Below, piece by piece: positions 1-64,000 of a stretch of DNA of 64,000 bases. Origin of the DNA: Bacteroidia bacterium (GTDB lineage: Bacteria > Bacteroidota > Bacteroidia > Flavobacteriales_D > Sanyastnellaceae); NCBI GenBank assembly GCA_030427925.1, contig JAUICJ010000004.1:62001-126000 (forward strand), read 5' to 3'. Both the position numbers and the translations under genes were made by a program. Position 1 is the stretch's first letter. Each line of letters begins with the position of its first letter. Below the pieces are notes generated by a model. That model was not told where the DNA came from, did not search any database, and was given only the letters and a program-made list of their open reading frames with translations.

Positions 1-1
1 G

Positions 2-1753
2 GTTACGTGGTGGAATGAGGGGGAGGCCGTGGGATTTGGGGACTCGTTCATGCCCGATGCAGCAGGAACCTACCTTGTGGAAGTGTCCCATGCGGGGTGC
101 TCGGTCGAGGATGAAGTCGCGGTCGATTGGGTGCCGGATTACCAGCCGGATGGGGGAGCGAACCTGACCCTTTGCCAAGGAGAAACGGTGATCTTGGATG
201 CGGCCGATTCGAATTGGAATGGGGGGGAGGTGACTTTTGCTTGGCAAGGCGGGCCAAATGCCGCTTCGTGGGAAGTGGACCAAGCCGGCTCGTATGCCGT
301 GGACGTGATGGCAGGGGGGTGTCCGCACACGTTCGAAGTGGAAGTGGTGGCCTCGGAAGTGCCGGAGTTGGACTTGGGCCCCGAAGTCGCCCTGTGTGAG
401 GGCGAAGTTCAGGTCGTCAACAGCGGGGCTCCAGACGTCTTTACGAGCTGGTTGTGGAACGGAAATGCCCTTGTCGCGGGGGTGGCATCGGTCGCGGTGG
501 AGGAGGCGGGCACCTTGACGTGTTGGGTGGACGATGGGGTGTGCTCGGCTTCCGACGAAGTTGTGGTTTCCGAGTTGCCCGCTTTCGATGCCCAGTTGCC
601 GTTGAGCCTTTCTTTTTGCGCAGGCGAGTCGGCGACCCTCTTGGCCGCGGCCGGGGCGGACGCGTACGAGTGGGTGCTTCCCGATGCTTCGACCGCTTGG
701 GGCAGCTCCCTCTCGATCGATCAGCCGGGAACCGTCGTGCTGAACACCGACTACTTGGGCTGTGTGGCTTCGTTTGAAGTGTCCGCGGTGGAGGTTCCGC
801 TGCCTTCCGTTGACCTCGGCGAGGACATCGGGGTCTGTGAAGGAACCAACGTCGTGCTGGAGGTGAACGCCGACGTGGATTGGATCCAATGGAACGGGGG
901 CGCCGATGGGGCGTCGTTTGAGGTGCAGGAATCTTCTTTGGTTACCGTGGTGGTTTCTGCTTTGGGGTGCACGAACCAGGACGAAGTGCAGGTGGAATTT
1001 TATCCCACACCGGAATTTGATTTGGGACCGAATCAGAACCTGTGTGCGGGCGGCACGGCCCTGTTGGAGGCTGAAGGATTGCCAGCCGGAGCAACGCTCG
1101 ACTGGATCGGCATTGGATCGAATGCCAATCCATTGGTAGTGAACGCCTCGGGGACTTACCAAGCCGTGGCATCGTTGGGAGGATGCACCTTTGAGGACGA
1201 GGTGACCGTGCTTGTAGCGGCTGAGTACGACACCGGTCTTCCCGAGTTCGCGACGCTGTGTTCGGGAGAGGCCGATGCCTTGACGGCTGCACCAGCGGAC
1301 ACGTTGTTTGCGACCTGGTACGCTTGGTCTCCGGGGGGTGAGGGGTTGAGCACGCTGGTGGACCATGAAGGAACGTACACGTTCACGGCGGGCAACGCAT
1401 GCGGAACGTGGTCGCAAAGCGTCTTCGTCGAGGTGGAGGATTGCGCGTGCTCCCTGTTCGTTCCGAGTGCATTCACTCCAGACAACGACGGGCGCAACGA
1501 CCGGTTCATTCCTGAGTTTTCGTGCGAACCGACACAGTATTCATTCGAGGTGTTGGACCGTTGGGGCGTTCGATTCTTCTACACCGAGGACCCGAGCGAA
1601 GGTTGGTTGGGCCAAATCCCCGACGGCGAAGGCGATGACCACCCGTATTTCGGTCCGCAAGACCTCTACGTTTGGCGGGTCATCGCGGTGGTTGAGCGCG
1701 ATGGCGTTGCCCGCCATCAAGTCCACACCGGACAGGTGACGTTGTTGCGCTGA
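2..1753 (+). CDS. Large T9SS-exported surface protein, 3' part (type B sorting C-terminus)
   Basis: The frame is open through the left edge, so the true start lies outside the window; the GTG at 29 is only an internal codon. The visible part is a string of roughly 80-90-residue Ig/PKD-like modules. Each carries an LCxGE turn, a W-containing strand, a GTY/GSY strand and a Cys in the last strand, as in LDLGPEVALCEGE and VDLGEDIGVCEGT. The last ~100 residues (from about 482) read CSLFVPSAFTPDNDGRNDRF and continue through VLDRWG. This is the gliding-motility C-terminal / T9SS type B sorting domain, which directs export across the outer membrane. It is probably an adhesin-like cell-surface protein. 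The ligand is unknown. No operon partner is visible; glnS follows with its own promoter. Confidence 0.85.
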   Translation, partial: VTWWNEGEAVGFGDSFMPDAAGTYLVEVSHAGCSVEDEVAVDWVPDYQPDGGANLTLCQGETVILDAADSNWNGGEVTFAWQGGPNAASWEVDQAGSYAVDVMAGGCPHTFEVEVVASEVPELDLGPEVALCEGEVQVVNSGAPDVFTSWLWNGNALVAGVASVAVEEAGTLTCWVDDGVCSASDEVVVSELPAFDAQLPLSLSFCAGESATLLAAAGADAYEWVLPDASTAWGSSLSIDQPGTVVLNTDYLGCVASFEVSAVEVPLPSVDLGEDIGVCEGTNVVLEVNADVDWIQWNGGADGASFEVQESSLVTVVVSALGCTNQDEVQVEFYPTPEFDLGPNQNLCAGGTALLEAEGLPAGATLDWIGIGSNANPLVVNASGTYQAVASLGGCTFEDEVTVLVAAEYDTGLPEFATLCSGEADALTAAPADTLFATWYAWSPGGEGLSTLVDHEGTYTFTAGNACGTWSQSVFVEVEDCACSLFVPSAFTPDNDGRNDRFIPEFSCEPTQYSFEVLDRWGVRFFYTEDPSEGWLGQIPDGEGDDHPYFGPQDLYVWRVIAVVERDGVARHQVHTGQVTLLR

Positions 1754-1778
1754 CTGCCTCACCGGTGGGCAGAATGCG

Positions 1779-1787
1779 TACCTTTGC
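1779..1787 (+). promoter_or_regulatory. glnS promoter -7 box (TACCTTTGC)
   Basis: TACCTTTGC matches the Bacteroidota sigma-A -7 element TAnnTTTG and ends 3 nt before the glnS ATG. Transcription would start at or within a few bases of the start codon, so a leaderless mRNA is inferred. Confidence 0.65.
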
Positions 1788-1790
1788 GGC

Positions 1791-3491
1791 ATGTCAAAGG
1801 AAGGTCACAACGAAGCGCTCGAATCGGGAGCCGAAACGCGCAAGCCGCTCAATTTCATCGAGCAGAAAATCGAAGCTGATTTGGCTGCCGGCAAGCACGG
1901 AGGGCGCATTCACACCCGCTTCCCACCGGAGCCCAACGGGTACTTGCACATCGGTCACGCGAAGGCCATTTGCGTGAGCTTCGGTTTGGCCCAGAAGTAC
2001 GGAGGCGTGACGAACCTGCGCTTTGACGACACCAACCCAGAAAAGGAGGACACGGAATACGTCAACAGCATCCGCGAGGACATCGCTTGGCTCGGCTTTG
2101 AATGGAAAGGCGGGGAGTTCTACACGAGCGACTACTTCGAGCAGCTGTACCAAATGGCGCTTCAGCTGATCGATGCGGGCAAGGCCTACGTCGACGACCA
2201 AACCGCGGAAGAAATTGCCGCCCAGAAAGGCGCTCCGGGCACTCCGGGCACGCACAGTCCTTACCGCGACCGGTCGCCCGAGGAAAACCGCGCGCTCTTT
2301 GAACAAATGCGCGCCGGTGCATTCAAAGAGGGCGAACGCGTCCTTCGTGCGAAAATCGACATGGCGCACCCGAACATGCTCATGCGGGACCCGCTCATGT
2401 ACCGCATCAAGTACGCGCACCACCACCGCACGGGCGATGCATGGTGCATTTACCCCATGTACGATTTTGCTCACGGCCAAAGCGACTCCATCGAACACAT
2501 CACGCACAGCTTGTGCTCGTTGGAGTTCGAAAACCACCGACCGCTGTACAATTGGTTCATTGAACAACTCGGAATCTACCCGTCAGAACAAACCGAATTC
2601 GCCCGGTTGAACCTGAACTACACCATCATGTCCAAGCGCAAGCTGTTGCGCCTTGTTCAAGAGGGCGTGGTCGATGGGTGGGACGATCCGCGCATGCCCA
2701 CCATCAGCGGTCTGCGCCGCCGCGGATTCACGCCGGAGGCGATTCGAAATTTTGCGGACCGCGTGGGCTTGGCGAAGCGCAACAACGTCATCGACTTCAG
2801 CTTGCTTGAATGGGCCTTGCGCGATCACTTGAATCGGGTGGCTCCGCGTGCGATGGCGGTGCTGAAGCCGTTGAAGTTGGTGGTGGTGAACTACCCCGAA
2901 GGCCAAATCGAATGGATGCCCACCACCATCAACCCGGAAGATCCCGAGAGTGGCACGCGCACCATGCCGTTCGGTCGGGAGCTGTGGATTGAACAAGACG
3001 ATTTCCGCATCGAGGCGAACAAGAAGTGGTTCCGTTTGGCCCCGGGAAAAACCGTGCGCCTGAAAAGCGCGTTCATCGTGGAATACGTGGACCACGTCAC
3101 GAACGCGGAAGGTGAGGTGACGGAAGTGCATGTGAAGTACTTCGAGAACAGCCGCAGTGGAAGCGACACTTCGGGCATCAAAGCGAAGGGCACCCTGCAT
3201 TGGGTGGAGGCGGATCACGCTGTGGACGCGGAAGTTCGCCTCTACGACCGGCTGTTCAGTGTGCCATCACCGGACCAAGACGCCGACGTGGATTTCATGC
3301 AGTACGTGAACCCGAACAGCCTGGAGGTGTTGCACGGGGCGAAGGTGGAGCCGTACTTGGGCGATGCCGAATTGGGCGTTTCGTTCCAGTTCACGCGATT
3401 GGGCTACTTCACTCGGGATTCGAAGCACGGGCGCCCGGGCGCACCGGTGTTCAACCGCGCGGTGACGTTGAAGGACGGCTGGAAGGGCTGA
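1791..3491 (+). CDS. glnS: Glutaminyl-tRNA synthetase
   Basis: Class I aminoacyl-tRNA synthetase that charges tRNA-Gln in the cytoplasm. At 566 aa it has the usual bacterial GlnRS length. The Rossmann fold carries PPEPNGYLHIGHAKAI, with the HIGH signature at residues 53-56. The second ATP motif appears as IMSKRKL. The GlnRS-specific segment LRFDDTNPEKE follows the HIGH motif, and the C-terminal half is the anticodon-binding beta-barrel region. The E-rather-than-D context and the C-terminal barrel favour GlnRS over GluRS. The ATG at 1791 sits directly after a promoter box. The gene converges on the CCA-adding enzyme with a 1-bp gap and no obvious terminator between them. Confidence 0.97.
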   Translation: MSKEGHNEALESGAETRKPLNFIEQKIEADLAAGKHGGRIHTRFPPEPNGYLHIGHAKAICVSFGLAQKYGGVTNLRFDDTNPEKEDTEYVNSIREDIAWLGFEWKGGEFYTSDYFEQLYQMALQLIDAGKAYVDDQTAEEIAAQKGAPGTPGTHSPYRDRSPEENRALFEQMRAGAFKEGERVLRAKIDMAHPNMLMRDPLMYRIKYAHHHRTGDAWCIYPMYDFAHGQSDSIEHITHSLCSLEFENHRPLYNWFIEQLGIYPSEQTEFARLNLNYTIMSKRKLLRLVQEGVVDGWDDPRMPTISGLRRRGFTPEAIRNFADRVGLAKRNNVIDFSLLEWALRDHLNRVAPRAMAVLKPLKLVVVNYPEGQIEWMPTTINPEDPESGTRTMPFGRELWIEQDDFRIEANKKWFRLAPGKTVRLKSAFIVEYVDHVTNAEGEVTEVHVKYFENSRSGSDTSGIKAKGTLHWVEADHAVDAEVRLYDRLFSVPSPDQDADVDFMQYVNPNSLEVLHGAKVEPYLGDAELGVSFQFTRLGYFTRDSKHGRPGAPVFNRAVTLKDGWKG

Positions 3492-3492
3492 T

Positions 3493-4998
3493 TTACGCAG
3501 GCTTGCGCGGACGGCGGGGCCGCTTGCGCGGCTGCGCAGGCTCGGGTTTCTCCTCTGCGTTGGGGCGCTCCGGGAGTTCGTTCGGGTCCATCACCGCTTG
3601 CAGTCCCATCGCGGTTCCACGCTCAAGGAGCAAGGCCCGAGCGGCGCGTTGCTCGTTGGGGATGATGCCGTCGAGGATCGCTTCCTTGATGACGTTTTTC
3701 AGGTCGCCGACGGGGCGGCTCGGCGGAATGTCGAACAACTGCATGATGTCCTCTCCGCTGACTGGAGGCTGGAAGTTCCGCACGTGGTCTTTTTCTTCCA
3801 CCTCGCGCAACTTGATGATGACTTGGTCGTAGTTGGCCAAATAGCGCTTCACCTTCGCCTCGTTTTTCGAAGTGATGTCCGCGCGGCATAAAATCATCAG
3901 GTCATCGATGTCGTCCCCCGCCTCGAAAAGCAACCGCCGCACGGCGCTGTCCGTGATTTCATTCTTCGTCAAGGCGATGGGGCGCAAGTGGAGCAACACG
4001 AGCTTTTGAACATACCGCATCTTGCTGTCCATGGGGAGCTTCAGCCGCTTGAACAGCTTCGGCACCATCCGCGAACCGCGGTCCTCGTGGCCGTGAAAGG
4101 TCCACCCGGCTTCCGGGTGGAACCGCTTCGTCGGCGGTTTTGCGATGTCGTGCAGGATGGCCGCCCAACGCAACCACAGGTTGTCGCTGTGTTCGGCCAC
4201 GTTGTCGAGCACCTCGAGGGTGTGGTAGAAATTGTCTTTGTGGCCGATGCCGTTGCGCCATTCCACGCCTTGCAAGGCGACCATCTCGGGAAAAAATTCG
4301 TGGAGCAACTTCGACTTGAACAACAGCTTGAAGCCTGTTGAAGGCCGCGGAGCGCTGATGATTTTGTTGAGTTCGGTGTGAATGCGTTCGGAGGTGATGA
4401 TTTCCAAACGCCCTGCGTTCCGAGCAATCGCTTCGAAGCAGTCGTGCTCAATTTCAAACCCCAATTGGGTCGCGAACCGAACCGCTCGCAGCATGCGCAA
4501 GGGGTCGTCGGAAAACGTGACATCCGGATTGAGGGGCGTTCGGATGATGCCACGCTTCAAGTCGTTCAGTCCACCAAAGGGGTCCACCAAATCCCCAAAC
4601 GTTTCCCGGTTCAAGGACAACGCCAAGGCATTGATGGTGAAATCGCGGCGGTTTTGGTCATCGGTCAAGGTGCCGGGTTCGACCTCGGGGTTTCGGCTGC
4701 CGCGTGCGTAGGATTCCTTGCGGGCTCCCACGAATTCCACTTCCAAGTCGTTCCAACGGAACATCGCGGTGCCGTATGTTTTGAACACCGTGACGCGCCC
4801 TGCCTTCAGCGCAGCAGCCGCCGCCCGAGCCAGCTCAATTCCGCTGCCCTCGCAAACGATGTCGATGTCCTTGCTTTTGCGTTGAATGAGCAAGTCGCGA
4901 ACAAATCCGCCAATGGCAAATGCGCGCACGCCTTGTTCATCGGCGATCTTGCCGATTGCGCGGAACACGGGCAAATAAAGTTCAGAGGCGTAATTCAT
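3493..4998 (-). CDS. CCA tRNA nucleotidyltransferase / poly(A) polymerase family with HD domain
   Basis: Adds or repairs the 3' CCA of tRNAs, or a functional variant of that activity. The 501-aa protein has the class II nucleotidyltransferase head: GGFVRD at 30-35, the metal-binding DID at 44-46, and RRDFTINAL at 118-126. A tRNA-binding middle region follows. An HD phosphohydrolase domain contains LHDIAKP with the HD pair at 284-285. The tail is very basic and proline-rich (PRKRPRRPRKP), probably binding RNA. It is the last gene of a minus-strand block after tsaC. A promoter box lies in the 21-bp gap, so it can be transcribed alone. Poly(A) polymerase activity cannot be ruled out from sequence. 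Confidence 0.93.
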   Translation of the reverse strand: MNYASELYLPVFRAIGKIADEQGVRAFAIGGFVRDLLIQRKSKDIDIVCEGSGIELARAAAAALKAGRVTVFKTYGTAMFRWNDLEVEFVGARKESYARGSRNPEVEPGTLTDDQNRRDFTINALALSLNRETFGDLVDPFGGLNDLKRGIIRTPLNPDVTFSDDPLRMLRAVRFATQLGFEIEHDCFEAIARNAGRLEIITSERIHTELNKIISAPRPSTGFKLLFKSKLLHEFFPEMVALQGVEWRNGIGHKDNFYHTLEVLDNVAEHSDNLWLRWAAILHDIAKPPTKRFHPEAGWTFHGHEDRGSRMVPKLFKRLKLPMDSKMRYVQKLVLLHLRPIALTKNEITDSAVRRLLFEAGDDIDDLMILCRADITSKNEAKVKRYLANYDQVIIKLREVEEKDHVRNFQPPVSGEDIMQLFDIPPSRPVGDLKNVIKEAILDGIIPNEQRAARALLLERGTAMGLQAVMDPNELPERPNAEEKPEPAQPRKRPRRPRKPA

Positions 4999-5007
4999 GG
5001 CGATGCT

Positions 5008-5016
5008 GCAAAGGTA
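5008..5016 (-). promoter_or_regulatory. Promoter -7 box of the CCA-adding enzyme gene (TACCTTTGC)
   Basis: On the minus strand TACCTTTGC lies 9 nt before the ATG at 4998, inside the short gap after the tsaC stop codon. It gives the downstream gene its own, nearly leaderless, transcript. Confidence 0.6.
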
Positions 5017-5019
5017 GGG

Positions 5020-5607
5020 TTACGGGCGCAGCACCTTGAACCGCCCCTCTGCATCGAATTGCACCACCCACGATGGCGAACCCGGAGGGGCATCGCGCCG
5101 AAACGTCCCCACCGCGTCGACCGCTTCAATCAAGGAAGCAGGCACGTTGCCGAAGGTGCCATCGCTCGCCTCCCCGCTCCAATTCGCACTCGTCGAAGCC
5201 AACGGCTGATTCAATCCCCGCGCGATGAATTCCAAATACGGATCGTTCACTCGACGCACCCCAAGCGATCCGTCTTCCCGCACCATTCCCGCAGCCAATC
5301 CATGCCGCGGTCCAGCTTGCGCCACCACGGTCACAGGCCGATCGGACGCTTCCATCAACTCCCACGCGGATTCCGGCAGGTCCGGTAACAGGCGCTCCAT
5401 CAACGGGTCATCGGCGACCAGGGCCAAAAACGACTTCTCCTCAGGTCGCCCCTTCATCGCCGCCATCCGTCCCACCGCCTCCGGTTGGGTGGCATCGCAG
5501 GCCAAGCCCCAAACCGTGTCCGTGGACGTCAACACCACACCGCCCGAGCGCAAGACCCGGACCAACTCGATGGCCTCGGTTTTCCAATTTGGCTGCCGAT
5601 TGCTCAT
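5020..5607 (-). CDS. tsaC: L-threonylcarbamoyladenylate synthase (YrdC/Sua5 family)
   Basis: Makes threonylcarbamoyl-AMP from threonine, bicarbonate and ATP for the t6A37 modification of ANN-decoding tRNAs. The 195 aa cover one YrdC domain with no Sua5 C-terminal extension. Visible family features are [18 protein letters not shown] near the N-terminus, the [10 protein letters not shown] segment with the basic ligand-binding residues, and [11 protein letters not shown]. The start codon overlaps the purC stop as ATGA (5604-5607), implying translational coupling. The function is tRNA-related, like the CCA gene downstream. Confidence 0.93.
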
Positions 5608-6554
5608 GCGGGATTTTCGGCAATCCAGGATTCCACCGCCCGCTCCACGTCGCCGGCAGGGTCATCGGTTTGATGCCCTTCGAAAGGCATTCCCGTCACC
5701 CGTTCGAACAATTCGATGTACCGGCCGCTGACCACGCGGACAAATTCGTCGGGAAGGTCGGGCACGGTTTGGCCTTCTTTTCCCATGAAGTCGTGGGCCA
5801 TCAGCCACTCGCGCACGAACTCCTTGCTCAGCTGTGGCTGCGCTTCCCCCGCGGCTTGGCGCTCCTCGTATCCTTCCGCGATGAAGTACCGCGAACTGTC
5901 GGGCGTATGGATTTCGTCGATGAGCATGAGCTCCCCATTGCGCAGGCCAAATTCGTACTTCGTGTCCACCAAAATCAGTCCCTGTTCCGCTGCCATTTCG
6001 GTTCCGCGCGCGAACAATGCGCGGGTCACGCGTTCGAGCTCAGCATACCGTTCGGGCGACACGATGCCGCGCTTCAAAATGTCCTCCCGGCTGATGTCTT
6101 CGTCGTGTCCAGCCTCAGCCTTCGTAGCGGGGGTGATGATGGGCTCAGGAAAGCGATCGTGTTCCCGCATGCCCTCGGGCAGTTCCACCCCGCAGAGGAT
6201 GCGCTCGCCGGATTTGTAGGTCCGCCATGCATGGCCCGTCAAGTAACCGCGAATGACCATTTCGAGGCGAATGGGCTCGCACGTGTGCCCGATGGTCACC
6301 GAAGGGTGCGGCGTGGCCAACTTCCACGTTGGAACGATGTCCGAAACGGCGTCCAGGAAATGGCTCGCAATGCGATTGAGCACTTCGCCTTTGAAAGGGA
6401 TGCCCTGAGGAAGGATGACGTCGAATGCGCTGATGCGGTCGGAAACCACGGCGACCATTCGGCCGTGTTCCAACGTGTACATGTCGCGCACCTTTCCGTG
6501 GTAGGCGTGGGTTTGGCCGGTGAAGTTGAACCGGGTGGAAGAAAGCGTGTTCAT
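5604..6554 (-). CDS. purC: Phosphoribosylaminoimidazole-succinocarboxamide (SAICAR) synthase
   Basis: Condenses CAIR with aspartate using ATP in purine biosynthesis. The 316 aa from the ATG at 6554 begin [10 protein letters not shown]. Upstream in-frame codons run through a promoter box and lack family similarity, so they are excluded. Signature stretches are YHGKVRDMY (ATP loop), [21 protein letters not shown], the [16 protein letters not shown] region, and [11 protein letters not shown] with [11 protein letters not shown] near the C-terminus. The length matches the bacterial/plant-like type. It heads the purC-tsaC pair and overlaps tsaC by 4 nt. Confidence 0.96.
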
Positions 6555-6570
6555 GGCGGGAATCGAGGGC

Positions 6571-6579
6571 GCAAAGGTA
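6571..6579 (-). promoter_or_regulatory. purC promoter -7 box (TACCTTTGC)
   Basis: Minus-strand TACCTTTGC lies 16 nt upstream of the purC ATG, in the 34-bp gap after the phoH stop. It supports the ATG at 6554 as the start, because longer frames would read through the promoter. Confidence 0.6.
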
Positions 6580-6588
6580 GGTTGGGCG

Positions 6589-7620
6589 TTAAGATTTCGA
6601 GGCATCGGAAGCCTCGGAGTTTGCGCTGCGCGCGGCGCGGCGTGCAGCGGCGCGCGATTGCTCTTCGCGTTCGATTTCGGCATCGGTGCGCTCAAAGGCT
6701 TGAATGACGGCTTGGACCAGCCGGTGGCGAACGACGTCATCGCCGGTGAGCGCAATGAATTGCAGGCCTTCCGTGGCCTTCAGCGCGCGCTGGGCGTAGG
6801 CCAAACCGCTTTGCTGTTTGCGCGGCAGGTCCACTTGGGAGGCATCGCCCGTCACCACGAATTTCGCGTCGCGGCCCATCCGGGTCAGGAACATTTTCAT
6901 CTGGGCCACGGTCGTGTTTTGGGCTTCATCCAAAATCACGAACGCCTTGTCCAGCGTGCGCCCGCGCATGAACGCCAACGGCGCCACTTCGATGACGCCC
7001 TTTTCCATGTGGTCGGCCAACTTGTCGTGCGGCAACATGTCGAACAGCGCGTCGTACAAGGGCTGCAAGTACGGGTCGAGCTTCTCCTTCAAATCGCCCG
7101 GCAAGAAGCCGAGGTTCTCGCCGGCTTCCACGGCGGGGCGGGTGAGGACGATGCGCTTGACGCGCTTATCCTTGAGGGCGGCGACGGCCATGGCGACCGC
7201 GGTGTAGGTCTTGCCGGTTCCCGCGGGGCCGATGGCGAAGACCATGTCGTGGGCCCGGATGGCCTCGACGAGTTTATGCTGGTTCGGCGTGCGGGCGGCA
7301 ATGCGCGTTCCGCCAACGCCGTAAACGATGGTGTCGTCTTGTCGTGCCCGGCTCATGACGTCACCGGTTTCCGCTTTCAACAGGCGCATGACGTCGTCTT
7401 CATCGATGCGCTGGTACCGCTCAAGGTGCCAAATCAAGAGGTTCACCACCTCCTCGAAGCGCCCCAAATCCGTTTTGGCCCCTTTCGCGCGGATCAAATT
7501 GCCGCGAGCGACCAAGTTCAACGTGGGAAAGTGGGCCTTGACCTGCCGCCAATTGGCCTCATCCTTGCCCATGAATTCCATCGGATTGACGGATTCAAGC
7601 GAAATCTCGAGTTGTTGCAT
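6589..7620 (-). CDS. phoH: PhoH family ATPase
   Basis: Cytoplasmic P-loop ATPase of the PhoH/YbeZ family, associated with RNA metabolism and ribosome or phosphate-stress functions. The protein is 343 aa from the ATG at 7620. Walker A is GPAGTGKT, Walker B is VILDEAQN, and the family motif [19 protein letters not shown] lies between them. The VVTGD sensor segment also follows as [12 protein letters not shown]. The N-terminus has the RNA-binding-like NLVARGN region. The tail is rich in Arg/Glu/Ala and probably disordered. The upstream in-frame codons to 7653 cross the promoter box and are rejected. The gene is divergent from the SAM hydrolase gene with a 34-bp shared promoter region. Confidence 0.94.
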
Positions 7621-7626
7621 GTGAAA

Positions 7627-7651
7627 GCAAAAATAGGTTTCCCACCTTTGC
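7627..7651. promoter_or_regulatory. Divergent promoter region: phoH (TATTTTTGC, minus) and SAM hydrolase (CACCTTTGC, plus)
   Basis: Minus-strand TATTTTTGC is at 7627-7635, 6 nt from the phoH ATG. Plus-strand CACCTTTGC is at 7643-7651, 3 nt from the GTG at 7655. The two -7 boxes are 7 bp apart, so RNA polymerase binding in one direction should exclude the other. Confidence 0.5.
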
Positions 7652-7654
7652 ATT

Positions 7655-8458
7655 GTGCCGATTGTGACCTTGACATCCGATTACGGGGAGGGAAGTCCCC
7701 ACATCGCTCAATTGAAAGGGGCGTTGCTGAGCCGTGCGCCGCAGGCCACCCTCGTGGACGTGACGCACAGTGTCCGCAAGTTCGATCCGCTTGAGGCGGT
7801 CTTTCACTTGCGCCAAATTGCGCCCGAATTCCCCGATGAGACCATTCACCTGATGTGCGTGAAGGTGGCTTGCAACCGTCCTTTGCGCTTGGTGAAGTAC
7901 CGGCGACAGTACTTCCTCGGCGCGGACAACGAGGCGTTCGGATTGTTGTTCGATGAGGGGGAACCCCTGCTCGCATTCGACCTTTCAGCAGTGCGCAGTG
8001 AGCGGCCGTTGCCGACGTTTCCAGAGCGGGAGTGGTTCGTTCCTGCTGCCGCTCATTTGGCCAACGGCGGAGCCCCTGAACTCTTGGGCCGCGTTGCGCC
8101 GCCTTTGCAGCCCGGAGCGTGGATTCCGCCGCGCGTAGAATCGGATGCGCTCATCGGTCGCGTGCTGTACATCGACCACTATGGAAACGCGGTCACCAAC
8201 ATCACCCGCGAGGTGTTCGAACGCGTCGTCGGAGAGCGGTCGTTTTTGATTCCGATGCGTTCCACGCGCATGGATTTCCGGAAGGTGCACGCGCATTACG
8301 ACGACGTGAGCATCGGCGACAGCGTGGCCTTGTTCAATGCCGCCGGTTACCTGGAACTGGCGATGAACAACCAATCCGCACCCGGAGGGAACGGAGGCGC
8401 AGATGCCTTGCTCGGATTGTTCCGGGACCAAGATGTACGAATTGAATTCACCTCCTGA
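7655..8458 (+). CDS. S-adenosylmethionine hydrolase (DUF62/SAM hydroxide adenosyltransferase family)
   Basis: Members of this family (SAM-dependent chlorinase, fluorinase and the common hydroxide adenosyltransferase) cleave SAM to adenosine and methionine. The 267-aa protein starts with TLTSDYGEGSPHIAQLKG, which holds the Asp that contacts the ribose. It retains VDVTHSV and LYIDHYGNAVTNIT, typical of the ordinary water-using members. Nothing suggests halogenase activity. The start is probably GTG at 7655, directly after a promoter-like box. Its stop overlaps the next gene by one base (TGATG). Confidence 0.9.
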   Translation: MPIVTLTSDYGEGSPHIAQLKGALLSRAPQATLVDVTHSVRKFDPLEAVFHLRQIAPEFPDETIHLMCVKVACNRPLRLVKYRRQYFLGADNEAFGLLFDEGEPLLAFDLSAVRSERPLPTFPEREWFVPAAAHLANGGAPELLGRVAPPLQPGAWIPPRVESDALIGRVLYIDHYGNAVTNITREVFERVVGERSFLIPMRSTRMDFRKVHAHYDDVSIGDSVALFNAAGYLELAMNNQSAPGGNGGADALLGLFRDQDVRIEFTS

Positions 8459-8781
8459 TGGAAATCACCCCGAATGCACACCATCCCGTTTTGCGTGTTG
8501 TGGACATGGTGTTCCACGCAAGCGAGGCCCCCGCATTCTTGGAGCTGTTCGCGAAGTACCAGCAGGCCATTTCGGAACAGCCCGGATGCGGAGGCGTCAT
8601 CTTGGTGGAGCGGGAGGTGGAGGCTCCCCATGAGGTGGGCTTCAGCACCGTGAGCCGTTGGCGAAGTGAGGCGGATTTGGACGCTTACCGGCGTTCGGAA
8701 TTGTTCGGCGTGGTTTGGCCTGCAACCAAGCGCTTGTTCGCGCGATCTCCACGGGCCACGAGTTATGCACGGAAAATGTGA
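8458..8781 (+). CDS. Small antibiotic-biosynthesis-monooxygenase-like (dimeric alpha/beta barrel) protein
   Basis: This 107-aa soluble protein fits the ABM/dimeric alpha-beta barrel pattern. It has a first strand (VLRVVDMVFHAS), a helix (APAFLELFAKYQQAIS), then CGGVILVEREVE and a VSRWRSEADLDAYRRSELF segment. In such families this layout gives small oxygenases, heme-degrading enzymes or ligand-binding dimers. No metal- or heme-specific residues decide which. It is translationally coupled to the SAM hydrolase gene upstream. That pairing may be just operon packing. Family placement is moderate, function unknown. Confidence 0.65.
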   Translation: MEITPNAHHPVLRVVDMVFHASEAPAFLELFAKYQQAISEQPGCGGVILVEREVEAPHEVGFSTVSRWRSEADLDAYRRSELFGVVWPATKRLFARSPRATSYARKM

Positions 8782-8825
8782 ACACTCGGCCTCGAAGTGA
8801 TTGCACAAGGCTGGCCCTCGGTCGT

Positions 8826-8834
8826 TAATTTCGC
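8826..8834 (+). promoter_or_regulatory. gldFG promoter -7-like box (TAATTTCGC)
   Basis: TAATTTCGC, a TTCG variant of the TAnnTTTG box, ends 6 nt before the ATG at 8841. It again implies a very short or absent leader. Confidence 0.45.
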
Positions 8835-8840
8835 GCTACC

Positions 8841-11309
8841 ATGTTCGAATTGATCTCAAAAGAATTTCGGAGTTTTTTCAGCTCGTTGATGGGGTACGTG
8901 GTCGTGGCGGCCTTCCTGCTCATCATGGGGCTGTTTTTGTGGGTGTTCCCTGGGGATTGGAATGTGTTGGATGGCGGCATTGCGACGCTGGAACCCTTGT
9001 TCGATTGGGCCCCGTGGGTGTTCATGTTCCTCGTGCCGGCCATCACCATGCGGAGTTTCGCGGAGGAGCGGCGTTCGGGGACCTTGGAATTGCTGTTGAC
9101 GCGGCCCTTGGGTGAAGGGGCGATTGTTTGGGCCAAATTCTTGGGCGCCTGGTCCGTTCTCCTCGCTGCCTTGCTCCCGACTTCAGCCTACGTGGTGGTC
9201 GTTGGGCTGTTGGGAGAGCCCGCTTGGAATTTGGACCTCGGGGCCACGTTGGGCAGTGCGCTCGGGCTGGCCCTGCTCGGTGGGGCCTTCGTGGCGCTCG
9301 GGTTGCTGATGAGCGCCTTGACCACCAATCCCCTCGTCGCTTTCTTGAACTCCGTGGTGCTCTCGTTCTTCCTGTACATCGGGTTCACTGCACTGGGGAC
9401 GTTCGACCTCATGGGGTCTTGGGATCATGCGTTTTCCCGTCTGGGAATGGAGGCGCATTTCCGAAGCTTGGGGCGGGGCTTGGTGGAGTTGTCGGACGTG
9501 GGGTATTTCGCTTGGTTCATCGGCTTGTGCTTGGTGGGGGCGCGTTGGGCCTTGCGTGCTCGGTTGGAGCGGCCTCGTGTGGATGGGGTGCATTTCCTGT
9601 TGGTGGCGTCGTTGTTGAGCGTGGCGTGGTGGGGGTTGGGGGTGTTGAATTGGCGATTTGACTGGACGGCCGAGCAGCGTTACAGCTTGACGGAAGCGAC
9701 CGAGGAGCTCTTGTCGTCGTTGGAGGATGACGTGCTGGTGACCTGCTACTTGACCGGGGAGTTTCCCGCCACTTGGAAGCGGTTGGAACAGGCGATTGAA
9801 CAAAAATTCGAAGAGTTCAGCAACGCAAGTGGGGGGCGGTTTCGGTTTGTCTTTGAAGACATTTACGCCATCGACGATCCGCAAACCATCGGCCAAAACG
9901 AGCAAACGCTCTACGATCGCGGCTTGCGTTTCACCCGCATCGCGTACCAAGAGCAAGGCGTCAAGGCGTTCAAGGTGGTGTGGCCGGCAGCGGTGTTGAA
10001 TTTCAATGGGCAAAGCCTTCCGATTCAGTTCTTTAAAAGCGACCTCCCTGAGCCGACGGACCTCATGATTCAGGGCTCCATCAATGCGATTGAATACGAA
10101 TTGGTTGCGGCCTTGCGTCGCGCCTCACGGAAGGATCGGCCGCAAATTGCCTTCCTCGAAGGACATCGGGAGCTGAACGAGTTGGAGGTAGCGGATTTGA
10201 CCCGTTCCTTGGAGGAAGATTACGACGTTACGCGCGTCAAGCTCAATGGCAAACTGCACGTGCTCAGCGAGAAGCTTGAAGGCATGGCGCATCGCCGCAA
10301 CCGCTTCGACCTGCTGGTGGTTGCAAAACCGGATTCCATGGTGGACAGCAAGGACCAACTGCTGATCGACCAATTCATCATGAACGGCGGGCGGGTGCTC
10401 TGGCTTGTGGATCCCATCCAGACGGATTTGGACAGCTTGGCGGTGAATCAAGTCACGCAAGGCCTGACGCGCGACTTGGGATTGTACGACCTGCTTTACA
10501 CCTACGGAGCGCGGCTGAACCGCAACCTGGTCATCGATCCCCAATGTGCGCCCATCGTCCTCGATGCAGGGCCCAATGGCGATCAGCGGCAGTACGAAAT
10601 GTTCTCCTGGTACTTTGCTCCGATTGCGCTTCCGCAAGGCATCGGACACCCCATTACCACCAACCTCGATCCCATTCATTTTGACTTCGTTTCCCGGGTG
10701 GATTCCGTGCGGGGAGAAGGGGATGTGAAGAAAACGGTGCTCCTGACTTCTTCCGATCGCGCTCGGGAGTACAAAGCCCCGGTGCGCATCTCCAGCAGCA
10801 TCGTCGAATTGCCGCCGGACTATTTCAATTCCAACAACCTGCCCCACCAGCCGTTTGCGTTGTTGCTCGAAGGGGAGTTCCAAAGTGCGTTCAGCGATCG
10901 CATCCCCGAGGTGCTCCGCACGGACCCGGAATTTGCCTTCCGGGAGCGTTCGGTTCGCACGGCGCAATTGGTCATCGGCGACGGGGACATCGCGCGCAAC
11001 AAGGTCGTGGTCGATGGTCAGGGGCGTCCGCAGATTGTGCCCCTTGGTTTTGATCGCTATGCAAAACAGGTGGTCTACGACAACAAGGAATTCCTGTTGA
11101 ATGCCATCAGCTACTTGCTCGACGAGCAGGCGGCCATTTCAGTGCGTTCGAGGACCATTGATTTGCGTCCGTTGGATCGCGAGCGCATCCGCACGCAGCG
11201 GCTCACTTGGCAGGGAATCGCGGTGGCGCTTCCGCTGTTGCTCGTGTTTCTGTTGGGGCGGGTGTTCATCGCCCTGCGTCGCCGCCGTTACAGCCGAACC
11301 GTAAACTGA
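8841..11309 (+). CDS. gldFG: Fused gliding-motility ABC transporter permease GldF and auxiliary subunit GldG
   Basis: The 822-aa protein joins two proteins that are usually separate. Residues ~1-250 are GldF, an ABC-2 type permease with about six membrane segments (first at ~18-36) and the conserved ITMRSFAEERRSGTLELLLT loop. Residues ~255-800 are GldG (ABC-transporter auxiliary domain), with EQRYSLTEATEELL, a Rossmann-like domain with FLEGHREL and LLVVAKPD, and a C-terminal membrane helix (VALPLLLVFLLGRVFIAL) followed by a basic tail. GldA-GldF-GldG is needed for gliding in Flavobacterium, acting at the inner membrane. No gldA ATPase is in the window. A DUF4340 gene follows after 4 nt. The reading frame is continuous across the join. 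Confidence 0.92.
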   Translation: MFELISKEFRSFFSSLMGYVVVAAFLLIMGLFLWVFPGDWNVLDGGIATLEPLFDWAPWVFMFLVPAITMRSFAEERRSGTLELLLTRPLGEGAIVWAKFLGAWSVLLAALLPTSAYVVVVGLLGEPAWNLDLGATLGSALGLALLGGAFVALGLLMSALTTNPLVAFLNSVVLSFFLYIGFTALGTFDLMGSWDHAFSRLGMEAHFRSLGRGLVELSDVGYFAWFIGLCLVGARWALRARLERPRVDGVHFLLVASLLSVAWWGLGVLNWRFDWTAEQRYSLTEATEELLSSLEDDVLVTCYLTGEFPATWKRLEQAIEQKFEEFSNASGGRFRFVFEDIYAIDDPQTIGQNEQTLYDRGLRFTRIAYQEQGVKAFKVVWPAAVLNFNGQSLPIQFFKSDLPEPTDLMIQGSINAIEYELVAALRRASRKDRPQIAFLEGHRELNELEVADLTRSLEEDYDVTRVKLNGKLHVLSEKLEGMAHRRNRFDLLVVAKPDSMVDSKDQLLIDQFIMNGGRVLWLVDPIQTDLDSLAVNQVTQGLTRDLGLYDLLYTYGARLNRNLVIDPQCAPIVLDAGPNGDQRQYEMFSWYFAPIALPQGIGHPITTNLDPIHFDFVSRVDSVRGEGDVKKTVLLTSSDRAREYKAPVRISSSIVELPPDYFNSNNLPHQPFALLLEGEFQSAFSDRIPEVLRTDPEFAFRERSVRTAQLVIGDGDIARNKVVVDGQGRPQIVPLGFDRYAKQVVYDNKEFLLNAISYLLDEQAAISVRSRTIDLRPLDRERIRTQRLTWQGIAVALPLLLVFLLGRVFIALRRRRYSRTVN

Positions 11310-11313
11310 TTCC

Positions 11314-12354
11314 ATGGACCCCATTCAACCCCAGCGTTCGATGCACCGAAATTTGCGCTTGTTCTACCTCCTGTTGCTCCTCACTGCTTTTGTGGCGGGA
11401 GCGAATTGGTACGTCAACCGCACTTCGGGAAGCTTGGCCCAGGAAGAGGCCGTGGCGTTCGCCATCGGGGACACGGCTGCTGTCAGTCGCATTTTCATCG
11501 CAGACCGCGATGGGGGACAAGCCGACCTCGAACGGATTGCGGATGAGCGTTATTGGCTGCTCAATGGGGAGCATTGGGCCAGAAAAGACGCGGTGGATTT
11601 GTTGCTCAAGACCTTCCTTCGGGCTCGGGTCAAGTCGCCTGTTCCAGAAGGGCAACGCGAGCAAGTGGTCAAATTGCTCGCGGCCCGCGGAAAAAAGGTG
11701 GAAATCTACACGGATGGCCCCGAGCCAGTGAAAACCTGGTACATCGGAACGCCGACGGCCGATCACACCGGGACGCACATGGTGTTGGAAACCCCGAACG
11801 GCATGGCCCGAGACCCCTACATCGTTCACATGGAGGGGTTCACGGGCTTTTTGAGCACGCGCTTTTTCACGGACGAACGCGAATGGCGGTACACCGGAGT
11901 CTTTGACTTTCCTGGGCGCACGTTGCACCGGGTGGAGGTGGAATCCCACGACCCGAAATACCCTTCGTACGCGATGGAAGTGGCCACGGATGGGGTGCTT
12001 TCGCTGTGGGGATCGGATGGAAAGCGCGTTGGGGTAACCGACACGGTGGCTTGGCAGGACCAATTCCTGCGGTTCCGCAAGGTCCACCTTGAGACGTACA
12101 ACCACCATTTGGACTCAGCGAAATGGCACGAGCTTTCCGAGGCCCCCGCCGATTTCACCTTGCGCGCTTGGGGCAAAGGCCAAACCGAACCCATCTCCAT
12201 CGACCTGCTTTGGAAGGATCCCATTGAGGACCTCTATGATGAGAACGAGGAGCTGATGCCGCACGATGGGGCCCGAATGTACGGTCGCTTCCGCGGTGAA
12301 TTGGTGCTGTTGCAGCGTTTCGTCTTCGACCCGCTGCTCAAGCCGCCTTTTTAA
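11314..12354 (+). CDS. DUF4340 domain-containing membrane-anchored protein
   Basis: The 346-aa protein has an N-terminal membrane anchor (LRLFYLLLLLTAFVAGANWYVN, residues ~14-33) and an exported beta-rich domain fitting DUF4340. That domain has the paired WLLNGEHWARKDAVDLLLKTF and YIGTPTADHTGTHMVLE segments. DUF4340 genes commonly accompany GldG-type ABC auxiliary genes in other bacteria. The 4-nt spacing after gldFG supports a shared complex, perhaps a periplasmic accessory. An alternative ATG ten codons in (MHRNLRL) fits the membrane anchor equally well. Its last 4 nt overlap the convergent glycosyltransferase gene. Confidence 0.8.
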   Translation: MDPIQPQRSMHRNLRLFYLLLLLTAFVAGANWYVNRTSGSLAQEEAVAFAIGDTAAVSRIFIADRDGGQADLERIADERYWLLNGEHWARKDAVDLLLKTFLRARVKSPVPEGQREQVVKLLAARGKKVEIYTDGPEPVKTWYIGTPTADHTGTHMVLETPNGMARDPYIVHMEGFTGFLSTRFFTDEREWRYTGVFDFPGRTLHRVEVESHDPKYPSYAMEVATDGVLSLWGSDGKRVGVTDTVAWQDQFLRFRKVHLETYNHHLDSAKWHELSEAPADFTLRAWGKGQTEPISIDLLWKDPIEDLYDENEELMPHDGARMYGRFRGELVLLQRFVFDPLLKPPF

Positions 12355-13481
12355 CGGAGGGGGGACGCACCTGCGGTGGCTTGTGCGACGAAAGCCGACC
12401 ACGAAAAGCGATTGCGTGCTGCACGGAACGACTCGCTGGGGTAGGTGCTACTGAGTGCGCGTCGGAGGGCTTCGGCCAAGGAGTTGGCGTCGTTGGGTAG
12501 GGCGAGTTCCCCGGTTTGGCCCGGAAGGATGCATTCGGACAATCCCCCGACGTCGGACGCCACAATCGGCTTGCCATAATGCAGCGCCACGGCAGCAACG
12601 CCACTTTGTGAAGCCCGGCGATAAGGCAATGCAACGGCGTCCGCAGCACCGAAAAACAGCCCCACTTCGCGGTCTGAAATGAAGCGTTCATGCGTTTGAA
12701 TGCGCGCACGCGCCGGATGCGCTTCTATCAGGCGCTCATAAGGCTCCCAATCGCCGGAGCACGCTCCCGCAATCAACAAGTGGAGGGGGCGTTCCGGCGG
12801 ACTGTTCAAGCGGCTGAACGCATCCAGCAGCACTTCGAGTCCCTTGTGCGGACGGATGGAGCCGAAATAAAGCAGCACGCGCGCGTTGACCGGAAGGTGC
12901 AGCTTGGCCTTGGCCTCCTCCGCAGGCATCAGGTTGGGGAAGTGATCGTAAAGCGGATGGAACAAGGTTTGGCAGGCCAAATCCGGCTTCAACTCCGCCA
13001 ATCGCTCCGTCACCCCTTCGCTCAGCGTCCACGCCCCATCCACGGAACGCAAGAACCGCTTGGTCAGTTCGACATCCCACCACGCGGCCTGGTCGCTGCC
13101 CGCATTGTGAACGAGCGCAATGGCACGCGCAGACGCCGATTTCGAGTGCTTCTTCCATGCGCGAACGGTCCCCGTCAATGCGGGAGCAAGCGCCGCATGC
13201 CAAAACGGCACGACCACCCAATCCACCTCCAGTGCCGCCAACTCACGGCCCACCCGCCTCCACGACGCCGGCCTGAGCCAGTCCAATCCCCCCTCGTACC
13301 GGGCAGGCAGCTCCAGATCGATGTGCAGCCCCCCTGGAAACAACAGCTCAGCCGTCCTGCCCGACCACGTAACGGCCACCACCTCATGACCGGCCTCCTC
13401 CAACGCAGATTTCAGCGCCTCGTTGAATTGCGAAATTCCCCCACGAAAAGGGGGGAAGGTGGAAGGAATGGCAATGCGCAT
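12351..13481 (-). CDS. Glycosyltransferase family 4 (GT-B fold)
   Basis: The 376-aa protein has the two Rossmann halves of GT-B enzymes. The N-terminal acceptor half begins MRIAIPSTFPPFRGGISQFN with the glycine-rich loop. The C-terminal donor-binding half has LLYFGSIRPHKGLEVLLDAF, then ALPYRRASQSGVAAVAL and GKPIVASDVGGLSE, which is the GT4 EX7E region in modified form. It probably transfers a nucleotide-sugar-derived sugar to a surface glycan or lipid; donor and acceptor cannot be told. ATG 13481 was chosen because MRIAIPS matches the family start and a promoter-like CAAATTTGC lies just upstream. It sits alone rather than in a glycan cluster. Confidence 0.85.
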   Translation of the reverse strand: MRIAIPSTFPPFRGGISQFNEALKSALEEAGHEVVAVTWSGRTAELLFPGGLHIDLELPARYEGGLDWLRPASWRRVGRELAALEVDWVVVPFWHAALAPALTGTVRAWKKHSKSASARAIALVHNAGSDQAAWWDVELTKRFLRSVDGAWTLSEGVTERLAELKPDLACQTLFHPLYDHFPNLMPAEEAKAKLHLPVNARVLLYFGSIRPHKGLEVLLDAFSRLNSPPERPLHLLIAGACSGDWEPYERLIEAHPARARIQTHERFISDREVGLFFGAADAVALPYRRASQSGVAAVALHYGKPIVASDVGGLSECILPGQTGELALPNDANSLAEALRRALSSTYPSESFRAARNRFSWSAFVAQATAGASPLR

Positions 13482-13484
13482 GGG

Positions 13485-13525
13485 GCAAATTTGCAACGGA
13501 ACCATGGCGTGCGGGCTATCTTTGG
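13485..13525. promoter_or_regulatory. Divergent promoter region: glycosyltransferase (CAAATTTGC, minus) and paaJ (TATCTTTGG, plus)
   Basis: Minus-strand CAAATTTGC at 13485-13493 is 3 nt from the glycosyltransferase ATG. Plus-strand TATCTTTGG at 13517-13525 precedes the paaJ ATG by 18 nt. Both are one or two mismatches from TAnnTTTGC. Confidence 0.45.
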
Positions 13526-13543
13526 CCACAAAATTCAGCGAGC

Positions 13544-14749
13544 ATGGATGCGTTCATCGTAGACGGGGTGCGAACTCCGATTGGCAATTTGGGAGGAGGA
13601 CTATCGGGCATGCGGGCAGACGACCTCGCGGCATGGGCCATGCGGGCGTTGTTGGAGCGGCACCCGGAATTGGATGCGGCGGAGTTGGGCGACGTCCTGT
13701 TCGGTTGCGCAAACCAAGCCGGGGAAGACAACCGCAACGTAGCGCGGATGGCAAGCCTCTTGGCCGGAATACCCCACACCGTTCCTGGCGAAACCGTGAA
13801 TCGGTTGTGCGCCTCGGGACTTGCAGCCACGGTGAACGGTGCGCGTATGGTGGCGCAGGGCGATGCAGATGTGGTCCTGACGGGAGGTGTGGAGCACATG
13901 ACCCGGGCGCCTTTTGTCATGAGCAAACCCTCTGCAGCGTTCGGGCGGGATGCGCAATGGTTCGATACGACCTTCGGTTGGCGGTTCGTGAACCCGGCAC
14001 TTGCCGCGCAATATGGAGTGGATGGAATGGGGGAGACGGCGGAGAACTTGGTTGACTTATACGGCATCAGCCGCGAGGACCAGGACCGGTTCGCGGCGTG
14101 GTCGCAACGAAAGGCAGCGGCGTCCGAACGCATTCGCGCTGAGGAATGTGTGCCCGTGAGGATTCCACGGCGCAAACAAGACGATTTGGTCGTTGACGCG
14201 GACGAGTTTTGCAAGCCCCAAACGACCGAAGAAGGGTTAGCCAAATTGCGCCCAGCCTTCCGCAAGGAGGGGGGGACGGTGACCGCGGGCAATGCATCGG
14301 GCTTGAACGACGGCGCAGTGGCCTTGCTCGTGGCCAACGGAACGGCCCTCCTGAAGCACGGTTGGACGCCGCTTGCGCGCATCGTAAGCAGCGCGGTGGT
14401 GGGGGTGGAGCCGCGCATCATGGGCATAGGACCCGTGGAGGCGTCCAACCGCGCGTTGGCCCGAGCGGAGCTGACCCTGGCCGACATGGACGTCATTGAA
14501 TTGAACGAAGCGTTCGCTGCACAAGCCCTGGCCTGCATTCGGGCATGGGGGCTGGCGGACGACGATCCGCGCATCAATCCACACGGCGGCGCCATTGCAT
14601 TGGGGCACCCGCTGGGCATGACCGGTGGCCGGATTTTGCTTTCTGCTGCCCGCGAGCTGCAACGCTCGAACAAGCGGTACGCGTTGGTCACCTTGTGCAT
14701 CGGGGTGGGGCAGGGGTACGCCGTGGTCTTGGAACGCGAGGGGGCATGA
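13544..14749 (+). CDS. paaJ: 3-oxoadipyl-CoA / acetyl-CoA acyltransferase (thiolase)
   Basis: Thiolytic cleavage of 3-oxoadipyl-CoA to succinyl-CoA and acetyl-CoA, the last step of phenylacetate and beta-ketoadipate catabolism. The 401-aa protein closely follows the PaaJ/PcaF subfamily: FGCANQAGEDNRNVARMA, NRLCASGL with the nucleophilic Cys, TTFGWRFVNP, ELNEAFAAQA, NPHGGAIALGHPLGMTGGR with the catalytic His, and CIGVGQGYAV with the second Cys. The Cys loop reads CASGL where PaaJ usually has CGSGL. It overlaps paaY by ATGA, which supports a phenylacetate role over general beta-oxidation. Confidence 0.9.
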   Translation: MDAFIVDGVRTPIGNLGGGLSGMRADDLAAWAMRALLERHPELDAAELGDVLFGCANQAGEDNRNVARMASLLAGIPHTVPGETVNRLCASGLAATVNGARMVAQGDADVVLTGGVEHMTRAPFVMSKPSAAFGRDAQWFDTTFGWRFVNPALAAQYGVDGMGETAENLVDLYGISREDQDRFAAWSQRKAAASERIRAEECVPVRIPRRKQDDLVVDADEFCKPQTTEEGLAKLRPAFRKEGGTVTAGNASGLNDGAVALLVANGTALLKHGWTPLARIVSSAVVGVEPRIMGIGPVEASNRALARAELTLADMDVIELNEAFAAQALACIRAWGLADDDPRINPHGGAIALGHPLGMTGGRILLSAARELQRSNKRYALVTLCIGVGQGYAVVLEREGA

Positions 14750-15339
14750 TCCAGTCGTTTAAAGGGATGGTTCCGGTGGTGCATCCTTCGTCGTTCGTTC
14801 ATCCGCAAGCGGTCGTTATGGGGCACGTGACCATCGGAAGGTCGTGTTACATCGGTCCCGGTGCGGTGTTGCGGGGGGACTGGGGGGCCATTGAAGTGGC
14901 CGATGGCTGCAACATCCAGGAGAACTGTGTGGTGCACATGTTTCCCGGGACGACGGTGCGTTTTGGTGAGGAGGCGCACATTGGCCATGGCGCAATCGTG
15001 CACGGGGCCCAAGTGGGAGCGGATGTGCTGGTGGGGATGCACGCTGTCTTGATGGACGATGTGGTCCTGGGCGATGGGTGCATCGTCGGGGCGTTGTCGT
15101 TCTTGAAGGCGAAAAGCGTTTGGGAGCCGCGGAGTTTGGTTTTGGGCAACCCGGCCCAAATCAAAGGCCAAGTCAGCGACGAAATGCTCGCCCACAAGAA
15201 GGAAGGAACCGCCCTCTACCGCGGCCTGCCTGCGGAAATGCACGCGAGCCTCATCGAAGTGGAACCGCTCCCCCACGATCCCGGCGACCGTCCCCGCGAT
15301 TTCCCCGATTACGAAACGTGGCAGAACCGCAAAGGCTGA
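14746..15339 (+). CDS. paaY: PaaY-like hexapeptide-repeat hydrolase (gamma-carbonic-anhydrase fold)
   Basis: The 197-aa left-handed beta-helix protein has hexapeptide repeats from residue ~14 to 125 and a C-terminal helix. The metal-binding histidines of the gamma-CA fold are recognisable in CVVHMFPG and HIGHGAIVHGA. PaaY enzymes hydrolyse inhibitory cyclic CoA-thioesters formed during phenylacetate degradation. The extended C-terminus (EMLAHKKEGTALYRGLP) is the PaaY rather than the general carbonic-anhydrase form. Start ATG 14746 overlaps the paaJ stop (ATGA), so the two are co-translated. It is followed after 7 nt by trmN6. Confidence 0.85.
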   Translation: MIQSFKGMVPVVHPSSFVHPQAVVMGHVTIGRSCYIGPGAVLRGDWGAIEVADGCNIQENCVVHMFPGTTVRFGEEAHIGHGAIVHGAQVGADVLVGMHAVLMDDVVLGDGCIVGALSFLKAKSVWEPRSLVLGNPAQIKGQVSDEMLAHKKEGTALYRGLPAEMHASLIEVEPLPHDPGDRPRDFPDYETWQNRKG

Positions 15340-15346
15340 GTCGTCC

Positions 15347-16093
15347 ATGGGCAAGTCCACGAACCGAGTCCTTACCTTCCGGCAATTCACGGTAAGCGAC
15401 GACCGTTGCGCCATGAAGGTGGGCAACGACGGACTCTTGCTCGGTGCATGGGCTGCCAACGGCAACCCGCAGCGCATCCTCGACATCGGAACCGGATCGG
15501 GACTGGTCGCTCTGATGATGGCCCAACGCTTTCCTGCAGCCGCGGTGACCGCCGTCGAACTGGAGCCCGCAGCGGCTCAACAAGCTCGGGAAAACTTCAG
15601 CAACAGTCCGTTCAACGACCGCCTTGAGCTGATCGAGGCCGACTTTGTCCATTGGGTGGGAGGCCAAACAGCGACTTGGGACTGGATTGTCTGCAATCCT
15701 CCCTTTTTCCGGGACAAACCCAAATCGCCCCAGCCCGCGCGCAACCTCGCACGTCACGACGACAGCCTGCCCATCGAAGTGCTGTTCGCTTCGCTGCAAA
15801 ACGCTTCCCATTCCGCGACCCGTTTCAGCCTGGTTTGGCCGACCGACCGACTCGACGATTTGAATGCAGCCGCTCAACGAACGGGTTGGTTTGCCTCCAA
15901 AAAACTCAAGATTCACGGAACTCCCTTGCACCATTGCGAACGCCAAATCATCGAATGGCAACGCATCCAACCCAGCGTTTGTTACGAAGAAGTGCTGTCC
16001 GTAGAAGAGTCAACGTTTGTTCCGGGAACGGTCCCAGAACGAAGTGGTGAGTTCAAGCGACTCATGGCTCCCTTTATGGAGCGATACGCTTGA
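15347..16093 (+). CDS. trmN6: tRNA1(Val) (adenine-37-N6)-methyltransferase (YfiC family)
   Basis: SAM-dependent N6-adenine methyltransferase of 248 aa. Motif I is LDIGTGSGLVALMMAQR, the acidic motif II is VTAVELEPAAAQQA, and the catalytic motif IV is NPPFF, typical of N6-adenine enzymes. The N-terminal FTVSDDRCAMKVGNDGLLLGAW is the YfiC-family signature. The substrate follows from the family: A37 of tRNA-Val. It sits 7 nt after paaY. The two have no obvious functional link. It converges on the START-like gene with a 10-bp gap. Confidence 0.9.
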   Translation: MGKSTNRVLTFRQFTVSDDRCAMKVGNDGLLLGAWAANGNPQRILDIGTGSGLVALMMAQRFPAAAVTAVELEPAAAQQARENFSNSPFNDRLELIEADFVHWVGGQTATWDWIVCNPPFFRDKPKSPQPARNLARHDDSLPIEVLFASLQNASHSATRFSLVWPTDRLDDLNAAAQRTGWFASKKLKIHGTPLHHCERQIIEWQRIQPSVCYEEVLSVEESTFVPGTVPERSGEFKRLMAPFMERYA

Positions 16094-16103
16094 TTTCAGT
16101 GCA

Positions 16104-16490
16104 TCAGGCACCCAATACGCGTTTCAGTTTATCCACTTGGGCTTCCCAAAGCTCTTTGCCTTCATCGATTTCATCCTCTTCCGCAAAATCGGTGATCACA
16201 AGGGCCGTGTCTCCAGTCAAACCGTCCACCTTGATGCGGAATTCGAAATAAGTGGAATCGCCCTGTTCTTCGTCTTCAAGCCACCTGAATTTCGCGAATT
16301 CATCCCGCTTCTTCGTGACCAAACGTGCGGATTCCTCGCTTCCTTCCCAAACGAACGTGTGAACGTCCTTTTTGATGTTCACGTCATCGCAAAACCATTC
16401 CGCCAATCCACTCGGTGTGCTGAATGCGTTGAAAAGCACACCTTTAGAGGAGTTAACAGGGAATTCGATCTGATACTTTTGCTTTTCCAT
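16104..16490 (-). CDS. START-like (SRPBCC fold) domain protein of Bacteroidota
   Basis: A 128-aa acidic cytoplasmic protein. The pattern is SRPBCC/AHSA1-like: an N-terminal strand KYQIEFPVNSSKGVLFNAFS, then the helix SGLAEWFCDDV, the middle strand HTFVWEGSEESARLV, and a long C-terminal helix EGKELWEAQVDKLKRVLG. Bacteroidota carry a conserved single-copy member of this type. The ligand is unknown. A TATCTTGT box ~9 nt before the ATG may be its promoter. The divergent tRNA gene lies 120 bp upstream. Confidence 0.8.
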   Translation of the reverse strand: MEKQKYQIEFPVNSSKGVLFNAFSTPSGLAEWFCDDVNIKKDVHTFVWEGSEESARLVTKKRDEFAKFRWLEDEEQGDSTYFEFRIKVDGLTGDTALVITDFAEEDEIDEGKELWEAQVDKLKRVLGA

Positions 16491-16590
16491 CGTCAGGTTA
16501 CAAGATAGGCTAAAACTCGCTTGTTCAAGGAATCGGAGCGTGATGAATAAAAAAAGTCTTTGGCGGACTCGCTTGGCATGACAGTCGCAT

Positions 16591-16599
16591 TATATTTGC
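16591..16599 (+). promoter_or_regulatory. tRNA-Met promoter -7 box (TATATTTGC)
   Basis: TATATTTGC is a full match to TAnnTTTGC and ends 11 nt before the tRNA 5' end, so a short 5' leader would be removed by RNase P. Confidence 0.65.
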
Positions 16600-16610
16600 A
16601 CCCGCTTAAC

Positions 16611-16687
16611 GGCGGGATAGCTCAGCTGGTTAGAGCGCAGGATTCATAATCCTGAGGTCGGGGGTTCGAGCCCCCCTCCCGCTACCA
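16611..16687 (+). tRNA. tRNA-Met (anticodon CAT), elongator-like
   Basis: All four stems fold. The acceptor stem GGCGGGA pairs with TCCCGCT and closes with a G1-T72 wobble. The D-arm is AGCTCAGCTGGTTAGAGC. The anticodon stem CAGGA/TCCTG frames the loop TTCATAA. The T-arm is GGGGG TTCGAGC CCCCC. Discriminator A73 and CCA are encoded. The anticodon stem lacks the three GC pairs of initiator tRNA and position 1-72 is paired, so it is elongator Met. tRNA-Ile2 (lysidine-modified CAT) cannot be fully excluded. Confidence 0.93.
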
Positions 16688-16718
16688 AGCCCCTTCATCA
16701 CGAAGGGGCTTTTTTTTT
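16688..16718 (+). terminator. Rho-independent terminator after tRNA-Met
   Basis: AGCCCCTTC and GAAGGGGCT form a 9-bp stem around a 5-nt loop, followed by eight T residues, immediately after the CCA end. Confidence 0.9.
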
Positions 16719-16738
16719 GCGTCCAACAGCACCATGTG

Positions 16739-16770
16739 GCAAAAAAAAGTGGCTCCCAAGGAAGCCACTT
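16739..16770 (-). terminator. Rho-independent terminator of the RRM gene
   Basis: Read on the minus strand, AAGTGGCT and AGCCACTT pair around an 8-nt loop and are followed by a run of T residues, 25 nt after the RRM stop codon. Confidence 0.8.
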
Positions 16771-16795
16771 CTTTAATCATAGTCTGTTTGAAAGA

Positions 16796-17056
16796 TCAAC
16801 GACGCTCGCGCTGTTCGCGCTGCTCGCTTTCGTTGCACCGCAGAGGGCGACCCATCAAATCTTTGCCTTCCATCGCTTCCAAAGCAGCTTCTGCTTCGTC
16901 ACGATTTGGCATTTCTACAAAACCGAATCCACGGCTCCGACCAGTTTCGCGGTCATGAATGACCTTCGCACGCTCGACTTCCCCGTGGGCTTCAAACGCT
17001 TCTCGCAAGACGACGTCATCGACGCCCCAAGCAAGATTTCCAACAAAAATGTTCAC
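16796..17056 (-). CDS. Small RRM-type RNA-binding protein
   Basis: A single RNA-recognition motif with a short tail, 86 aa. RNP2 is IFVGNL at the N-terminus and RNP1 is RSRGFGFVEM in the third strand, both with the aromatic residues needed for RNA stacking. The tail (SEQREQRERR) is charged. Such cyanobacterial- and Bacteroidota-type RRM proteins are often cold-induced and bind mRNA. The most likely start is the GTG at 17056, giving the family-typical (M)NIFVGNL; the longer frame to 17083 has no family support. A TACCTTGC box lies ~24 nt upstream and a clear terminator downstream, so it is a monocistronic unit. Confidence 0.88.
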   Translation of the reverse strand: MNIFVGNLAWGVDDVVLREAFEAHGEVERAKVIHDRETGRSRGFGFVEMPNRDEAEAALEAMEGKDLMGRPLRCNESEQREQRERR

Positions 17057-17079
17057 TATTGATAAGGACTTAAGATGCC

Positions 17080-17087
17080 GCAAGGTA
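17080..17087 (-). promoter_or_regulatory. RRM gene promoter -7-like box (TACCTTGC)
   Basis: Minus-strand TGTACCTTGCGGC carries a one-base-shorter version of TAnnTTTGC. The same string occurs before the PhoD-like gene at 39556-39568, which supports it as a real promoter variant. The predicted leader is ~20 nt. Confidence 0.45.
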
Positions 17088-17524
17088 CACTGAAACCCTT
17101 GGCAGTGAACATGAAGTGAGTTTTTTTTTTGAATCCACCTTCATTGAAGCTTATTATCTAATATGGTTTCATTGGCATTCTAGCGAAAAGCGATTTGAAC
17201 AAGGTAGAACGGGCGCGGACTTGTTATTGATAAAGGTGCGTTGCAATCAATTTAGGGAAGTCGTGTCGCAGTCCATTTCCTTCGAGAGGGAGCCAAGGAT
17301 GTGCAGGTTGGGGCGTGAACGGGCTTGAATGTCATGGCCAGCAAGGTGTCGCGCCCACATTTTATGGCGTGCAAATGCGCCGTTTGACTTTGCTTTTCCT
17401 TTATATGTAGGGTAGCTCAGGAGATGGAGGTGGGCAATGGAAGGGACCATTCCAATCAGAGGCAACAGTTTTCTGTCGAATCAATGCGAACAGACCCTAA
17501 ATTAGCAAGACCAAATCCTTCGGA
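17088..17524 (+). other. Intergenic region upstream of the repeat protein gene
   Basis: About 440 bp with no supported gene on either strand. Composition is more AT-rich at 17110-17180 than in neighbouring genes. A CTAAATTAGC box ~20 nt before the ATG at 17525 is a possible promoter. No stable hairpin with a T tract is visible. Confidence 0.5.
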
Positions 17525-20500
17525 ATGCGCACAATTTTGACCCTTTCCCTTCTTGCTGTTGTCCAATGGGCGACGGCTCAAGTCTGTCCAACCCAGCCTG
17601 CGGATATCCCCGTGTCGAATTGGACCCAAGAGTTTAACGCCGATTGGTTCGCCGATTCAGATTACCTCGATGGGCTCAATCAGCCCGAATTGGGCACTGG
17701 AGTTTCAGACTCCAACCTCGCCATTGCGAGCAACAGTGGAATTGAGGCGTTCATCGGAGTGAAGCGTCGAGCAACCATCGCCCCAGCTGACAACGTTCCG
17801 TTCGTAGACGGAAAGTATCAGGTGCCGACGGGGTACTCTCCAACCAGCCCAACGAACCCAACACCGACGTCGTTAACGACTTGGAATTTCTTGGTCTACG
17901 TCGATCTGGGGGCTGCAACGTTTGCGGACGTTGACGTTCGATTGTACCTCGATTTCAATCCGTGTTTTAGCAATGAGTCATCCGAGATGTTCGAATTGAG
18001 CTTTTCCGATTTGATGTCATTGTCGAACCTGGATCCATCGGAAATTTCGCAACTCGCGACCAACCAAAACTTGGCCAGCAATGCATGGGCTGTTTTTGAT
18101 GATGCGAACGTTGCTGCGGTCGATCCCACTGCGGCAGGCTATTACACGATTGCCTTGGCGGTGTACGATGATTGCGGCAATCGGCGGCTCTGGCATGAAG
18201 TACTGGTTGCGGCGGGCGATGCGTTCACTCCCGATTCCAACGGCAACGGCATCGCTGATGCAGCAGACGTTGCAGGTTGCACGTTGGTGAGTGCATGCAA
18301 TTTCGACTGCAATGCAACGGTGAGCGATGGAAGTTGCGACTTCTTGAGTTGCAGCGGTTGCACCATCGTTGAGGCGTGCAACTACAATGCCGATGCGACC
18401 ATTACGGATTCGAATTCGTGCCTCTTCCCAATTGACGTCTTTGGGACGGACCAAGTGGATTGCAATGGTGATTGTTTGAACGATTCCGATGGCGATGGCG
18501 TGTGCGATGCGTCCGAAGTTGTTGGCTGTCAGGACAGCAATGCCTGCAATTACAACGCAGCAGCTACGGATTCAGGGGCGTGTTCGTACCCTGCAGAATT
18601 CTTGGATTGCGACGGGGTTTGCCTTGCTGACGAAGACGGCGACGGAGTTTGCGACGAACAGGAAGTCGATGGTTGCACGGACCCGGTTGCATGCAACTTC
18701 AATGACAATGCTACCGACAACGACGGAAGCTGCGAGTACACCACCTGTGCGGGTTGCACCATCGAGAATGCGTGCAACTACAATGCGTTGGCGACCATTT
18801 CGCAACCCTCTATTTGTGAGTTCGCCGCGGACGGATTCGATTGCGAAGGGGCCTGCTTGAACGACGCGGATGGAGATGGCGTTTGTGATTTCCAGGAAAT
18901 CCTGGGCTGCACGGATGCAGCTGCATGCAATTACTCTTCAAGTGCCACGGACGATTCGGGCAACTGCTCATTTGCACTTCCTAACCGCGATTGCAATGGG
19001 GATTGCGAGAACGATGAGAACGGAAACGGGCTCTGTGATGAAGAAGAGGTGGTGGGCTGCACGGATGCTCTCGCTTGCAATTACGATCCATCAGCAACCT
19101 TTGATTCTGGGTGCGACACTGCTTCCTGTGTGGGCTGTACCGAGCCGAGTGCTTGCAATTACGACGAAACAGCAACCCAACCTGACTATGCCGCTTGTGC
19201 GTTCCCCGTTCTTTACTACGACTGTGACGGGCAACCGGTTTTGGATGCGAATGAGAACGGAACCCCGGATCAATTGGAAGTAGCGGGGTGCACGGACCCG
19301 TCCGCCACCAACTATGCTCCGAACGCGACGATTGACGATGATTCTTGCATCCTCAGTGCTGTTGGCTGCATGCTGCCATGGGCTCCTAATTATGACCCTG
19401 CGGCGACCCTTCAAGGTCTGCCTGTTCTGGAGGTGTGCTTTGTTGTCGGCATGGTCGGAATGCCCGGACCTGGAACTGCACTGACGGGATGCTCTGATTT
19501 TGCTGCATGCAACTATGCACCAGGCGGAGATCCAAGCCTTCCCTGTGATTATTCTTGCTTCGGTTGCACCAATGAAGCCGCCTGCGACTTCAACGCCGAT
19601 GCGGTCTACAATACGGGCTGCTCTGATTTCACTTCTTGCTATGGTTGCACGGACGCTGCTGCCGATAACTATGACGTGACGGCCACCCTGGATGATGGTT
19701 CATGCACGATTTCTGGGTGCACCACTGCGATTGCCTGCAATTACAACGAGGATGCGACGGTCGACAACGGCCTCTGCGAATTCACGTCTTGTGCGGGCTG
19801 CACGAATGCTACGGCGTGCAACTACGACAGTTCGGCCACGTTGTCCGATGGGTCATGCGTCTTCGCCACAGGCGTTTGTGATGTGTGCGAGGAAGGAGTG
19901 GTCGTCGACAACGATGCCGACAACGATGGCGTTTGCGATGCCGATGAAATTGCGGGTTGCGTCACGCCAGGTGCTTGCAACTACAACAGCGCTGCGACGA
20001 ACTCGGATGGATCGTGTGTGTTCGCAACCGGCTGCGATTACTGCAGTGGAGAAACGGACGGGACAGGTTCCGTGGTTGACGGGGATGCCGACAACAACCA
20101 AGTCTGCGATGCACTTGAAGTGCTCGGCTGCTTGAACGAATCCGCGTGCAACTACAATGCGCTTGCGACCCAATCCGACGGAAGCTGCGAGTTTGAGTCC
20201 TGTGTTGGCTGCATGAATCCTTCTGCCTGCAACTACGATGCAGAAGCTACATTGAGCGAACCCATCAGCTGCGTTTTCGCTGAAACCGGATACAATTGCG
20301 ATGGCATTTGCCTCTCAGACTCGGATTCTGATGGCGTGTGCGATGCGTTTGAGGTGTCGGGTTGCGATGATTCGACCGCGTGCAATTACAATGCTGATGC
20401 CACGGACAACGATGGTTCCTGCACATATCCCGAGATGCATTATGATTGCAACGGAGACTGTTTGGTCGATGAAGACAACGACGGTGTTTGCGATCCCCTC

Positions 20501-21169
20501 GAAGTATTGGGTTGTGTCAATCCGGGTGCTTGCAACTTCAATGAGAACGCAACCGAATCGAATGGGTCGTGCGAGTTCACTTCGTGCGCTGCATGCGGGG
20601 ATGAAACGGCGTGCAATTACGAGGCGGATGCGATTGTGTCTGATTTGACCTTGTGCACCTATCCGCCGACAGGTTACGATGACTGTGCCGGCACGATCTG
20701 CACGGACGTCGATGATGATGGCACGTGTGACTTCGATGAAGTCCCAACCTGCATTGGCGAGTTCGATGCTCCCGTGATCACCCTGCAAGGACTGGTCGAT
20801 TTGTCAACGGATCCAGCGACTTGGGGCGATGAAGCCTATGAAGTTACGGTTGCCGATGCCAATGAGGTCTCGCTTACGTATGCCGATTTCGAGGGACGTT
20901 TAGCGGATGGCGTTTACAGCGTCACGCGGATTTATGAAGCAACGGATGTGTGCGGCAACTCGACAGAGGCAGGGCAGTTGTTGCGGGCCACGGGCCAATT
21001 GGAGGGTTGCACGTTTGATGTGGCCACCAACTACAACCCCGACGCCATCAACGACGACGGTACATGCAGCTTCGAACCAACCTGCCCGGGAGATTTGACT
21101 CAAGATGGAATCGTTGGGGCAAGCGATTTGCTCATCCTCCTCTCTGGATTTGGAATTCCCTGTGAATAA
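17525..21169 (+). CDS. Secreted Cys/Asp-rich repeat protein with dockerin-like C-terminus
   Basis: The 1214-aa protein has a signal peptide (MRTILTLSLLAVVQWATA) and a ~230-residue unrecognised N-terminal domain. About 22 copies of an ~18-residue ACNYNxxAT...DGSC module follow. They are interleaved with about ten D/E-rich loops such as DSDGDGVCDASEV that resemble thrombospondin type-3 or EF-hand calcium sites. Regular Cys pairs suggest disulphides. A short beta domain precedes the last module. The C-terminus reads CPGDLTQDGIVGASDLLILL, a single dockerin-like calcium loop plus helix, instead of a T9SS sorting domain. It is probably a calcium-stabilised extracellular protein. A strong terminator follows. 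Function is unknown. Confidence 0.85.
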   Translation: MRTILTLSLLAVVQWATAQVCPTQPADIPVSNWTQEFNADWFADSDYLDGLNQPELGTGVSDSNLAIASNSGIEAFIGVKRRATIAPADNVPFVDGKYQVPTGYSPTSPTNPTPTSLTTWNFLVYVDLGAATFADVDVRLYLDFNPCFSNESSEMFELSFSDLMSLSNLDPSEISQLATNQNLASNAWAVFDDANVAAVDPTAAGYYTIALAVYDDCGNRRLWHEVLVAAGDAFTPDSNGNGIADAADVAGCTLVSACNFDCNATVSDGSCDFLSCSGCTIVEACNYNADATITDSNSCLFPIDVFGTDQVDCNGDCLNDSDGDGVCDASEVVGCQDSNACNYNAAATDSGACSYPAEFLDCDGVCLADEDGDGVCDEQEVDGCTDPVACNFNDNATDNDGSCEYTTCAGCTIENACNYNALATISQPSICEFAADGFDCEGACLNDADGDGVCDFQEILGCTDAAACNYSSSATDDSGNCSFALPNRDCNGDCENDENGNGLCDEEEVVGCTDALACNYDPSATFDSGCDTASCVGCTEPSACNYDETATQPDYAACAFPVLYYDCDGQPVLDANENGTPDQLEVAGCTDPSATNYAPNATIDDDSCILSAVGCMLPWAPNYDPAATLQGLPVLEVCFVVGMVGMPGPGTALTGCSDFAACNYAPGGDPSLPCDYSCFGCTNEAACDFNADAVYNTGCSDFTSCYGCTDAAADNYDVTATLDDGSCTISGCTTAIACNYNEDATVDNGLCEFTSCAGCTNATACNYDSSATLSDGSCVFATGVCDVCEEGVVVDNDADNDGVCDADEIAGCVTPGACNYNSAATNSDGSCVFATGCDYCSGETDGTGSVVDGDADNNQVCDALEVLGCLNESACNYNALATQSDGSCEFESCVGCMNPSACNYDAEATLSEPISCVFAETGYNCDGICLSDSDSDGVCDAFEVSGCDDSTACNYNADATDNDGSCTYPEMHYDCNGDCLVDEDNDGVCDPLEVLGCVNPGACNFNENATESNGSCEFTSCAACGDETACNYEADAIVSDLTLCTYPPTGYDDCAGTICTDVDDDGTCDFDEVPTCIGEFDAPVITLQGLVDLSTDPATWGDEAYEVTVADANEVSLTYADFEGRLADGVYSVTRIYEATDVCGNSTEAGQLLRATGQLEGCTFDVATNYNPDAINDDGTCSFEPTCPGDLTQDGIVGASDLLILLSGFGIPCE
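18271..21067 (+). repeat. Tandem protein-coding repeat array (about 22 ACNYNxxAT modules)
   Basis: The modules recur every ~35-60 codons, with TGCAA(T/C)TACAA(T/C) as a recognisable DNA core. Copies 9-13 are degenerate: SATNYAPNAT, WAPNYDPAAT, AACNYAPGGD, AACDFNADAV and AADNYDVTAT. The flanking copies are tighter. Divergence between copies argues against very recent expansion. Confidence 0.8.
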
Positions 21170-21190
21170 TAAGCAATGATTGACGAAAGA

Positions 21191-21218
21191 GGCTCGCCGA
21201 AAGGCGGGCCTTTTTTTT
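21191..21218 (+). terminator. Rho-independent terminator of the repeat protein gene
   Basis: GGCTCGCC and GGCGGGCC pair (one G-T wobble) around a GAAA tetraloop and are followed by eight T residues, 21 nt after the stop codon. Confidence 0.88.
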
Positions 21219-21725
21219 GGGAGTACTTTTGGGGAATGTTGGATGTTTCCCTGTTCAGGATGTCCATCTGAGTGAGCCGTTCACAACAACCCGGAGGGGG
21301 GGGACGCGGCCTCACTCATCGGCTAAATGAATGAACAGCTTTGAAACGCGAGCCGAACAAGAAGGGGGCAAGTGCTTTGGTTCGCCGCACCGGATATGGC
21401 GTCAAATGAGTGAGCGAGCGCGACTTCAACTGGATGATCTGCAGTGAGAACAAGCAGGTTGCATGGGGCTTTAGCGTTCTGGAACTCATTCAGGTGATGG
21501 AGCGAACAGCCTGCCCGTGCAGCAATGCAGGAGGAATCTGAATCCAGGTCGACGGCCCGAATTTCGTTTTCAGGGGGCACAGCACTTAGAGAGGCGTTCA
21601 AGAAGATTGCCCACGTGGATGCTGTTCGAACGCGCTGCCTCAATCCGGTTACTCACCGCTGTTATGTGGTGAGCCAAATTGGCTCAGGTCGTCTTTGGAA
21701 TCTTCGGCCCTCGACCCCGTTCTAA
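21219..21725. other. Gene-poor stretch between terminator and TlpA-like gene
   Basis: About 500 bp. Short open frames exist on both strands (for example 21323-21643 on the minus strand), but none has a family match, a promoter box or convincing codon use. It could hold a decayed gene or an unrecognised small RNA. Nothing can be supported. Confidence 0.4.
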
Positions 21726-23231
21726 TTACTGGTCTTCAGTTTTCCGCATGGGTTGGAGAACGCCGTTGGCCTCCATGTCTTCCAACTTCATCAGGATTTC
21801 ACCCAGTTGTTCTGCACCAATTTGCTTGGCCACCACCACCTTTTCTCGGTCCAGAAGGAAAATCTTGGGCGTGGCGAAGACATCAAACGTCGTGCGGAAG
21901 TTCAGGCTCTCCAGCGTGGTGATGCCTTGCGAGATGAGCACCATGGCGCTGTCCTGGTTGTTGATGGCCGGGTTGTCGGACACGTGCACCCACTCCGACA
22001 AGTCCTTCTTTTCAACGAATTCCTGCCACGGTTCGGGTTCAAAGTCGTTGCCGATGGCAAAGATGGAAAGCCCCTTGTCTTTCCATTCCTCATAGAGTTC
22101 CTGGATTTTCGGCAGTTCCTTCTTGCAGTGACCACAGGTGCTTTCCCAAATCACCACCGCAGTGTACTTCGTATTCAGGTCATAGAGGCTCTCCCACGTG
22201 GTTTGATCCAAGCCGGGCAGGATGATGTCTGGCACGCGGCTCCCGCAAACAGTCGGGGCCAATTCGTCTGCGCGATTGGTGATTTTGGACAATTGGTCCT
22301 CATTCAACCACGTGGCTTCTCCCCGTTTGTAGTACCGATTCACCAACTCCACAAATACCTTGTCCATGCACATGATGGCTGAGGACTCCGCATTGAAGGT
22401 CGCAAAGTGCAAGATGTACTTGAACATCTCGTCGTTTCCGCGCGCGCGTTCAACCAGCTTCACCACTTCATTGAGCACCGTATCCGGTGATTGGGGAATG
22501 ACTTGGTTGAGGTAAACGTCCAAAATCCGGTTGAAGCTGCCATCGTGCACAAGCCGCGGATCTTGGAAGTCCACCCGCTTCCAATACATGTCGCGGTACA
22601 TGCGGTAGCGCAGTTCGTCAGCGTTGGCGATGCCCGGAATTTCAGGAATCTCGGGCTCAAGCACCATGGACAGGTATTTGGCAAAAAGCATGTTCCCATG
22701 TTCGGCCACGATCCTGCGTTGCTCGGCTTCTACATCTGCGCCCATGGCCATCAAGATTTCTCGAGCCGACGCTTTCTCCTCTTCGCTCGCAGTGCTGTCT
22801 TGCATGACTTGTTCATGCGGTGTGGCCTCCGTTCGTTTGTCTTGCAGGAATTTCAGGTAATCGTAGAACAGTCGATTCTCTTCGCTGGCGACCACTTCGA
22901 TGAAGGCAGCGGGTTGGGCGGCTTTCGTTTTGATGTGAATGTCTTCCTCGACGGCGAGGAATTCGAAGAACTTAGGCCCCGGGATGACCGCTGCAAACTT
23001 TCCGCACTTCTCGTACGCACGGCCCTCGAAAACCGCTTTACCACGACCATCGGTAATGGCCGTGTCCGCGTAGAACATTTTCTCACCGTAGTAATTGGCC
23101 AAGTAGACGGTGTCGTGGCTCAGCCCTTCAATTTCCAAGGTGATGGTGTGGCTCGACTGTGCTGCGGTTTGGCCTGCGAGGGTCATAAAAAGCAAGCAAG
23201 CACTGAGGGCGGCAAAGCGGACAAATTCCAT
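21726..23231 (-). CDS. Exported TlpA-like thioredoxin protein (DUF5106-type middle region)
   Basis: The 501-aa protein from the ATG at 23231 has a signal peptide (FVRFAALSACLLFMTLAGQT). Residues ~25-130 are the N-terminal beta domain common in Bacteroidota TlpA proteins. The middle helical region (~150-330) fits DUF5106. The C-terminal thioredoxin fold (~345-480) has the redox motif CGHC in WESTCGHCKKELP and the cis-Pro segment FATPKIFLLD. Family members act as periplasmic disulphide reductases or in cytochrome c or cofactor maturation, and are often stress- or starvation-linked. It stands alone, divergent from the hydrolase fusion. Upstream in-frame codons to 23402 overlap that gene's start and are rejected. 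Confidence 0.88.
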   Translation of the reverse strand: MEFVRFAALSACLLFMTLAGQTAAQSSHTITLEIEGLSHDTVYLANYYGEKMFYADTAITDGRGKAVFEGRAYEKCGKFAAVIPGPKFFEFLAVEEDIHIKTKAAQPAAFIEVVASEENRLFYDYLKFLQDKRTEATPHEQVMQDSTASEEEKASAREILMAMGADVEAEQRRIVAEHGNMLFAKYLSMVLEPEIPEIPGIANADELRYRMYRDMYWKRVDFQDPRLVHDGSFNRILDVYLNQVIPQSPDTVLNEVVKLVERARGNDEMFKYILHFATFNAESSAIMCMDKVFVELVNRYYKRGEATWLNEDQLSKITNRADELAPTVCGSRVPDIILPGLDQTTWESLYDLNTKYTAVVIWESTCGHCKKELPKIQELYEEWKDKGLSIFAIGNDFEPEPWQEFVEKKDLSEWVHVSDNPAINNQDSAMVLISQGITTLESLNFRTTFDVFATPKIFLLDREKVVVAKQIGAEQLGEILMKLEDMEANGVLQPMRKTEDQ

Positions 23232-23313
23232 GTTCTCGATTTTAACGTAGGCGAATTTACGCAGACGCCGCGGCAGAGTTGCAATAACTTTCCCAACGAA
23301 TGAAAATGACAGC

Positions 23314-24690
23314 ATGGAACGGATTGTGATCATCGGGAATGACCGGTTTGCTGCAGGGTTGGCGCAGGCATGCCGGCTTCGTGGAATGCGGACGGAGTCC
23401 ATTGTGCTGGACGCAGGGGCGCGGAATGAGTTCGAATTGCTCGGTCAGGAGGTGAGCGTGGTGAGTTCATTGATGGACATCGACGAAAGGCTTGGGCATG
23501 CCGTGGTTTCGCCCTTTGTTGCCGAAGAGCGTGAGCAGACAGATTGGTTGTGGTTGAGGGAGTTGGCGTCAAATCGCGAGCACGAGTGGGTCCTAGGGCG
23601 GTTGATGGATGCAACGGATGCGCCCGATGCTGCTGCGTTGAGTGCGTGGAATGGACCGATTCCTTTTGCCGATTTCGAAGGCCAAATCCAGGTCTTAGCC
23701 GACGTGCTTCAAGCCATCCATTCCACGGAACTGAAGGCGCATCGAGCCCTTCCCACTGATTCGGTGTCTGCGCGTGAGTTGACGGCTACGGTGAACTGGT
23801 TGAAGGCAGGCAACCCCACCGCGCCGTTGGCGGGCGTTCCGAACGGCCGATGGAAGGATTGGTGGAATCGGCACGGCTTTGGACTGCATTGCGAACGGCC
23901 GAACGCTCCGGGATTGCCGCAAGCGGTTTGGCGCGTTCCGGGGACGCGAGCGGCGCAGTCGGCAGTGTTCGCCCCAGGATACAAGGGGTACAGCCTGTGG
24001 GGGGCATGGTCAACGTGGGCTCAACTGTGGGCTTCCCATGGGTGGCAATTTCATTCGGTTGACTTTTCAGGAAATGGAACGACCCCGCTGTGGCCCCGTG
24101 CCATTCAGGACGAGGCCGCTTGGTCGCGCAACACGTATTCCGCGGAAGCACGCGAACTTGCGGCGTGGCTGGTTTCTTTGCCCCAAAACCAGCCCTTGGT
24201 GCTCATCGGTCACAGCCGAGGCGCCGTGTCCACGTTGCACGCAGCCCGCATTGCCGAGGCTCGCGGAATGGAATTGAAGGCCGTGATTCTGCTCGCTCCC
24301 GTTGCGCACCTGCGTCGAAGGTTTCCGCAGGGCGAGGCGCTCAAGACTTGGCGTCAAACCGATCGCTTGGAGGTCCGCAATGCGCGCACAGGACAAGTTT
24401 TGGTTCACCCATACCGGTTCTTTCAAGACTTCATCGAACACGAACAGGAGTTGGATCCCCTTCGCAATGTCAAAGAATTGAACAGTCCCGTGTGGGTGTT
24501 TCACGCCAGTGACGATGCCGCGGTCTCACCGGACGAAGGTCGTGACCTTGCTGCAGCTTCTCGCAACGGTCAATTTCACCTCCTCTCATCAGGAGGTCAC
24601 ACCTTGGGCACCAAAGAACCGTGGGATTCAGGCGAAGTTTCGTTCGAGTTGCTCGAGGTCACCACAACCATCCTCCGAGAGCTGAAATGA
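23314..24690 (+). CDS. Rossmann-like N-domain fused to alpha/beta hydrolase
   Basis: The 458-aa protein has two parts. The N-terminus MERIVIIGNDRFAAGLAQAC looks like a Rossmann beta-alpha-beta unit of the hydroxyacyl-CoA or nucleotide-sugar dehydrogenase kind, though GNDRFA departs from GxGxxG. From ~210 there is an alpha/beta hydrolase with VFAPGYKGYSLWG, the nucleophile elbow GHSRG (Ser ~300), the acid in VFHASDDAAVS and the catalytic His in SSGGHTLG. The hydrolase half resembles serine aminopeptidase/lysophospholipase-like hydrolases. The first half may be a cofactor-free remnant. No signal peptide, so cytoplasmic. A bidirectional terminator follows. Confidence 0.75.
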   Translation: MERIVIIGNDRFAAGLAQACRLRGMRTESIVLDAGARNEFELLGQEVSVVSSLMDIDERLGHAVVSPFVAEEREQTDWLWLRELASNREHEWVLGRLMDATDAPDAAALSAWNGPIPFADFEGQIQVLADVLQAIHSTELKAHRALPTDSVSARELTATVNWLKAGNPTAPLAGVPNGRWKDWWNRHGFGLHCERPNAPGLPQAVWRVPGTRAAQSAVFAPGYKGYSLWGAWSTWAQLWASHGWQFHSVDFSGNGTTPLWPRAIQDEAAWSRNTYSAEARELAAWLVSLPQNQPLVLIGHSRGAVSTLHAARIAEARGMELKAVILLAPVAHLRRRFPQGEALKTWRQTDRLEVRNARTGQVLVHPYRFFQDFIEHEQELDPLRNVKELNSPVWVFHASDDAAVSPDEGRDLAAASRNGQFHLLSSGGHTLGTKEPWDSGEVSFELLEVTTTILRELK

Positions 24691-24717
24691 AAAAAGGGAA
24701 CCGCGAGGTTCCCTTTT
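24691..24717. terminator. Bidirectional rho-independent terminator
   Basis: GGGAACC and GGTTCCC pair around GCGA, flanked by AAAAA on the left and TTTT on the right, between two convergent genes. Confidence 0.8.
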
Positions 24718-24735
24718 CATATGCGTTGCGCGAAC

Positions 24736-25635
24736 TCAATGGCTGATGACCAAACGCTGCATGGTGCGGCGTTCGCCTTCCGTGAGTTCAATGAAGTAAA
24801 TGCCATCGACCAAATTGAGGCTCAATTGAGCACCGCGGTTCAAGCCGTTGATGAGCGACTCATGGACCAACCGACCGTTCAATCCGAGGATGCGAACTAA
24901 GCCTTGGTCGACATTTCCCGTCAAGAAAATCGAGTTCTGTGCCGGATTTGGACCAAAGCTCAATTCCAATTGCGGTTCCATTTCGGTGGTGCTCAACGTG
25001 AATTCGGCTGCTTGGACGACGATGTCGTCGACCCACCAATTGCCCACTGCAGAAGCAGTGCCCGTTCCGAAGAAATTGACCCCGCCGAAATCGCTGTCAA
25101 ACGTCCAGGCACCTGCCCAAACACCGTCGATGTAAATTTGAATGAAGTCGTTGTCCAAATCCACCTGGTGCTTCAATTCAAACCACGTGTCCACGGGATA
25201 GGTTCCCGAGGCAACCGTGTTGGCGTCCATGATCACTTCGAAGGTTCCGTCTGCTGCAAAGGTGTTCTCGAATGCCCAACCCACACCAGGAGAGACGTTT
25301 TCTTGGACGTTGTAGTAAGCCGCATAGTTCGCAGGGATCTTCATGTGCCACGTGCATTCGTAGCTTCCCGTTGCAAGGCCCGCGACGAGCACGACGTCCA
25401 TGGGGCCTGTCTGTCCGATGACATTGAGGGAGTTGCTCCCTGAGTGCGCTTCTGCATTCGTGATGAGACCGTCTTCATCGGTGCCGTTGCCCGAACCCGA
25501 CCACGTGATCCAATTCGGATTGTTCGTGGTCACGTAATCGCCGGCGGCGTAGCCTTCGAAATCTTCGACATACAATTGTTGTCCCAAGGCGATTGAGGCC
25601 ATGAACAAGCCTCCAAAAAGTAGCGGTGTTTTCAT
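24736..25635 (-). CDS. T9SS type A sorting-domain protein with concanavalin-like domain
   Basis: A 299-aa secreted protein. The signal peptide is KTPLLFGGLFMASIALG. Residues ~20-215 look like a jelly-roll/laminin-G-type domain: VEDFEGYAAGDYV, then WFELKHQVDLDNDFIQIYIDG and WWVDDIVV. The C-terminal ~75 residues begin LSFGPNPAQNSIFL and end GIYFIELTEGERRTMQRLVI, the type A sorting domain recognised by the T9SS. The jelly-roll suggests glycan or protein binding. No catalytic residues are evident. Start ATG 25635 gives a proper signal peptide. The gene shares the 24691-24717 terminator. Confidence 0.88.
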   Translation of the reverse strand: MKTPLLFGGLFMASIALGQQLYVEDFEGYAAGDYVTTNNPNWITWSGSGNGTDEDGLITNAEAHSGSNSLNVIGQTGPMDVVLVAGLATGSYECTWHMKIPANYAAYYNVQENVSPGVGWAFENTFAADGTFEVIMDANTVASGTYPVDTWFELKHQVDLDNDFIQIYIDGVWAGAWTFDSDFGGVNFFGTGTASAVGNWWVDDIVVQAAEFTLSTTEMEPQLELSFGPNPAQNSIFLTGNVDQGLVRILGLNGRLVHESLINGLNRGAQLSLNLVDGIYFIELTEGERRTMQRLVISH

Positions 25636-25795
25636 GCGTCTGTTTTCAATTGAGTTTGCAATATAGGGCATCGGAATGAGCATTGTGCAATGTGGCGAGA
25701 TAGTCCGTCATAAAGTCAGTTAATGGCGACAAAATCCATGCCAGCTTCGACGAGTTCTCCTTCCTGATTCGGCCGCTTTACTGAATCCATCCCCC

Positions 25796-25804
25796 TAACT
25801 TTGC
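25796..25804 (+). promoter_or_regulatory. DUF2797 gene promoter -7 box (TAACTTTGC)
   Basis: TAACTTTGC is a full consensus match and ends 4 nt before the ATG at 25809, predicting a leaderless transcript. Confidence 0.62.
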
Positions 25805-25808
25805 GGCC

Positions 25809-26639
25809 ATGACATGGGAAGGTAACCTGCGTAAACTGCGCATTGAACAAGGAGCATCCTCCGAAGATGCTTTGCGCTATTTCCAGCAAGGAGCGGACGT
25901 ATTGGAGCCGCTTCCGGATTCCTGTTGGTCGGACTGGGTGGGCCGTCACGTTTCCATGCAATTCGATGGCGTCATCCAGTGCGTGGCAACGGGCAAGCGC
26001 GTTCGAAAGACCTATGGCGACGGACTCAGTTACGAGGCCTGGTTGAAGGCGCCGCAAGCCGTTGAGAGTGTGATTCGCCCGGAACTGAGCCGCATCCACG
26101 AAGGGATTGCGTTGCGCGACCGGGAATGGGAAGAGCGCCACCACAACGTGCCGCATTGGGTGTATTTGTCTCAGACCAGCGCCATCAAGGTCGGGGTCAC
26201 GGGCGCACACACGGGGGCGAGGCGTTGGTACGATCAGGGCGCCATCGCGGGCACGGTGTTGTGCGTGGCTCCGCATCGCGCGTTGGCGGGGGAGATGGAG
26301 GTGCTGTTGAAAGACGTCTTTGCGGACAAATCAGCATACCGCGCCATGATTTTGGCCACGAAGCCGAACGTGGAAGCGCTCGAAGAAGCACGCGAGGAAG
26401 CGTTCGATCATTTGGGCACGGCTTTCGAGGAGTTCATGCAATTCGATGAGCCGGTTCACACCATGCGCTATCCCATGACGGAATTGCCGAACAAGGTGCG
26501 CTCGGTGCGGTTGGACAAGCAGCCCCTCATCGAGGGAACGCTCGTCGGCTTGAAGGGGCAATACGCGGTCTTCGATACGGGAGACGCCATCAACATTCGA
26601 AGCCACATCGGCTATCGGGTGCGGATTGCGGTCAATTGA
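25809..26639 (+). CDS. DUF2797 family protein lacking the usual zinc cysteines
   Basis: The 276-aa cytoplasmic protein follows the DUF2797 pattern: MTWEGNLRKLRIE at the N-terminus, then IRPELSRIHEGIALRDREWEERHH, YLSQTSAIKVGVT, RWYDQGAI and ALAGEMEVLLKDVFADK. Members commonly carry a four-cysteine zinc knuckle before the IRPEL block. Here that segment reads IQCVATGKRVRKTYGDGLSY, with the GKxxxKTYG frame conserved but only one Cys left. The biochemical role of DUF2797 is not established; the KVGVT segment resembles GIY-YIG-like strands. It converges on yqgE with an 8-bp overlap. Confidence 0.82.
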   Translation: MTWEGNLRKLRIEQGASSEDALRYFQQGADVLEPLPDSCWSDWVGRHVSMQFDGVIQCVATGKRVRKTYGDGLSYEAWLKAPQAVESVIRPELSRIHEGIALRDREWEERHHNVPHWVYLSQTSAIKVGVTGAHTGARRWYDQGAIAGTVLCVAPHRALAGEMEVLLKDVFADKSAYRAMILATKPNVEALEEAREEAFDHLGTAFEEFMQFDEPVHTMRYPMTELPNKVRSVRLDKQPLIEGTLVGLKGQYAVFDTGDAINIRSHIGYRVRIAVN

Positions 26640-27213
26640 CCGATGGGTTGGGAGGGGTGTTCGCGATGTGAGCGTACTCATCGCCGAGAGCGGAGATCAG
26701 GTGCTTCCACACGTCTTCCTCTTCCAGCGAAGTGTCCATGATGAGGTGGCGATCCGTTCGGGTGACAAACCACGAACGCGATTTGATTTCGTCGTTCAAC
26801 TGCGAGCCGGACCATCCGGAATATCCGATGAAGAAACGGATTTCGTGGGAGCCGAGGGTTTTGGCCTTCAAGGCATTGACCACTTGATCAAAGTCTCCGC
26901 CCATGTGCACCCCGTCCACCACCTCGATGCTGCCTTCCAGCAAATCCGGGCGCGTGTGCAAATAATACAGGCTCGAGCTTTTCACCGGTCCACCCACCGA
27001 TAACCGGGCATCGAGCTCCGGGAAATCGTCCATGAGGTCCTTCATTTCGATGGCGATGAAGTTGTTCAGCACAAAACCAAAGGTTCCTTCTTCGTTGTGT
27101 TCGCAGATCAAAACCGCTTTCCGACCGAAATACGGGTCGTCCAAAAACGGCTCGGAAAGCAAAACATCCCCAACGCGGGGCTCGGAATCGGTGGGCGGCA
27201 TGAAACGAATCAT
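26632..27213 (-). CDS. YqgE/AlgH family protein
   Basis: A 193-aa single-domain protein of the DUF179/YqgE/AlgH family, a conserved cytoplasmic protein that is regulatory in Pseudomonas and otherwise of unclear molecular function. Family segments are DVLLSEPFLDDPYFGRKAVLICEHNEEGTFGFVLN, split by the usual glycine, then LSVGGPVKSSSLYYLHT and FFIGYSGWSGSQL, close to the family's GYAGWGPGQL. Start ATG 27213 gives the common length. Its 3' end overlaps the DUF2797 gene; the 5' end is 47 bp from the divergent M14 peptidase gene. Confidence 0.92.
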   Translation of the reverse strand: MIRFMPPTDSEPRVGDVLLSEPFLDDPYFGRKAVLICEHNEEGTFGFVLNNFIAIEMKDLMDDFPELDARLSVGGPVKSSSLYYLHTRPDLLEGSIEVVDGVHMGGDFDQVVNALKAKTLGSHEIRFFIGYSGWSGSQLNDEIKSRSWFVTRTDRHLIMDTSLEEEDVWKHLISALGDEYAHIANTPPNPSVN

Positions 27214-27260
27214 TGGTGCAAAGTTCCGACTTTTGAAGCTTCCATTGAAACCACGTTCGC

Positions 27261-29120
27261 ATGAGAACCCATATCCTCCTCATTTGCAGCATGTTTACCT
27301 GGGTACTTCGGGTTGATGTGCAAGCCCAAATCCCGACCAACGACCCCGAAGGTTGGCCTCACAACGCCACAACGCCGACGTGGGAGGAGGGACTGGCCGC
27401 CTTCAGCGCGCTCGCTCAGCAGGATGCCCGCGCCACGTGGATGGAGCTCGGCATGACCGATGCTGGGAAGCCGCTTCATGCCCTGTTGATTGCTCCGGAA
27501 CCGCTGCCGATGCCGGGTTTGCCGGGCGTGCTCGCTGCCCGCGATGCGCACCCGGAACGCATTCGGTTCCTGGTCAACAACGCGATTCACCCCGGGGAGC
27601 CGTGCGGTGTGGACGCGAGTTTGGCCTTGGCGCGGCAGCTCCTGGGGATGCCGCATTTGCCTGAAGGAATGGGGGATGAGGCCGGGGAGTGGGATGCGGA
27701 CGCGGCCAGGATTTGGCCCACCTCCAAACACCGCAGCTGGGAAGGTGCACCCGCCGATTGGAGCAAAGCGCTCATCGCCATCATTCCTTTCTACAACGTG
27801 GGCGGGGCGCTCAACCGCGGGTGCTGCTCCCGTGCGAACCAAAACGGACCGCTGGCCTATGGATTTCGCGGAAATGCGCGCAATTTCGATTTGAACCGCG
27901 ATTTCATGAAGCAGGACACGGAAAATGCAGCATCGTTCGCCCGCTTTTTTGCGGCCTTTGATCCGGATGTATTCGTCGACACGCACACCACGAACGGCGC
28001 CGATTATCCCTACACCATGACGTGCATCACGACGCAGCCCGACAAGGCGGGCCCCGTTGTGGGCGATTTCTTGCAGAATGAATGGGATCCCGAGATGTAC
28101 GATAGGATGCACGAGGTGGGCTATCCGATGAGCCCCTACGTCTACAGCCGCGCGGAAGTGCCCGACAGTGGCATTGTGGGGTTTTTAGAATCGCCGCGCT
28201 ACAGCACCGGATTCGCGGCGTTGTGGGGAACGCTCGGCTTTACCGCAGAAGCACACATGCTCAAACCCTATCCCGAGCGGGTTCAATCGATGCTGAACTT
28301 CTTGCACATCACCTTGGGAATCGCCCTTGAACGAGCCGAAGAAGTGAAGGCCATCCGCTCCGAAGAACGCCGCCGAATCGCCCAAGCGGACTCCCTTCCC
28401 ATTCGATGGAAAGCCACCCCTGGGGCCTTCACGCCACTGGATTTCATCGGTTACGAAGCCGTCCACGAACCCAGCGCCCTGACCGGCGCACTGCGCTTGA
28501 GGTACGACCGGGAACGGCCCTGGAGTCGTACGATTCCATTCTACAACGCCTACGAACCCGCACAATTCGCTCGCGTTCCCGCCGCATACATCATTCCACG
28601 GGGCTGGAGCCCAATCGTGGACCGATTGCGCGCCAATGGCGTTGCCATCCGCATCGTCACTGAGCCTGAAGAGCGTGAGGTGGAGGCCACCTATGTGGTG
28701 GATTGGCACAGTTCCCAGCAAGCCTACGAGGGCCACCACGTCAACGCGGTGGACTCCTTGGTCCGCCGGCGCGAACGGGTGACCCTTGAGCCCGGAGATT
28801 GCATCGTTCCGACAAGCCAGCGCGCCCAGCGCTACTTGGTGGAGGCGTTGGAATTGGAGGCTCACGATGCGTTTTGGGTTTGGGGGGCATTCGACAGCGC
28901 ATTGCAGCGGAAGGAGCATTATTCATCCTACGTATTCGAGGATACAGCCGCGGAAATGCTTGCCCAGGATGCGGAATTGGCGGCGGAATTTTCGGCGGCC
29001 CAAATCGCGCACCCCGAATGGGCGGAATCCCCGGATTTGGCCTTGCAATGGCTGTATGAGCGCAGTCCATTCAGCGAGCCTGGGGGAGGGCGGTATCCGG
29101 TTCTGAAAACCATCGAGTAA
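27261..29120 (+). CDS. Exported M14-family metallocarboxypeptidase
   Basis: A 619-aa protein with a signal peptide (RTHILLICSMFTWVLRVDVQ). The zinc motif HxxE is in NNAIHPGEPCGVDAS (~residues 113-116) and the third zinc ligand is His in VFVDTHTTNGADYP (~240). NRDFMKQDTE supplies the conserved substrate-binding Arg/Asn region. The catalytic Glu is expected in the GFTAEAHM segment. The C-terminal half is a beta-rich accessory region with no recognised domain. It probably trims C-terminal residues from peptides in the periplasm or outside the cell. It has no T9SS sorting domain. The HSL-type hydrolase follows after 24 nt with its own promoter. Confidence 0.88.
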   Translation: MRTHILLICSMFTWVLRVDVQAQIPTNDPEGWPHNATTPTWEEGLAAFSALAQQDARATWMELGMTDAGKPLHALLIAPEPLPMPGLPGVLAARDAHPERIRFLVNNAIHPGEPCGVDASLALARQLLGMPHLPEGMGDEAGEWDADAARIWPTSKHRSWEGAPADWSKALIAIIPFYNVGGALNRGCCSRANQNGPLAYGFRGNARNFDLNRDFMKQDTENAASFARFFAAFDPDVFVDTHTTNGADYPYTMTCITTQPDKAGPVVGDFLQNEWDPEMYDRMHEVGYPMSPYVYSRAEVPDSGIVGFLESPRYSTGFAALWGTLGFTAEAHMLKPYPERVQSMLNFLHITLGIALERAEEVKAIRSEERRRIAQADSLPIRWKATPGAFTPLDFIGYEAVHEPSALTGALRLRYDRERPWSRTIPFYNAYEPAQFARVPAAYIIPRGWSPIVDRLRANGVAIRIVTEPEEREVEATYVVDWHSSQQAYEGHHVNAVDSLVRRRERVTLEPGDCIVPTSQRAQRYLVEALELEAHDAFWVWGAFDSALQRKEHYSSYVFEDTAAEMLAQDAELAAEFSAAQIAHPEWAESPDLALQWLYERSPFSEPGGGRYPVLKTIE

Positions 29121-29132
29121 CCCGCTCGAAGC

Positions 29133-29141
29133 TACCTTTGC
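29133..29141 (+). promoter_or_regulatory. HSL-type hydrolase promoter -7 box (TACCTTTGC)
   Basis: TACCTTTGC ends 3 nt before the ATG at 29145, the same arrangement as at glnS. Confidence 0.62.
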
Positions 29142-29144
29142 GCC

Positions 29145-30122
29145 ATGCCCCATCCCGTTCGTCCCGAGCTGCCCATTCCGTTTCCCTTTCGCAAGGAGCC
29201 CGCGCGGTTGCCGTGGCCATTCGATTGGCCCCTGCCCACTTCGTTGCTCAGCCGTGGGACGAGCATCGGTCGGGTGCTGCGTCGAAACGTTGCCGGGCTG
29301 ACGCCGCAACAAGTCCGCCAAGCCCTGGATCAGTTCTCGCGGTTGAACTCGGGGCCGGCGGGGGGCACGTTTTCCTCCAAGGAGGTCGCAGGCGTGCCGG
29401 TTTTTGAAGGTCGCTTCCCGGGCACCGATGAGCGCGGCATCTTGCTTTTGGTGCACGGGGGAGGGTTTGCATTTGGATCTGCGCGAAGTCACCGGGCGCT
29501 GGGGATGCATTTGGCCCAACTCACAGGGCGCCGCTTGTGGATTCCCGAATACCGATTGGCCCCCGAGCACCCGTTTCCAGCGGGCTTGAGGGATGTGCAG
29601 CGGGTGTATGAGGAGGCGCTGATGTTCAACGGCGATGTGGTGGTGGTCGGTGATTCGGCGGGAGGGAACCTGGCTGCCGGCACGGTGCAACACGCTCTCT
29701 CGACGGGGTGGGCGGTGCCCTCTGCGCTTTTGTTGCTTTCTCCGTGGTTGGATTTGTCCCCGGAATCCGCGAGCAACCATGCGGATCACCATGAAATCAG
29801 CTGGTTCGATCGTGAGGACATGATCACCTACATGCACCACTATTTGCAAGATGCCGATCCCAACGAGCCTGCTGCTTCGCCGCTCAAGGGCTCATGGAAC
29901 GGGTTTCCTCCAACCTTCATCGAGGCATCGGTGGACGAGTACTTGTGGCCGGACGCTGAGCAGGCTCATGCGCTGCTCCAAACCGCAGGAGCGAAGGTGG
30001 TGCTGCGCACGGAGGAAAAGGCGTTGCACGGATGGCAGCTGTTTCCAGATTTCATTCCGGAAGCTGCGCGAAGCTTGGCCGCGATGGCCCGATTCATTCA
30101 GGAAGTGGACGCTGCGGATTAA
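29145..30122 (+). CDS. Alpha/beta hydrolase of the hormone-sensitive-lipase family
   Basis: A 325-aa cytoplasmic esterase-like enzyme. It has the HSL oxyanion-hole motif HGGGFAFGS, the nucleophile elbow GDSAGGN, the acid in SVDEYLWPDAE and the catalytic His near ALHGWQLFPDF. Substrates are probably short acyl esters or lactones. The N-terminal cap region contains RNVAGLTPQQVRQALDQFS. No signal peptide. It converges on the aminotransferase gene with a 4-bp overlap. Context does not specify a pathway. Confidence 0.9.
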   Translation: MPHPVRPELPIPFPFRKEPARLPWPFDWPLPTSLLSRGTSIGRVLRRNVAGLTPQQVRQALDQFSRLNSGPAGGTFSSKEVAGVPVFEGRFPGTDERGILLLVHGGGFAFGSARSHRALGMHLAQLTGRRLWIPEYRLAPEHPFPAGLRDVQRVYEEALMFNGDVVVVGDSAGGNLAAGTVQHALSTGWAVPSALLLLSPWLDLSPESASNHADHHEISWFDREDMITYMHHYLQDADPNEPAASPLKGSWNGFPPTFIEASVDEYLWPDAEQAHALLQTAGAKVVLRTEEKALHGWQLFPDFIPEAARSLAAMARFIQEVDAAD

Positions 30123-31303
30123 CGGGCGGCGTCGAGGGCACACGTGAGGGCTGGCCAAACCCGATTCCAATCGCTTTCGGTCATGTTCAAGGGCGGCGCC
30201 ATCCGAAACGCTTGCGGCGTCGAAAGGAACCAAAACAGCAGCACGCCGGCCTGCAAGCCCGCTTCAATGCACCGCGTCACGGCGTCGGCATCGGCGAGCT
30301 CCACGGCGACGTAAAGCCCGATGCGTCGCACCTCCCGCACCGCGGGGTGCGAAACGAGAAACCGCTCCAGTCGGTCCCCTGACCGTTCTACGGCCTCCCA
30401 GTCCACCAGGCGCATCAACTTCAGTCCAGCCGCCGCAGCTGCGCAGGGCACGGGGTGCCCGCCAAAGGTGGTGATGTGCCCCAACGACGGGCCATCGGCC
30501 AACAAGCGCATGCGCTCGCGCGAGGACACAAACGCACCGATGGGAAGTCCTGCTCCGAGCGCTTTTCCCAAGCACAAGATGTCGGGGACGATGCCGAAAT
30601 GCTCAAAGGCGAATACCTTGCCCGTTCGTCCCATTCCGGCTTGGACCTCATCGAGGATGAGCAGGGTGCCTGTGGCGTCGCACCGCGCCCTGAGTGCCGC
30701 CATCCACTCCGCACTTGGAATGCGGATTCCGGCGTCGCCCTGAACGGTCTCAACGAGCACGGCGGCCTGCGATCCGTCAATGGCATCCAAGCCGTTCAGG
30801 TCATTGAACGGCATGAACGACACGCCGGGAAGAAGCGGCTCGAACGGGGCTTTGCGTTCCGCATTGGCGCTGACGCTCAGAGCGCCGTGGGTGTTGCCGT
30901 GGTAAGCGCCTTGGCAAGCGATGAACCCCTTGCGGCCGGTAACGCGTTTGGCCAACTTCATGGCCCCTTCAATGGCCTCCGCGCCGGAATTGACGAAATA
31001 CACCGTGTCGAGGCCATCGGGAAGGAAGTCCACGAGCAGGCGCGCCGCTTCGTCTTGCGATCGCTGGTGAAACTCCCCGTAGACCATCGTGTGCAGGTGG
31101 GCGTCGATTTGAGCGTGCAAGGCGGCGAGGATCTCGGGATGGCCGTGGCCCCAGGCCGAAGGTCCGATTCCTGAAATGAGGTCCATGATCCGCTTGCCGT
31201 CTTCGAGCACGAGGTCCAGTCCTTCCGCGCGCCGGATGCGCAATCCCAGTGGATGCAGCGTGGTTTGGGCCAAATGCCCGTCCAAAAATCCTTCCGAATT
31301 CAT
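30119..31303 (-). CDS. Class III PLP-dependent aminotransferase (ornithine/acetylornithine type)
   Basis: Transfers an amino group, probably from an omega-amino acid such as ornithine or a related diamine, to 2-oxoglutarate. The 394 aa from the ATG at 31303 show FVNSGAEAIEGAMKLAKRVT (phosphate cup), QGAYHGNTHG, ILDEVQAGMGRTG with the PLP-pyridine Asp, and LGKALGAGLPIGAF with the Schiff-base Lys. The start overlaps the GH92 stop (ATGA). Longer frames run into GH92 and are rejected. It is the last gene of the paaZ-S41-GH92 operon. Exact substrate is uncertain. Confidence 0.9.
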   Translation of the reverse strand: MNSEGFLDGHLAQTTLHPLGLRIRRAEGLDLVLEDGKRIMDLISGIGPSAWGHGHPEILAALHAQIDAHLHTMVYGEFHQRSQDEAARLLVDFLPDGLDTVYFVNSGAEAIEGAMKLAKRVTGRKGFIACQGAYHGNTHGALSVSANAERKAPFEPLLPGVSFMPFNDLNGLDAIDGSQAAVLVETVQGDAGIRIPSAEWMAALRARCDATGTLLILDEVQAGMGRTGKVFAFEHFGIVPDILCLGKALGAGLPIGAFVSSRERMRLLADGPSLGHITTFGGHPVPCAAAAAGLKLMRLVDWEAVERSGDRLERFLVSHPAVREVRRIGLYVAVELADADAVTRCIEAGLQAGVLLFWFLSTPQAFRMAPPLNMTESDWNRVWPALTCALDAAR

Positions 31304-34227
31304 CGCGCTTCCACTTGCCATTCGTCCACAAAAAGCCACGAGGGATTCCCGGCCCCCAAATGCGTTCGAGGCAACTCCCCGAAACCGTCCACTTCCAGCC
31401 GCAAGTAGCGCGCCTCCATGGTGCGTTGCGTCTCGAAACGGAGCACCAGCACCGCTTCGTCCTCCGATGAGGCGCGGTGATTCAGGGCTTCGATGAGGGT
31501 CCAGTTTTGGCCGTCCAGGCTGCCCAAAAAACGCACCTCCCGAGGCAACATGATCCACGGCCGCACGTCGCGCAGGGCCCCAAGCGACTGCCGATCAATG
31601 CGCTTCACTTCGCCCAAATCCAATTCCGCCACCACATCTTGCCCGAAGAATCCTTGCCATTCCCCGGTCTTGAAATTGGGGCCGCCCACAATGCCGTCCA
31701 CCAACGCGTTGGGACCGCCCGCATGGTACTGGTGGCTGAATTCGCCCGACTTCCAGTTCAATTGCCAATCGTGGTCCACGCGAACGAGGTGATGGCGCAC
31801 CACGGCGCTGCCTTCCGCTGCAGCTTCAATGGTGCCCCCTTCCTCCAACGTAAACGGACCCCGGTAGGTAGACCATTCGGCCGAAGCATCGGTGCGGTAG
31901 CGCAGGACGGCATCCGGGTCGAGGTGCCGCAAGGCCACTTCCACCGATTGCTTGAACGTGCGCGGCGCATCGATGATGGGAACGGGTACGAAGCCGGCTG
32001 CGTTGACGGCTGCTTGCGGGCGCACATTTCGCCCGAACGAGGTGGAGGGCTGTTCGGCACAAACAAAGTGCAACGCACCGCCTGCAATCAGTTCATCAAC
32101 AGACAGAAACGCCTCATCACGTGATTCGCCTTGGAGGTTGGTTTCCTGCACAAAAGGCCCCGAACCAGACCGCGTGATGTGGAAATCGGGGCGGCCATTG
32201 GGCGACACGTGAACGGCATCGAATCGCGGCGTGCCCACAATGACCTCACCACTGGCAGGTGCCACGGGATAAAGCCCCATGGCGTTCCAAACGTACCACG
32301 CACTCATCTGACCGCAATCCTCGTTTCCGCTCAAGCCATCGGGGGTTGGGCGGTAGAGTTCGGACAGGATTTGGTCCACATAAACAGCCGTCCGGTCCGG
32401 CCGCCCAGCGAACGTGTAAATGTGCGCCATGTGGTGGCTCGGTTCATTCCCGTGGGCATATTGACCGATGAGCCCCGTGATGTCCGCTTGCTCCCGCCCG
32501 GTGGTCGCCGATTCTGCTGTAAAAAGTTCATCGAGGAAGTCCACCAACGCAGCGTCGCCGCCCACATAGGCTTCCAGGGTGGAAAGGTCATGCGGCATGA
32601 AGAAGGTGTATTGCCAACCGTTCGCCTCCGTGTAATTGAAATTCACTTCTTTCGGGTCAAATCCCTCAATGAACGCCCCCCCTCGTTTCGGCTGGATGAA
32701 GCGCGAATCCGGGTTGTACAGGTTGCGCCACGCGCAGCTCCGCCGCTCGAACCGCTCCACCACATCAGCCGGCGCGCCCACTGCACGGGCAAAGGACGCA
32801 ATGCACGCGTCGTCGAACGCGTATTCCAAGGTCTTGCTTACGCTCTCGTGCTCGATTTCGCTCGGAATGTAGCCCAGCTCCCGATAAGCAGGCAGGCCGA
32901 GGTGAGCGCTGTCCGCGGCTTGGATCATGGCTTCCAAGGCCAAATCCGCATCAAATCCCCGAATGCCCCACCTCCACGCATCCGCCAGCACCGGCACACT
33001 GTGGTAGCCGATCATGCAGCCGGTGTAGTTTCCGGCCAGCTCCCAAACCGGCAATTGGCCTCCTTGCTCATACATCCTCAAAAACGTTCGAGCAAAATCC
33101 CGAGTCCGCTCCGGCTCCAGCCAATTCAGCAGGGGGTGCAGGGCCCGAAACGTATCCCACAACGAAAAGACCGTGTAGTGATCGCCCTCATCGGGATTGA
33201 GGGTGTGAACCTGTAAATCAGTGCCCCGATAGCGGCCGTCCACATCCGAGGCCAAATTCGGGACGGTGCAACTGTGGTACAACGCCGTGTAGAAATTGGT
33301 CCGGTCGTCTGAGCTTCCTCCTTGCACCTCGATGCGCCCCAACTGCTCATCCCATCGGTCCTCATTGGCTGCGCGCAGCGCCTCAAAATCCGCATGCGGA
33401 GCCTCCTGCTCCAAGTTTCTCAACGCGCCTTCAATGTCCACGAAGCTCAGCCCCGTCCGCACGATCAGCGAATCGAGCACGCCAAAATCCGCCGCAAACA
33501 CCGGAACGTATTCCATGACCTGCTCCAAGCGGCCATCTTCCAAGACGCCGACGGTGGAGACTTCGCTCAATTGATCGCGCCACTCAAACGGCGCACTGAA
33601 ACGGGTCGCGAAGTACACGTGCTGCTCACGCGCCCAGTTGTCGGAGACGCGGTGCCCCACCAACGTCGAATCGTCGAGCGGATAAATGCTGTAGTGCACC
33701 AGCTCATCTCGGTGGTCCAAGTCGATGATGTAGGTCAGGGTGTCCGGTTGGTCCAAGCGGATCCGCTGGATGCCCGTCCTCGGGGTCGTGGTCAGTTCCA
33801 CTTCCAACGCGTGGTCATCGAGGTGTACGCGGTAGGAACCTGCTGCGGCGTGCTCGCGTTCGTGGGAGAATGCGCTGGCGTAGCGATCGCGCCACGCGGT
33901 TTGGCCGGCTTTGAATTGCGTGCACGGCATCATGAGGATGTCTCCGTAGTCGCTGACGCCGGTGCCTTGGAGGTGCGTGTGGCTGAAGCCGTAAATGACG
34001 GAGTCGGAGTGGTGGTATCCTCCACAACCGTCCCATCCTTCGAGGCGGGTGTCCGGGCTCAGCTGCACCATGCCGAAGGGCGAAGTGGCTCCGGGGTAGG
34101 TGTGTCCGTGTCCGCCCGTGCCGATGAAGGGGTCCACCTCTTGGTGCAGGGGCTTTTCAACATCCGGAGCCGGCAGGTTGCAGCCCCATGCAAGGGCAGC
34201 AAGGAGGAGGGGACGCATCGCATTCAT
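31300..34227 (-). CDS. GH92 alpha-mannosidase with C-terminal discoidin-like module
   Basis: The 975-aa exported protein has a signal peptide or lipoprotein leader (MRPLLLAALAWGCNLPAP, with a plausible lipobox Cys). The GH92 N-domain begins VDPFIGTGGHGHTYPGATSP, and the (alpha/alpha)6 domain has GNEPSHHMAHIYTFAG and NEDCGQMSAWYVWNAMGLYP. The family is calcium-dependent exo-alpha-mannosidase. After ~770 come a CHB_HEX-like strand domain (YRTDASAEWSTYRGPF) and an F5/8-type C discoidin-like module (ELDLGEVKRIDRQSLGALRD). It would trim mannose from N-glycans or algal/yeast mannans. No SusCD pair is nearby, unusual for a glycan-use gene. Confidence 0.92.
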   Translation of the reverse strand: MNAMRPLLLAALAWGCNLPAPDVEKPLHQEVDPFIGTGGHGHTYPGATSPFGMVQLSPDTRLEGWDGCGGYHHSDSVIYGFSHTHLQGTGVSDYGDILMMPCTQFKAGQTAWRDRYASAFSHEREHAAAGSYRVHLDDHALEVELTTTPRTGIQRIRLDQPDTLTYIIDLDHRDELVHYSIYPLDDSTLVGHRVSDNWAREQHVYFATRFSAPFEWRDQLSEVSTVGVLEDGRLEQVMEYVPVFAADFGVLDSLIVRTGLSFVDIEGALRNLEQEAPHADFEALRAANEDRWDEQLGRIEVQGGSSDDRTNFYTALYHSCTVPNLASDVDGRYRGTDLQVHTLNPDEGDHYTVFSLWDTFRALHPLLNWLEPERTRDFARTFLRMYEQGGQLPVWELAGNYTGCMIGYHSVPVLADAWRWGIRGFDADLALEAMIQAADSAHLGLPAYRELGYIPSEIEHESVSKTLEYAFDDACIASFARAVGAPADVVERFERRSCAWRNLYNPDSRFIQPKRGGAFIEGFDPKEVNFNYTEANGWQYTFFMPHDLSTLEAYVGGDAALVDFLDELFTAESATTGREQADITGLIGQYAHGNEPSHHMAHIYTFAGRPDRTAVYVDQILSELYRPTPDGLSGNEDCGQMSAWYVWNAMGLYPVAPASGEVIVGTPRFDAVHVSPNGRPDFHITRSGSGPFVQETNLQGESRDEAFLSVDELIAGGALHFVCAEQPSTSFGRNVRPQAAVNAAGFVPVPIIDAPRTFKQSVEVALRHLDPDAVLRYRTDASAEWSTYRGPFTLEEGGTIEAAAEGSAVVRHHLVRVDHDWQLNWKSGEFSHQYHAGGPNALVDGIVGGPNFKTGEWQGFFGQDVVAELDLGEVKRIDRQSLGALRDVRPWIMLPREVRFLGSLDGQNWTLIEALNHRASSEDEAVLVLRFETQRTMEARYLRLEVDGFGELPRTHLGAGNPSWLFVDEWQVEAR

Positions 34228-34274
34228 GGCGGCGAAATTCGGATGTTTTGGGCCAAACCCCAACGCGCAAGCCA

Positions 34275-34733
34275 CTATTCCGCGCTCGGCACGCACACTT
34301 CGCATTTCATGCGGTCGTGCACACCGAAGTGCAGCACTGCGGGTTTCGGTGGGGCCAGCACTTCCTGGAATGGGGGCCAAAGTTCCAAGGGCAGCGTGGC
34401 CAACAGGCGGGCGTTCCGGGCATTGCGGACGGCGCCTTCCGCTGCACGCAGCGCGGCCAACGTATCTGCCAGTGCCGCATCGTTCCGGGTCTCCGCCTCC
34501 GATCGCCGCACGGAAATCTGCTCCAATTCCCATGCGGCCTCACAAACGAACTCTTGCCAGCGGATTTGAATTTCCGAAGGCAAATCCCATTCTGCGGTAG
34601 CCCGCTGCAATTCCCGCCACCAACGCGACTCCCGCGGGGCCCAATGCTCCAAGGAATCGCAGGACGGGGGCTCGGTTTGGCCGCAAAGCGGGACCGAAGT
34701 CCCCAGCAGCAACAGGAGGAGCAAACGGGTCAT
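34275..34733 (-). CDS. Small secreted helical protein, unknown function
   Basis: A 152-aa protein with a clear signal peptide (MTRLLLLLLLGTSVPLCG) and a mostly helical body with charged heptads (VRRSEAETRNDAALADTLAALRAAE split by short loops). Four Cys, two of them in a C-terminal CEVC. No family recognised. It starts within the S41 peptidase stop (ATGA, 34730-34733) and lies 47 nt before GH92. Codon use matches its neighbours. The overlap with the upstream gene and the signal peptide argue that it is real. It may be a partner of the exported peptidase. Confidence 0.65.
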   Translation of the reverse strand: MTRLLLLLLLGTSVPLCGQTEPPSCDSLEHWAPRESRWWRELQRATAEWDLPSEIQIRWQEFVCEAAWELEQISVRRSEAETRNDAALADTLAALRAAEGAVRNARNARLLATLPLELWPPFQEVLAPPKPAVLHFGVHDRMKCEVCVPSAE

Positions 34734-36103
34734 TGCGTCAACAACCAGCTGCGCGCCGCGGCCTCTGCTTCGGCCCGGGGCGCAATTTCATTGGGCATCC
34801 ATGTCCCCGCATTCCAGCCGGCGGTTCGGTTCACCCAAACGCGCATCGCGGCGCATTGAACGGGCAATCCCGAGGCGGGCAGCGTCCAACTCACCGCGTG
34901 TGCACACGTGCCCGAATTCCCCGTCAATGCCGGTTCGCCGAACGTTTGCATGCGCTCTTGGTTCGAGGCCCAAACCACGAAATGGGCAGCCGTCGAGGCC
35001 GTTCCTCCATCGACCAGGACCGCCACGGTTCCGCGGTAGGGGCGCTTGGTAGGCGGGATGGGGCGCAAGGCACCTTCCCAAACGGTGCCCGGCGCCAAGG
35101 TATCCACCTCGATGCGCCACGCTGCCCACCGGTCGCTCGCCGCCCAGCGCGCTCGTGTGCGCGGGCTTGCCAAGGCAAAATCCGGAGCGAAGGCTTTCCC
35201 TGCAACTTCCGACGCCCGGAATTCAATTCGGTCCATGAGCGGGTCAGGTTCCAGCAGGAATCCCTGCACGAGGCGTTCCATGCGGGAAAAAGACCCTCCG
35301 GAATTTCCGCGCAAATCGAGAACGACTCCTTCCGGGCTTCGTCGGCGAATGCGGCGCAGGCTCCTGCGAAGGACGCGTCGGAACCGATCGTCGTCTCCTC
35401 GGTTGAAGGATGCGATGCGAAGGGCAGCAGGGGAGGCCGTGAAATCCACTGAAATTCCGACATCGCGGCGCTTCGGCGAGCGCGTTTCGGCCGTTGCGCG
35501 CACGGCCCACTTGACGCTGTCGTTCCGCACCACCAAGATCCCGCTCGGTGAGCCCGGTGCCGGAACCGCTGCGACCCAAGGCCAGAGCCGCTCGGCTCGG
35601 CGGTAATGGGTTTGGCGCACAAAACCCTCCGACGAAAGCATGCCACGGGCGTTTTCCAGAACGGCGCGTGCACTCCAACCGCCGATCGAATCGATGGGCG
35701 TTCCAGGTGGGATGACTCGGGATTGCGCAACGGATATGCGGCCCCCTTCGAGCGTGATTTGGCCTGGAAAACGGCCCCAAGTGGCCTCCATCTCGGGAAG
35801 GAGCTTGCGCCAATCCAACCCCGTGTGGCTGTCTCCCCACGTCGCCATCGCCTCACCCACGACCCGGGCAAACATCCAGGCAGATGCCCCGGCTTTCAAT
35901 TGGTTCGAGGCCCTCCGAATCGCGCCTTGCAGGATGAGGCTGTCGCTGGTGAGGCCAGCAGGATGCGTGGCCAACATCCAGTCTTCCAGCGCAGCCAAAT
36001 CCGCCGACGCCTCCTCGGGGGTAACAAACCGTTCGAGCAACGGCAACGTATCCTGTGCCGGGGCCCAGGACGCAATCAACAGGAAGGGGAGCAGCCAGCG
36101 CAT
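34730..36103 (-). CDS. Exported S41-family (C-terminal processing-like) peptidase
   Basis: A 457-aa protein with a signal peptide (MRWLLPFLLIASWAPAQ). The N-terminal helical region has LEDWMLATHPAGLTSDS, seen in Bacteroidota S41 proteins. The catalytic domain has GVVLDLRGNSGGSFSRME and the Ser-containing VLVDGGTASTAAHF; the Lys partner is not obvious. A PDZ-like region may lie at ~120-200 (GGRISVAQSRVIPPGTPIDS). It probably cleaves periplasmic or surface proteins. It sits 3 nt downstream of paaZ and overlaps the small secreted gene. Confidence 0.85.
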   Translation of the reverse strand: MRWLLPFLLIASWAPAQDTLPLLERFVTPEEASADLAALEDWMLATHPAGLTSDSLILQGAIRRASNQLKAGASAWMFARVVGEAMATWGDSHTGLDWRKLLPEMEATWGRFPGQITLEGGRISVAQSRVIPPGTPIDSIGGWSARAVLENARGMLSSEGFVRQTHYRRAERLWPWVAAVPAPGSPSGILVVRNDSVKWAVRATAETRSPKRRDVGISVDFTASPAALRIASFNRGDDDRFRRVLRRSLRRIRRRSPEGVVLDLRGNSGGSFSRMERLVQGFLLEPDPLMDRIEFRASEVAGKAFAPDFALASPRTRARWAASDRWAAWRIEVDTLAPGTVWEGALRPIPPTKRPYRGTVAVLVDGGTASTAAHFVVWASNQERMQTFGEPALTGNSGTCAHAVSWTLPASGLPVQCAAMRVWVNRTAGWNAGTWMPNEIAPRAEAEAAARSWLLTQ

Positions 36104-36106
36104 GAA

Positions 36107-38167
36107 TCAGGATTGGTCCTTCATTTTCACCATGGTCAAGATGGTGGCCAACGCCACGGTTTCACCGGTTTCGTCGTACACGTCTACGAGGAACTTCACG
36201 ATGCCCTTCGCCACGTCGCCTTCGTCGCGCTTTTCCTGCGCCACCTTTTCCTTGACCGTTAACCGAACGCCGAGGGTGGTTCCCGGATAAACGGGCTTCG
36301 TGAAACGGGCCTCTTCGATGCCATAATTGAGCAGCACGGGGCCTTTCTTTGGGTCGACGAACAATCCCGCGGCTTTGCTCAACACGAAGTAACCGTGGGC
36401 CACGCGCCGTTCGAACACGGTTCCCTCCAAGCTGGTCTCGTCCATGTGGGCGTAGAAATTGTCGCCGCTGACGTTCGCGAAGTTGACAATGTCGGCTTCC
36501 GTGACCGTGTGCTTGTGGGTGGTGACCGTTTCGCCGATCACGAGGTCTTCGAAGTGCTTTCGGAAGGCATGCGGTTCGGATTCGGGCTGGGCTCCCCCCG
36601 GCTGGTATTGCTGCGTGATGGCGGTGAGCATGGTCGGCGAGCCTTGAATGGCGGTGCGCTGCATGTAGTGCTTGATTCCGCGCAGACCTCCCATTTCTTC
36701 GCCGCCACCCGCGCGACCGGGACCGCCGTGAACCAGCGAGGGGAGGGGGGAGCCGTGCCCCGTGGATTCTTTCGCGCAATCGCGGTCAAGCACCAGCATG
36801 CGACCGTGCATCGAGGCCGCACCGTAGACGAATTGCTGCGCTTCCGCGCTGTCGTGGGTGGTGATGGAACAGCAGAGCGAGCCGCGTCCCTTTTTGGCCA
36901 AAACCGAGGCCTCCTCCACGTCGTCGTACGCCATCAACGTGCTCACGGGACCGAAAGCCTCCACCTCGTGGCAGTTGACCGCCTCCATCGGACGATCGGT
37001 CCGAAAGACCATGGGCGCCATGAACGCACCGGCGCTGGCAGTGGACGAAACGAACTCCACGTCCGGGTTGAACACGAGTTCGGCTTCCTCGGCAAGGCGG
37101 GCGGCTTGAGCGCGCACTTCGGCCACTTGATCTTTGCTGACCAGCGCCCCCATGCGCACGCCCTCTTCTCGCGGGTCTCCGATGACGGTTTTCGCAAGTG
37201 CCGCGATGAGGGCTTCTTGCGTCGCGTCCATGAGGTGTCGGGGCACGAGGATGCGGCGGACGGCGGTGCATTTTTGGCCACATTTCACGGTCATTTCCTT
37301 CCTCACCTCTTTGATGAACAGGTCAAACTCGGGATCCCCAGGCTCCACCGTGGCCCCCAAGACCGCGGCATTCAGCGAATCGGCTTCCAAATTGAAGGGC
37401 ACCGAATGTTCCTGGATGCGCGCAGACTGCCGCAACTTCTTCCCCGTGCTCGCGCTTCCCGTGAACGTCACAACATCGCGTTCGTCCACGTGGTCGAGGA
37501 TGTCCCGTGCACTGCCACACACCCATTGCAACGCCCCATCGGGTAAGATGCCACTGGCCACGATTTCGCGGCAAACCGCCTCCGTCAAGAAACTCGTACC
37601 CGTCGCGGGTTTCACGATGCAGGGAACCCCAGCCAACCAATTCACGGCAGCCTTTTCGAGCATTCCCCAAACGGGAAAGTTGAACGCATTGATGTGAACG
37701 GCAACGCCCTCCTTCGGTGTCAGCAAATGGTGCCCACTGAACGAGCCGCCCTTGCTCAGTCCCAACGATTCGCCGTCCAAAGCGAACGGTGTGTCCGGCA
37801 ATTTTCGTCGCAAGCTGGCGTAGCTGAACAGGTTGCCGATGCCTCCTTCAATGTCAATCCAAGCGTCCGCGCGGGTGGCACCGGTGGCCCAGCTGATTTG
37901 GTAAAACACCTCCTTCTTTGCATGCAAATGCAACGCCAATCGCTTCAGCATGCGACCTCGCTCTTGAAACGTCATCTTGCGCAAGGCCAAATTCCCCACC
38001 GACCGGGCATAATTATAAGCACCTCCAAGGTCCAATCCCTCGGTGCTCGTCAACGCAACGACTTCGCCGGTCAGGGCACTATATATAGGTGTCGCATTCG
38101 CGGCATTCGCATTATCAATGAGTTGACCTTGCAGGCCGTGGACGAGGTGGGATGGGGAGGTGGACAT
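36107..38167 (-). CDS. paaZ: PaaZ: oxepin-CoA hydrolase / 3-oxo-5,6-didehydrosuberyl-CoA semialdehyde dehydrogenase
   Basis: The 686-aa bifunctional enzyme opens and oxidises the ring-cleaved oxepin-CoA in the phenylacetate pathway. Residues ~1-530 are an aldehyde dehydrogenase: NLEADSLNAAVLG, the catalytic Cys in GQKCTAVRRI, and GGGEEMGGLRGIKHYMQRTA near the domain end. Residues ~540-686 are a MaoC-like (R)-hydratase with ADIVNFANVSGDNFYAHMDE, the hot-dog catalytic Asp/His pair. The length equals typical PaaZ. The start ATG 38167 follows a TAAATTTGG promoter box. It heads a five-gene minus-strand operon. Confidence 0.95.
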   Translation of the reverse strand: MSTSPSHLVHGLQGQLIDNANAANATPIYSALTGEVVALTSTEGLDLGGAYNYARSVGNLALRKMTFQERGRMLKRLALHLHAKKEVFYQISWATGATRADAWIDIEGGIGNLFSYASLRRKLPDTPFALDGESLGLSKGGSFSGHHLLTPKEGVAVHINAFNFPVWGMLEKAAVNWLAGVPCIVKPATGTSFLTEAVCREIVASGILPDGALQWVCGSARDILDHVDERDVVTFTGSASTGKKLRQSARIQEHSVPFNLEADSLNAAVLGATVEPGDPEFDLFIKEVRKEMTVKCGQKCTAVRRILVPRHLMDATQEALIAALAKTVIGDPREEGVRMGALVSKDQVAEVRAQAARLAEEAELVFNPDVEFVSSTASAGAFMAPMVFRTDRPMEAVNCHEVEAFGPVSTLMAYDDVEEASVLAKKGRGSLCCSITTHDSAEAQQFVYGAASMHGRMLVLDRDCAKESTGHGSPLPSLVHGGPGRAGGGEEMGGLRGIKHYMQRTAIQGSPTMLTAITQQYQPGGAQPESEPHAFRKHFEDLVIGETVTTHKHTVTEADIVNFANVSGDNFYAHMDETSLEGTVFERRVAHGYFVLSKAAGLFVDPKKGPVLLNYGIEEARFTKPVYPGTTLGVRLTVKEKVAQEKRDEGDVAKGIVKFLVDVYDETGETVALATILTMVKMKDQS

Positions 38168-38187
38168 GCTCAGGATTTTTCTTCGGA

Positions 38188-38196
38188 CCAAATTTA
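38188..38196 (-). promoter_or_regulatory. paaZ operon promoter -7 box (TAAATTTGG)
   Basis: Minus-strand TAAATTTGG matches TAnnTTTG and lies 20 nt from the paaZ ATG. It is the only convincing box for the five-gene block down to 30119. Confidence 0.55.
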
Positions 38197-38418
38197 CAAG
38201 CAGAATGCCCGTTCATCCGTCTGGCGCCCCAACCGTTTCGATTTCGCAGAATCTGTCGTATATTTAAGGTGTTTGAACCCAAAACGGGGGGCATCTACTG
38301 AACGACACGCCACTTCATGCTGGAACCTTCGCTTCACTTAATGAACGTGCATCAATCCTTTGTCGACGCGATATTGACATCCGTCTATGAATTTTTTGTT
38401 AAGTTCATCGGGAGAAAG

Positions 38419-38450
38419 TTGGGATTTATGGAATCTCCTGCTTATCTTAG
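38419..38450 (+). promoter_or_regulatory. Promoter of the T9SS protein gene (TTG - 21 nt - TATCTTAG)
   Basis: TTG at 38419-38421 and TATCTTAG at 38443-38450 are spaced like the Bacteroidota -33/-7 pair. The predicted 5' leader is ~45-50 nt, AT-rich. The rest of 38197-38502 holds no gene. Confidence 0.45.
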
Positions 38451-38502
38451 TCGGCGTATGTTCAAACAGGACTTAATCAGAAACATCTAACTACACAATC
38501 AC

Positions 38503-39471
38503 ATGAAGAACCTTTTCACACTCGCAGCGGCGTTGTTCCTCGGATACGGGGCGAGCGCCAGCAACGTTGAGTTGGTCGTAGAAGCCGTTGATAACGGCGG
38601 CCAAGTTGAAGGAAACACGTACCGCGTTTACGCCGTGCTTCCCTCTGCTGAACACTCATTGCACGCGGTCTTTGCTGACGGAGAGCACGTTTTGAACGTG
38701 GCCACCACGGGATCATTCTTCCAACACCAGTACGGAAGCTTCTCGTCTTTGGACGTCAACGAGCAGATTGTGTCGTTGGATGCTTCTTTGGCTTTCGATA
38801 CCTGGGTCACCATTGGTGCCCGCAACAGCAACAACAACAACCTCTGGACGGTTGGCATCGATTACAACGAATTCCTCAGCGGAAACGAGTTGACGGTGAC
38901 CGATGGTGCTTGGTTCGTCGTTCCTACCGACGTTCAAGCAGCAGCTGAGTCTGGAAACCGCGTGTTGCTCATGCAATTGACCACGGATGGTACTGCAACG
39001 GGTGTCATCAACCTGCAGGGTTGGGACGCTGAAGGTGCTGCGTGGCGCGCTCACGACTTGACGTTCACGTCTGAGGACGCAAAAGTGTTCGGTTGCACCG
39101 ATGCTACGGCTGCCAACTACAACGTTGAAGCCACTTACAACGATGGTTCTTGCACCGGCCAAAACAACGGTCCGGCTGCTGGATTCACGAACGTTGATGC
39201 TACGACGTCTTGGAGCATCTTCCCGAACCCGGTGTTCGAAAGCACCTTCAGCCTGAAGTTCGATCGCGAGTTGAACCTCGGCGGTGAGAACATCGTGTTG
39301 GAAGTGACGGACATGTCAGGCAAGATTGCGATGGCTCAAGAGATTGCTCAGGAGAACATCGTCGGCGGTAACCGCATTGTGGTCAAGCACGACCTCGCTG
39401 CAGGTAACTACATGGTTTCTGTCAAGCACACGAACTTTACGGACGCTCAGAACATCGTTGTTACTCGCTAA
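38503..39471 (+). CDS. T9SS type A sorting-domain protein with one ACNYN-type module
   Basis: A 322-aa secreted protein. Signal peptide MKNLFTLAAALFLGYGASA. Residues ~20-190 form a beta-rich domain of unknown family (VELVVEAVDNGGQVEGNTYR onward). At ~195-213 is a single module GCTDATAANYNVEATYNDGS, the same type as the 22-copy protein at 17525. The C-terminal ~85 residues (WSIFPNPVFESTFSLKF to GNYMVSVKH) are the type A sorting domain. Codon use and the strong promoter and terminator suggest it is well expressed. Confidence 0.88.
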   Translation: MKNLFTLAAALFLGYGASASNVELVVEAVDNGGQVEGNTYRVYAVLPSAEHSLHAVFADGEHVLNVATTGSFFQHQYGSFSSLDVNEQIVSLDASLAFDTWVTIGARNSNNNNLWTVGIDYNEFLSGNELTVTDGAWFVVPTDVQAAAESGNRVLLMQLTTDGTATGVINLQGWDAEGAAWRAHDLTFTSEDAKVFGCTDATAANYNVEATYNDGSCTGQNNGPAAGFTNVDATTSWSIFPNPVFESTFSLKFDRELNLGGENIVLEVTDMSGKIAMAQEIAQENIVGGNRIVVKHDLAAGNYMVSVKHTNFTDAQNIVVTR

Positions 39472-39516
39472 TCTGAGGAGTTTTTGACGATCCTGTTCGG
39501 ACGATAATACAGCTTT

Positions 39517-39544
39517 AAAGAGGGACTTCGGTCCCTCTTTTTTT
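39517..39544 (+). terminator. Rho-independent terminator with UUCG loop
   Basis: AAAGAGGGAC and GTCCCTCTTT pair perfectly around TTCG, followed by T residues, 45 nt after the stop codon. Confidence 0.9.
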
Positions 39545-39557
39545 ATGGTGCCTACTG

Positions 39558-39565
39558 TACCTTGC
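39558..39565 (+). promoter_or_regulatory. PhoD-like gene promoter -7-like box (TACCTTGC)
   Basis: TGTACCTTGCGGCC precedes the ATG at 39570 by 4 nt and is identical in its core to the RRM gene box at 17080. Confidence 0.45.
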
Positions 39566-39569
39566 GGCC

Positions 39570-40904
39570 ATGAACAGTCAACTGACGATGCTGGCGGCAG
39601 TGGCCGCATTTGCTGCGGGATGCCAAGCTCCCACGACGACCGATCAAGCGTCGCCTTCACAATTGGCATGCTCGTCGATGCTCGGGTACGTCGACATGCG
39701 CGCAGCCCAGGTTTGGTGCCAATTCTCGGAGGTGGATGCGCCATCACAATGGCATGTTTTCCAGGAAGGAAAAGACAGCTTGGTGACGTCAGCTGACGTG
39801 CTGATCGGAGATTTCCAAACGGCCACAACCGAATTGTCGCTGCTTGAGCCTGGAACGAAGTACGAAGCAATTTTGGTCTCGGGGGGAGTGTCCCTCGACA
39901 CCTTGGTTTTCTCCACGCAGCCGCTTTGGGATTTTCGAACGGATCCTCCAGCCTTCAAAGTGCTGGCAGGAAGTTGCGCATACATCAATGAGCCGGAATA
40001 CGACCGACCGGGCAAGGGGTATGGAGGAGAGTACGAGATTTTTGAAACCATGAGCGAAGCGCATGGGGACCTCATGGTCTGGCTCGGCGACAACATTTAC
40101 TTGCGTGAAGTTGATTTTGGAAGCTACGCGGGATTTGGACATCGCTACACCCACATGAGGTCTACACCCGAATTGCAGAAGCTTTTGGGGGCCATGCCGC
40201 ATGTGGCGATTTGGGACGATCACGATTTTGGACCGAACGATTGCGATGGTTACTTCGTCCGGAAAGCCTGGTCGCAGCAGGCTTTTGAGTCGTTTTGGGC
40301 AAATCCGAGTTATGGCTTGCCTGGAAGCCAAGGAGGCATCACCACCCAGTTCCGTTTCATGGACGTGGACTTCTTCCTGCTCGACAACCGCTACCATCGG
40401 GTGAATCATCACAACGCTACGCAACAACCCCAGATATTGGGTAAGGAGCAACTGGATTGGCTCATGGGGGCCCTGTCGGCGAGCCGCGCCCCGTTTAAAA
40501 TCGTAGCGGTTGGTGGTCAAGTCCTTTCCGACGCGGCCATCTACGAAAACCACGCACAATTCCCGGAAGAGCGCAATGAGTTGCTCAGGCGCATCGATGA
40601 GGAAGACATTCGCGGCGTCATTTTCTTATCCGGAGATCGACACAATGGCGAATTGACCCGACTGCAACTGCCAGGTGGGAATTGGGTGTATGATTTGACT
40701 TCAAGTCCGCTGACTAGCGGAAGTTATGATCACAGCGATGAACCCAATTCACTGAGGGTGCCAGGTACCATGATCGGTGTTCGGCATTTTGCTGAATTGA
40801 ATTTCTCTGGTCCGCGAAAGGACCGCAGTTTGGAAATCATCATGCGAGGTGTCCACGGAGATACCTTGTGGACCCAGGCCCTTCGAGCGAAGGAACTGCA
40901 TTGA
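39570..40904 (+). CDS. PhoD-like metallophosphatase lipoprotein
   Basis: The 444-aa protein has a lipoprotein leader (LTMLAAVAAFAAGCQ). It contains the PhoD-type metallophosphatase domain: VLAGSCAYI, MVWLGDNIYL (metal ligands D and N), AIWDDHDFGPND, and ISGD-like FLSGDRHNGEL. The N-terminal ~45-130 region is the Ig-like PhoD_N strand domain. Family members are phosphodiesterase/phosphomonoesterases needing Ca and Fe. It probably scavenges phosphate at the outer membrane. It ends directly against the convergent small gene (0-bp gap). Confidence 0.9.
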   Translation: MNSQLTMLAAVAAFAAGCQAPTTTDQASPSQLACSSMLGYVDMRAAQVWCQFSEVDAPSQWHVFQEGKDSLVTSADVLIGDFQTATTELSLLEPGTKYEAILVSGGVSLDTLVFSTQPLWDFRTDPPAFKVLAGSCAYINEPEYDRPGKGYGGEYEIFETMSEAHGDLMVWLGDNIYLREVDFGSYAGFGHRYTHMRSTPELQKLLGAMPHVAIWDDHDFGPNDCDGYFVRKAWSQQAFESFWANPSYGLPGSQGGITTQFRFMDVDFFLLDNRYHRVNHHNATQQPQILGKEQLDWLMGALSASRAPFKIVAVGGQVLSDAAIYENHAQFPEERNELLRRIDEEDIRGVIFLSGDRHNGELTRLQLPGGNWVYDLTSSPLTSGSYDHSDEPNSLRVPGTMIGVRHFAELNFSGPRKDRSLEIIMRGVHGDTLWTQALRAKELH

Positions 40905-41129
40905 TTACCAATCGTCGTCGAGCAGGAAATCGGTGTTCTTGTACCTCGATTCCAGCTTGATGAGGTAATTGACCCCTTCAAGGTGGATGCGAAGGGCTTT
41001 GTAGATGAGGTTCTTTCCTGGGACTTCGATTTCGAAGGTTTCGTCTTCGTATCCGTCGGGATACAGCTCCGAGAGGGCAGAACGCACCTGCATGGGCAAG
41101 TTTTTGTAAGCGACGATGAGATTTCTCAT
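40905..41129 (-). CDS. Small conserved Bacteroidota protein
   Basis: A 74-aa acidic protein beginning MRNLIVAYKNLPMQVRSALS, with YPDGYEDETFEIEVPGKNLI in the middle and an acidic LLDDDW end. Bacteroidota genomes carry small proteins with this start (M-K/R-N-L-I-x-x-Y-K-N-L-P). Function unknown. An ATG four codons upstream (41141) is equally possible. The 3' end abuts the PhoD-like gene; the start is divergent from the CDO-methyltransferase gene. Confidence 0.7.
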   Translation of the reverse strand: MRNLIVAYKNLPMQVRSALSELYPDGYEDETFEIEVPGKNLIYKALRIHLEGVNYLIKLESRYKNTDFLLDDDW

Positions 41130-41221
41130 GGCAATGGACATTGAATTGACTTGTTGTTGAGCCCATTACGGAGATGGAAGCCAAATGGTTTCAGATGCGG
41201 ATGAACAGGCACCTTGAATTG

Positions 41222-41229
41222 TAACTTGC
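41222..41229 (+). promoter_or_regulatory. CDO-methyltransferase promoter -7-like box (TAACTTGC)
   Basis: TAACTTGC ends 5 nt before the ATG at 41235, a one-base-shorter form of TAnnTTTGC. Confidence 0.4.
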
Positions 41230-41234
41230 AGGTG

Positions 41235-42614
41235 ATGTTTGATTTTCAAGAATTGTTGCGCAGGGCCGAAGCATTCACATCAGGTGAGCCTTCCATGGAG
41301 GAACTGGGCGAGTGGGTTTTTCAACAGGATTGGTCGCAATTGGCGTGGAAGCATGCCCTTCCACAATGGGAAGAGGACGAAGCATATTCCAGGAACATTT
41401 TGGCCCTCGAGCCATTCGAAGTGGCGTTGTTGCGCTGGAAGCCAGGAGCAGAAAGTGCGGTGCACCTTCATGAAGGATTTTGGGGCTTCGTGGTTTGCTT
41501 GTCCGGTCAATTGGAGCATCACGGTTTCCGATATCAAAGTGGCAGGTTGACGCTGGAGGACCGGGTTGTGGCGTTCGAGGGCGGGGTGTTGGCCGAGCCC
41601 GATGGAACGGTTCACCGCTTGGTGAATGGAAGCGCCGATGAGCCACTTGTCACCTTGCACCTCTACTCGCCTGCGCTGGCGGATTTGGGCGGATTGCAGT
41701 TGTTTGATGTGGATCACCGCCATGTCTTTACGTTGGCCGCTTCTGCTCCCGCTGCGGTGCTGGGATTGGCCCCTGATCAATACGAGTCGGTTGAACGCGA
41801 TGCGTTTGTTTTGGAAGAGGGGGAAGTTTTGACCACCCATGTCATTACCCCCGTGGTTCCCAAACCCGCGTCCAAGCGAGTGAGGCAATTGCTTTCCGCT
41901 TATTATCGTGAGCAAGCGCAAGATTACGATCGGCTTGATCAATCCGATGAACGGCGCCGCGAATACACGCAAGGCATCAACGCTTGCATCGCCGAGCACT
42001 TGCAAGGACTGAATGACGAGCAACCCATTCGGCGCGTGCTCGATGTCGGATGTGGCACCGGACGGCGTGCTCGGGAAATCCGCGAGTTGAGCGGGTTGGA
42101 CTACCGCTTGTTGGGCACGGATTTGAGTCCAGAAATGCGGGCAATTGCAGCGGAACGCGGGTTGGAAATGCACGACGGGTTTTGGGAGGGAACCTCTGGC
42201 CTGAACGCGTTGGACGCCATTACTTTTTTGTATGCATTCAGCCACTTGGTCACGCCGATTGAACGGCAAGAAGCCTTGGTGAAATTGCGTTCCGCATTGC
42301 GTCCGGGAGGCATGCTGTTCATCGATGTGTTCAACCGAGAAGACCCGCACGAATGGGGGCCGCAATTGGTTGAGGATTTCGATTCTTGGTACTTGGGCCA
42401 ACAAGGGTACGATGCGGGGGATGTTTTTTATTCCCGCACGGGGAGCAAGGAATTGGCCTTTTTGCACTACACCAATGAACAGGAAATGACCGAGTTGCTC
42501 GAGCAGGCAGGCTTCAGCCAAATCGAATGCACGCGCATCGGGTACGCTCACAAGCCAGGTCAGGAGGTCGAAGAAGGAGGGAGCTTGATGTTTTATGCCA
42601 AAAACCCCATCTGA
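41235..42614 (+). CDS. Cysteine dioxygenase fused to a class I SAM methyltransferase
   Basis: A 459-aa cytoplasmic fusion. Residues ~35-200 are a cysteine-dioxygenase cupin. HLH at 77-79 and H127 form the iron triad. R53 in YSRN matches the cysteine-carboxylate Arg60 of rat CDO, and Y144 lies 17 residues after H127, as Tyr157 does after His140. The crosslink Cys position (+5 from the second His) is Gly84, as in bacterial CDOs. Residues ~222-459 are a methyltransferase with YYREQAQDYDRL, DVGCGTGRRAREI at 270, and GTDLSPEM. The CDO half should make cysteine sulfinate; the methyl acceptor is unknown. It overlaps pdxH by one base (TGATG). Confidence 0.88.
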   Translation: MFDFQELLRRAEAFTSGEPSMEELGEWVFQQDWSQLAWKHALPQWEEDEAYSRNILALEPFEVALLRWKPGAESAVHLHEGFWGFVVCLSGQLEHHGFRYQSGRLTLEDRVVAFEGGVLAEPDGTVHRLVNGSADEPLVTLHLYSPALADLGGLQLFDVDHRHVFTLAASAPAAVLGLAPDQYESVERDAFVLEEGEVLTTHVITPVVPKPASKRVRQLLSAYYREQAQDYDRLDQSDERRREYTQGINACIAEHLQGLNDEQPIRRVLDVGCGTGRRAREIRELSGLDYRLLGTDLSPEMRAIAAERGLEMHDGFWEGTSGLNALDAITFLYAFSHLVTPIERQEALVKLRSALRPGGMLFIDVFNREDPHEWGPQLVEDFDSWYLGQQGYDAGDVFYSRTGSKELAFLHYTNEQEMTELLEQAGFSQIECTRIGYAHKPGQEVEEGGSLMFYAKNPI

Positions 42615-43255
42615 TGAAGCAATTGCACGGAGTGAGAAAAGAGTACACGAGCCATGAGTTGCTCCGGTCGTCGTTGCCAGCGACGCCCGTTGAATTGTTG
42701 AATGAATGGTTTGAAGCTGCGCGCGGAGTCAATCCTTCTGAGTTCAATGCGATGTGCCTTTCGACCGTGGATGCGGAGGGTCGTCCGGATGCCCGCATGG
42801 TGCTGGCAAAGGATGTCAATTCCATGGGGGTCTCCTTTTTTACGAACGGTGATTCACAGAAGGGTCTTCAATTGAAGGCTCAACCATTTGCAGCGTTGAC
42901 CTTTTACTGGCCTGAGTTGGAGCGTCAAGTTCGCATTCGAGGTGGGGTAGCCCCGCTCAGTTCGGAAGAGAACGACGCCTACTTCCAAAGCCGTCCTCGA
43001 GCCAGCCAAATGGGGGCTTGGGCCTCGAACCAAAGCCGTCCGACCGACGGCCCCGATGACTTGCAGGCCCAATTCGAATCCATTGAAAAGCGGTTTGCAG
43101 GACAGGAACCCATTCAACGCCCACCCCATTGGGGGGGATTTCGAGTCGCACTTGGGGAGGTGGAGTTTTGGCAAGGACGACCGAGTCGGTTGCACCACCG
43201 CTGGCGGTTTCGACAAGTCGAAGGGCAGTGGACCGTTGAGGGCCTTCAACCTTAA
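42614..43255 (+). CDS. pdxH: Pyridoxamine/pyridoxine 5'-phosphate oxidase
   Basis: FMN enzyme that oxidises PNP or PMP to PLP. 213 aa, the usual length. Family features are the split-barrel FMN-binding strands (MCLSTVDAEGRPDARMVLAK, then GVSFFTNGDSQKGLQL), the substrate-binding RGGVAPLSSEENDAYFQSRP and WASNQS, and the C-terminal signature FWQGRPSRLHHR. Start ATG 42614 overlaps the stop of the CDO-methyltransferase gene, so translation is coupled. The stop overlaps the convergent rlmI-like gene (TTAA shared). Confidence 0.96.
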   Translation: MKQLHGVRKEYTSHELLRSSLPATPVELLNEWFEAARGVNPSEFNAMCLSTVDAEGRPDARMVLAKDVNSMGVSFFTNGDSQKGLQLKAQPFAALTFYWPELERQVRIRGGVAPLSSEENDAYFQSRPRASQMGAWASNQSRPTDGPDDLQAQFESIEKRFAGQEPIQRPPHWGGFRVALGEVEFWQGRPSRLHHRWRFRQVEGQWTVEGLQP

Positions 43256-44442
43256 AGGACGCGCAACAACAGGCCCTTCAGGTAGAAGCCTTCCGGATGA
43301 CCGCCTGCGACGGGGTGGTCTGCTGGTTGGTGCAGGCGCTTCAGCACTTGAACGCTTCGTCCTGCTTGGACCGCAGCCCCGAGAACGGTTCGTTGGAAGA
43401 GGGATTCGTCCACCGCTTGGGAGCAGCTGAACGTGAACAGCAAAGAGTCCGATGGCATTCCCTTGAGGGTCATCGCATTGAGTCGTCGATACGCGTGTAC
43501 GGCAGCGTCTTTGGAATGGGCACCCTTCGCAAAGGCAGGCGGATCCAACACCACGACATCGTAATCGGCGCTGTGGCTTTTTAAGTAGTCCAACGCGTCG
43601 GCTTCAATGGAACGGTGGTTTGCATCGTTGAAATTCAGGGCCACGTTTCGGTCGCCCACTTCCAAGGCGCGAGCGGAGCTGTCTAAGCTGTGAACCACCT
43701 CTGCGCCTCCAGCCAAAGCGCTGATGCTGAATCCCCCCGTGTAGCTGAATACATTCAGCACTCGTTTGCCACGGGAGAAGGCTCCAACCCAGGCTCGGTT
43801 GTCGCGCTGATCCAAAAAGAATCCGGTTTTCTGACCGTGCACCACATCCACCTCGAACGCACAACCGTGCTCCTTGGCGAGCACCTGGTCCGGCAAAGCT
43901 CCATACAAGGTTCCATCCGCGTGGTTCACATTGTGATGACGGGCCAGCACATTCGCGCTCTTGTCGTAAATCGCAGTCAATTCAGTCCCAAGGGCGGCCA
44001 CCAAAGCGTCCACTATGGCGGTGCGTTCGGCCAACATCCCCAACGTGTGCAGTTGCATCACCGCCACCCCGGCATACCAATCGACGATCAAACCAGGAAG
44101 CCCGTCTCCTTCACCATGGACCAGTCGGCATGAATTGGTTGCTTCTCCATGGAACAATCCGAGGCGCTTCCTCAATGCGATGGCTTGTTCCAGCCGGCCG
44201 TCCCAAAAACCCAAGGAAGGTTCGTCAACCTCGAATTCGAGCAGTCGGACGGCGATGGATTGATCCTTTGTGTAGTGCCCCCAGCCCATCCACCGCCCGG
44301 TCGCCGTGCGAACAGCGACTCGGTCCCCGGTTTTGGGCCGTCCGTGTCGGGATTGAATGGCACCACTGAAAACCCAAGGATGGCGGCGTTCGATGCTCGC
44401 TTCTTTTTCGGGCTTCAAAATGACGTATGCGGGAAGGGGCAT
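43252..44442 (-). CDS. 23S rRNA cytosine C5-methyltransferase (RlmI-like, PUA plus Rossmann)
   Basis: A 396-aa enzyme. The N-terminal PUA domain (~1-75) begins VILKPEKEASIERRHPWVFS. The middle EEHEE-like region has LVHGEGDGLPGLIVDWY. The SAM domain shows VLNVFSYTGGFSI (motif I), the catalytic VVLDPPAFAKG (motif IV) and FTFSCSQAVDE (motif VI with the catalytic Cys). This matches RlmI (C1962 of 23S rRNA in E. coli). Start ATG 44442 gives the usual PUA start; in-frame codons upstream overlap the recQ end. It lies 32 nt after recQ. Confidence 0.93.
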   Translation of the reverse strand: MPLPAYVILKPEKEASIERRHPWVFSGAIQSRHGRPKTGDRVAVRTATGRWMGWGHYTKDQSIAVRLLEFEVDEPSLGFWDGRLEQAIALRKRLGLFHGEATNSCRLVHGEGDGLPGLIVDWYAGVAVMQLHTLGMLAERTAIVDALVAALGTELTAIYDKSANVLARHHNVNHADGTLYGALPDQVLAKEHGCAFEVDVVHGQKTGFFLDQRDNRAWVGAFSRGKRVLNVFSYTGGFSISALAGGAEVVHSLDSSARALEVGDRNVALNFNDANHRSIEADALDYLKSHSADYDVVVLDPPAFAKGAHSKDAAVHAYRRLNAMTLKGMPSDSLLFTFSCSQAVDESLFQRTVLGAAVQAGRSVQVLKRLHQPADHPVAGGHPEGFYLKGLLLRVL

Positions 44443-44474
44443 GGTGAGGATTTGCGCGAAAATAGGGAGATAAG

Positions 44475-46367
44475 TTACCGCGTCAAGAAAACGCGGCTGC
44501 CTTGGGAGTAGAGCAGTCCTTCTTCCCGCAACGTTCGGAGGGCCTGAATGCCACAATCTCGCATCAACGGAGGAATCCGCTCCATCAACTCATGTCCGTC
44601 AACGCCCTCGTCAGGGATGTTGTTCCGGGCCCATTCAGCACCATTCCACTCTTGACAGGCGCACCGATCGCATGTACCGCACGGGCCGTTTTCATGAAGC
44701 GTTCCGAAATACGCATCGAGGAACGTGGCGCGGCAAGCGGGGGCTTCGATGTAGTCCTTCATCGCCTGCCATTTCGATTGCAAGTGCGCCTGACGCTCCG
44801 AATAAATGGATTTCGGCAGTGCCAAACGCTCTGCTGCCATTCGAGGCATCAGCCACCGGATGCGCAGTCCCGAGGCCGCAGGTTTCCACTCGCCAATGCC
44901 CATGCGGTCCCAACGCTCCATCCACCCGATGACCTCTTGAACGGGACGGTGATGTTGTTGGGCCCATGCTGTGGGGTCAAACGCCACCCCAGAGAGGGCC
45001 TGTGGGGAGCGCCTCAGGCGATCAAGCAGTTCCCATCCCCAGGCCCGTTCTTCAATCCAAGCCGCACACTGTGCCTGGGTCGCGAGCTGCACCCAAGTTC
45101 CCGCCGGGTGCTCCGTTCGTTCGCGCACTTCAATGAATTGCGCCGCTGCGAGCAGGGCCAAAGCCGCATGGACCGCTCTTCCGGAAACGCCTTTTTCCTG
45201 CGCCCAGGCTTGCGGCGAAAATCGCATGGCTTCGTCGGGATGGTCGCCAACGGCTACTCGGCCTGCGTTGGCCAAGCCTTGGTACACCGAACGCACGAAG
45301 GATTCCGACGGGAAGCGCTGTTCGATTCGTTCTTCCGTCTCCTTCACAAGTGCCGCATCAGGAAACAGGATGCATTCACTTGGCAGGCCGTCCCTTCCCG
45401 CTCTTCCCGCTTCTTGAACATAGGATTCCAAATCGGCAGGGATGTGCGCGTGGTAGACCCACCGGACATCGGGTTTGTCAATGCCCATGCCAAATGCACT
45501 GGTGCACGCCATGACCCGCAATTCGCCCGCAATCCAACGTCGCTGGCGGTCCGCTTTCAACTTGCCATCCAAGCCCGCGTGGTAGGCCTCCGCGGAAATG
45601 CCCGCACGCTTCAACCGGTCAGCCCATCGCTCCGCAGCGATGCGGGTGCCGACATAAACCAAGCCCGTTCCTGAGGCCTTCATGGCGGATTCGATCAACG
45701 TGGCCGCAGCGTCCCGGCTCGCGCAAACCCCGTAATGCAAGTTCGGACGGCGCATGTTGCTTCGGTGCTTGGCGGGCGACTTGAGTTGGAGCTGCACGGC
45801 AATGTCATCGAAGACTTCGGCCGTAGCAGTGGCCGTGAATGCTCCCCAAACCGCATGGGGCTTGTGCGAACGCAGCGTCGCAAGGTCGCGATAGGCCGGT
45901 CGGAAGTCGTGCCCCCATTGGGAAATGCAGTGGGCTTCGTCGATCGCCACGGTTTGGATCGGCATCCGGTCCAATCGAGCGAGGAACGCCTCGGACTTGA
46001 GCCGTTCCGGACTGACGTACAAGAACTGCAGCGCTCCGACCGCCGCGTTCTCCAAAGCGCGTTCGGCGTCGCGCGGTCCGCCTTCAGCAGTCACGGCATC
46101 GCAGCGGATTCCCTTGGAACGCAGCCCCTCGATTTGGTCTTTCATTAGGGCGATCAAAGGGGAAATGACCAAGCAAAGTCCGCCGCGATAAAGCCCGGGC
46201 ACTTGGTAGCAAACCGTCTTGCCCCCTCCGGTGGGAAGGATGGCGAGGACGTCGCGACCTGCACACAAATCCCGCACCGGTCCTTGTTGGAAGTCCCGGA
46301 AGGTCCGGAATCCCCAATAGCGGTACAAGATGTCCTCAGGGGTGGACTGCGTGTTGAAGGTGTTCAT
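44475..46367 (-). CDS. recQ: ATP-dependent DNA helicase RecQ family
   Basis: 3'-5' superfamily 2 DNA helicase for recombination and fork repair. The 630 aa from the ATG at 46367 show the N-terminal motif 0 FRTFRDFQQGPV, Walker A PTGGGKT, the DEAH box with the aromatic loop AIDEAHCISQWGHDFRP, and motif VI HAGRAGRDG-like QEAGRAGRDGLPSE. The zinc-binding RecQ-Ct has CRATFLDAY...CGTCDRC. There is no HRDC domain, typical of the short Bacteroidota form. The gene is divergent from tpiA, 37 bp apart. Confidence 0.93.
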   Translation of the reverse strand: MNTFNTQSTPEDILYRYWGFRTFRDFQQGPVRDLCAGRDVLAILPTGGGKTVCYQVPGLYRGGLCLVISPLIALMKDQIEGLRSKGIRCDAVTAEGGPRDAERALENAAVGALQFLYVSPERLKSEAFLARLDRMPIQTVAIDEAHCISQWGHDFRPAYRDLATLRSHKPHAVWGAFTATATAEVFDDIAVQLQLKSPAKHRSNMRRPNLHYGVCASRDAAATLIESAMKASGTGLVYVGTRIAAERWADRLKRAGISAEAYHAGLDGKLKADRQRRWIAGELRVMACTSAFGMGIDKPDVRWVYHAHIPADLESYVQEAGRAGRDGLPSECILFPDAALVKETEERIEQRFPSESFVRSVYQGLANAGRVAVGDHPDEAMRFSPQAWAQEKGVSGRAVHAALALLAAAQFIEVRERTEHPAGTWVQLATQAQCAAWIEERAWGWELLDRLRRSPQALSGVAFDPTAWAQQHHRPVQEVIGWMERWDRMGIGEWKPAASGLRIRWLMPRMAAERLALPKSIYSERQAHLQSKWQAMKDYIEAPACRATFLDAYFGTLHENGPCGTCDRCACQEWNGAEWARNNIPDEGVDGHELMERIPPLMRDCGIQALRTLREEGLLYSQGSRVFLTR

Positions 46368-46404
46368 GGATGCCCGAAATTTGTCCCAAATCAAGACAAA
46401 GGTC

Positions 46405-47166
46405 ATGCGCAACATCGTAGCTGGAAACTGGAAGAGCAACAAATTGATGAACGAGGCCCGGGAATTCACGGACGCCTTTCTTCCTGCACTTGATGAATTG
46501 AATGGAACCACCGAGGTGTACATCGCACCACCGGCACCCTACCTCGCAGCGCTCACGCCCTCGGCATCCGGCCGACTGCAATGGGCCTCGCAGCAATGCA
46601 GCGCACACGGGGCGGGCGCTTACACGGGAGAATTCACTGCTGAAATGGTGCGGAGTGCAGGTGCACAGGGAGTGCTCATTGGGCATTCCGAACGCCGCGA
46701 AGGGTTCGGAGAATCGGAAGAAGCCGTTCGGGCGAAGGTTCAGCACGCGTTGAAGGCCGGATTGCGGGTCTTCCTGTGTTGTGGAGAATCCCTCGAACAG
46801 CGGGAGGCGGGCCAACCTGAGCGCGTGATTTTCGCTCAACTCGAATCGGCGTTGGACGGAGTCAGCGACACCTCAGATTTGGTGATCGCTTACGAGCCCA
46901 TCTGGGCCATCGGCACGGGCAGGACGGCTTCATCGGAACAGGCTCAAGACATGCACCAGTCCATTCGCGGCTGGTTAGCGGAGCGATTTGGTGCTCCCGT
47001 TGCCGCCGGGATTCCGATCCTCTACGGTGGTTCCTGCAAACCATCGAACGCAGAAGAACTCTTCAGCCAGCCTGACGTGAACGGGGGATTGATCGGTGGA
47101 GCGAGCTTGAATGTGGAGGACTTTTTGGAACTGGTGCGCATTGCCGATGCGGTTTCCGCTTCGTGA
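46405..47166 (+). CDS. tpiA: Triosephosphate isomerase
   Basis: Interconverts DHAP and glyceraldehyde 3-phosphate in glycolysis. The 253-aa TIM barrel has AGNWKSN with the catalytic Lys, LIGHSERRE with the catalytic His, AYEPIWAIGTG with the catalytic Glu, and the phosphate-binding ILYGGSCKPSNAEELFSQPD and GGLIGGASL. Start ATG 46405 gives MRNIVAGNWK. It is followed 66 nt later by prmA; the tpiA-prmA order is seen in other Flavobacteriia. Confidence 0.97.
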   Translation: MRNIVAGNWKSNKLMNEAREFTDAFLPALDELNGTTEVYIAPPAPYLAALTPSASGRLQWASQQCSAHGAGAYTGEFTAEMVRSAGAQGVLIGHSERREGFGESEEAVRAKVQHALKAGLRVFLCCGESLEQREAGQPERVIFAQLESALDGVSDTSDLVIAYEPIWAIGTGRTASSEQAQDMHQSIRGWLAERFGAPVAAGIPILYGGSCKPSNAEELFSQPDVNGGLIGGASLNVEDFLELVRIADAVSAS

Positions 47167-47220
47167 ATAACATTTAAGAACTCTTCCGAATCGCCTGAAG
47201 TTCTGCGCGAGTGAGCGGAG

Positions 47221-47229
47221 TAACTTCGG
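47221..47229 (+). promoter_or_regulatory. prmA promoter -7-like box (TAACTTCGG)
   Basis: TAACTTCGG ends 3 nt before the prmA ATG at 47233. It resembles the TTCG variant before gldFG. Confidence 0.4.
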
Positions 47230-47232
47230 ATT

Positions 47233-48093
47233 ATGAATGCGTTTCTGAAGTTGGATTTGGCGTTGACGCCAGCCCAGCCTGCGGCGGATGTTGCCGTGGC
47301 GTGGTTGAGCGAAATCGGGTTCGATGTCTTCGAGCCGAATGAACGGGGATTGGTGGCCCATGCCACATGGGATGGCGTGAACCGCGAGGATTTGGCAGGG
47401 GTGTTGGATCGGTTGCGCAACATGCCGGAATTGGACGAATTGGTGGACCAAATCGAGCGCATCGAAGCCACGAATTGGAACGCCGCATGGGAGGCCGATT
47501 ACGAGCCGATTGACGTGGAGGGCCTTGCGCACATGCGCGCGCCCTTCCACGCAGCACCTGAAAGCGGTTTGGACCTCATCATCCAGCCGCAGATGTCTTT
47601 CGGAACCGGACACCACGCGACGACCTGGCAGATGCTCCGCTACTTGCTCGATCAACCGGTTCAAGGGACAAGCATCCTCGACATGGGATGCGGAACCGGT
47701 GTTTTGGCCATCGCGGCGAAGCGCCTCGGAGCCCACAAGGTCGTCGCCATTGACATCGACGAATGGAGCGTGTCGAATACCCGAAGCAACGCCTTATTGA
47801 ACGGCATCGAGCCGAATGAGGCGTTTTCCATTGAACACGGCGATGCCCAGCTGTTGAACGGGAGGCCGGAGGCGTTCGACGGACTGCTCGCGAACATCAA
47901 CCGCAACATCCTCCTTGCGGATTGGGCGGCCTACGATGCCGTGTTGAAGCCCGGGGGATGGGCCTTGATGAGCGGTTTTTTCCCTGCCGACGTGCTGCGG
48001 TTGTCGGAGGAGGCTGCGCGGCATGGATGGGAGCTCGTTCAGCAGTGGGAGCGAGAGGGGTGGGCGTGTTTGCACTGGAAAAAGGCCCGTTGA
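47233..48093 (+). CDS. prmA: Ribosomal protein L11 methyltransferase
   Basis: Trimethylates lysines and the N-terminus of L11. 286 aa. The N-terminal substrate-recognition alpha/beta domain spans ~1-95. The family motif MSFGTGHHATT is followed by the SAM motif LDMGCGTGVLAIAAKRLGA, VVAIDIDEWSV (motif II) and LLANINRNILL (motif IV). Length and motif order are normal. The stop is one base from the next gene's start (TGACATG), so the large unknown gene is almost certainly co-transcribed. Confidence 0.94.
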   Translation: MNAFLKLDLALTPAQPAADVAVAWLSEIGFDVFEPNERGLVAHATWDGVNREDLAGVLDRLRNMPELDELVDQIERIEATNWNAAWEADYEPIDVEGLAHMRAPFHAAPESGLDLIIQPQMSFGTGHHATTWQMLRYLLDQPVQGTSILDMGCGTGVLAIAAKRLGAHKVVAIDIDEWSVSNTRSNALLNGIEPNEAFSIEHGDAQLLNGRPEAFDGLLANINRNILLADWAAYDAVLKPGGWALMSGFFPADVLRLSEEAARHGWELVQQWEREGWACLHWKKAR

Positions 48094-48094
48094 C

Positions 48095-51000
48095 ATGAGG
48101 AAGGTGCTCTTGATGGCGCTGCTTTCCGCTTTTTCGGCGGTGTTGTGGAGCCAAACCGAAGCCCAAGCCGAGGCCTTGTTCTCGTCCATCGAAGAGTGGG
48201 CTGGAGACCAAAGCGACGAGCAAGTCAAGTGGTTGAAGAAATCATTCAAGCCGTGGTTGCTTGACGGCGTTTGGCGCACAGGCCAAATCGACACCCTGAT
48301 CGCAACCACCGACCGCATGCGCAAAGACCGCCTGCCGTTTCCGACGGCAGGACGGGGATACCTCGAGGCTGCGCAGGTGCTCATGAACCGAAATGACACG
48401 CTGCTCTGGGAACCTTGGCACGCGTTCATTGAAGCACTCGAGAGCAAACGATCTTGGAAGAAAGGAGAGTCCGCTTTTTTAGCGGTCTCGCCCAAGCTGT
48501 TCGAACGCGGAACGATTGCAGACGACGGCCACACCGAATGGCGCATGGACGGAGCGCTGCCCCGTTTCGAATGGGACAGCGTTCCCCTCGTGCGCTTCAT
48601 CCAGGGCGATCTCATCGGCACGGGTCGTGGCGATCGCGCGACGATCCTCGGCACGGAAGGGGTGTGGGACGTTACCCGGGAGCGATTTCAAGGCGGAGCG
48701 GGGCGTGTGACGTGGGCCGGAACCACGTTGGACAGCACCCGCACGTATGCCGAATTCGAAGCGTTCGAGCTGCGGCTGGACGGAAATTCGCTGCAAATCC
48801 CCGGGGCGTTGTTTTACAGCGATTTGGTCCCCGATGCCCTCCCTGGAAAGCTCACTGTGAAGCTGCAATCCAATGCCACTCCGGAGAGCAAAGACTACCC
48901 GCGATTTGAAACGGATGCCAATGTGCTGACCATTGAAGGCATTTCACCCGGGGTGAATTACACAGGGGGCATCACGATTTCCGGTTCTCGGCTGCAGGGA
49001 ACGGGAACGGTGGAGGACCGGGCTCAGCTGGAAATCCTGCACGAAGACACCATCCTGTTTCGCATTGAGGCGCTGACTTACCTGTTCACGGATCGGGGCA
49101 TCTCGGCGGAGAAAAGCGCGGCGATGCTGTTTTACAAACAGGACACCATTTACCACCCTGAATGCCAATTTCGGTTGGACCATGCAACGGGTCGGTTGAG
49201 CTTGAGTCGAACGGAGGAGGGCTTGAGTCGCCAGCCGTTCAAGGACTCGTACCACGATTTGGAAATGGACGTCGAGGCGCTGCAATGGGTAATCGGGAGC
49301 ACGAGCATCGTGCTGGGAGGCATTCCTGGGGCGACGAATCGAACAGCCACTTTTGCCAGCACCAACTACTTCAAGCGCGAGGCGTTTCAGGCGATTCAAG
49401 GAATGGCCGACCGGCATCCCCTGCAGTTGCTGGTGCAGTTTGAACGGGAAACGGGGCGTTCTGCGTTCACGACCTTGGATTTTGCGCAATTCATTCGCTT
49501 GAATGAACTGTCAACGCGCATCTTGCTCATTGATTTGGCCAATCAAGGCTTCCTCCAAATGGACCTTGAAACCTTGGAGTGCACCATCGAACCGAAGGCC
49601 TTGAACTTCCTCCAATACGCAGCGGGCAGAAAAGATTACGACGTCATCCGGTTCGTTTCCCAGTCCCCGGACGGCGTGAACGGGAAATTGAGTTTGCTCA
49701 ACGGTCGGTTGGCGCTTGACGGCGTGATGCCGTTTCAAGTCAGCGATTCGCAGGACGTGCGCATTCTTCCTGAGCGAGGCCAAATTGTGATCGGCGAAAA
49801 CCGCGCCCTCGCGTTCGACGGGCGGGTGTTGGCTGGGAATTTGGAACTCATTGGTCAGGGATTTGGCTTCGACTACGAAGAGTTTCAGATCACCCTCAGT
49901 CAGGTGGAGGAAATCAAATTAAAGGTCGATGATCCGAGTGAACGAGATCGCTACGGCCGCCCGGTGAAACGCCCGGTTCAGTCTTCGCTGCGCGAGGTGA
50001 CGGGCACGTTGAAAATTGACGACCCGAGGAACCGATCCGGAATGCGGTCGAGGCAGTTCACGCAATACCCCGTCTTGACGAGCAAGGAAACGTCCTTTGT
50101 TTATTACGACGAGCAACGGATTCAAGGCGGAGCCTACGACCGCGACCGGTTCTACTTCGCCGTCGAACCGTTCACCATGAACAACTTGGATCGGTTTGCG
50201 CCGGAGGACTTGGCCTTCCGCGGAACCTTGGTCAGTGCGGGCATTTTGCCGGATTTGGAGCAGCCGTTGGAATTGATGGCCGATTATTCGCTGGGCATTT
50301 CGACGGAAACCACCCGTGCGGGCAAGGAACTCTATGGCGGATTGGCGCGGTACACGGAGTCCATTCGCTTGGACTTGCAAGGGTTGCACGGTGGAGGGGT
50401 CATCGACTTCAAAACCGCGCACGCAGAAGGCGACGACTTTACGTTTCTTCCGGACGAGGCCATCGGTGTGACCAGCACGTTCTCGAACCGCAGCGATGAG
50501 GGGTTCGATGTGCCGCATTTGATGGGACGGGGAGGGGAGTTGCGGTTTGCGCCGTACGAGCACCGATTGGAATGTTCGACGGGCCGGGACTCGTTGGTGG
50601 CGTTTTACGATGGGGTCAAGTTCCGCGGGGCCCTTACATTCGTCGATTCGGGCATGTTTGCGACGGGCCAATTCAATTTCGATGAAGCCCAATTGACTTC
50701 GGAGTCCTTCCAATTGACGCAGCACCACACGTTGTCGGATTCGGCGGGCTTCCGCTTGCGGGGCATGGATGATCGGATGGCATTCCGCACGGATGCGGTG
50801 GTGGCCGATGTGAACTTCCTCGACCGCATTGGCGACTTCGAGGCGATGGCGGGTGAGTTGAAGGTGGAGTTGCCGTTGAATCAATATGAAGTGGATTTGG
50901 CGCGGTTCCGATGGTTCATGGATGTGGACCAAATCGCACTCGAATCGGATCGAAGTTTCCCCGAAGAGGGCTTGGCGAGTTCCGCGGAGACCGAACTTCC

Positions 51001-52528
51001 ATGCAACTACCTGTCCCTCCATCCCGGTCAGGACAGCCTGCGCTTCCTGAGCCCGAACTCCCGGTTCGATGTGCGTTCCGCGGACTTGGCGTGCGAAGGG
51101 GTGAAGTACCTCGATGTGGCCGATGCTCAGATTTGGCCCGATAGCGGCAAACTGATGGTGCGAAGGCTCGCCGCTCTGGATGAACTCCAGCGCGCCACGG
51201 TCATTGCCGATCGGACTTCCCGACACCACCGAATCACCAACGCTCGCCTTGACATCAAGGGAAGGCTGGACTATGGCGGCGAAGGAAATTACATCTACAA
51301 GGACGTGAACGGGTCACCGTTTGAGCTCACGTTCAGCAAGATTTTCGTGGACCGTGAACGCCACGAAACGCACGCGCAGGGTCAGGTGGTGGTGACTGAG
51401 GACTTTGCGTTGAGTCCAGCCTTTGCATACGCTGGGGCGGTGCACCTTGACGCCAGTGAGCGGCTTCTGCGGTTCGATGGCGGTGCGAAAATGATGCATC
51501 CGTGTGCGGCTTACGTGCCCGAGTGGGTGGCCTTTGATGGACGCATCGACCCGCAAGCCGTAGCCATCCCCATTGGGGAGGAGCCCCAATCCATCGATCG
51601 AACCGATCTCATCGCCGGGGTGGTGGTTTCAGGTCGGTCCCCTTACACCGCTTACCCCACGTTCATGACCGAACGCGGCGACCGCGAAGATGTGCCCTTG
51701 ATTCAGACCGAAGGAAGCATCCGATACGACGCGAAAACAAAGCGATACGTCATCTCTTCCGAGGAACGGTTCAAGGACCCCGAATCCACCTCCAATGCGT
51801 GCGAGCTGGCCGTTGACGGATGCGCATTGAGCAGCTCCGGTACCATCGACTTGCCCGTGGACTATGGTCTGCTTCAAGAGTCCATGGTGGGGACCGCCTG
51901 GGTGGATGAATCGGGGCAACTGCGATTGAAGGGCACCTTGTTTTTGGACTTCCTCTTTGACGACCGACTCCTCGAACGGATTGCGTCTCAAATCCCCATG
52001 TGGCAAGAAACGAATCCGCTCGATGTGTTCGCCTCTGGATACGATCGGGCCTTGCGCACGACCATCGGCGAAGAAGCGGCAGAAGAGGCGATTGCGGACC
52101 TCAGCTTGACCGGTCAATTCAAGCGCGTGCCGAAAGAACTGCAGCATACGATGGTGCTCAGCGGCATCGAATTCGTGTACGACCCGTCGGAAGAGTCGTT
52201 CATTTCCGAAGGCCCCTTGGGCATCGTGCTCCTGGGCGGCGAGCAAGTCTTCATGCAGATGAAGGGCAAAATGGAAATCCAGCGCATGAAAACCGGCGAC
52301 TGGATGCGGCTTTATTTGCATGGAGGCGAAGAGAATTGGTATTACTTCGACTACCGGTTGGGCACCATGAATGTGAGCACTTCGGATACGCCATTTTTCG
52401 ATATCTTGCTGGAAGTCAAGGCCAAAAACCGAACCATCAAAGAAGACGGCAAGCGCTTCGGATTCCAAGCCATGGGATCGAAGAAGCGCCGAAACGACTT
52501 CGTTGACCGGTTCAGAGAATTCGATTGA
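48095..52528 (+). CDS. Very large exported beta-rich protein, unknown family
   Basis: 1477 aa with a signal peptide (MRKVLLMALLSAFSAVLWSQ). Residues ~20-150 are helical (LFSSIEEWAGDQSDEQVKWL). From ~160 the protein is long stretches of alternating beta-strands with no recognised catalytic motif, repeats only loosely conserved, and very few Cys (one cluster near 1290-1310). No T9SS sorting domain and no C-terminal membrane helix; the tail is basic (FGFQAMGSKKRRNDFVDRFR). It could be a periplasmic scaffold or a long lipid-transfer-type beta groove of the AsmA/TamB kind, but neither is demonstrated. It follows prmA by 1 nt and overlaps fadH by 1 nt. Confidence 0.75.
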   Translation: MRKVLLMALLSAFSAVLWSQTEAQAEALFSSIEEWAGDQSDEQVKWLKKSFKPWLLDGVWRTGQIDTLIATTDRMRKDRLPFPTAGRGYLEAAQVLMNRNDTLLWEPWHAFIEALESKRSWKKGESAFLAVSPKLFERGTIADDGHTEWRMDGALPRFEWDSVPLVRFIQGDLIGTGRGDRATILGTEGVWDVTRERFQGGAGRVTWAGTTLDSTRTYAEFEAFELRLDGNSLQIPGALFYSDLVPDALPGKLTVKLQSNATPESKDYPRFETDANVLTIEGISPGVNYTGGITISGSRLQGTGTVEDRAQLEILHEDTILFRIEALTYLFTDRGISAEKSAAMLFYKQDTIYHPECQFRLDHATGRLSLSRTEEGLSRQPFKDSYHDLEMDVEALQWVIGSTSIVLGGIPGATNRTATFASTNYFKREAFQAIQGMADRHPLQLLVQFERETGRSAFTTLDFAQFIRLNELSTRILLIDLANQGFLQMDLETLECTIEPKALNFLQYAAGRKDYDVIRFVSQSPDGVNGKLSLLNGRLALDGVMPFQVSDSQDVRILPERGQIVIGENRALAFDGRVLAGNLELIGQGFGFDYEEFQITLSQVEEIKLKVDDPSERDRYGRPVKRPVQSSLREVTGTLKIDDPRNRSGMRSRQFTQYPVLTSKETSFVYYDEQRIQGGAYDRDRFYFAVEPFTMNNLDRFAPEDLAFRGTLVSAGILPDLEQPLELMADYSLGISTETTRAGKELYGGLARYTESIRLDLQGLHGGGVIDFKTAHAEGDDFTFLPDEAIGVTSTFSNRSDEGFDVPHLMGRGGELRFAPYEHRLECSTGRDSLVAFYDGVKFRGALTFVDSGMFATGQFNFDEAQLTSESFQLTQHHTLSDSAGFRLRGMDDRMAFRTDAVVADVNFLDRIGDFEAMAGELKVELPLNQYEVDLARFRWFMDVDQIALESDRSFPEEGLASSAETELPCNYLSLHPGQDSLRFLSPNSRFDVRSADLACEGVKYLDVADAQIWPDSGKLMVRRLAALDELQRATVIADRTSRHHRITNARLDIKGRLDYGGEGNYIYKDVNGSPFELTFSKIFVDRERHETHAQGQVVVTEDFALSPAFAYAGAVHLDASERLLRFDGGAKMMHPCAAYVPEWVAFDGRIDPQAVAIPIGEEPQSIDRTDLIAGVVVSGRSPYTAYPTFMTERGDREDVPLIQTEGSIRYDAKTKRYVISSEERFKDPESTSNACELAVDGCALSSSGTIDLPVDYGLLQESMVGTAWVDESGQLRLKGTLFLDFLFDDRLLERIASQIPMWQETNPLDVFASGYDRALRTTIGEEAAEEAIADLSLTGQFKRVPKELQHTMVLSGIEFVYDPSEESFISEGPLGIVLLGGEQVFMQMKGKMEIQRMKTGDWMRLYLHGGEENWYYFDYRLGTMNVSTSDTPFFDILLEVKAKNRTIKEDGKRFGFQAMGSKKRRNDFVDRFREFD

Positions 52529-54549
52529 TGTCCCAAAACACACCGTATCCCCGCTTGTTCACACCGATCGACCTCGGCCCGTTCACCCTTGCTAACCGCG
52601 TCATCATGGGGAGCATGCACGTGGGGTTGGAAGAAGAACGCGGGGGCATGAAGAAACTCGCGGCCTTCTATGCTGAGCGCGCAGCAGCGGGCACGGCACT
52701 CATCGTCACAGGGGGCATCGCACCCAACATGGCAGGGGCATTGGGACCCTTTGGCGCGACCATGAGCCGCCGCTGGCACGTCAAGCAACACCGCGTCATT
52801 CCCGAGGCGGTTCATGCGGAAGGCGGCCGAATCCTGCTGCAATTGCTCCACGGCGGGCGATACAGCCACCACCCGTTCTGCGTGGCGCCCAGTGCACTGC
52901 AAGCCCCCATCGGCCGATTCAAGCCCCGTGCACTGACCCGTCGAGGAGTCCAGCGCACCATTCGGGATTACGCCCACAGCGCAACGTTGGCCCAACAAGC
53001 CGGCTACGATGGGGTCGAAATCATGGGCTCCGAAGGTTACCTCATCAACCAGTTCCTCGTTCAGTCCACGAACCTGCGCCGAGACGAATGGGGCGGAACG
53101 TTTGAGCGCCGGATGGCGTTTCCGCTGGCCATCGTCCGGGCCATTCGCTCCGCGGTGGGGGAGGACTTCCTCATCATGTTCCGGCTGAGCATGTTGGACT
53201 TGGTGGCGGATGGAAGTTCATGGGAGGAAGTTGTTCAGTTGGCCCAAGCCCTTGAACACGCTGGGGTGCACGTCATCAATACCGGCATCGGATGGCACGA
53301 GGCTCGCATTCCGACGATTGCGAGCATGGTTCCGCACGGCGGCTTTGCGTGGGTCACCCAGCGGCTCATGGGCCACGTGGGGATTCCATTGGTCACCACG
53401 AATCGGTTCAACATGCCAGACCAAATCGAGCACGCCCTTGAATCCGGGTGCGCGGATTTGGTCTCCATGGCCCGTCCGTTTCTCGCCGATTCCCAATGGG
53501 TCGCCAAGGCCCAACAGCGCACGCCGGAGCACATCAACACGTGCATCGGTTGCAACCAAGCGTGTTTGGACCACATTTTCCAACGCAAGACCGCGACGTG
53601 CCTCGTGAATCCACGGGCGGGTCACGAAACCGACGTCGATCCCCAACCCACGCGACAAATCCGCGTCTTGGTCGTGGGCGGAGGGCCAGCGGGACTGAGT
53701 TGCGCTGCGGAGTTGGCGCGATTGGGTCACAAGGTGCGCTTGATTGAAGAGGCGGCGGAATTGGGGGGGCAGTTCAATTTGGCCCGACGCATTCCCGGCA
53801 AAGAAGACTTCAGCGAAACCATTCGTTACTTCACCCATCAATTGAAGAAGTTCGGGGTGGAGGTCGTTCTTGGTCGAAGGGCCGATGAACGCGATGCAGC
53901 AGGATGCGAAGTGGTGGTCCTCGCTACGGGGGTACGTCCCCGCATTCCCGCCTTGTTCGATCCCCGACTTCCTCACGTACAAGCGTACGACGAGGCGCTC
54001 AAGCAGCCGCCGCCAACGGAGGGCGTTGTGGCCGTGATCGGTGCGGGCGGCATCGGATTTGACGTGGCGGATTGGTTGACCCACCAGGGGGACCCGCACT
54101 CCTTCGAATCGGCATGGGGCATCGACCGTGAACTCAAGGAGCGCGGCGGCTTAAGCCCAAATCGGCCGCACCGCACCTCGCCGGTGCAGGTGCATGTATT
54201 CCAACGCGGCACCGAAAAACCCGGCCAAAACCTCGGGAAAACCACCGGCTGGATTCACCGCGTCACCTTGCGGCAGCGCGGCGTTCAGTTCCATACCGGG
54301 GTGGAATATTTGGGCACCACGAGCGCCGGTTTTCGGTACCGGGATCAGGACGGGAACGAACGCGATTTCAAGTGCGACCGCATCATTTTATGCGCTGGCC
54401 AAACCAGCAATCCTGCCCCTGAATTCCTCAACAGCGTTGCCTTCGATCGCCAGCGCGTCGAGTACATCGGAGGCCTGAAGGAAGCCCGGGGAATCGATGC
54501 GCAGCGCGCCATCCGAGAAGGGTGGGAACTCGCGCGTCAGCTGCGCTGA
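52528..54549 (+). CDS. fadH: 2,4-dienoyl-CoA reductase (FadH-like, old yellow enzyme plus FAD/NADPH domain)
   Basis: A 673-aa multidomain flavoenzyme for beta-oxidation of unsaturated acyl-CoAs. The N-terminal OYE TIM barrel begins LFTPIDLGPFTLANRVIMGS, with LLHGGRYSHHPF and FLVQSTNLRRDEWGG. The 4Fe-4S cluster Cys are in CIGCNQACLD and the later TCLVNP. The C-terminal half has VVGGGPAGLSCA (FAD) and VIGAGGIGFDVADWLT (NADPH). Length equals E. coli FadH (~672). Start ATG overlaps the unknown gene's stop (TGATG). It converges on plsC with a 13-bp overlap. Confidence 0.93.
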   Translation: MSQNTPYPRLFTPIDLGPFTLANRVIMGSMHVGLEEERGGMKKLAAFYAERAAAGTALIVTGGIAPNMAGALGPFGATMSRRWHVKQHRVIPEAVHAEGGRILLQLLHGGRYSHHPFCVAPSALQAPIGRFKPRALTRRGVQRTIRDYAHSATLAQQAGYDGVEIMGSEGYLINQFLVQSTNLRRDEWGGTFERRMAFPLAIVRAIRSAVGEDFLIMFRLSMLDLVADGSSWEEVVQLAQALEHAGVHVINTGIGWHEARIPTIASMVPHGGFAWVTQRLMGHVGIPLVTTNRFNMPDQIEHALESGCADLVSMARPFLADSQWVAKAQQRTPEHINTCIGCNQACLDHIFQRKTATCLVNPRAGHETDVDPQPTRQIRVLVVGGGPAGLSCAAELARLGHKVRLIEEAAELGGQFNLARRIPGKEDFSETIRYFTHQLKKFGVEVVLGRRADERDAAGCEVVVLATGVRPRIPALFDPRLPHVQAYDEALKQPPPTEGVVAVIGAGGIGFDVADWLTHQGDPHSFESAWGIDRELKERGGLSPNRPHRTSPVQVHVFQRGTEKPGQNLGKTTGWIHRVTLRQRGVQFHTGVEYLGTTSAGFRYRDQDGNERDFKCDRIILCAGQTSNPAPEFLNSVAFDRQRVEYIGGLKEARGIDAQRAIREGWELARQLR

Positions 54550-55274
54550 TCCATCAGGTCTTCGATGGCCTTGCGCGCTGCAGCGGAAAGGCCGTCCAAG
54601 TCGTTCGTTTCCCGAAATGGCTCAACGGAAATGGGCGCGCCAAATCGAATGGTGATGGGGCGTTTTTGGATGAGAAAATTCCCTTTCGGGAGGGCTTCCC
54701 GGGCCCCTTGAATGCCAAACGGTACCACAGGTACACCAGCGTCCAAGGCCAACCGGAACGCGCCTTTTTTGAACGGAAGCAACGTGCCATCTGAAGATCG
54801 CGTCCCCTCCGGAAAGACGCACACGACTTTGCCCTCGTCCAAGGCGCGGTTCAAATCCTTCGCCGCCCGAATTGCCGAGTCCAATTTTCCGCGCTCCACG
54901 AACACCGTTCCCACCCGAGCGTTGGCCCATCCGAGGAATGGCACCTTTCGAACGGACGCCTTCGACAAGAAAATCACGGGATGGGGAATGCTGGCGAAAA
55001 TGGCATTGACGTCCAAGTAACTGCTATGATTCGCCACGTAAATCGCTCTCTGGGGCCAAATCCCGTTCGGTGGCCCTTCAACCGTCAACCCCCTCGTAAA
55101 CCACTTCAGGAGGTTGGCGCTCCAGAGCTGGCCGCCAATGCGCGTCAACACCCAACCGCTCCACCCCTTGCCCATCAGGAGCACCAGCAACGCCAGGTTG
55201 CACGCCACCACGGTCCAACTTACCGCCATCCCCGTGCGCCAAGCTCCACCGATGAACCGGCCGATTGCGCTCAT
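54537..55274 (-). CDS. plsC: 1-acyl-sn-glycerol-3-phosphate acyltransferase
   Basis: Second acylation step of phospholipid synthesis at the inner membrane. 245 aa. One N-terminal membrane segment (AVSWTVVACNLALLVLLMG), catalytic block I NHSSYLDV (H-x4-D), block II with VGTVFVER, block III FPEGTRS, and block IV VPVVPFGIQG. ATG 55274 overlaps the pseudouridine synthase stop (ATGA). It is the last gene of a three-gene minus operon and its final 13 nt run into fadH. Confidence 0.94.
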   Translation of the reverse strand: MSAIGRFIGGAWRTGMAVSWTVVACNLALLVLLMGKGWSGWVLTRIGGQLWSANLLKWFTRGLTVEGPPNGIWPQRAIYVANHSSYLDVNAIFASIPHPVIFLSKASVRKVPFLGWANARVGTVFVERGKLDSAIRAAKDLNRALDEGKVVCVFPEGTRSSDGTLLPFKKGAFRLALDAGVPVVPFGIQGAREALPKGNFLIQKRPITIRFGAPISVEPFRETNDLDGLSAAARKAIEDLMDQRS

Positions 55275-55924
55275 GGTTGGCGGCGCTGGGTTCGGGAGGT
55301 CGTAAGGCGCAATCCCAGTTGTTGCAGGAGGATGTCGCGTGGCACGGATTGGATTTCCCCGGGTTTCAATCCCCGTTCCATGATGTTCAGCTGGCCGATG
55401 GCCACGCGGATGAGGCGCAACGTGGGGAAGCCGGCATGGGCCGTCATTTTGCGGACTTGCCGATTTTTCCCTTCCGTCACCACCAATTCCATCCAACGAT
55501 CGGGAACCGATTTTCGAAATCGAACGGGGGGCGTTCGTTCGGGCACGACAGGCGCTTCAGAAAACAACGTCGCCTCTGCCGGTGCCGTTGAATGCCATTT
55601 GCCCTTGATTTTCAAGGTCATCGGGCGATTGAACGCCCGCAAATCCTCCTCGTTGGGAGCGCCTTCCACCTGCACCCAATAGGTTCGGCGGTGCCCGTGC
55701 TCTGGGTCCAGCAACGCTCCGTTGATGCTGCGGTCATTGGTCAGCAGGAGCAGGCCCTCGCTGTCCCGATCCAGCCTCCCGACCGGGTACACGTCCTGTT
55801 CAAGCCCCAAATTCAAAGACGCCAAACCCGCATGCCCGTCTTCTTCGGAGAACTGGCTCAACACCCCGAACGGTTTATACAGCACAAAGTACTGCGGCTC
55901 TGCGGTGGTGCTCACTGGATCCAC
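55271..55924 (-). CDS. rRNA pseudouridine synthase (RluE/RsuA type, without S4 domain)
   Basis: 217 aa. The core begins FVLYKPFGVLSQF and has the catalytic Asp in VGRLDRDSEGLLLLTND, then ELVVTEGKNRQVRKMTAHAGF. There is no S4 domain, like RluE, which modifies a single uridine of 23S rRNA. The N-terminus overlaps the TolB-like gene end by 13 nt, and the stop overlaps plsC (ATGA). The target site cannot be told from sequence alone. Confidence 0.9.
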   Translation of the reverse strand: MDPVSTTAEPQYFVLYKPFGVLSQFSEEDGHAGLASLNLGLEQDVYPVGRLDRDSEGLLLLTNDRSINGALLDPEHGHRRTYWVQVEGAPNEEDLRAFNRPMTLKIKGKWHSTAPAEATLFSEAPVVPERTPPVRFRKSVPDRWMELVVTEGKNRQVRKMTAHAGFPTLRLIRVAIGQLNIMERGLKPGEIQSVPRDILLQQLGLRLTTSRTQRRQP

Positions 55925-57024
55925 TCGGCAACGAATACGTTGGTGCTCCGGGTCCGACCGTTGTTCCGATTCGACGAGAAGCTCAAGTACTTTCCGTCCG
56001 GCGAAAACATCGGAAAGGAGTCAAAGGCATCGTCGAAGGTGATTTGTTCCAGCCCCGTTCCATCGGTGCGAATGCTGAACAAATTGAAGGGGAATCCGCC
56101 CGTGTGGTGGTTGGAACAAAAAATGACCCGCTCCCCATTGGGGTGGAAATAAGGCGCCCAATTCGCTCCACCCAAATCCGTCAATTGACGCACCTCTGAA
56201 CCGTCGGCCCGACCGATGTACAATTCCATGTCGGTCGGTTCGACCAATCCGTTGCTGAGCAAGTCCTTGTAATGTTGCTGCTCTTCCTCAGTTTGGGGCC
56301 GGCTCGCACGCCAAATCAACCACTCTCCATCGGGAGAGAAAAACGCCCCGCCATCGTAACCCAATTCGTCCGTCACTTGAACCACATTTCCACCGTCCAA
56401 GTCACAGGTGTACAGTTCCAAGTCGCCCGACCGGGTGCTGGTAAAGACCATGCGGTCCCCTTTCGGAGAAACGGTGGCCTCGGCATCGTATCCGGGCAAG
56501 TTCGTCAGTTGTTGCGTGATTTCGCCGCTTCGATTGGCGACAAAAATGTCATAATCTGGGTAAATCGGCCAAACGTACTCGCCTCCCGGACCACGCGGCG
56601 GAACCGGCGGGCATTCGGCATCCCCCAAATGCGTCGAAGCGTAGACGAACGAGGTGTCTCCCGGCATGAAGTAAGCACACGTTGTGCGCCCCAATCCAGT
56701 GGAAACGGGCGTTGGCCGCTGCGGAAGGGGTTTGGCATTTTCACCAAGTTCCATGATGAAAATTTGGTCGCACGGGATTTCCCACGAAGGGTTTGTGGCT
56801 TGGAACACCAACGCATCGCTGGCGAACGACCAATATGCCTCCGCGTTGTCCCCTCCAAACGTCAACTGCCGCAAGTTCTTCAAATGCACTTCCTCGGGAT
56901 AGCGCAACGTATCGGTGTCAACCGCTTGATGACCGGCGGTAGGAGGGGTTTCTGTGACCTCCGTGCCACAATTTGCTAACAGCAGTCCAAAGAGCGCTGC
57001 GATCATGCCTAATTTCGTCCGCAT
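55912..57024 (-). CDS. TolB-like beta-propeller lipoprotein (PD40 repeats)
   Basis: 370 aa. The lipobox leader is MIAALFGLLLANCGT with Cys ~19. Several PD40/WD40-like repeats follow: VSPKGDRMVFTSTRSGDLE, FSPDGEWLIWRASR, FHPNGERVIFCSNHH, FSPDGKYLSFSSNRN. Such propellers bind proteins or peptides in the periplasm or on the surface. It heads the operon with the pseudouridine synthase and plsC. Start ATG 57024; the longer frame would run through the divergent M28 promoter. Confidence 0.88.
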   Translation of the reverse strand: MRTKLGMIAALFGLLLANCGTEVTETPPTAGHQAVDTDTLRYPEEVHLKNLRQLTFGGDNAEAYWSFASDALVFQATNPSWEIPCDQIFIMELGENAKPLPQRPTPVSTGLGRTTCAYFMPGDTSFVYASTHLGDAECPPVPPRGPGGEYVWPIYPDYDIFVANRSGEITQQLTNLPGYDAEATVSPKGDRMVFTSTRSGDLELYTCDLDGGNVVQVTDELGYDGGAFFSPDGEWLIWRASRPQTEEEQQHYKDLLSNGLVEPTDMELYIGRADGSEVRQLTDLGGANWAPYFHPNGERVIFCSNHHTGGFPFNLFSIRTDGTGLEQITFDDAFDSFPMFSPDGKYLSFSSNRNNGRTRSTNVFVAEWIQ

Positions 57025-57056
57025 ATTGTCGAATTTTGCGCGAAAATACTTTGAAT

Positions 57057-58349
57057 ATGGGATTGAAGGACGTCCGGATGGGAACTTGGCTCGCGGGAAT
57101 CGCTGCCCTTGGCTTGTGGTCGTGCCAAACCGCCGATGAAACCACCCCTCAAGCTTCCGAAGAAGCCGCCATCGCTGCCTTGAAAGCCCGCGTCGAAACC
57201 TTGGCTGATCCCGCCCTGGAGGGGCGTGAAACGGGCAGCGCAGGAGAAGCGCTGGCTGCAGAGTGGTTGTCCGATGAATTCGAGACCATGGGGTATGCTG
57301 CTCGTGGAGACTCGGCAGCATTTCAAGCCTTTCAGTATACGCCGCATCCCCCCATGCAGATTCATGGCGATTCAGGCCAAGCACACTTGGGGATGGCAGT
57401 GGTGAAGCCGATTGTCGGGCGCAACGTATTGTTCACGGGAAAGGGAGTTGAAGGGAACGGATACGGCGTGTTGGCAGCGCACTACGATCACTTGGGATAC
57501 GGCGGGGAGAATTCGTTGTTCCGAGGCGAACCCACCGTTCACTACGGTGCCGATGACAACGCTTCGGGCGTTGCGACCATGTTGGAAGTGGCTCAGCGCG
57601 TGGCCGCTACGCCGATGAGCGATCATGTGCTGTACTGCGGCTTCTCCGGCGAAGAGAAGGGGCTTTGGGGATCCAATCACTTCTGTGAAGAGCCCACGGT
57701 GGCACTCGACAGCATCCGCTACATGATCAACCTCGATATGGTCGGTCGGTTGCGCGGGGACACGTTAGCAGTCTATGGAACAGGGACTTCCCCCCGCTGG
57801 ATGGAGGTGTTGGAGGCCTGCAATGAGGAGGGGTTCGTTTTGGTTCCAAGCGAAAGCGGTGTGGGGCCCAGCGACCACACGTCGTTTTACCTCGAAGGCA
57901 TTCCGGTTTTGCACTTTTTCACAGGTCAACACCCGGACTACCACCGCCCGACGGATACGCCCGAGAAACTCAATTACGAGGGCATGTTGCGCATCGCGCG
58001 CTATGTCGAACGGGTGATGCGGGCGTTGGATCAAGAATCCGAGTGGCTGTTCACGGCCACGAAAGACCAAGATTCGGACAGTACTCCCCGGTTCAACGTA
58101 ACGCTTGGCGTGGTTCCCGATTACCTATTCAGCGGTGAGGGCATGCGGATCGATGGTGTCACGGAAGGAAGGCCTGCAGCGATGGCGGGTCTGAAACGCG
58201 GCGATGTGGTTCTTCGGATGGACACCCTGCTCGTGGTGGACATGATGTCGTACATGACGGGACTGAGTCTCTTCGAAGAAGGAATGGTCACGGAAGTGGA
58301 AATCGAACGAGGCGGGGACCGGCTCACGGTCAACGTCATTTGGGATTGA
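57057..58349 (+). CDS. M28-family zinc aminopeptidase lipoprotein with C-terminal PDZ domain
   Basis: 430 aa. Leader with lipobox (GTWLAGIAALGLWSCQ). The zinc ligands are seen in AAHYDHLG, GADDNASGVA, FSGEEKGLWGS, NLDMVGR and the final His after FFTGQHPDYH, all in M28 order. The last ~90 residues form a PDZ domain (GMRIDGVTEGRPAAMAGLKR). It probably degrades peptides at the outer membrane. The stop codon is one base before the predicted 5' end of RNase P RNA, so the rnpB promoter would lie inside this gene. Confidence 0.93.
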   Translation: MGLKDVRMGTWLAGIAALGLWSCQTADETTPQASEEAAIAALKARVETLADPALEGRETGSAGEALAAEWLSDEFETMGYAARGDSAAFQAFQYTPHPPMQIHGDSGQAHLGMAVVKPIVGRNVLFTGKGVEGNGYGVLAAHYDHLGYGGENSLFRGEPTVHYGADDNASGVATMLEVAQRVAATPMSDHVLYCGFSGEEKGLWGSNHFCEEPTVALDSIRYMINLDMVGRLRGDTLAVYGTGTSPRWMEVLEACNEEGFVLVPSESGVGPSDHTSFYLEGIPVLHFFTGQHPDYHRPTDTPEKLNYEGMLRIARYVERVMRALDQESEWLFTATKDQDSDSTPRFNVTLGVVPDYLFSGEGMRIDGVTEGRPAAMAGLKRGDVVLRMDTLLVVDMMSYMTGLSLFEEGMVTEVEIERGGDRLTVNVIWD

Positions 58350-58350
58350 C

Positions 58351-58697
58351 GAGATAGCAGCACCAGACTTCGTCGCCTTGCTTCTGCAGGGAGGAAAGTC
58401 CGGACAACATAGGGCGCCACACTCCTCGAAAGGGAGGGAGGGTCTTCGGACCTTCACAGAAAGTGCCACAGAGATTTAGTCCGCCGATGGCCTTCGGGCA
58501 CAGGCAAGGGTGAAAAGGTGAGGTAAGAGCTCACCGGCAAGCAAGCGATTGCTTGGCCTGGGTAAACCTTGTGGGTTGCAAGATCATGTACACTGGCGAT
58601 TGAGGGCGGCCCGTCCGAGTCAGGGGGTAGATTGCGTTAGATAGATGGCGAAGCACCTTCGGGTGAACAGAATCCGGCTTACGCGGCTGTTGCTATG
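58351..58697 (+). ncRNA. rnpB: RNase P RNA (class A)
   Basis: The catalytic RNA that removes 5' leaders from pre-tRNAs. The conserved P4 5' strand and its context are seen as GAGGAAAGTCCGGAC (58391-58405). The 3' P4 strand is in ACAGAATCCGGCTTA (~58667-58681). The P1 helix is closed by ATAGCA (58354-58359) and TGCTAT (58691-58696). A GAGGTAAGAGCTCACCGGC segment marks the J11/12-P12 region. Ends are estimated from P1 and the terminator, to about 5 nt. It begins within 2 nt of the M28 peptidase stop codon; a GTCATTTG sequence at 58335-58342 may be its -7 box. Confidence 0.95.
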
Positions 58698-58698
58698 A

Positions 58699-58729
58699 AG
58701 TCCTTGCTCTTGAGCAAGGACTTTTTTTT
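58699..58729 (+). terminator. Rho-independent terminator of rnpB
   Basis: AGTCCTTGCT and AGCAAGGACT form a perfect 10-bp stem around CTTG, followed by eight T residues, starting 2 nt after the P1 helix. Confidence 0.93.
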
Positions 58730-58948
58730 GCGGGATTCCGGTCAAGAAGTGCACCATCCCGCAGATGTCAAAAAACGCTCATATATCCCGTTCTATTGAC
58801 CATCCGTCTCTTGTAAGTTGATTAAATAATCGTCCATTTTAAGCCCTACATGGAGGATAGGAAAGGAGTGTTTCTAGCTTTCTCGGTAGGATTAGGTGTT
58901 AAGTGGGAGTTTTTAACACGTTAAGTTGAAGAAAAACGGCTTCCTGGC
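58730..58948. other. AT-rich intergenic stretch
   Basis: About 220 bp clearly more AT-rich than the neighbouring genes, without an open frame or known RNA fold that I can support. It precedes the strong promoter at 58949. Confidence 0.4.
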
Positions 58949-58979
58949 TTGTCAATTCATGTATCGAACATAAATTTGC
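58949..58979 (+). promoter_or_regulatory. Canonical Bacteroidota promoter (TTG - 19 nt - TAAATTTGC)
   Basis: TTG at 58949-58951 and TAAATTTGC at 58971-58979 have the ideal -33/-7 spacing. This is the best full promoter in the window. The gene it serves starts at 59066, so it has a ~80-nt leader, unlike most genes here. Confidence 0.7.
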
Positions 58980-59065
58980 TCCAATTCATTAAATAACCAA
59001 GGGTTCAAGGCATATCCTTTTGTGTGAGATGATATGTTGCGTTCCGTTTCAAAACGTTTATCAGG

Positions 59066-59662
59066 ATGGAATTTTCCCAGAAAGAATTGCAAGAAATGAA
59101 GCGGTTCTATGAACAAGAGCGGGGCAGGCTGGTAGGCCAGTTGGCTCACGTTGAAGAAATGCTAGTAAAACTAACAGGTGAGCCGTTGGGTCCCCGGCGT
59201 GTCTCTGCAGCCGCAGCGTTCAGTGGAGGAAAGCAGCGCAAGCGCGGCCCGAAGAGCGTTTGGGGCAACTTCATCGTGAAGCGTCTTCGTGCTCGGAACC
59301 GTCCGATGACTTACAAGGAGCTCATTGAGGACGCCATGGCGATTCATCACTTGGGCGCAGAACGCGAATCCTCCGCGCGTGCCAGCATCCTCAACAGCGC
59401 ATTCCGCTTGCGAACGGTTCACGGTCGGGTGGAAACCATTGGTCGCGCAGGAAAGAAAGAGAAGTACCTCGTGCTCACGAAGTGGTTGGACCAGGACGGA
59501 ATGCTGACCTCTCCTTTTGATGAGGAGTTCCGCAAGCTCGCTGGAGGCCGCCACGTCGCTGTCGACATGGCTTCGATTCCGACACCGCGCTACGACGAGT
59601 ATGACGTCGAAGTGGTTGATGATGAGGCGTTCGAATCGATGGAGGAGCAGACCGAAGCATAA
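59066..59662 (+). CDS. Putative winged-helix DNA-binding protein (HARE-HTH-like)
   Basis: 198 aa, cytoplasmic. Residues 1-40 form an N-terminal coiled coil (KELQEMKRFYEQERGRLVGQ). A basic linker (GKQRKRGPKS) leads to a ~75-residue segment, WGNFIVKRLRARNRPMTYKE through LRTVHGRVETIG, resembling a HARE-HTH/winged-helix domain with a conserved RPMTYKEL start. The C-terminus is acidic. It may be a nucleoid or transcription regulator. The assignment rests on pattern only. It shares a bidirectional terminator with pruA. Confidence 0.6.
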   Translation: MEFSQKELQEMKRFYEQERGRLVGQLAHVEEMLVKLTGEPLGPRRVSAAAAFSGGKQRKRGPKSVWGNFIVKRLRARNRPMTYKELIEDAMAIHHLGAERESSARASILNSAFRLRTVHGRVETIGRAGKKEKYLVLTKWLDQDGMLTSPFDEEFRKLAGGRHVAVDMASIPTPRYDEYDVEVVDDEAFESMEEQTEA

Positions 59663-59682
59663 GGCGATGGTTTGAAAAAAAA

Positions 59683-59711
59683 GGCGGTCCATTCGGACCG
59701 CCTTTTTTTTT
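59683..59711. terminator. Bidirectional rho-independent terminator
   Basis: GGCGGTCC and GGACCGCC pair around ATTC, with an A-run on the left and nine T on the right, between convergent genes. Confidence 0.9.
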
Positions 59712-59717
59712 CATTCC

Positions 59718-61346
59718 TCAACCGAGGAAGGGGTATCGGTAATCGGTCGGAGGAACCAGCGTTTCCTTGATGGTGCGTGGGCTCACCCAGCGAAGGAGGT
59801 TCAATTGGCTGCCAGCTTTGTCGTTGGTGCCGGATCCACGGGCACCTCCGAAAGGCTGTTGGCCAACCACCGCTCCGGTCGGTTTGTCGTTGATGTAGAA
59901 ATTGCCTGCTGCGTTCACGAGTCCGCGAGAGGCTTGGTCGATGGCGTAGCGGTCTTGGGCGAACACTGCGCCGGTGAGCGCGTAGTCGCTCGTTTGGTCC
60001 ACCAAATCGATGGTCTCTGCGAAATCCTCCGCGTCGTAGCGGTAGACCGTCAACACGGGACCGAAGATTTCTTCGACCATGGTCTTGAATTGGGGATTCG
60101 AGGTGACGATGATGGTGGGCTGAATGAAATAGCCCGTCGCGTCATCGTAGGTACCGCCCGCAACAATTTCCGCGTCGGGAGCAGCTTTTGCGAACTCGAT
60201 GAAGGAAACGATTTTTTCGTAGGCCTTGCGGTCGATGACGGCGTTGACGAAATTGCTCAATTCGGCCGGGCTGCCCACTTGGATGGTCGCCACTTCCGAT
60301 TTCATGCGCTCGATGTAGTCATCGAACAAGTTCGAAGGGATGTAGGCGCGGGAAGCGGCGGAGCATTTTTGGCCTTGAAGTTCAAACGCTCCGCGAACCG
60401 AAGCGGCCACCAGGGCGTTCAAATCCGCGGACCGGTGAGCCAAAATGAAGTCCTTTCCCCCCGTTTCCCCCACGATGCGCGGATACGTCCGGTACAAGCG
60501 AATGTTCTCCCCAATCGTCTTCCACAGGTGCTGGAACACGCCCGTAGAGCCCGTGAAATGCAATCCCGCGAAATCGCGGTGCTTGAACACCACGTCGCCC
60601 GCTACCGGTCCGTCAACGGTGATGAAGTTGATGACCCCGTCGGGCAATCCCGCCTCGCGGAACACTTCCATGACCACCTGCGCGCTGTAAACTTGCGTAT
60701 CTGCGGGCTTCCAAACGACGACGTTCCCCATGATCGCCGCCGAAGCGGGCAAGTTGCCCGCGATCGCAGTGAAGTTGAACGGCGTGATGGCAAAGACGAA
60801 TCCTTCAAGGGGACGGTATTCGAGGCGATTCCAAATCCCCGGTGCGCTTGAGGGCTGGACTTTGTGGATTTCCTGGACGTAATGGGCGTTGAACCGCAGG
60901 AAGTCGATCAATTCACATGCGGCATCGATTTCCGCTTGGTAGGCGCTCTTGCTTTGGGCCAACATGGTCGCTGCATTGATTTTTGCGCGGTACGGACCTG
61001 CCAGCAAATCGGCAGCCTTCAGAAAAATGGCCACGCGGTGCTCCCAAGGCGTCGTGGCCCAGGCCTCGCGGGCATTCAATGCCGCTTCAATGGCGCGTTC
61101 AACGTGTGAGGCGTCCCCGTAGTTGTAGTGCCCGAGCAGCTTCCCGTGCTCGTGAGGCGGGGACATCGGGCGTTTGTCGTTGGTGCGCACCTGGTCTGCA
61201 CCGATGTACATCGGAACGTCGATGGGCTCAGCGTGGTACATTTCGTTGTAAGCTGCAAGCAGCGCCTCGCGTTCAGGCGAACCAGGTGCGTAGTTGAGCA
61301 CCGGTTCGTTGACCGGAGTGGGAACGGTATAAAGTCCGTCTGACAT
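59718..61346 (-). CDS. pruA: 1-pyrroline-5-carboxylate dehydrogenase
   Basis: Oxidises glutamate-5-semialdehyde to glutamate, the second step of proline catabolism. 542 aa, the length of the long monofunctional P5CDH type. ALDH features: NFTAIAGNLPASAAIMGNVV (NAD site), the general base in RIVGETGGKDF, the catalytic Cys in GQKCSAASRAY, EEIFGPVLTVYRY, and FGGARGSGTNDKAG at the C-terminus. Start ATG 61346 was chosen as MSDGLYTVP; the nine codons upstream start with TTG inside the promoter region. No PutA is in the window. Confidence 0.94.
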   Translation of the reverse strand: MSDGLYTVPTPVNEPVLNYAPGSPEREALLAAYNEMYHAEPIDVPMYIGADQVRTNDKRPMSPPHEHGKLLGHYNYGDASHVERAIEAALNAREAWATTPWEHRVAIFLKAADLLAGPYRAKINAATMLAQSKSAYQAEIDAACELIDFLRFNAHYVQEIHKVQPSSAPGIWNRLEYRPLEGFVFAITPFNFTAIAGNLPASAAIMGNVVVWKPADTQVYSAQVVMEVFREAGLPDGVINFITVDGPVAGDVVFKHRDFAGLHFTGSTGVFQHLWKTIGENIRLYRTYPRIVGETGGKDFILAHRSADLNALVAASVRGAFELQGQKCSAASRAYIPSNLFDDYIERMKSEVATIQVGSPAELSNFVNAVIDRKAYEKIVSFIEFAKAAPDAEIVAGGTYDDATGYFIQPTIIVTSNPQFKTMVEEIFGPVLTVYRYDAEDFAETIDLVDQTSDYALTGAVFAQDRYAIDQASRGLVNAAGNFYINDKPTGAVVGQQPFGGARGSGTNDKAGSQLNLLRWVSPRTIKETLVPPTDYRYPFLG

Positions 61347-61369
61347 GGTGAAGGTGTTTGAAACTTGGT

Positions 61370-61378
61370 GCAAAGCTA
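61370..61378 (-). promoter_or_regulatory. pruA promoter -7 box (TAGCTTTGC)
   Basis: Minus-strand TAGCTTTGC, a full consensus match, lies 23 nt before the pruA ATG. Confidence 0.62.
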
Positions 61379-61448
61379 ATGGAAGGCGAGGGTGGATGGG
61401 CTGCGCATTGTGGGTAGATTGACCTCAGATTCACAAGGTTTACACGTT

Positions 61449-64000
61449 TTGGCTTCACTCCACATCCATTTGTTGCGCATCCCCGTGTCGGTGCTTTTGG
61501 TGCTTGCTTTGGGGGGTGAACTGTTGTGCCAAACCCCGTTAGCTGTCCTTGAACGGCATTGGCAACGGGGAGAGTGGGATGCGCTTGCGAATTGGAGCGA
61601 GGAGCGGCTTTCGGAAGCGCCCGATGACGAGATGGCCCGTTGGTTTCGCCTTGCGACTTCGTTGATGCGGGGCATAGCCACCTGGCAAGAGGTGCAGCAA
61701 ACGCCGGTGGAATGGGAAGGGACGGGGAGTTTTTGGGAGGCCAATCGTGCTCTCGTCGAGGGCCTGCGGCTACAAGCGTTGGGACAGCATGCCGATGCCC
61801 TTCCTTGGTTCGACGCGTACCTCGCTTTTGGCCTGAAAGACGCCCCTGCTTCACGGATTGCACATCAGGGCCAAACGAGGGCACGCCACCACGCCGCTCC
61901 GTTGGCGAGCTATGTTCCCGTTGAACCGATCGAACTTCGAAGGGATCCGGAGGAGGAGGGACCTGTGTTGTTCGACCTCGCTGACAGCGTGGGAAGGTGG
62001 GTAAAGGTGCCGGAGCCCCTGCGTTCTCGGTTCGACCGGAAGGCGAATTTCAGGGGGGATATGTTCCTGAGTCCGAGTTCGGGTCGAGCTTGGTTCGCTT
62101 CCGACCGAACGGGCAGCGGCACAACGGACCTCCATGAGGTGGAGATCTTATCGGGAGGGCGGTTGGGCGCGGTGCGCCGACTTCCAGCGCCCATCAATTC
62201 GCCTTACAACGAACGAACGCCGGTGTTCGAAAGCCGATCAGGAAGGTTGTATTGGAGTTCGGATCGGCCGGAATCGGTCGGTCAATTCGATGTTTTTTGG
62301 GCAGAACTGAACGCCTCGTTGCCACGGGCAGTCCCCTTGCCCTTTGCCGTGAATTCAAGCGGTGACGAAACGCATTACACCCCCACGGGCGATGGTTGGA
62401 CCGCTTGGATGGTGACCCGCAGAATGCCCGATCGAACTCCGCAAGCGGTTCAGGTCCTCCTCGATGGTCCCCAGCACCGACCGGTGCAAGTTGAATTGGC
62501 ATGGGATTGGTCCGACGGCGAACGGGCATTGTCCATTTGGTCGGTCGATTCCCGGCGCATGGTGTGGGAGGGCACCTTGACCGGGGCGTCTGGTGTGTGT
62601 CGGTGGGAGGGAATGGATGGGGCCAGCTATCGGGCGTTGCTGACCGACCGCAAGGGAGAAACGTACACGGTTACCGAATGGACCTTGCCAACCACGGCAG
62701 CGCCCAAGGTGTTTCGTTACCGATGGGAGGAAGTCTCTTTGGCTCCGGTCGAGGTAGGCGAGGAGCCTTGGGCCGGTCCTGACGCCTTGGGGCCTCGATG
62801 GGAAACCATTGATGCTCCTGTCTCCGCGCGGGAACTGCCGGTCCATCCCGTTTGGGCAAACGACCTCCCTGAGCGCTGGAGCGAGCTCGCTGAAACGCCG
62901 TGGTGGCGGGCTGCATCTGTGCACGAACGCTGGGTTGCGGTTCGCGCGTTGCAGCCGGTGGACCCGGCCATGGATTTGCCTCTTGCCCCTGAACACGGGG
63001 GGTGGCAAAGTGTTCCGATGGCCTGTGCTTGGACGGCGGACGCCATGGAGCCGGTCATCGAACGCTTGCGCCAAACCACGAATGCCTTGGATTTGATTTG
63101 TACCGCGAAAACCAGCGACGGTTGGGAGGACGCGTGCGCCGTTTGGTCCGATCGCATCCAGAACGATCAGCACATCCTGACCCGCGGACGCACGTGGCAG
63201 CAACTGGGCGATCAAGCCGCGGGCTTTGCCCGACTGCGGGAAGGCCTGCCGCTGCAGTTGAAGCAGGCAACGCTCCAGATTGAGTGGTTCAGCGATGCAG
63301 ACCAAATCATGGACCGGGCCCTCGAGCGGGCGTGGTCCACCCATTCATGGGAAGCAATCTTGGGAACCGAGGAGGTATGGCGCGACTGGTTGTGGGCCGT
63401 TTGGCAGGCATTTCGTTCCGAGGAGAATCCCGAGGAGTCGCCCGAACTGCTGAATGCCTGGTGGAATTTGGAGCGCGCATTCGAACTGCCCGTTTGGGCC
63501 AACTTGACTTCCGCAGCGAATTCATTGGCCCACCTCATTTTGGGGCCGCTGCCGCCTGAGGTGTTCGAGCAGCCAGTGCCCCAAACCGTGATTGAGGTGC
63601 CCGAACCACAAGCCGCCGTGGCAGCCCATCCCGACCCACCCGCCGCGTTGGCACCCGAATCGTTCGAGCCGGATTCGGTGTTCACAGTCCAGCTGGGGGC
63701 CTTCCAAGAGACCCCCGATGGTTGGGCGTTTTGGGGTCTTTCAGACGGGTTGAGGTTGGTCCATTTAAATCAATGGAAGAAAGTGGTTTATGGGGATTAT
63801 ATCAATCGAAATTTAGCGTCAGAGGCTTGTGCGGAGCTCCGTTCATTTGCACAGTTCGCGGACGCCTTTGTGGTGGGGTTTTCGGGCGAAGAGTGGGCGC
63901 GCTCCCGCTCATGGCACGAGTTCAGGATGTCGGGGTACGGCGTGCAATTCGTCGCTGAGCCGCCCGAAACTGCAGCACTCGCGGCTCGATGGCCGGATCG
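61449..64000 (+). CDS. Exported TPR/PD40/SPOR envelope protein, 5' part (runs off right edge)
   Basis: Open to the right edge (850 codons visible, no stop). No ATG fits the N-terminus; TTG 61449 gives a good signal peptide (RIPVSVLLVLALGGELLCQ), with GTG 61410 as an alternative. Residues ~30-160 look TPR-like (VLERHWQRGEWDALANW; LRLQALGQHADALPWFDAYL). PD40-type propeller repeats follow: GRAWFASDRTGSGTTDLHE (~215) and GRLYWSSDRPE (~268), with degenerate ones after. A Pro-rich linker leads to VFTVQLGAFQETPDGW (~743), the start of a SPOR peptidoglycan-binding domain. The order resembles PorE of the T9SS. It is divergent from pruA. Confidence 0.8.
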   Translation, partial: MASLHIHLLRIPVSVLLVLALGGELLCQTPLAVLERHWQRGEWDALANWSEERLSEAPDDEMARWFRLATSLMRGIATWQEVQQTPVEWEGTGSFWEANRALVEGLRLQALGQHADALPWFDAYLAFGLKDAPASRIAHQGQTRARHHAAPLASYVPVEPIELRRDPEEEGPVLFDLADSVGRWVKVPEPLRSRFDRKANFRGDMFLSPSSGRAWFASDRTGSGTTDLHEVEILSGGRLGAVRRLPAPINSPYNERTPVFESRSGRLYWSSDRPESVGQFDVFWAELNASLPRAVPLPFAVNSSGDETHYTPTGDGWTAWMVTRRMPDRTPQAVQVLLDGPQHRPVQVELAWDWSDGERALSIWSVDSRRMVWEGTLTGASGVCRWEGMDGASYRALLTDRKGETYTVTEWTLPTTAAPKVFRYRWEEVSLAPVEVGEEPWAGPDALGPRWETIDAPVSARELPVHPVWANDLPERWSELAETPWWRAASVHERWVAVRALQPVDPAMDLPLAPEHGGWQSVPMACAWTADAMEPVIERLRQTTNALDLICTAKTSDGWEDACAVWSDRIQNDQHILTRGRTWQQLGDQAAGFARLREGLPLQLKQATLQIEWFSDADQIMDRALERAWSTHSWEAILGTEEVWRDWLWAVWQAFRSEENPEESPELLNAWWNLERAFELPVWANLTSAANSLAHLILGPLPPEVFEQPVPQTVIEVPEPQAAVAAHPDPPAALAPESFEPDSVFTVQLGAFQETPDGWAFWGLSDGLRLVHLNQWKKVVYGDYINRNLASEACAELRSFAQFADAFVVGFSGEEWARSRSWHEFRMSGYGVQFVAEPPETAALAARWPD

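Follow-up and report, generated by a model that had tools for sequence, protein, structure and literature searches.

The window analyzed here is a 64,000-nucleotide stretch of a Bacteroidota genome (G000), and all coordinates refer to it. A previous reading of this DNA, made from the letters alone and called the sequence-only reading below, had described one frame that joins a cysteine dioxygenase (CDO) cupin to a methyltransferase and whose stop overlaps the start of pdxH. Both statements were borne out, and the locus comprises the following features:

41235–42614, + strand: CDO–methyltransferase fusion gene (P0001), an uninterrupted frame of 459 amino acids
41235–41714, + strand: N-terminal Arg-type cysteine dioxygenase cupin, approximately residues 1–160 (CDO_I, fold and profile matches)
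41715–41870, + strand: conserved extension or linker, approximately residues 161–212 (alignments; matches of stand-alone CDOs)
41871–42611, + strand: C-terminal class I SAM-dependent methyltransferase, approximately residues 213–459 (Pfam, motifs, models)
42614–43255, + strand: pdxH, pyridoxamine 5'-phosphate oxidase, 213 amino acids (P0002; TIGR00558)

Both domains of the fusion exceeded their Pfam cut-offs. CDO_I (PF05995) matched residues 50–149 with 39.4 bits (cut-off 23), and Methyltransf_23 and Methyltransf_25 matched residues 242–428 with 51.6 and 48.1 bits, respectively (cut-offs 27); Methyltransf_12 and Methyltransf_11 were likewise above cut-off in the methyltransferase half. The TGA stop of the fusion (42612–42614) and the ATG of pdxH (42614) overlap by one nucleotide. 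An AlphaFold2 model of the whole chain, computed from a 52-row alignment, reached a mean pLDDT of 93.5 and a pTM of 0.89. The linker also occurs in stand-alone CDOs nested within the fusion family, which match model positions 1–202; because it is common to these proteins, it is assigned to the CDO and not to the methyltransferase. Each domain comes from a known superfamily.

Other frames were noted in the vicinity. A 423-amino-acid antisense frame opposite the fusion (41280–42551, – strand), weakly mirrored in two relatives, is probably a by-product of codon composition. Upstream of the fusion lies a small divergent gene of 78 amino acids (40905–41141, – strand), and L059, L061, and L078 have similar small genes at the corresponding position. 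A 694-amino-acid frame at 36107–38191 (– strand), also present in the congener (L032), reads like an ordinary PaaZ-type protein with an aldehyde dehydrogenase and a hydratase domain.

The active site of the CDO half is strictly conserved. Y51, R53, H77, H79, H127, H142, and Y144 were invariant in 52 aligned fusions, and residue 140 was either Thr (49 sequences) or Ser (3 sequences). R53, the three iron-site histidines, H142, and Y144 align with their counterparts in Bacillus subtilis CDO. R53 stands in a Y-[S/A/T]-R context (YSRN in the window protein), and Y144 follows H127 by 17 residues, all of which agrees with the residues listed in the sequence-only reading. H77, H79, and H127 form a three-His iron site equivalent to His86, His88, and His140 of the rat enzyme, and R53, which marks an Arg-type enzyme, corresponds to the carboxylate-binding rat Arg60. 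The rat Ser-His-Tyr triad (Ser153, His155, and Tyr157) has its counterpart in T140, H142, and Y144, with His and Tyr kept and Ser conservatively replaced by Thr. In Gln-type enzymes, by comparison, the carboxylate-binding Arg is located elsewhere than in Arg-type enzymes (PMC8050391).

Structure and profile comparisons gave the same picture. The best CDO match of the model in Foldseek was Cys-bound B. subtilis CDO (4qm9), with a TM score of 0.85 (by target) and an rmsd of 2.4 Å. Against the CDO domain profile, B. subtilis CDO (3eqe) gave an E value of 2.9e-19 and mammalian CDO1 one near 1e-12, whereas the Azotobacter 3-mercaptopropionate dioxygenase (6xb9) was reached only at 1e-6. The fusion thus has the cupin fold, the three iron-binding histidines, Arg53, H142, and Y144 in common with B. 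subtilis CDO (3eqe/4qm9), but differs from it by a conserved extension of approximately 50 residues and the methyltransferase domain, and is only ~24% identical (23–24% to solved CDOs). By its residues, the first half is a complete Arg-type cysteine dioxygenase. L-cysteine is its likely substrate on account of the Arg53 signature, the active site, the fold, and the weaker match to 3-mercaptopropionate dioxygenase. Since every catalytic residue of an Arg-type CDO is conserved, cysteine sulfinate is the expected product, as had been proposed.

The C-terminal half shows a Rossmann fold and the SAM-binding motif I DVGCGTG, which had already been recognized, at residues 270–276; it is thus a class I methyltransferase. 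The family is further characterized by the motifs LYAFGH, EWGP, GDVFY, and FLHY and by the invariant residues H337, R344, D364, E373, W374, G395, D396, Y399, H411, and Y412. Modeled alone, the domain gave a pLDDT of 94.5. Its structural matches were tied at Z scores of 19–21.6 across N-, C-, and O-methyltransferases, and the fold therefore does not name a substrate. Among the tied matches was DhpI (3ou2/3ou6/3ou7), a phosphonate O-methyltransferase, and peptide and tRNA methyltransferases matched equally well.

The best non-fused hits of the methyltransferase profile among 295 genomes of the class were five proteins with 57–61 bits, all of them NmbA orthologues that are 43–45% identical to the NmbA of L018; the latter matched the solved NmbA with 112 bits. 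NmbA (PDB 9ri2) is likewise a class I enzyme and N-methylates the cysteine of bacillithiol (PMC12719100). In profile–profile comparisons with the nearest relatives, however, mainly the SAM-binding core and the region of strands 4–5 aligned, so that the likeness to NmbA may serve as a hint to a nitrogen target but not as an assignment. On the substrate side, NmbA has TSFGYF where the fused methyltransferase has YAFGH, a Tyr at the position of His337, and a poorly matching cap region. The fused domain is not an NmbA orthologue, given the 57–61 bits of the NmbA proteins against at least 331 bits for its own members. Nor is the fusion the NmbA of its genome, because that genome encodes a separate one at L181:1258-2031, which shares 42% identity with the L018 protein. 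Glycine/sarcosine N-methyltransferase (GSMT) and glycine N-methyltransferase (GNMT) are further close structures (Z ~20), with a conserved His in an xFxH motif after strand 4; the invariant His337 aligns with the His of the GSMT motif SFTH, although identity is only ~20%. Membership in the glycine/sarcosine N-methyltransferase family (NF051855) was rejected, with 19.8 bits for the window protein and 32.8 bits for that of L077 against an equivalog cut-off of 350, and the methyltransferase reached no NCBIfam equivalog cut-off.

The sequence-only reading had named an assembly error at the join among the findings that would refute its interpretation and had suggested a search for other fused members and their gene neighbors. 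The full-length fusion was intact in 12 of 60 relatives from 10 genera and was present in approximately 50 further named genome assembly records. These records, metagenome-assembled, are labeled Flavobacteriales, Crocinitomicaceae, Cytophagales, Chitinophagales, Saprospiraceae, and similar, a few of them only broadly. Altogether, 57 distinct loci with a full-length fusion were aligned or checked, and one of the carriers is a single-contig genome of 4.1 Mb (G012). For ten close pairs, dN/dS was 0.04–0.17 in the CDO and the methyltransferase halves alike, and both are thus under purifying selection. The 57 loci, the single-contig genome, and the low dN/dS exclude an assembly error as well as a decaying chimera.

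When 84,980 species genomes were scanned, full-length fusions turned up only in records titled as Bacteroidota groups, apart from two titled just 'bacterium'. No fusion was found among the CDO_I hits of 296 genomes from the phylum of L102 (Propionibacteriales) or of 194 genomes from the phylum of L106 (Leptolyngbya). The long CDO frames in the phylum of L102, which did not match the methyltransferase profile, are apparently products of upstream read-through. A plasmid match for the fusion was not found, and the non-subscription literature searched contained no description of such a CDO–methyltransferase fusion. Another unusual CDO build was seen in two genomes from the phylum of L106, where L199:1-1878(–) and L200:1465-3300(+) encode a CDO fused to a protein that reads like an FAD/NAD(P)-binding one with a GGGFSGTLVA motif.

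The methyltransferase is tied to the CDO, but not the reverse. In 295 genomes of the class, all seven occurrences of the methyltransferase subfamily lay inside a fusion and scored 331–374 bits, while the next hit scored 61 bits. The CDO part occurs without the methyltransferase in L136–L138 and L101. In the CDO tree, these stand-alone CDOs nest at two places among the fusions, which indicates that the methyltransferase was lost at least twice; the genomes of L136–L138 are 60–83% complete, so that a separate methyltransferase may be missed there, and the methyltransferase search left out the genome of L101. Such a one-sided association is consistent with a methyltransferase that acts on the CDO product. 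As the stand-alone CDOs also indicate, CDO activity needs no methyltransferase, which counts against the reading that we favor below.

A second, differently built CDO–methyltransferase fusion (type II) exists in three other Bacteroidota genomes (G038, G026, and G198):

L043:8470-10056, – strand; L044:3212-4816, + strand; L145:1351-3006, + strand: type II CDO–methyltransferase fusions of 528–551 amino acids

Both domains exceeded the Pfam cut-offs in L043 and L044, the two that were scanned, and L145 is homologous to L043 with 51% identity over the full length. As in the window fusion (type I), the CDO comes first and a class I methyltransferase last in a single chain. Type II differs by a spacer of ~130 residues between the two, by another methyltransferase subfamily, and by a CDO that forms a separate clade (support 100/99) together with a stand-alone relative, L168. 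In the methyltransferase tree, type II groups apart from type I, although a single methyltransferase clade was not rejected (AU test, p = 0.14). Judging from these trees, the two fusion types likely arose independently. Read from their sequences, the genes near the type II fusion of L043 form a bioF-bioD-bioA biotin cluster. The stand-alone relative in L168 (1465-2196, + strand) is followed after 5 bases by a gene (2202-3242, + strand) that reads like a tRNA 2-selenouridine synthase (selU).

The conserved neighbor of the type I fusion is pdxH. PdxH of the window matched TIGR00558 with 234.3 bits (equivalog cut-off 180). In 23 of the 57 distinct fusion loci, from at least three families, pdxH is the next gene downstream and on the same strand, with a spacing that ranges from an overlap of a few bases to a gap of 90 bases; the adjacency was not seen in the other 34 loci, some of them with only a short stretch of sequence beyond the fusion. 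The conserved gene pair makes co-expression plausible. PdxH was, however, present in 30 of 33 genomes as one full-length copy each and is the only copy in the window genome, for which reason its position does not reveal a pathway link. It was discarded as a pathway partner and is probably a housekeeping enzyme. Cysteine reacts with pyridoxal 5'-phosphate (PLP), and one may conjecture that this reaction is the reason for the pairing. Judged by reading the sequences, 13 distinct loci without a pdxH neighbor have a SulP-type anion transporter gene within five genes of the fusion (L048, L051, L052, L054–L056, L062–L064, L068, L070, L093, and L097), and isoaspartyl peptidase-like genes lie near the fusion in 8 distinct loci.

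On this basis, we propose that the fusion is a bifunctional enzyme that oxidizes cysteine to cysteine sulfinate and then methylates it with SAM, most likely on nitrogen, and we assign this reading a probability of roughly 45%. The first step, in which the N-terminal Fe(II) cupin would convert L-cysteine and O2 into cysteine sulfinate, is strongly supported by the conserved residues and the model. The transfer of a methyl group from SAM to this product by the C-terminal domain is suggested by the obligate fusion. That the methyl group goes to the amino nitrogen, yielding an N-methylated cysteine sulfinate, is indicated more weakly by the nearest relatives. Related bacteria pair CDO with a Pyridoxal_deC decarboxylase, a family that the window genome lacks, and this exchange of partners also favors the proposed reading: methylation would then replace the formation of hypotaurine expected of those gene pairs. 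The downstream PdxH would probably be co-transcribed and need not share the pathway.

It is unlikely, though not far-fetched, that the two domains share no intermediate at all and that the fusion links the disposal of cysteine to the use of SAM, for a balance of sulfur and methyl groups, or lets one domain regulate the other, with the methyltransferase acting on an unrelated small molecule or macromolecule. The equally good fold matches among peptide and tRNA methyltransferases would suit such an arrangement, as would the conservation of pdxH, an amino-acid cofactor gene, next to the fusion. The restriction of the methyltransferase to CDO fusions argues against it, and so does the second, different fusion; taken together, the two observations fit a shared substrate better than uncoupled domains.

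The sequence-only reading had considered that the methyltransferase modifies cysteine sulfinate or a derivative such as hypotaurine or taurine, and that PLP made by PdxH serves a sulfinate decarboxylase elsewhere. A role on the CDO product or a derivative is likely, because the methyltransferase is found only as part of a CDO protein, whereas hypotaurine and taurine gained no support. N-Methyltaurines are known natural products, which speaks for a target of this kind or further down the pathway, and related Bacteroidota do pair CDO with a decarboxylase. In all six stand-alone CDO loci whose neighbors were read for this comparison (L045, L046, L139, L141, L142, and L143, from other Bacteroidota), the CDO adjoins a Pyridoxal_deC gene, whose products are 57–91% identical to that of L045 and are the expected partners for hypotaurine formation. 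Like the fusion, these pairs combine CDO with one dedicated partner expected to act on cysteine sulfinate, but the partner is a PLP-dependent decarboxylase encoded by a separate gene, and no methyltransferase is involved. For the long-branch stand-alone CDOs of L144 and L146, the short stretch read contained no decarboxylase neighbor. Our search for decarboxylases, which covered the Pyridoxal_deC family (PF00282), found none in the window genome (99.5% complete) or in its only sampled congener (G001), and none in the fusion genomes G005, G015, G342, and G348. Some fusion genomes do have a Pyridoxal_deC protein; the closest, however, is 39% identical to the CDO-linked type and most are 25–35% identical, so that no close orthologue of the CDO-adjacent decarboxylases was found in fusion genomes. 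With no Pyridoxal_deC protein in the window genome and its congener, and with PdxH as the sole copy, neither the taurine route through a PF00282 decarboxylase nor the supply of PLP to it is supported here, and we regard methylation of hypotaurine, taurine, or a later compound as improbable.

Equally improbable is a methylation of the sulfinate group instead of the amine, which would give a methyl sulfone on sulfur or an ester on oxygen: O- and C-methyltransferases, including DhpI, are among the tied folds, but in sequence-profile comparisons N-methyltransferases come closest. Least probable of all, a cupin that oxidizes another thiol (cysteamine, 3-mercaptopropionate, or a peptide N-terminal cysteine) for methylation of its product would agree with the divergence of the CDO part (39 bits to CDO_I, 23–24% identity to solved CDOs) and its extra conserved extension, yet the whole active site, Arg53 included, is invariant, and matches to 3-mercaptopropionate dioxygenase are far weaker.

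The known bacterial fates of cysteine sulfinate are decarboxylation to hypotaurine and taurine or degradation to pyruvate and sulfite. A step beyond the proposed reaction, and more tentatively, a dedicated CDO–methyltransferase might have arisen twice in Bacteroidota to convert cysteine to a methylated sulfinate, which would be a previously undescribed branch of cysteine oxidation. N-methyl cysteine sulfinate would be one candidate product, which might act as a betaine-like solute or as the precursor of a novel sulfonate. The joining of a CDO to a methyltransferase found nowhere else, together with a second such fusion in another CDO lineage, points to an overlooked methylated sulfur metabolite in aquatic Bacteroidota.
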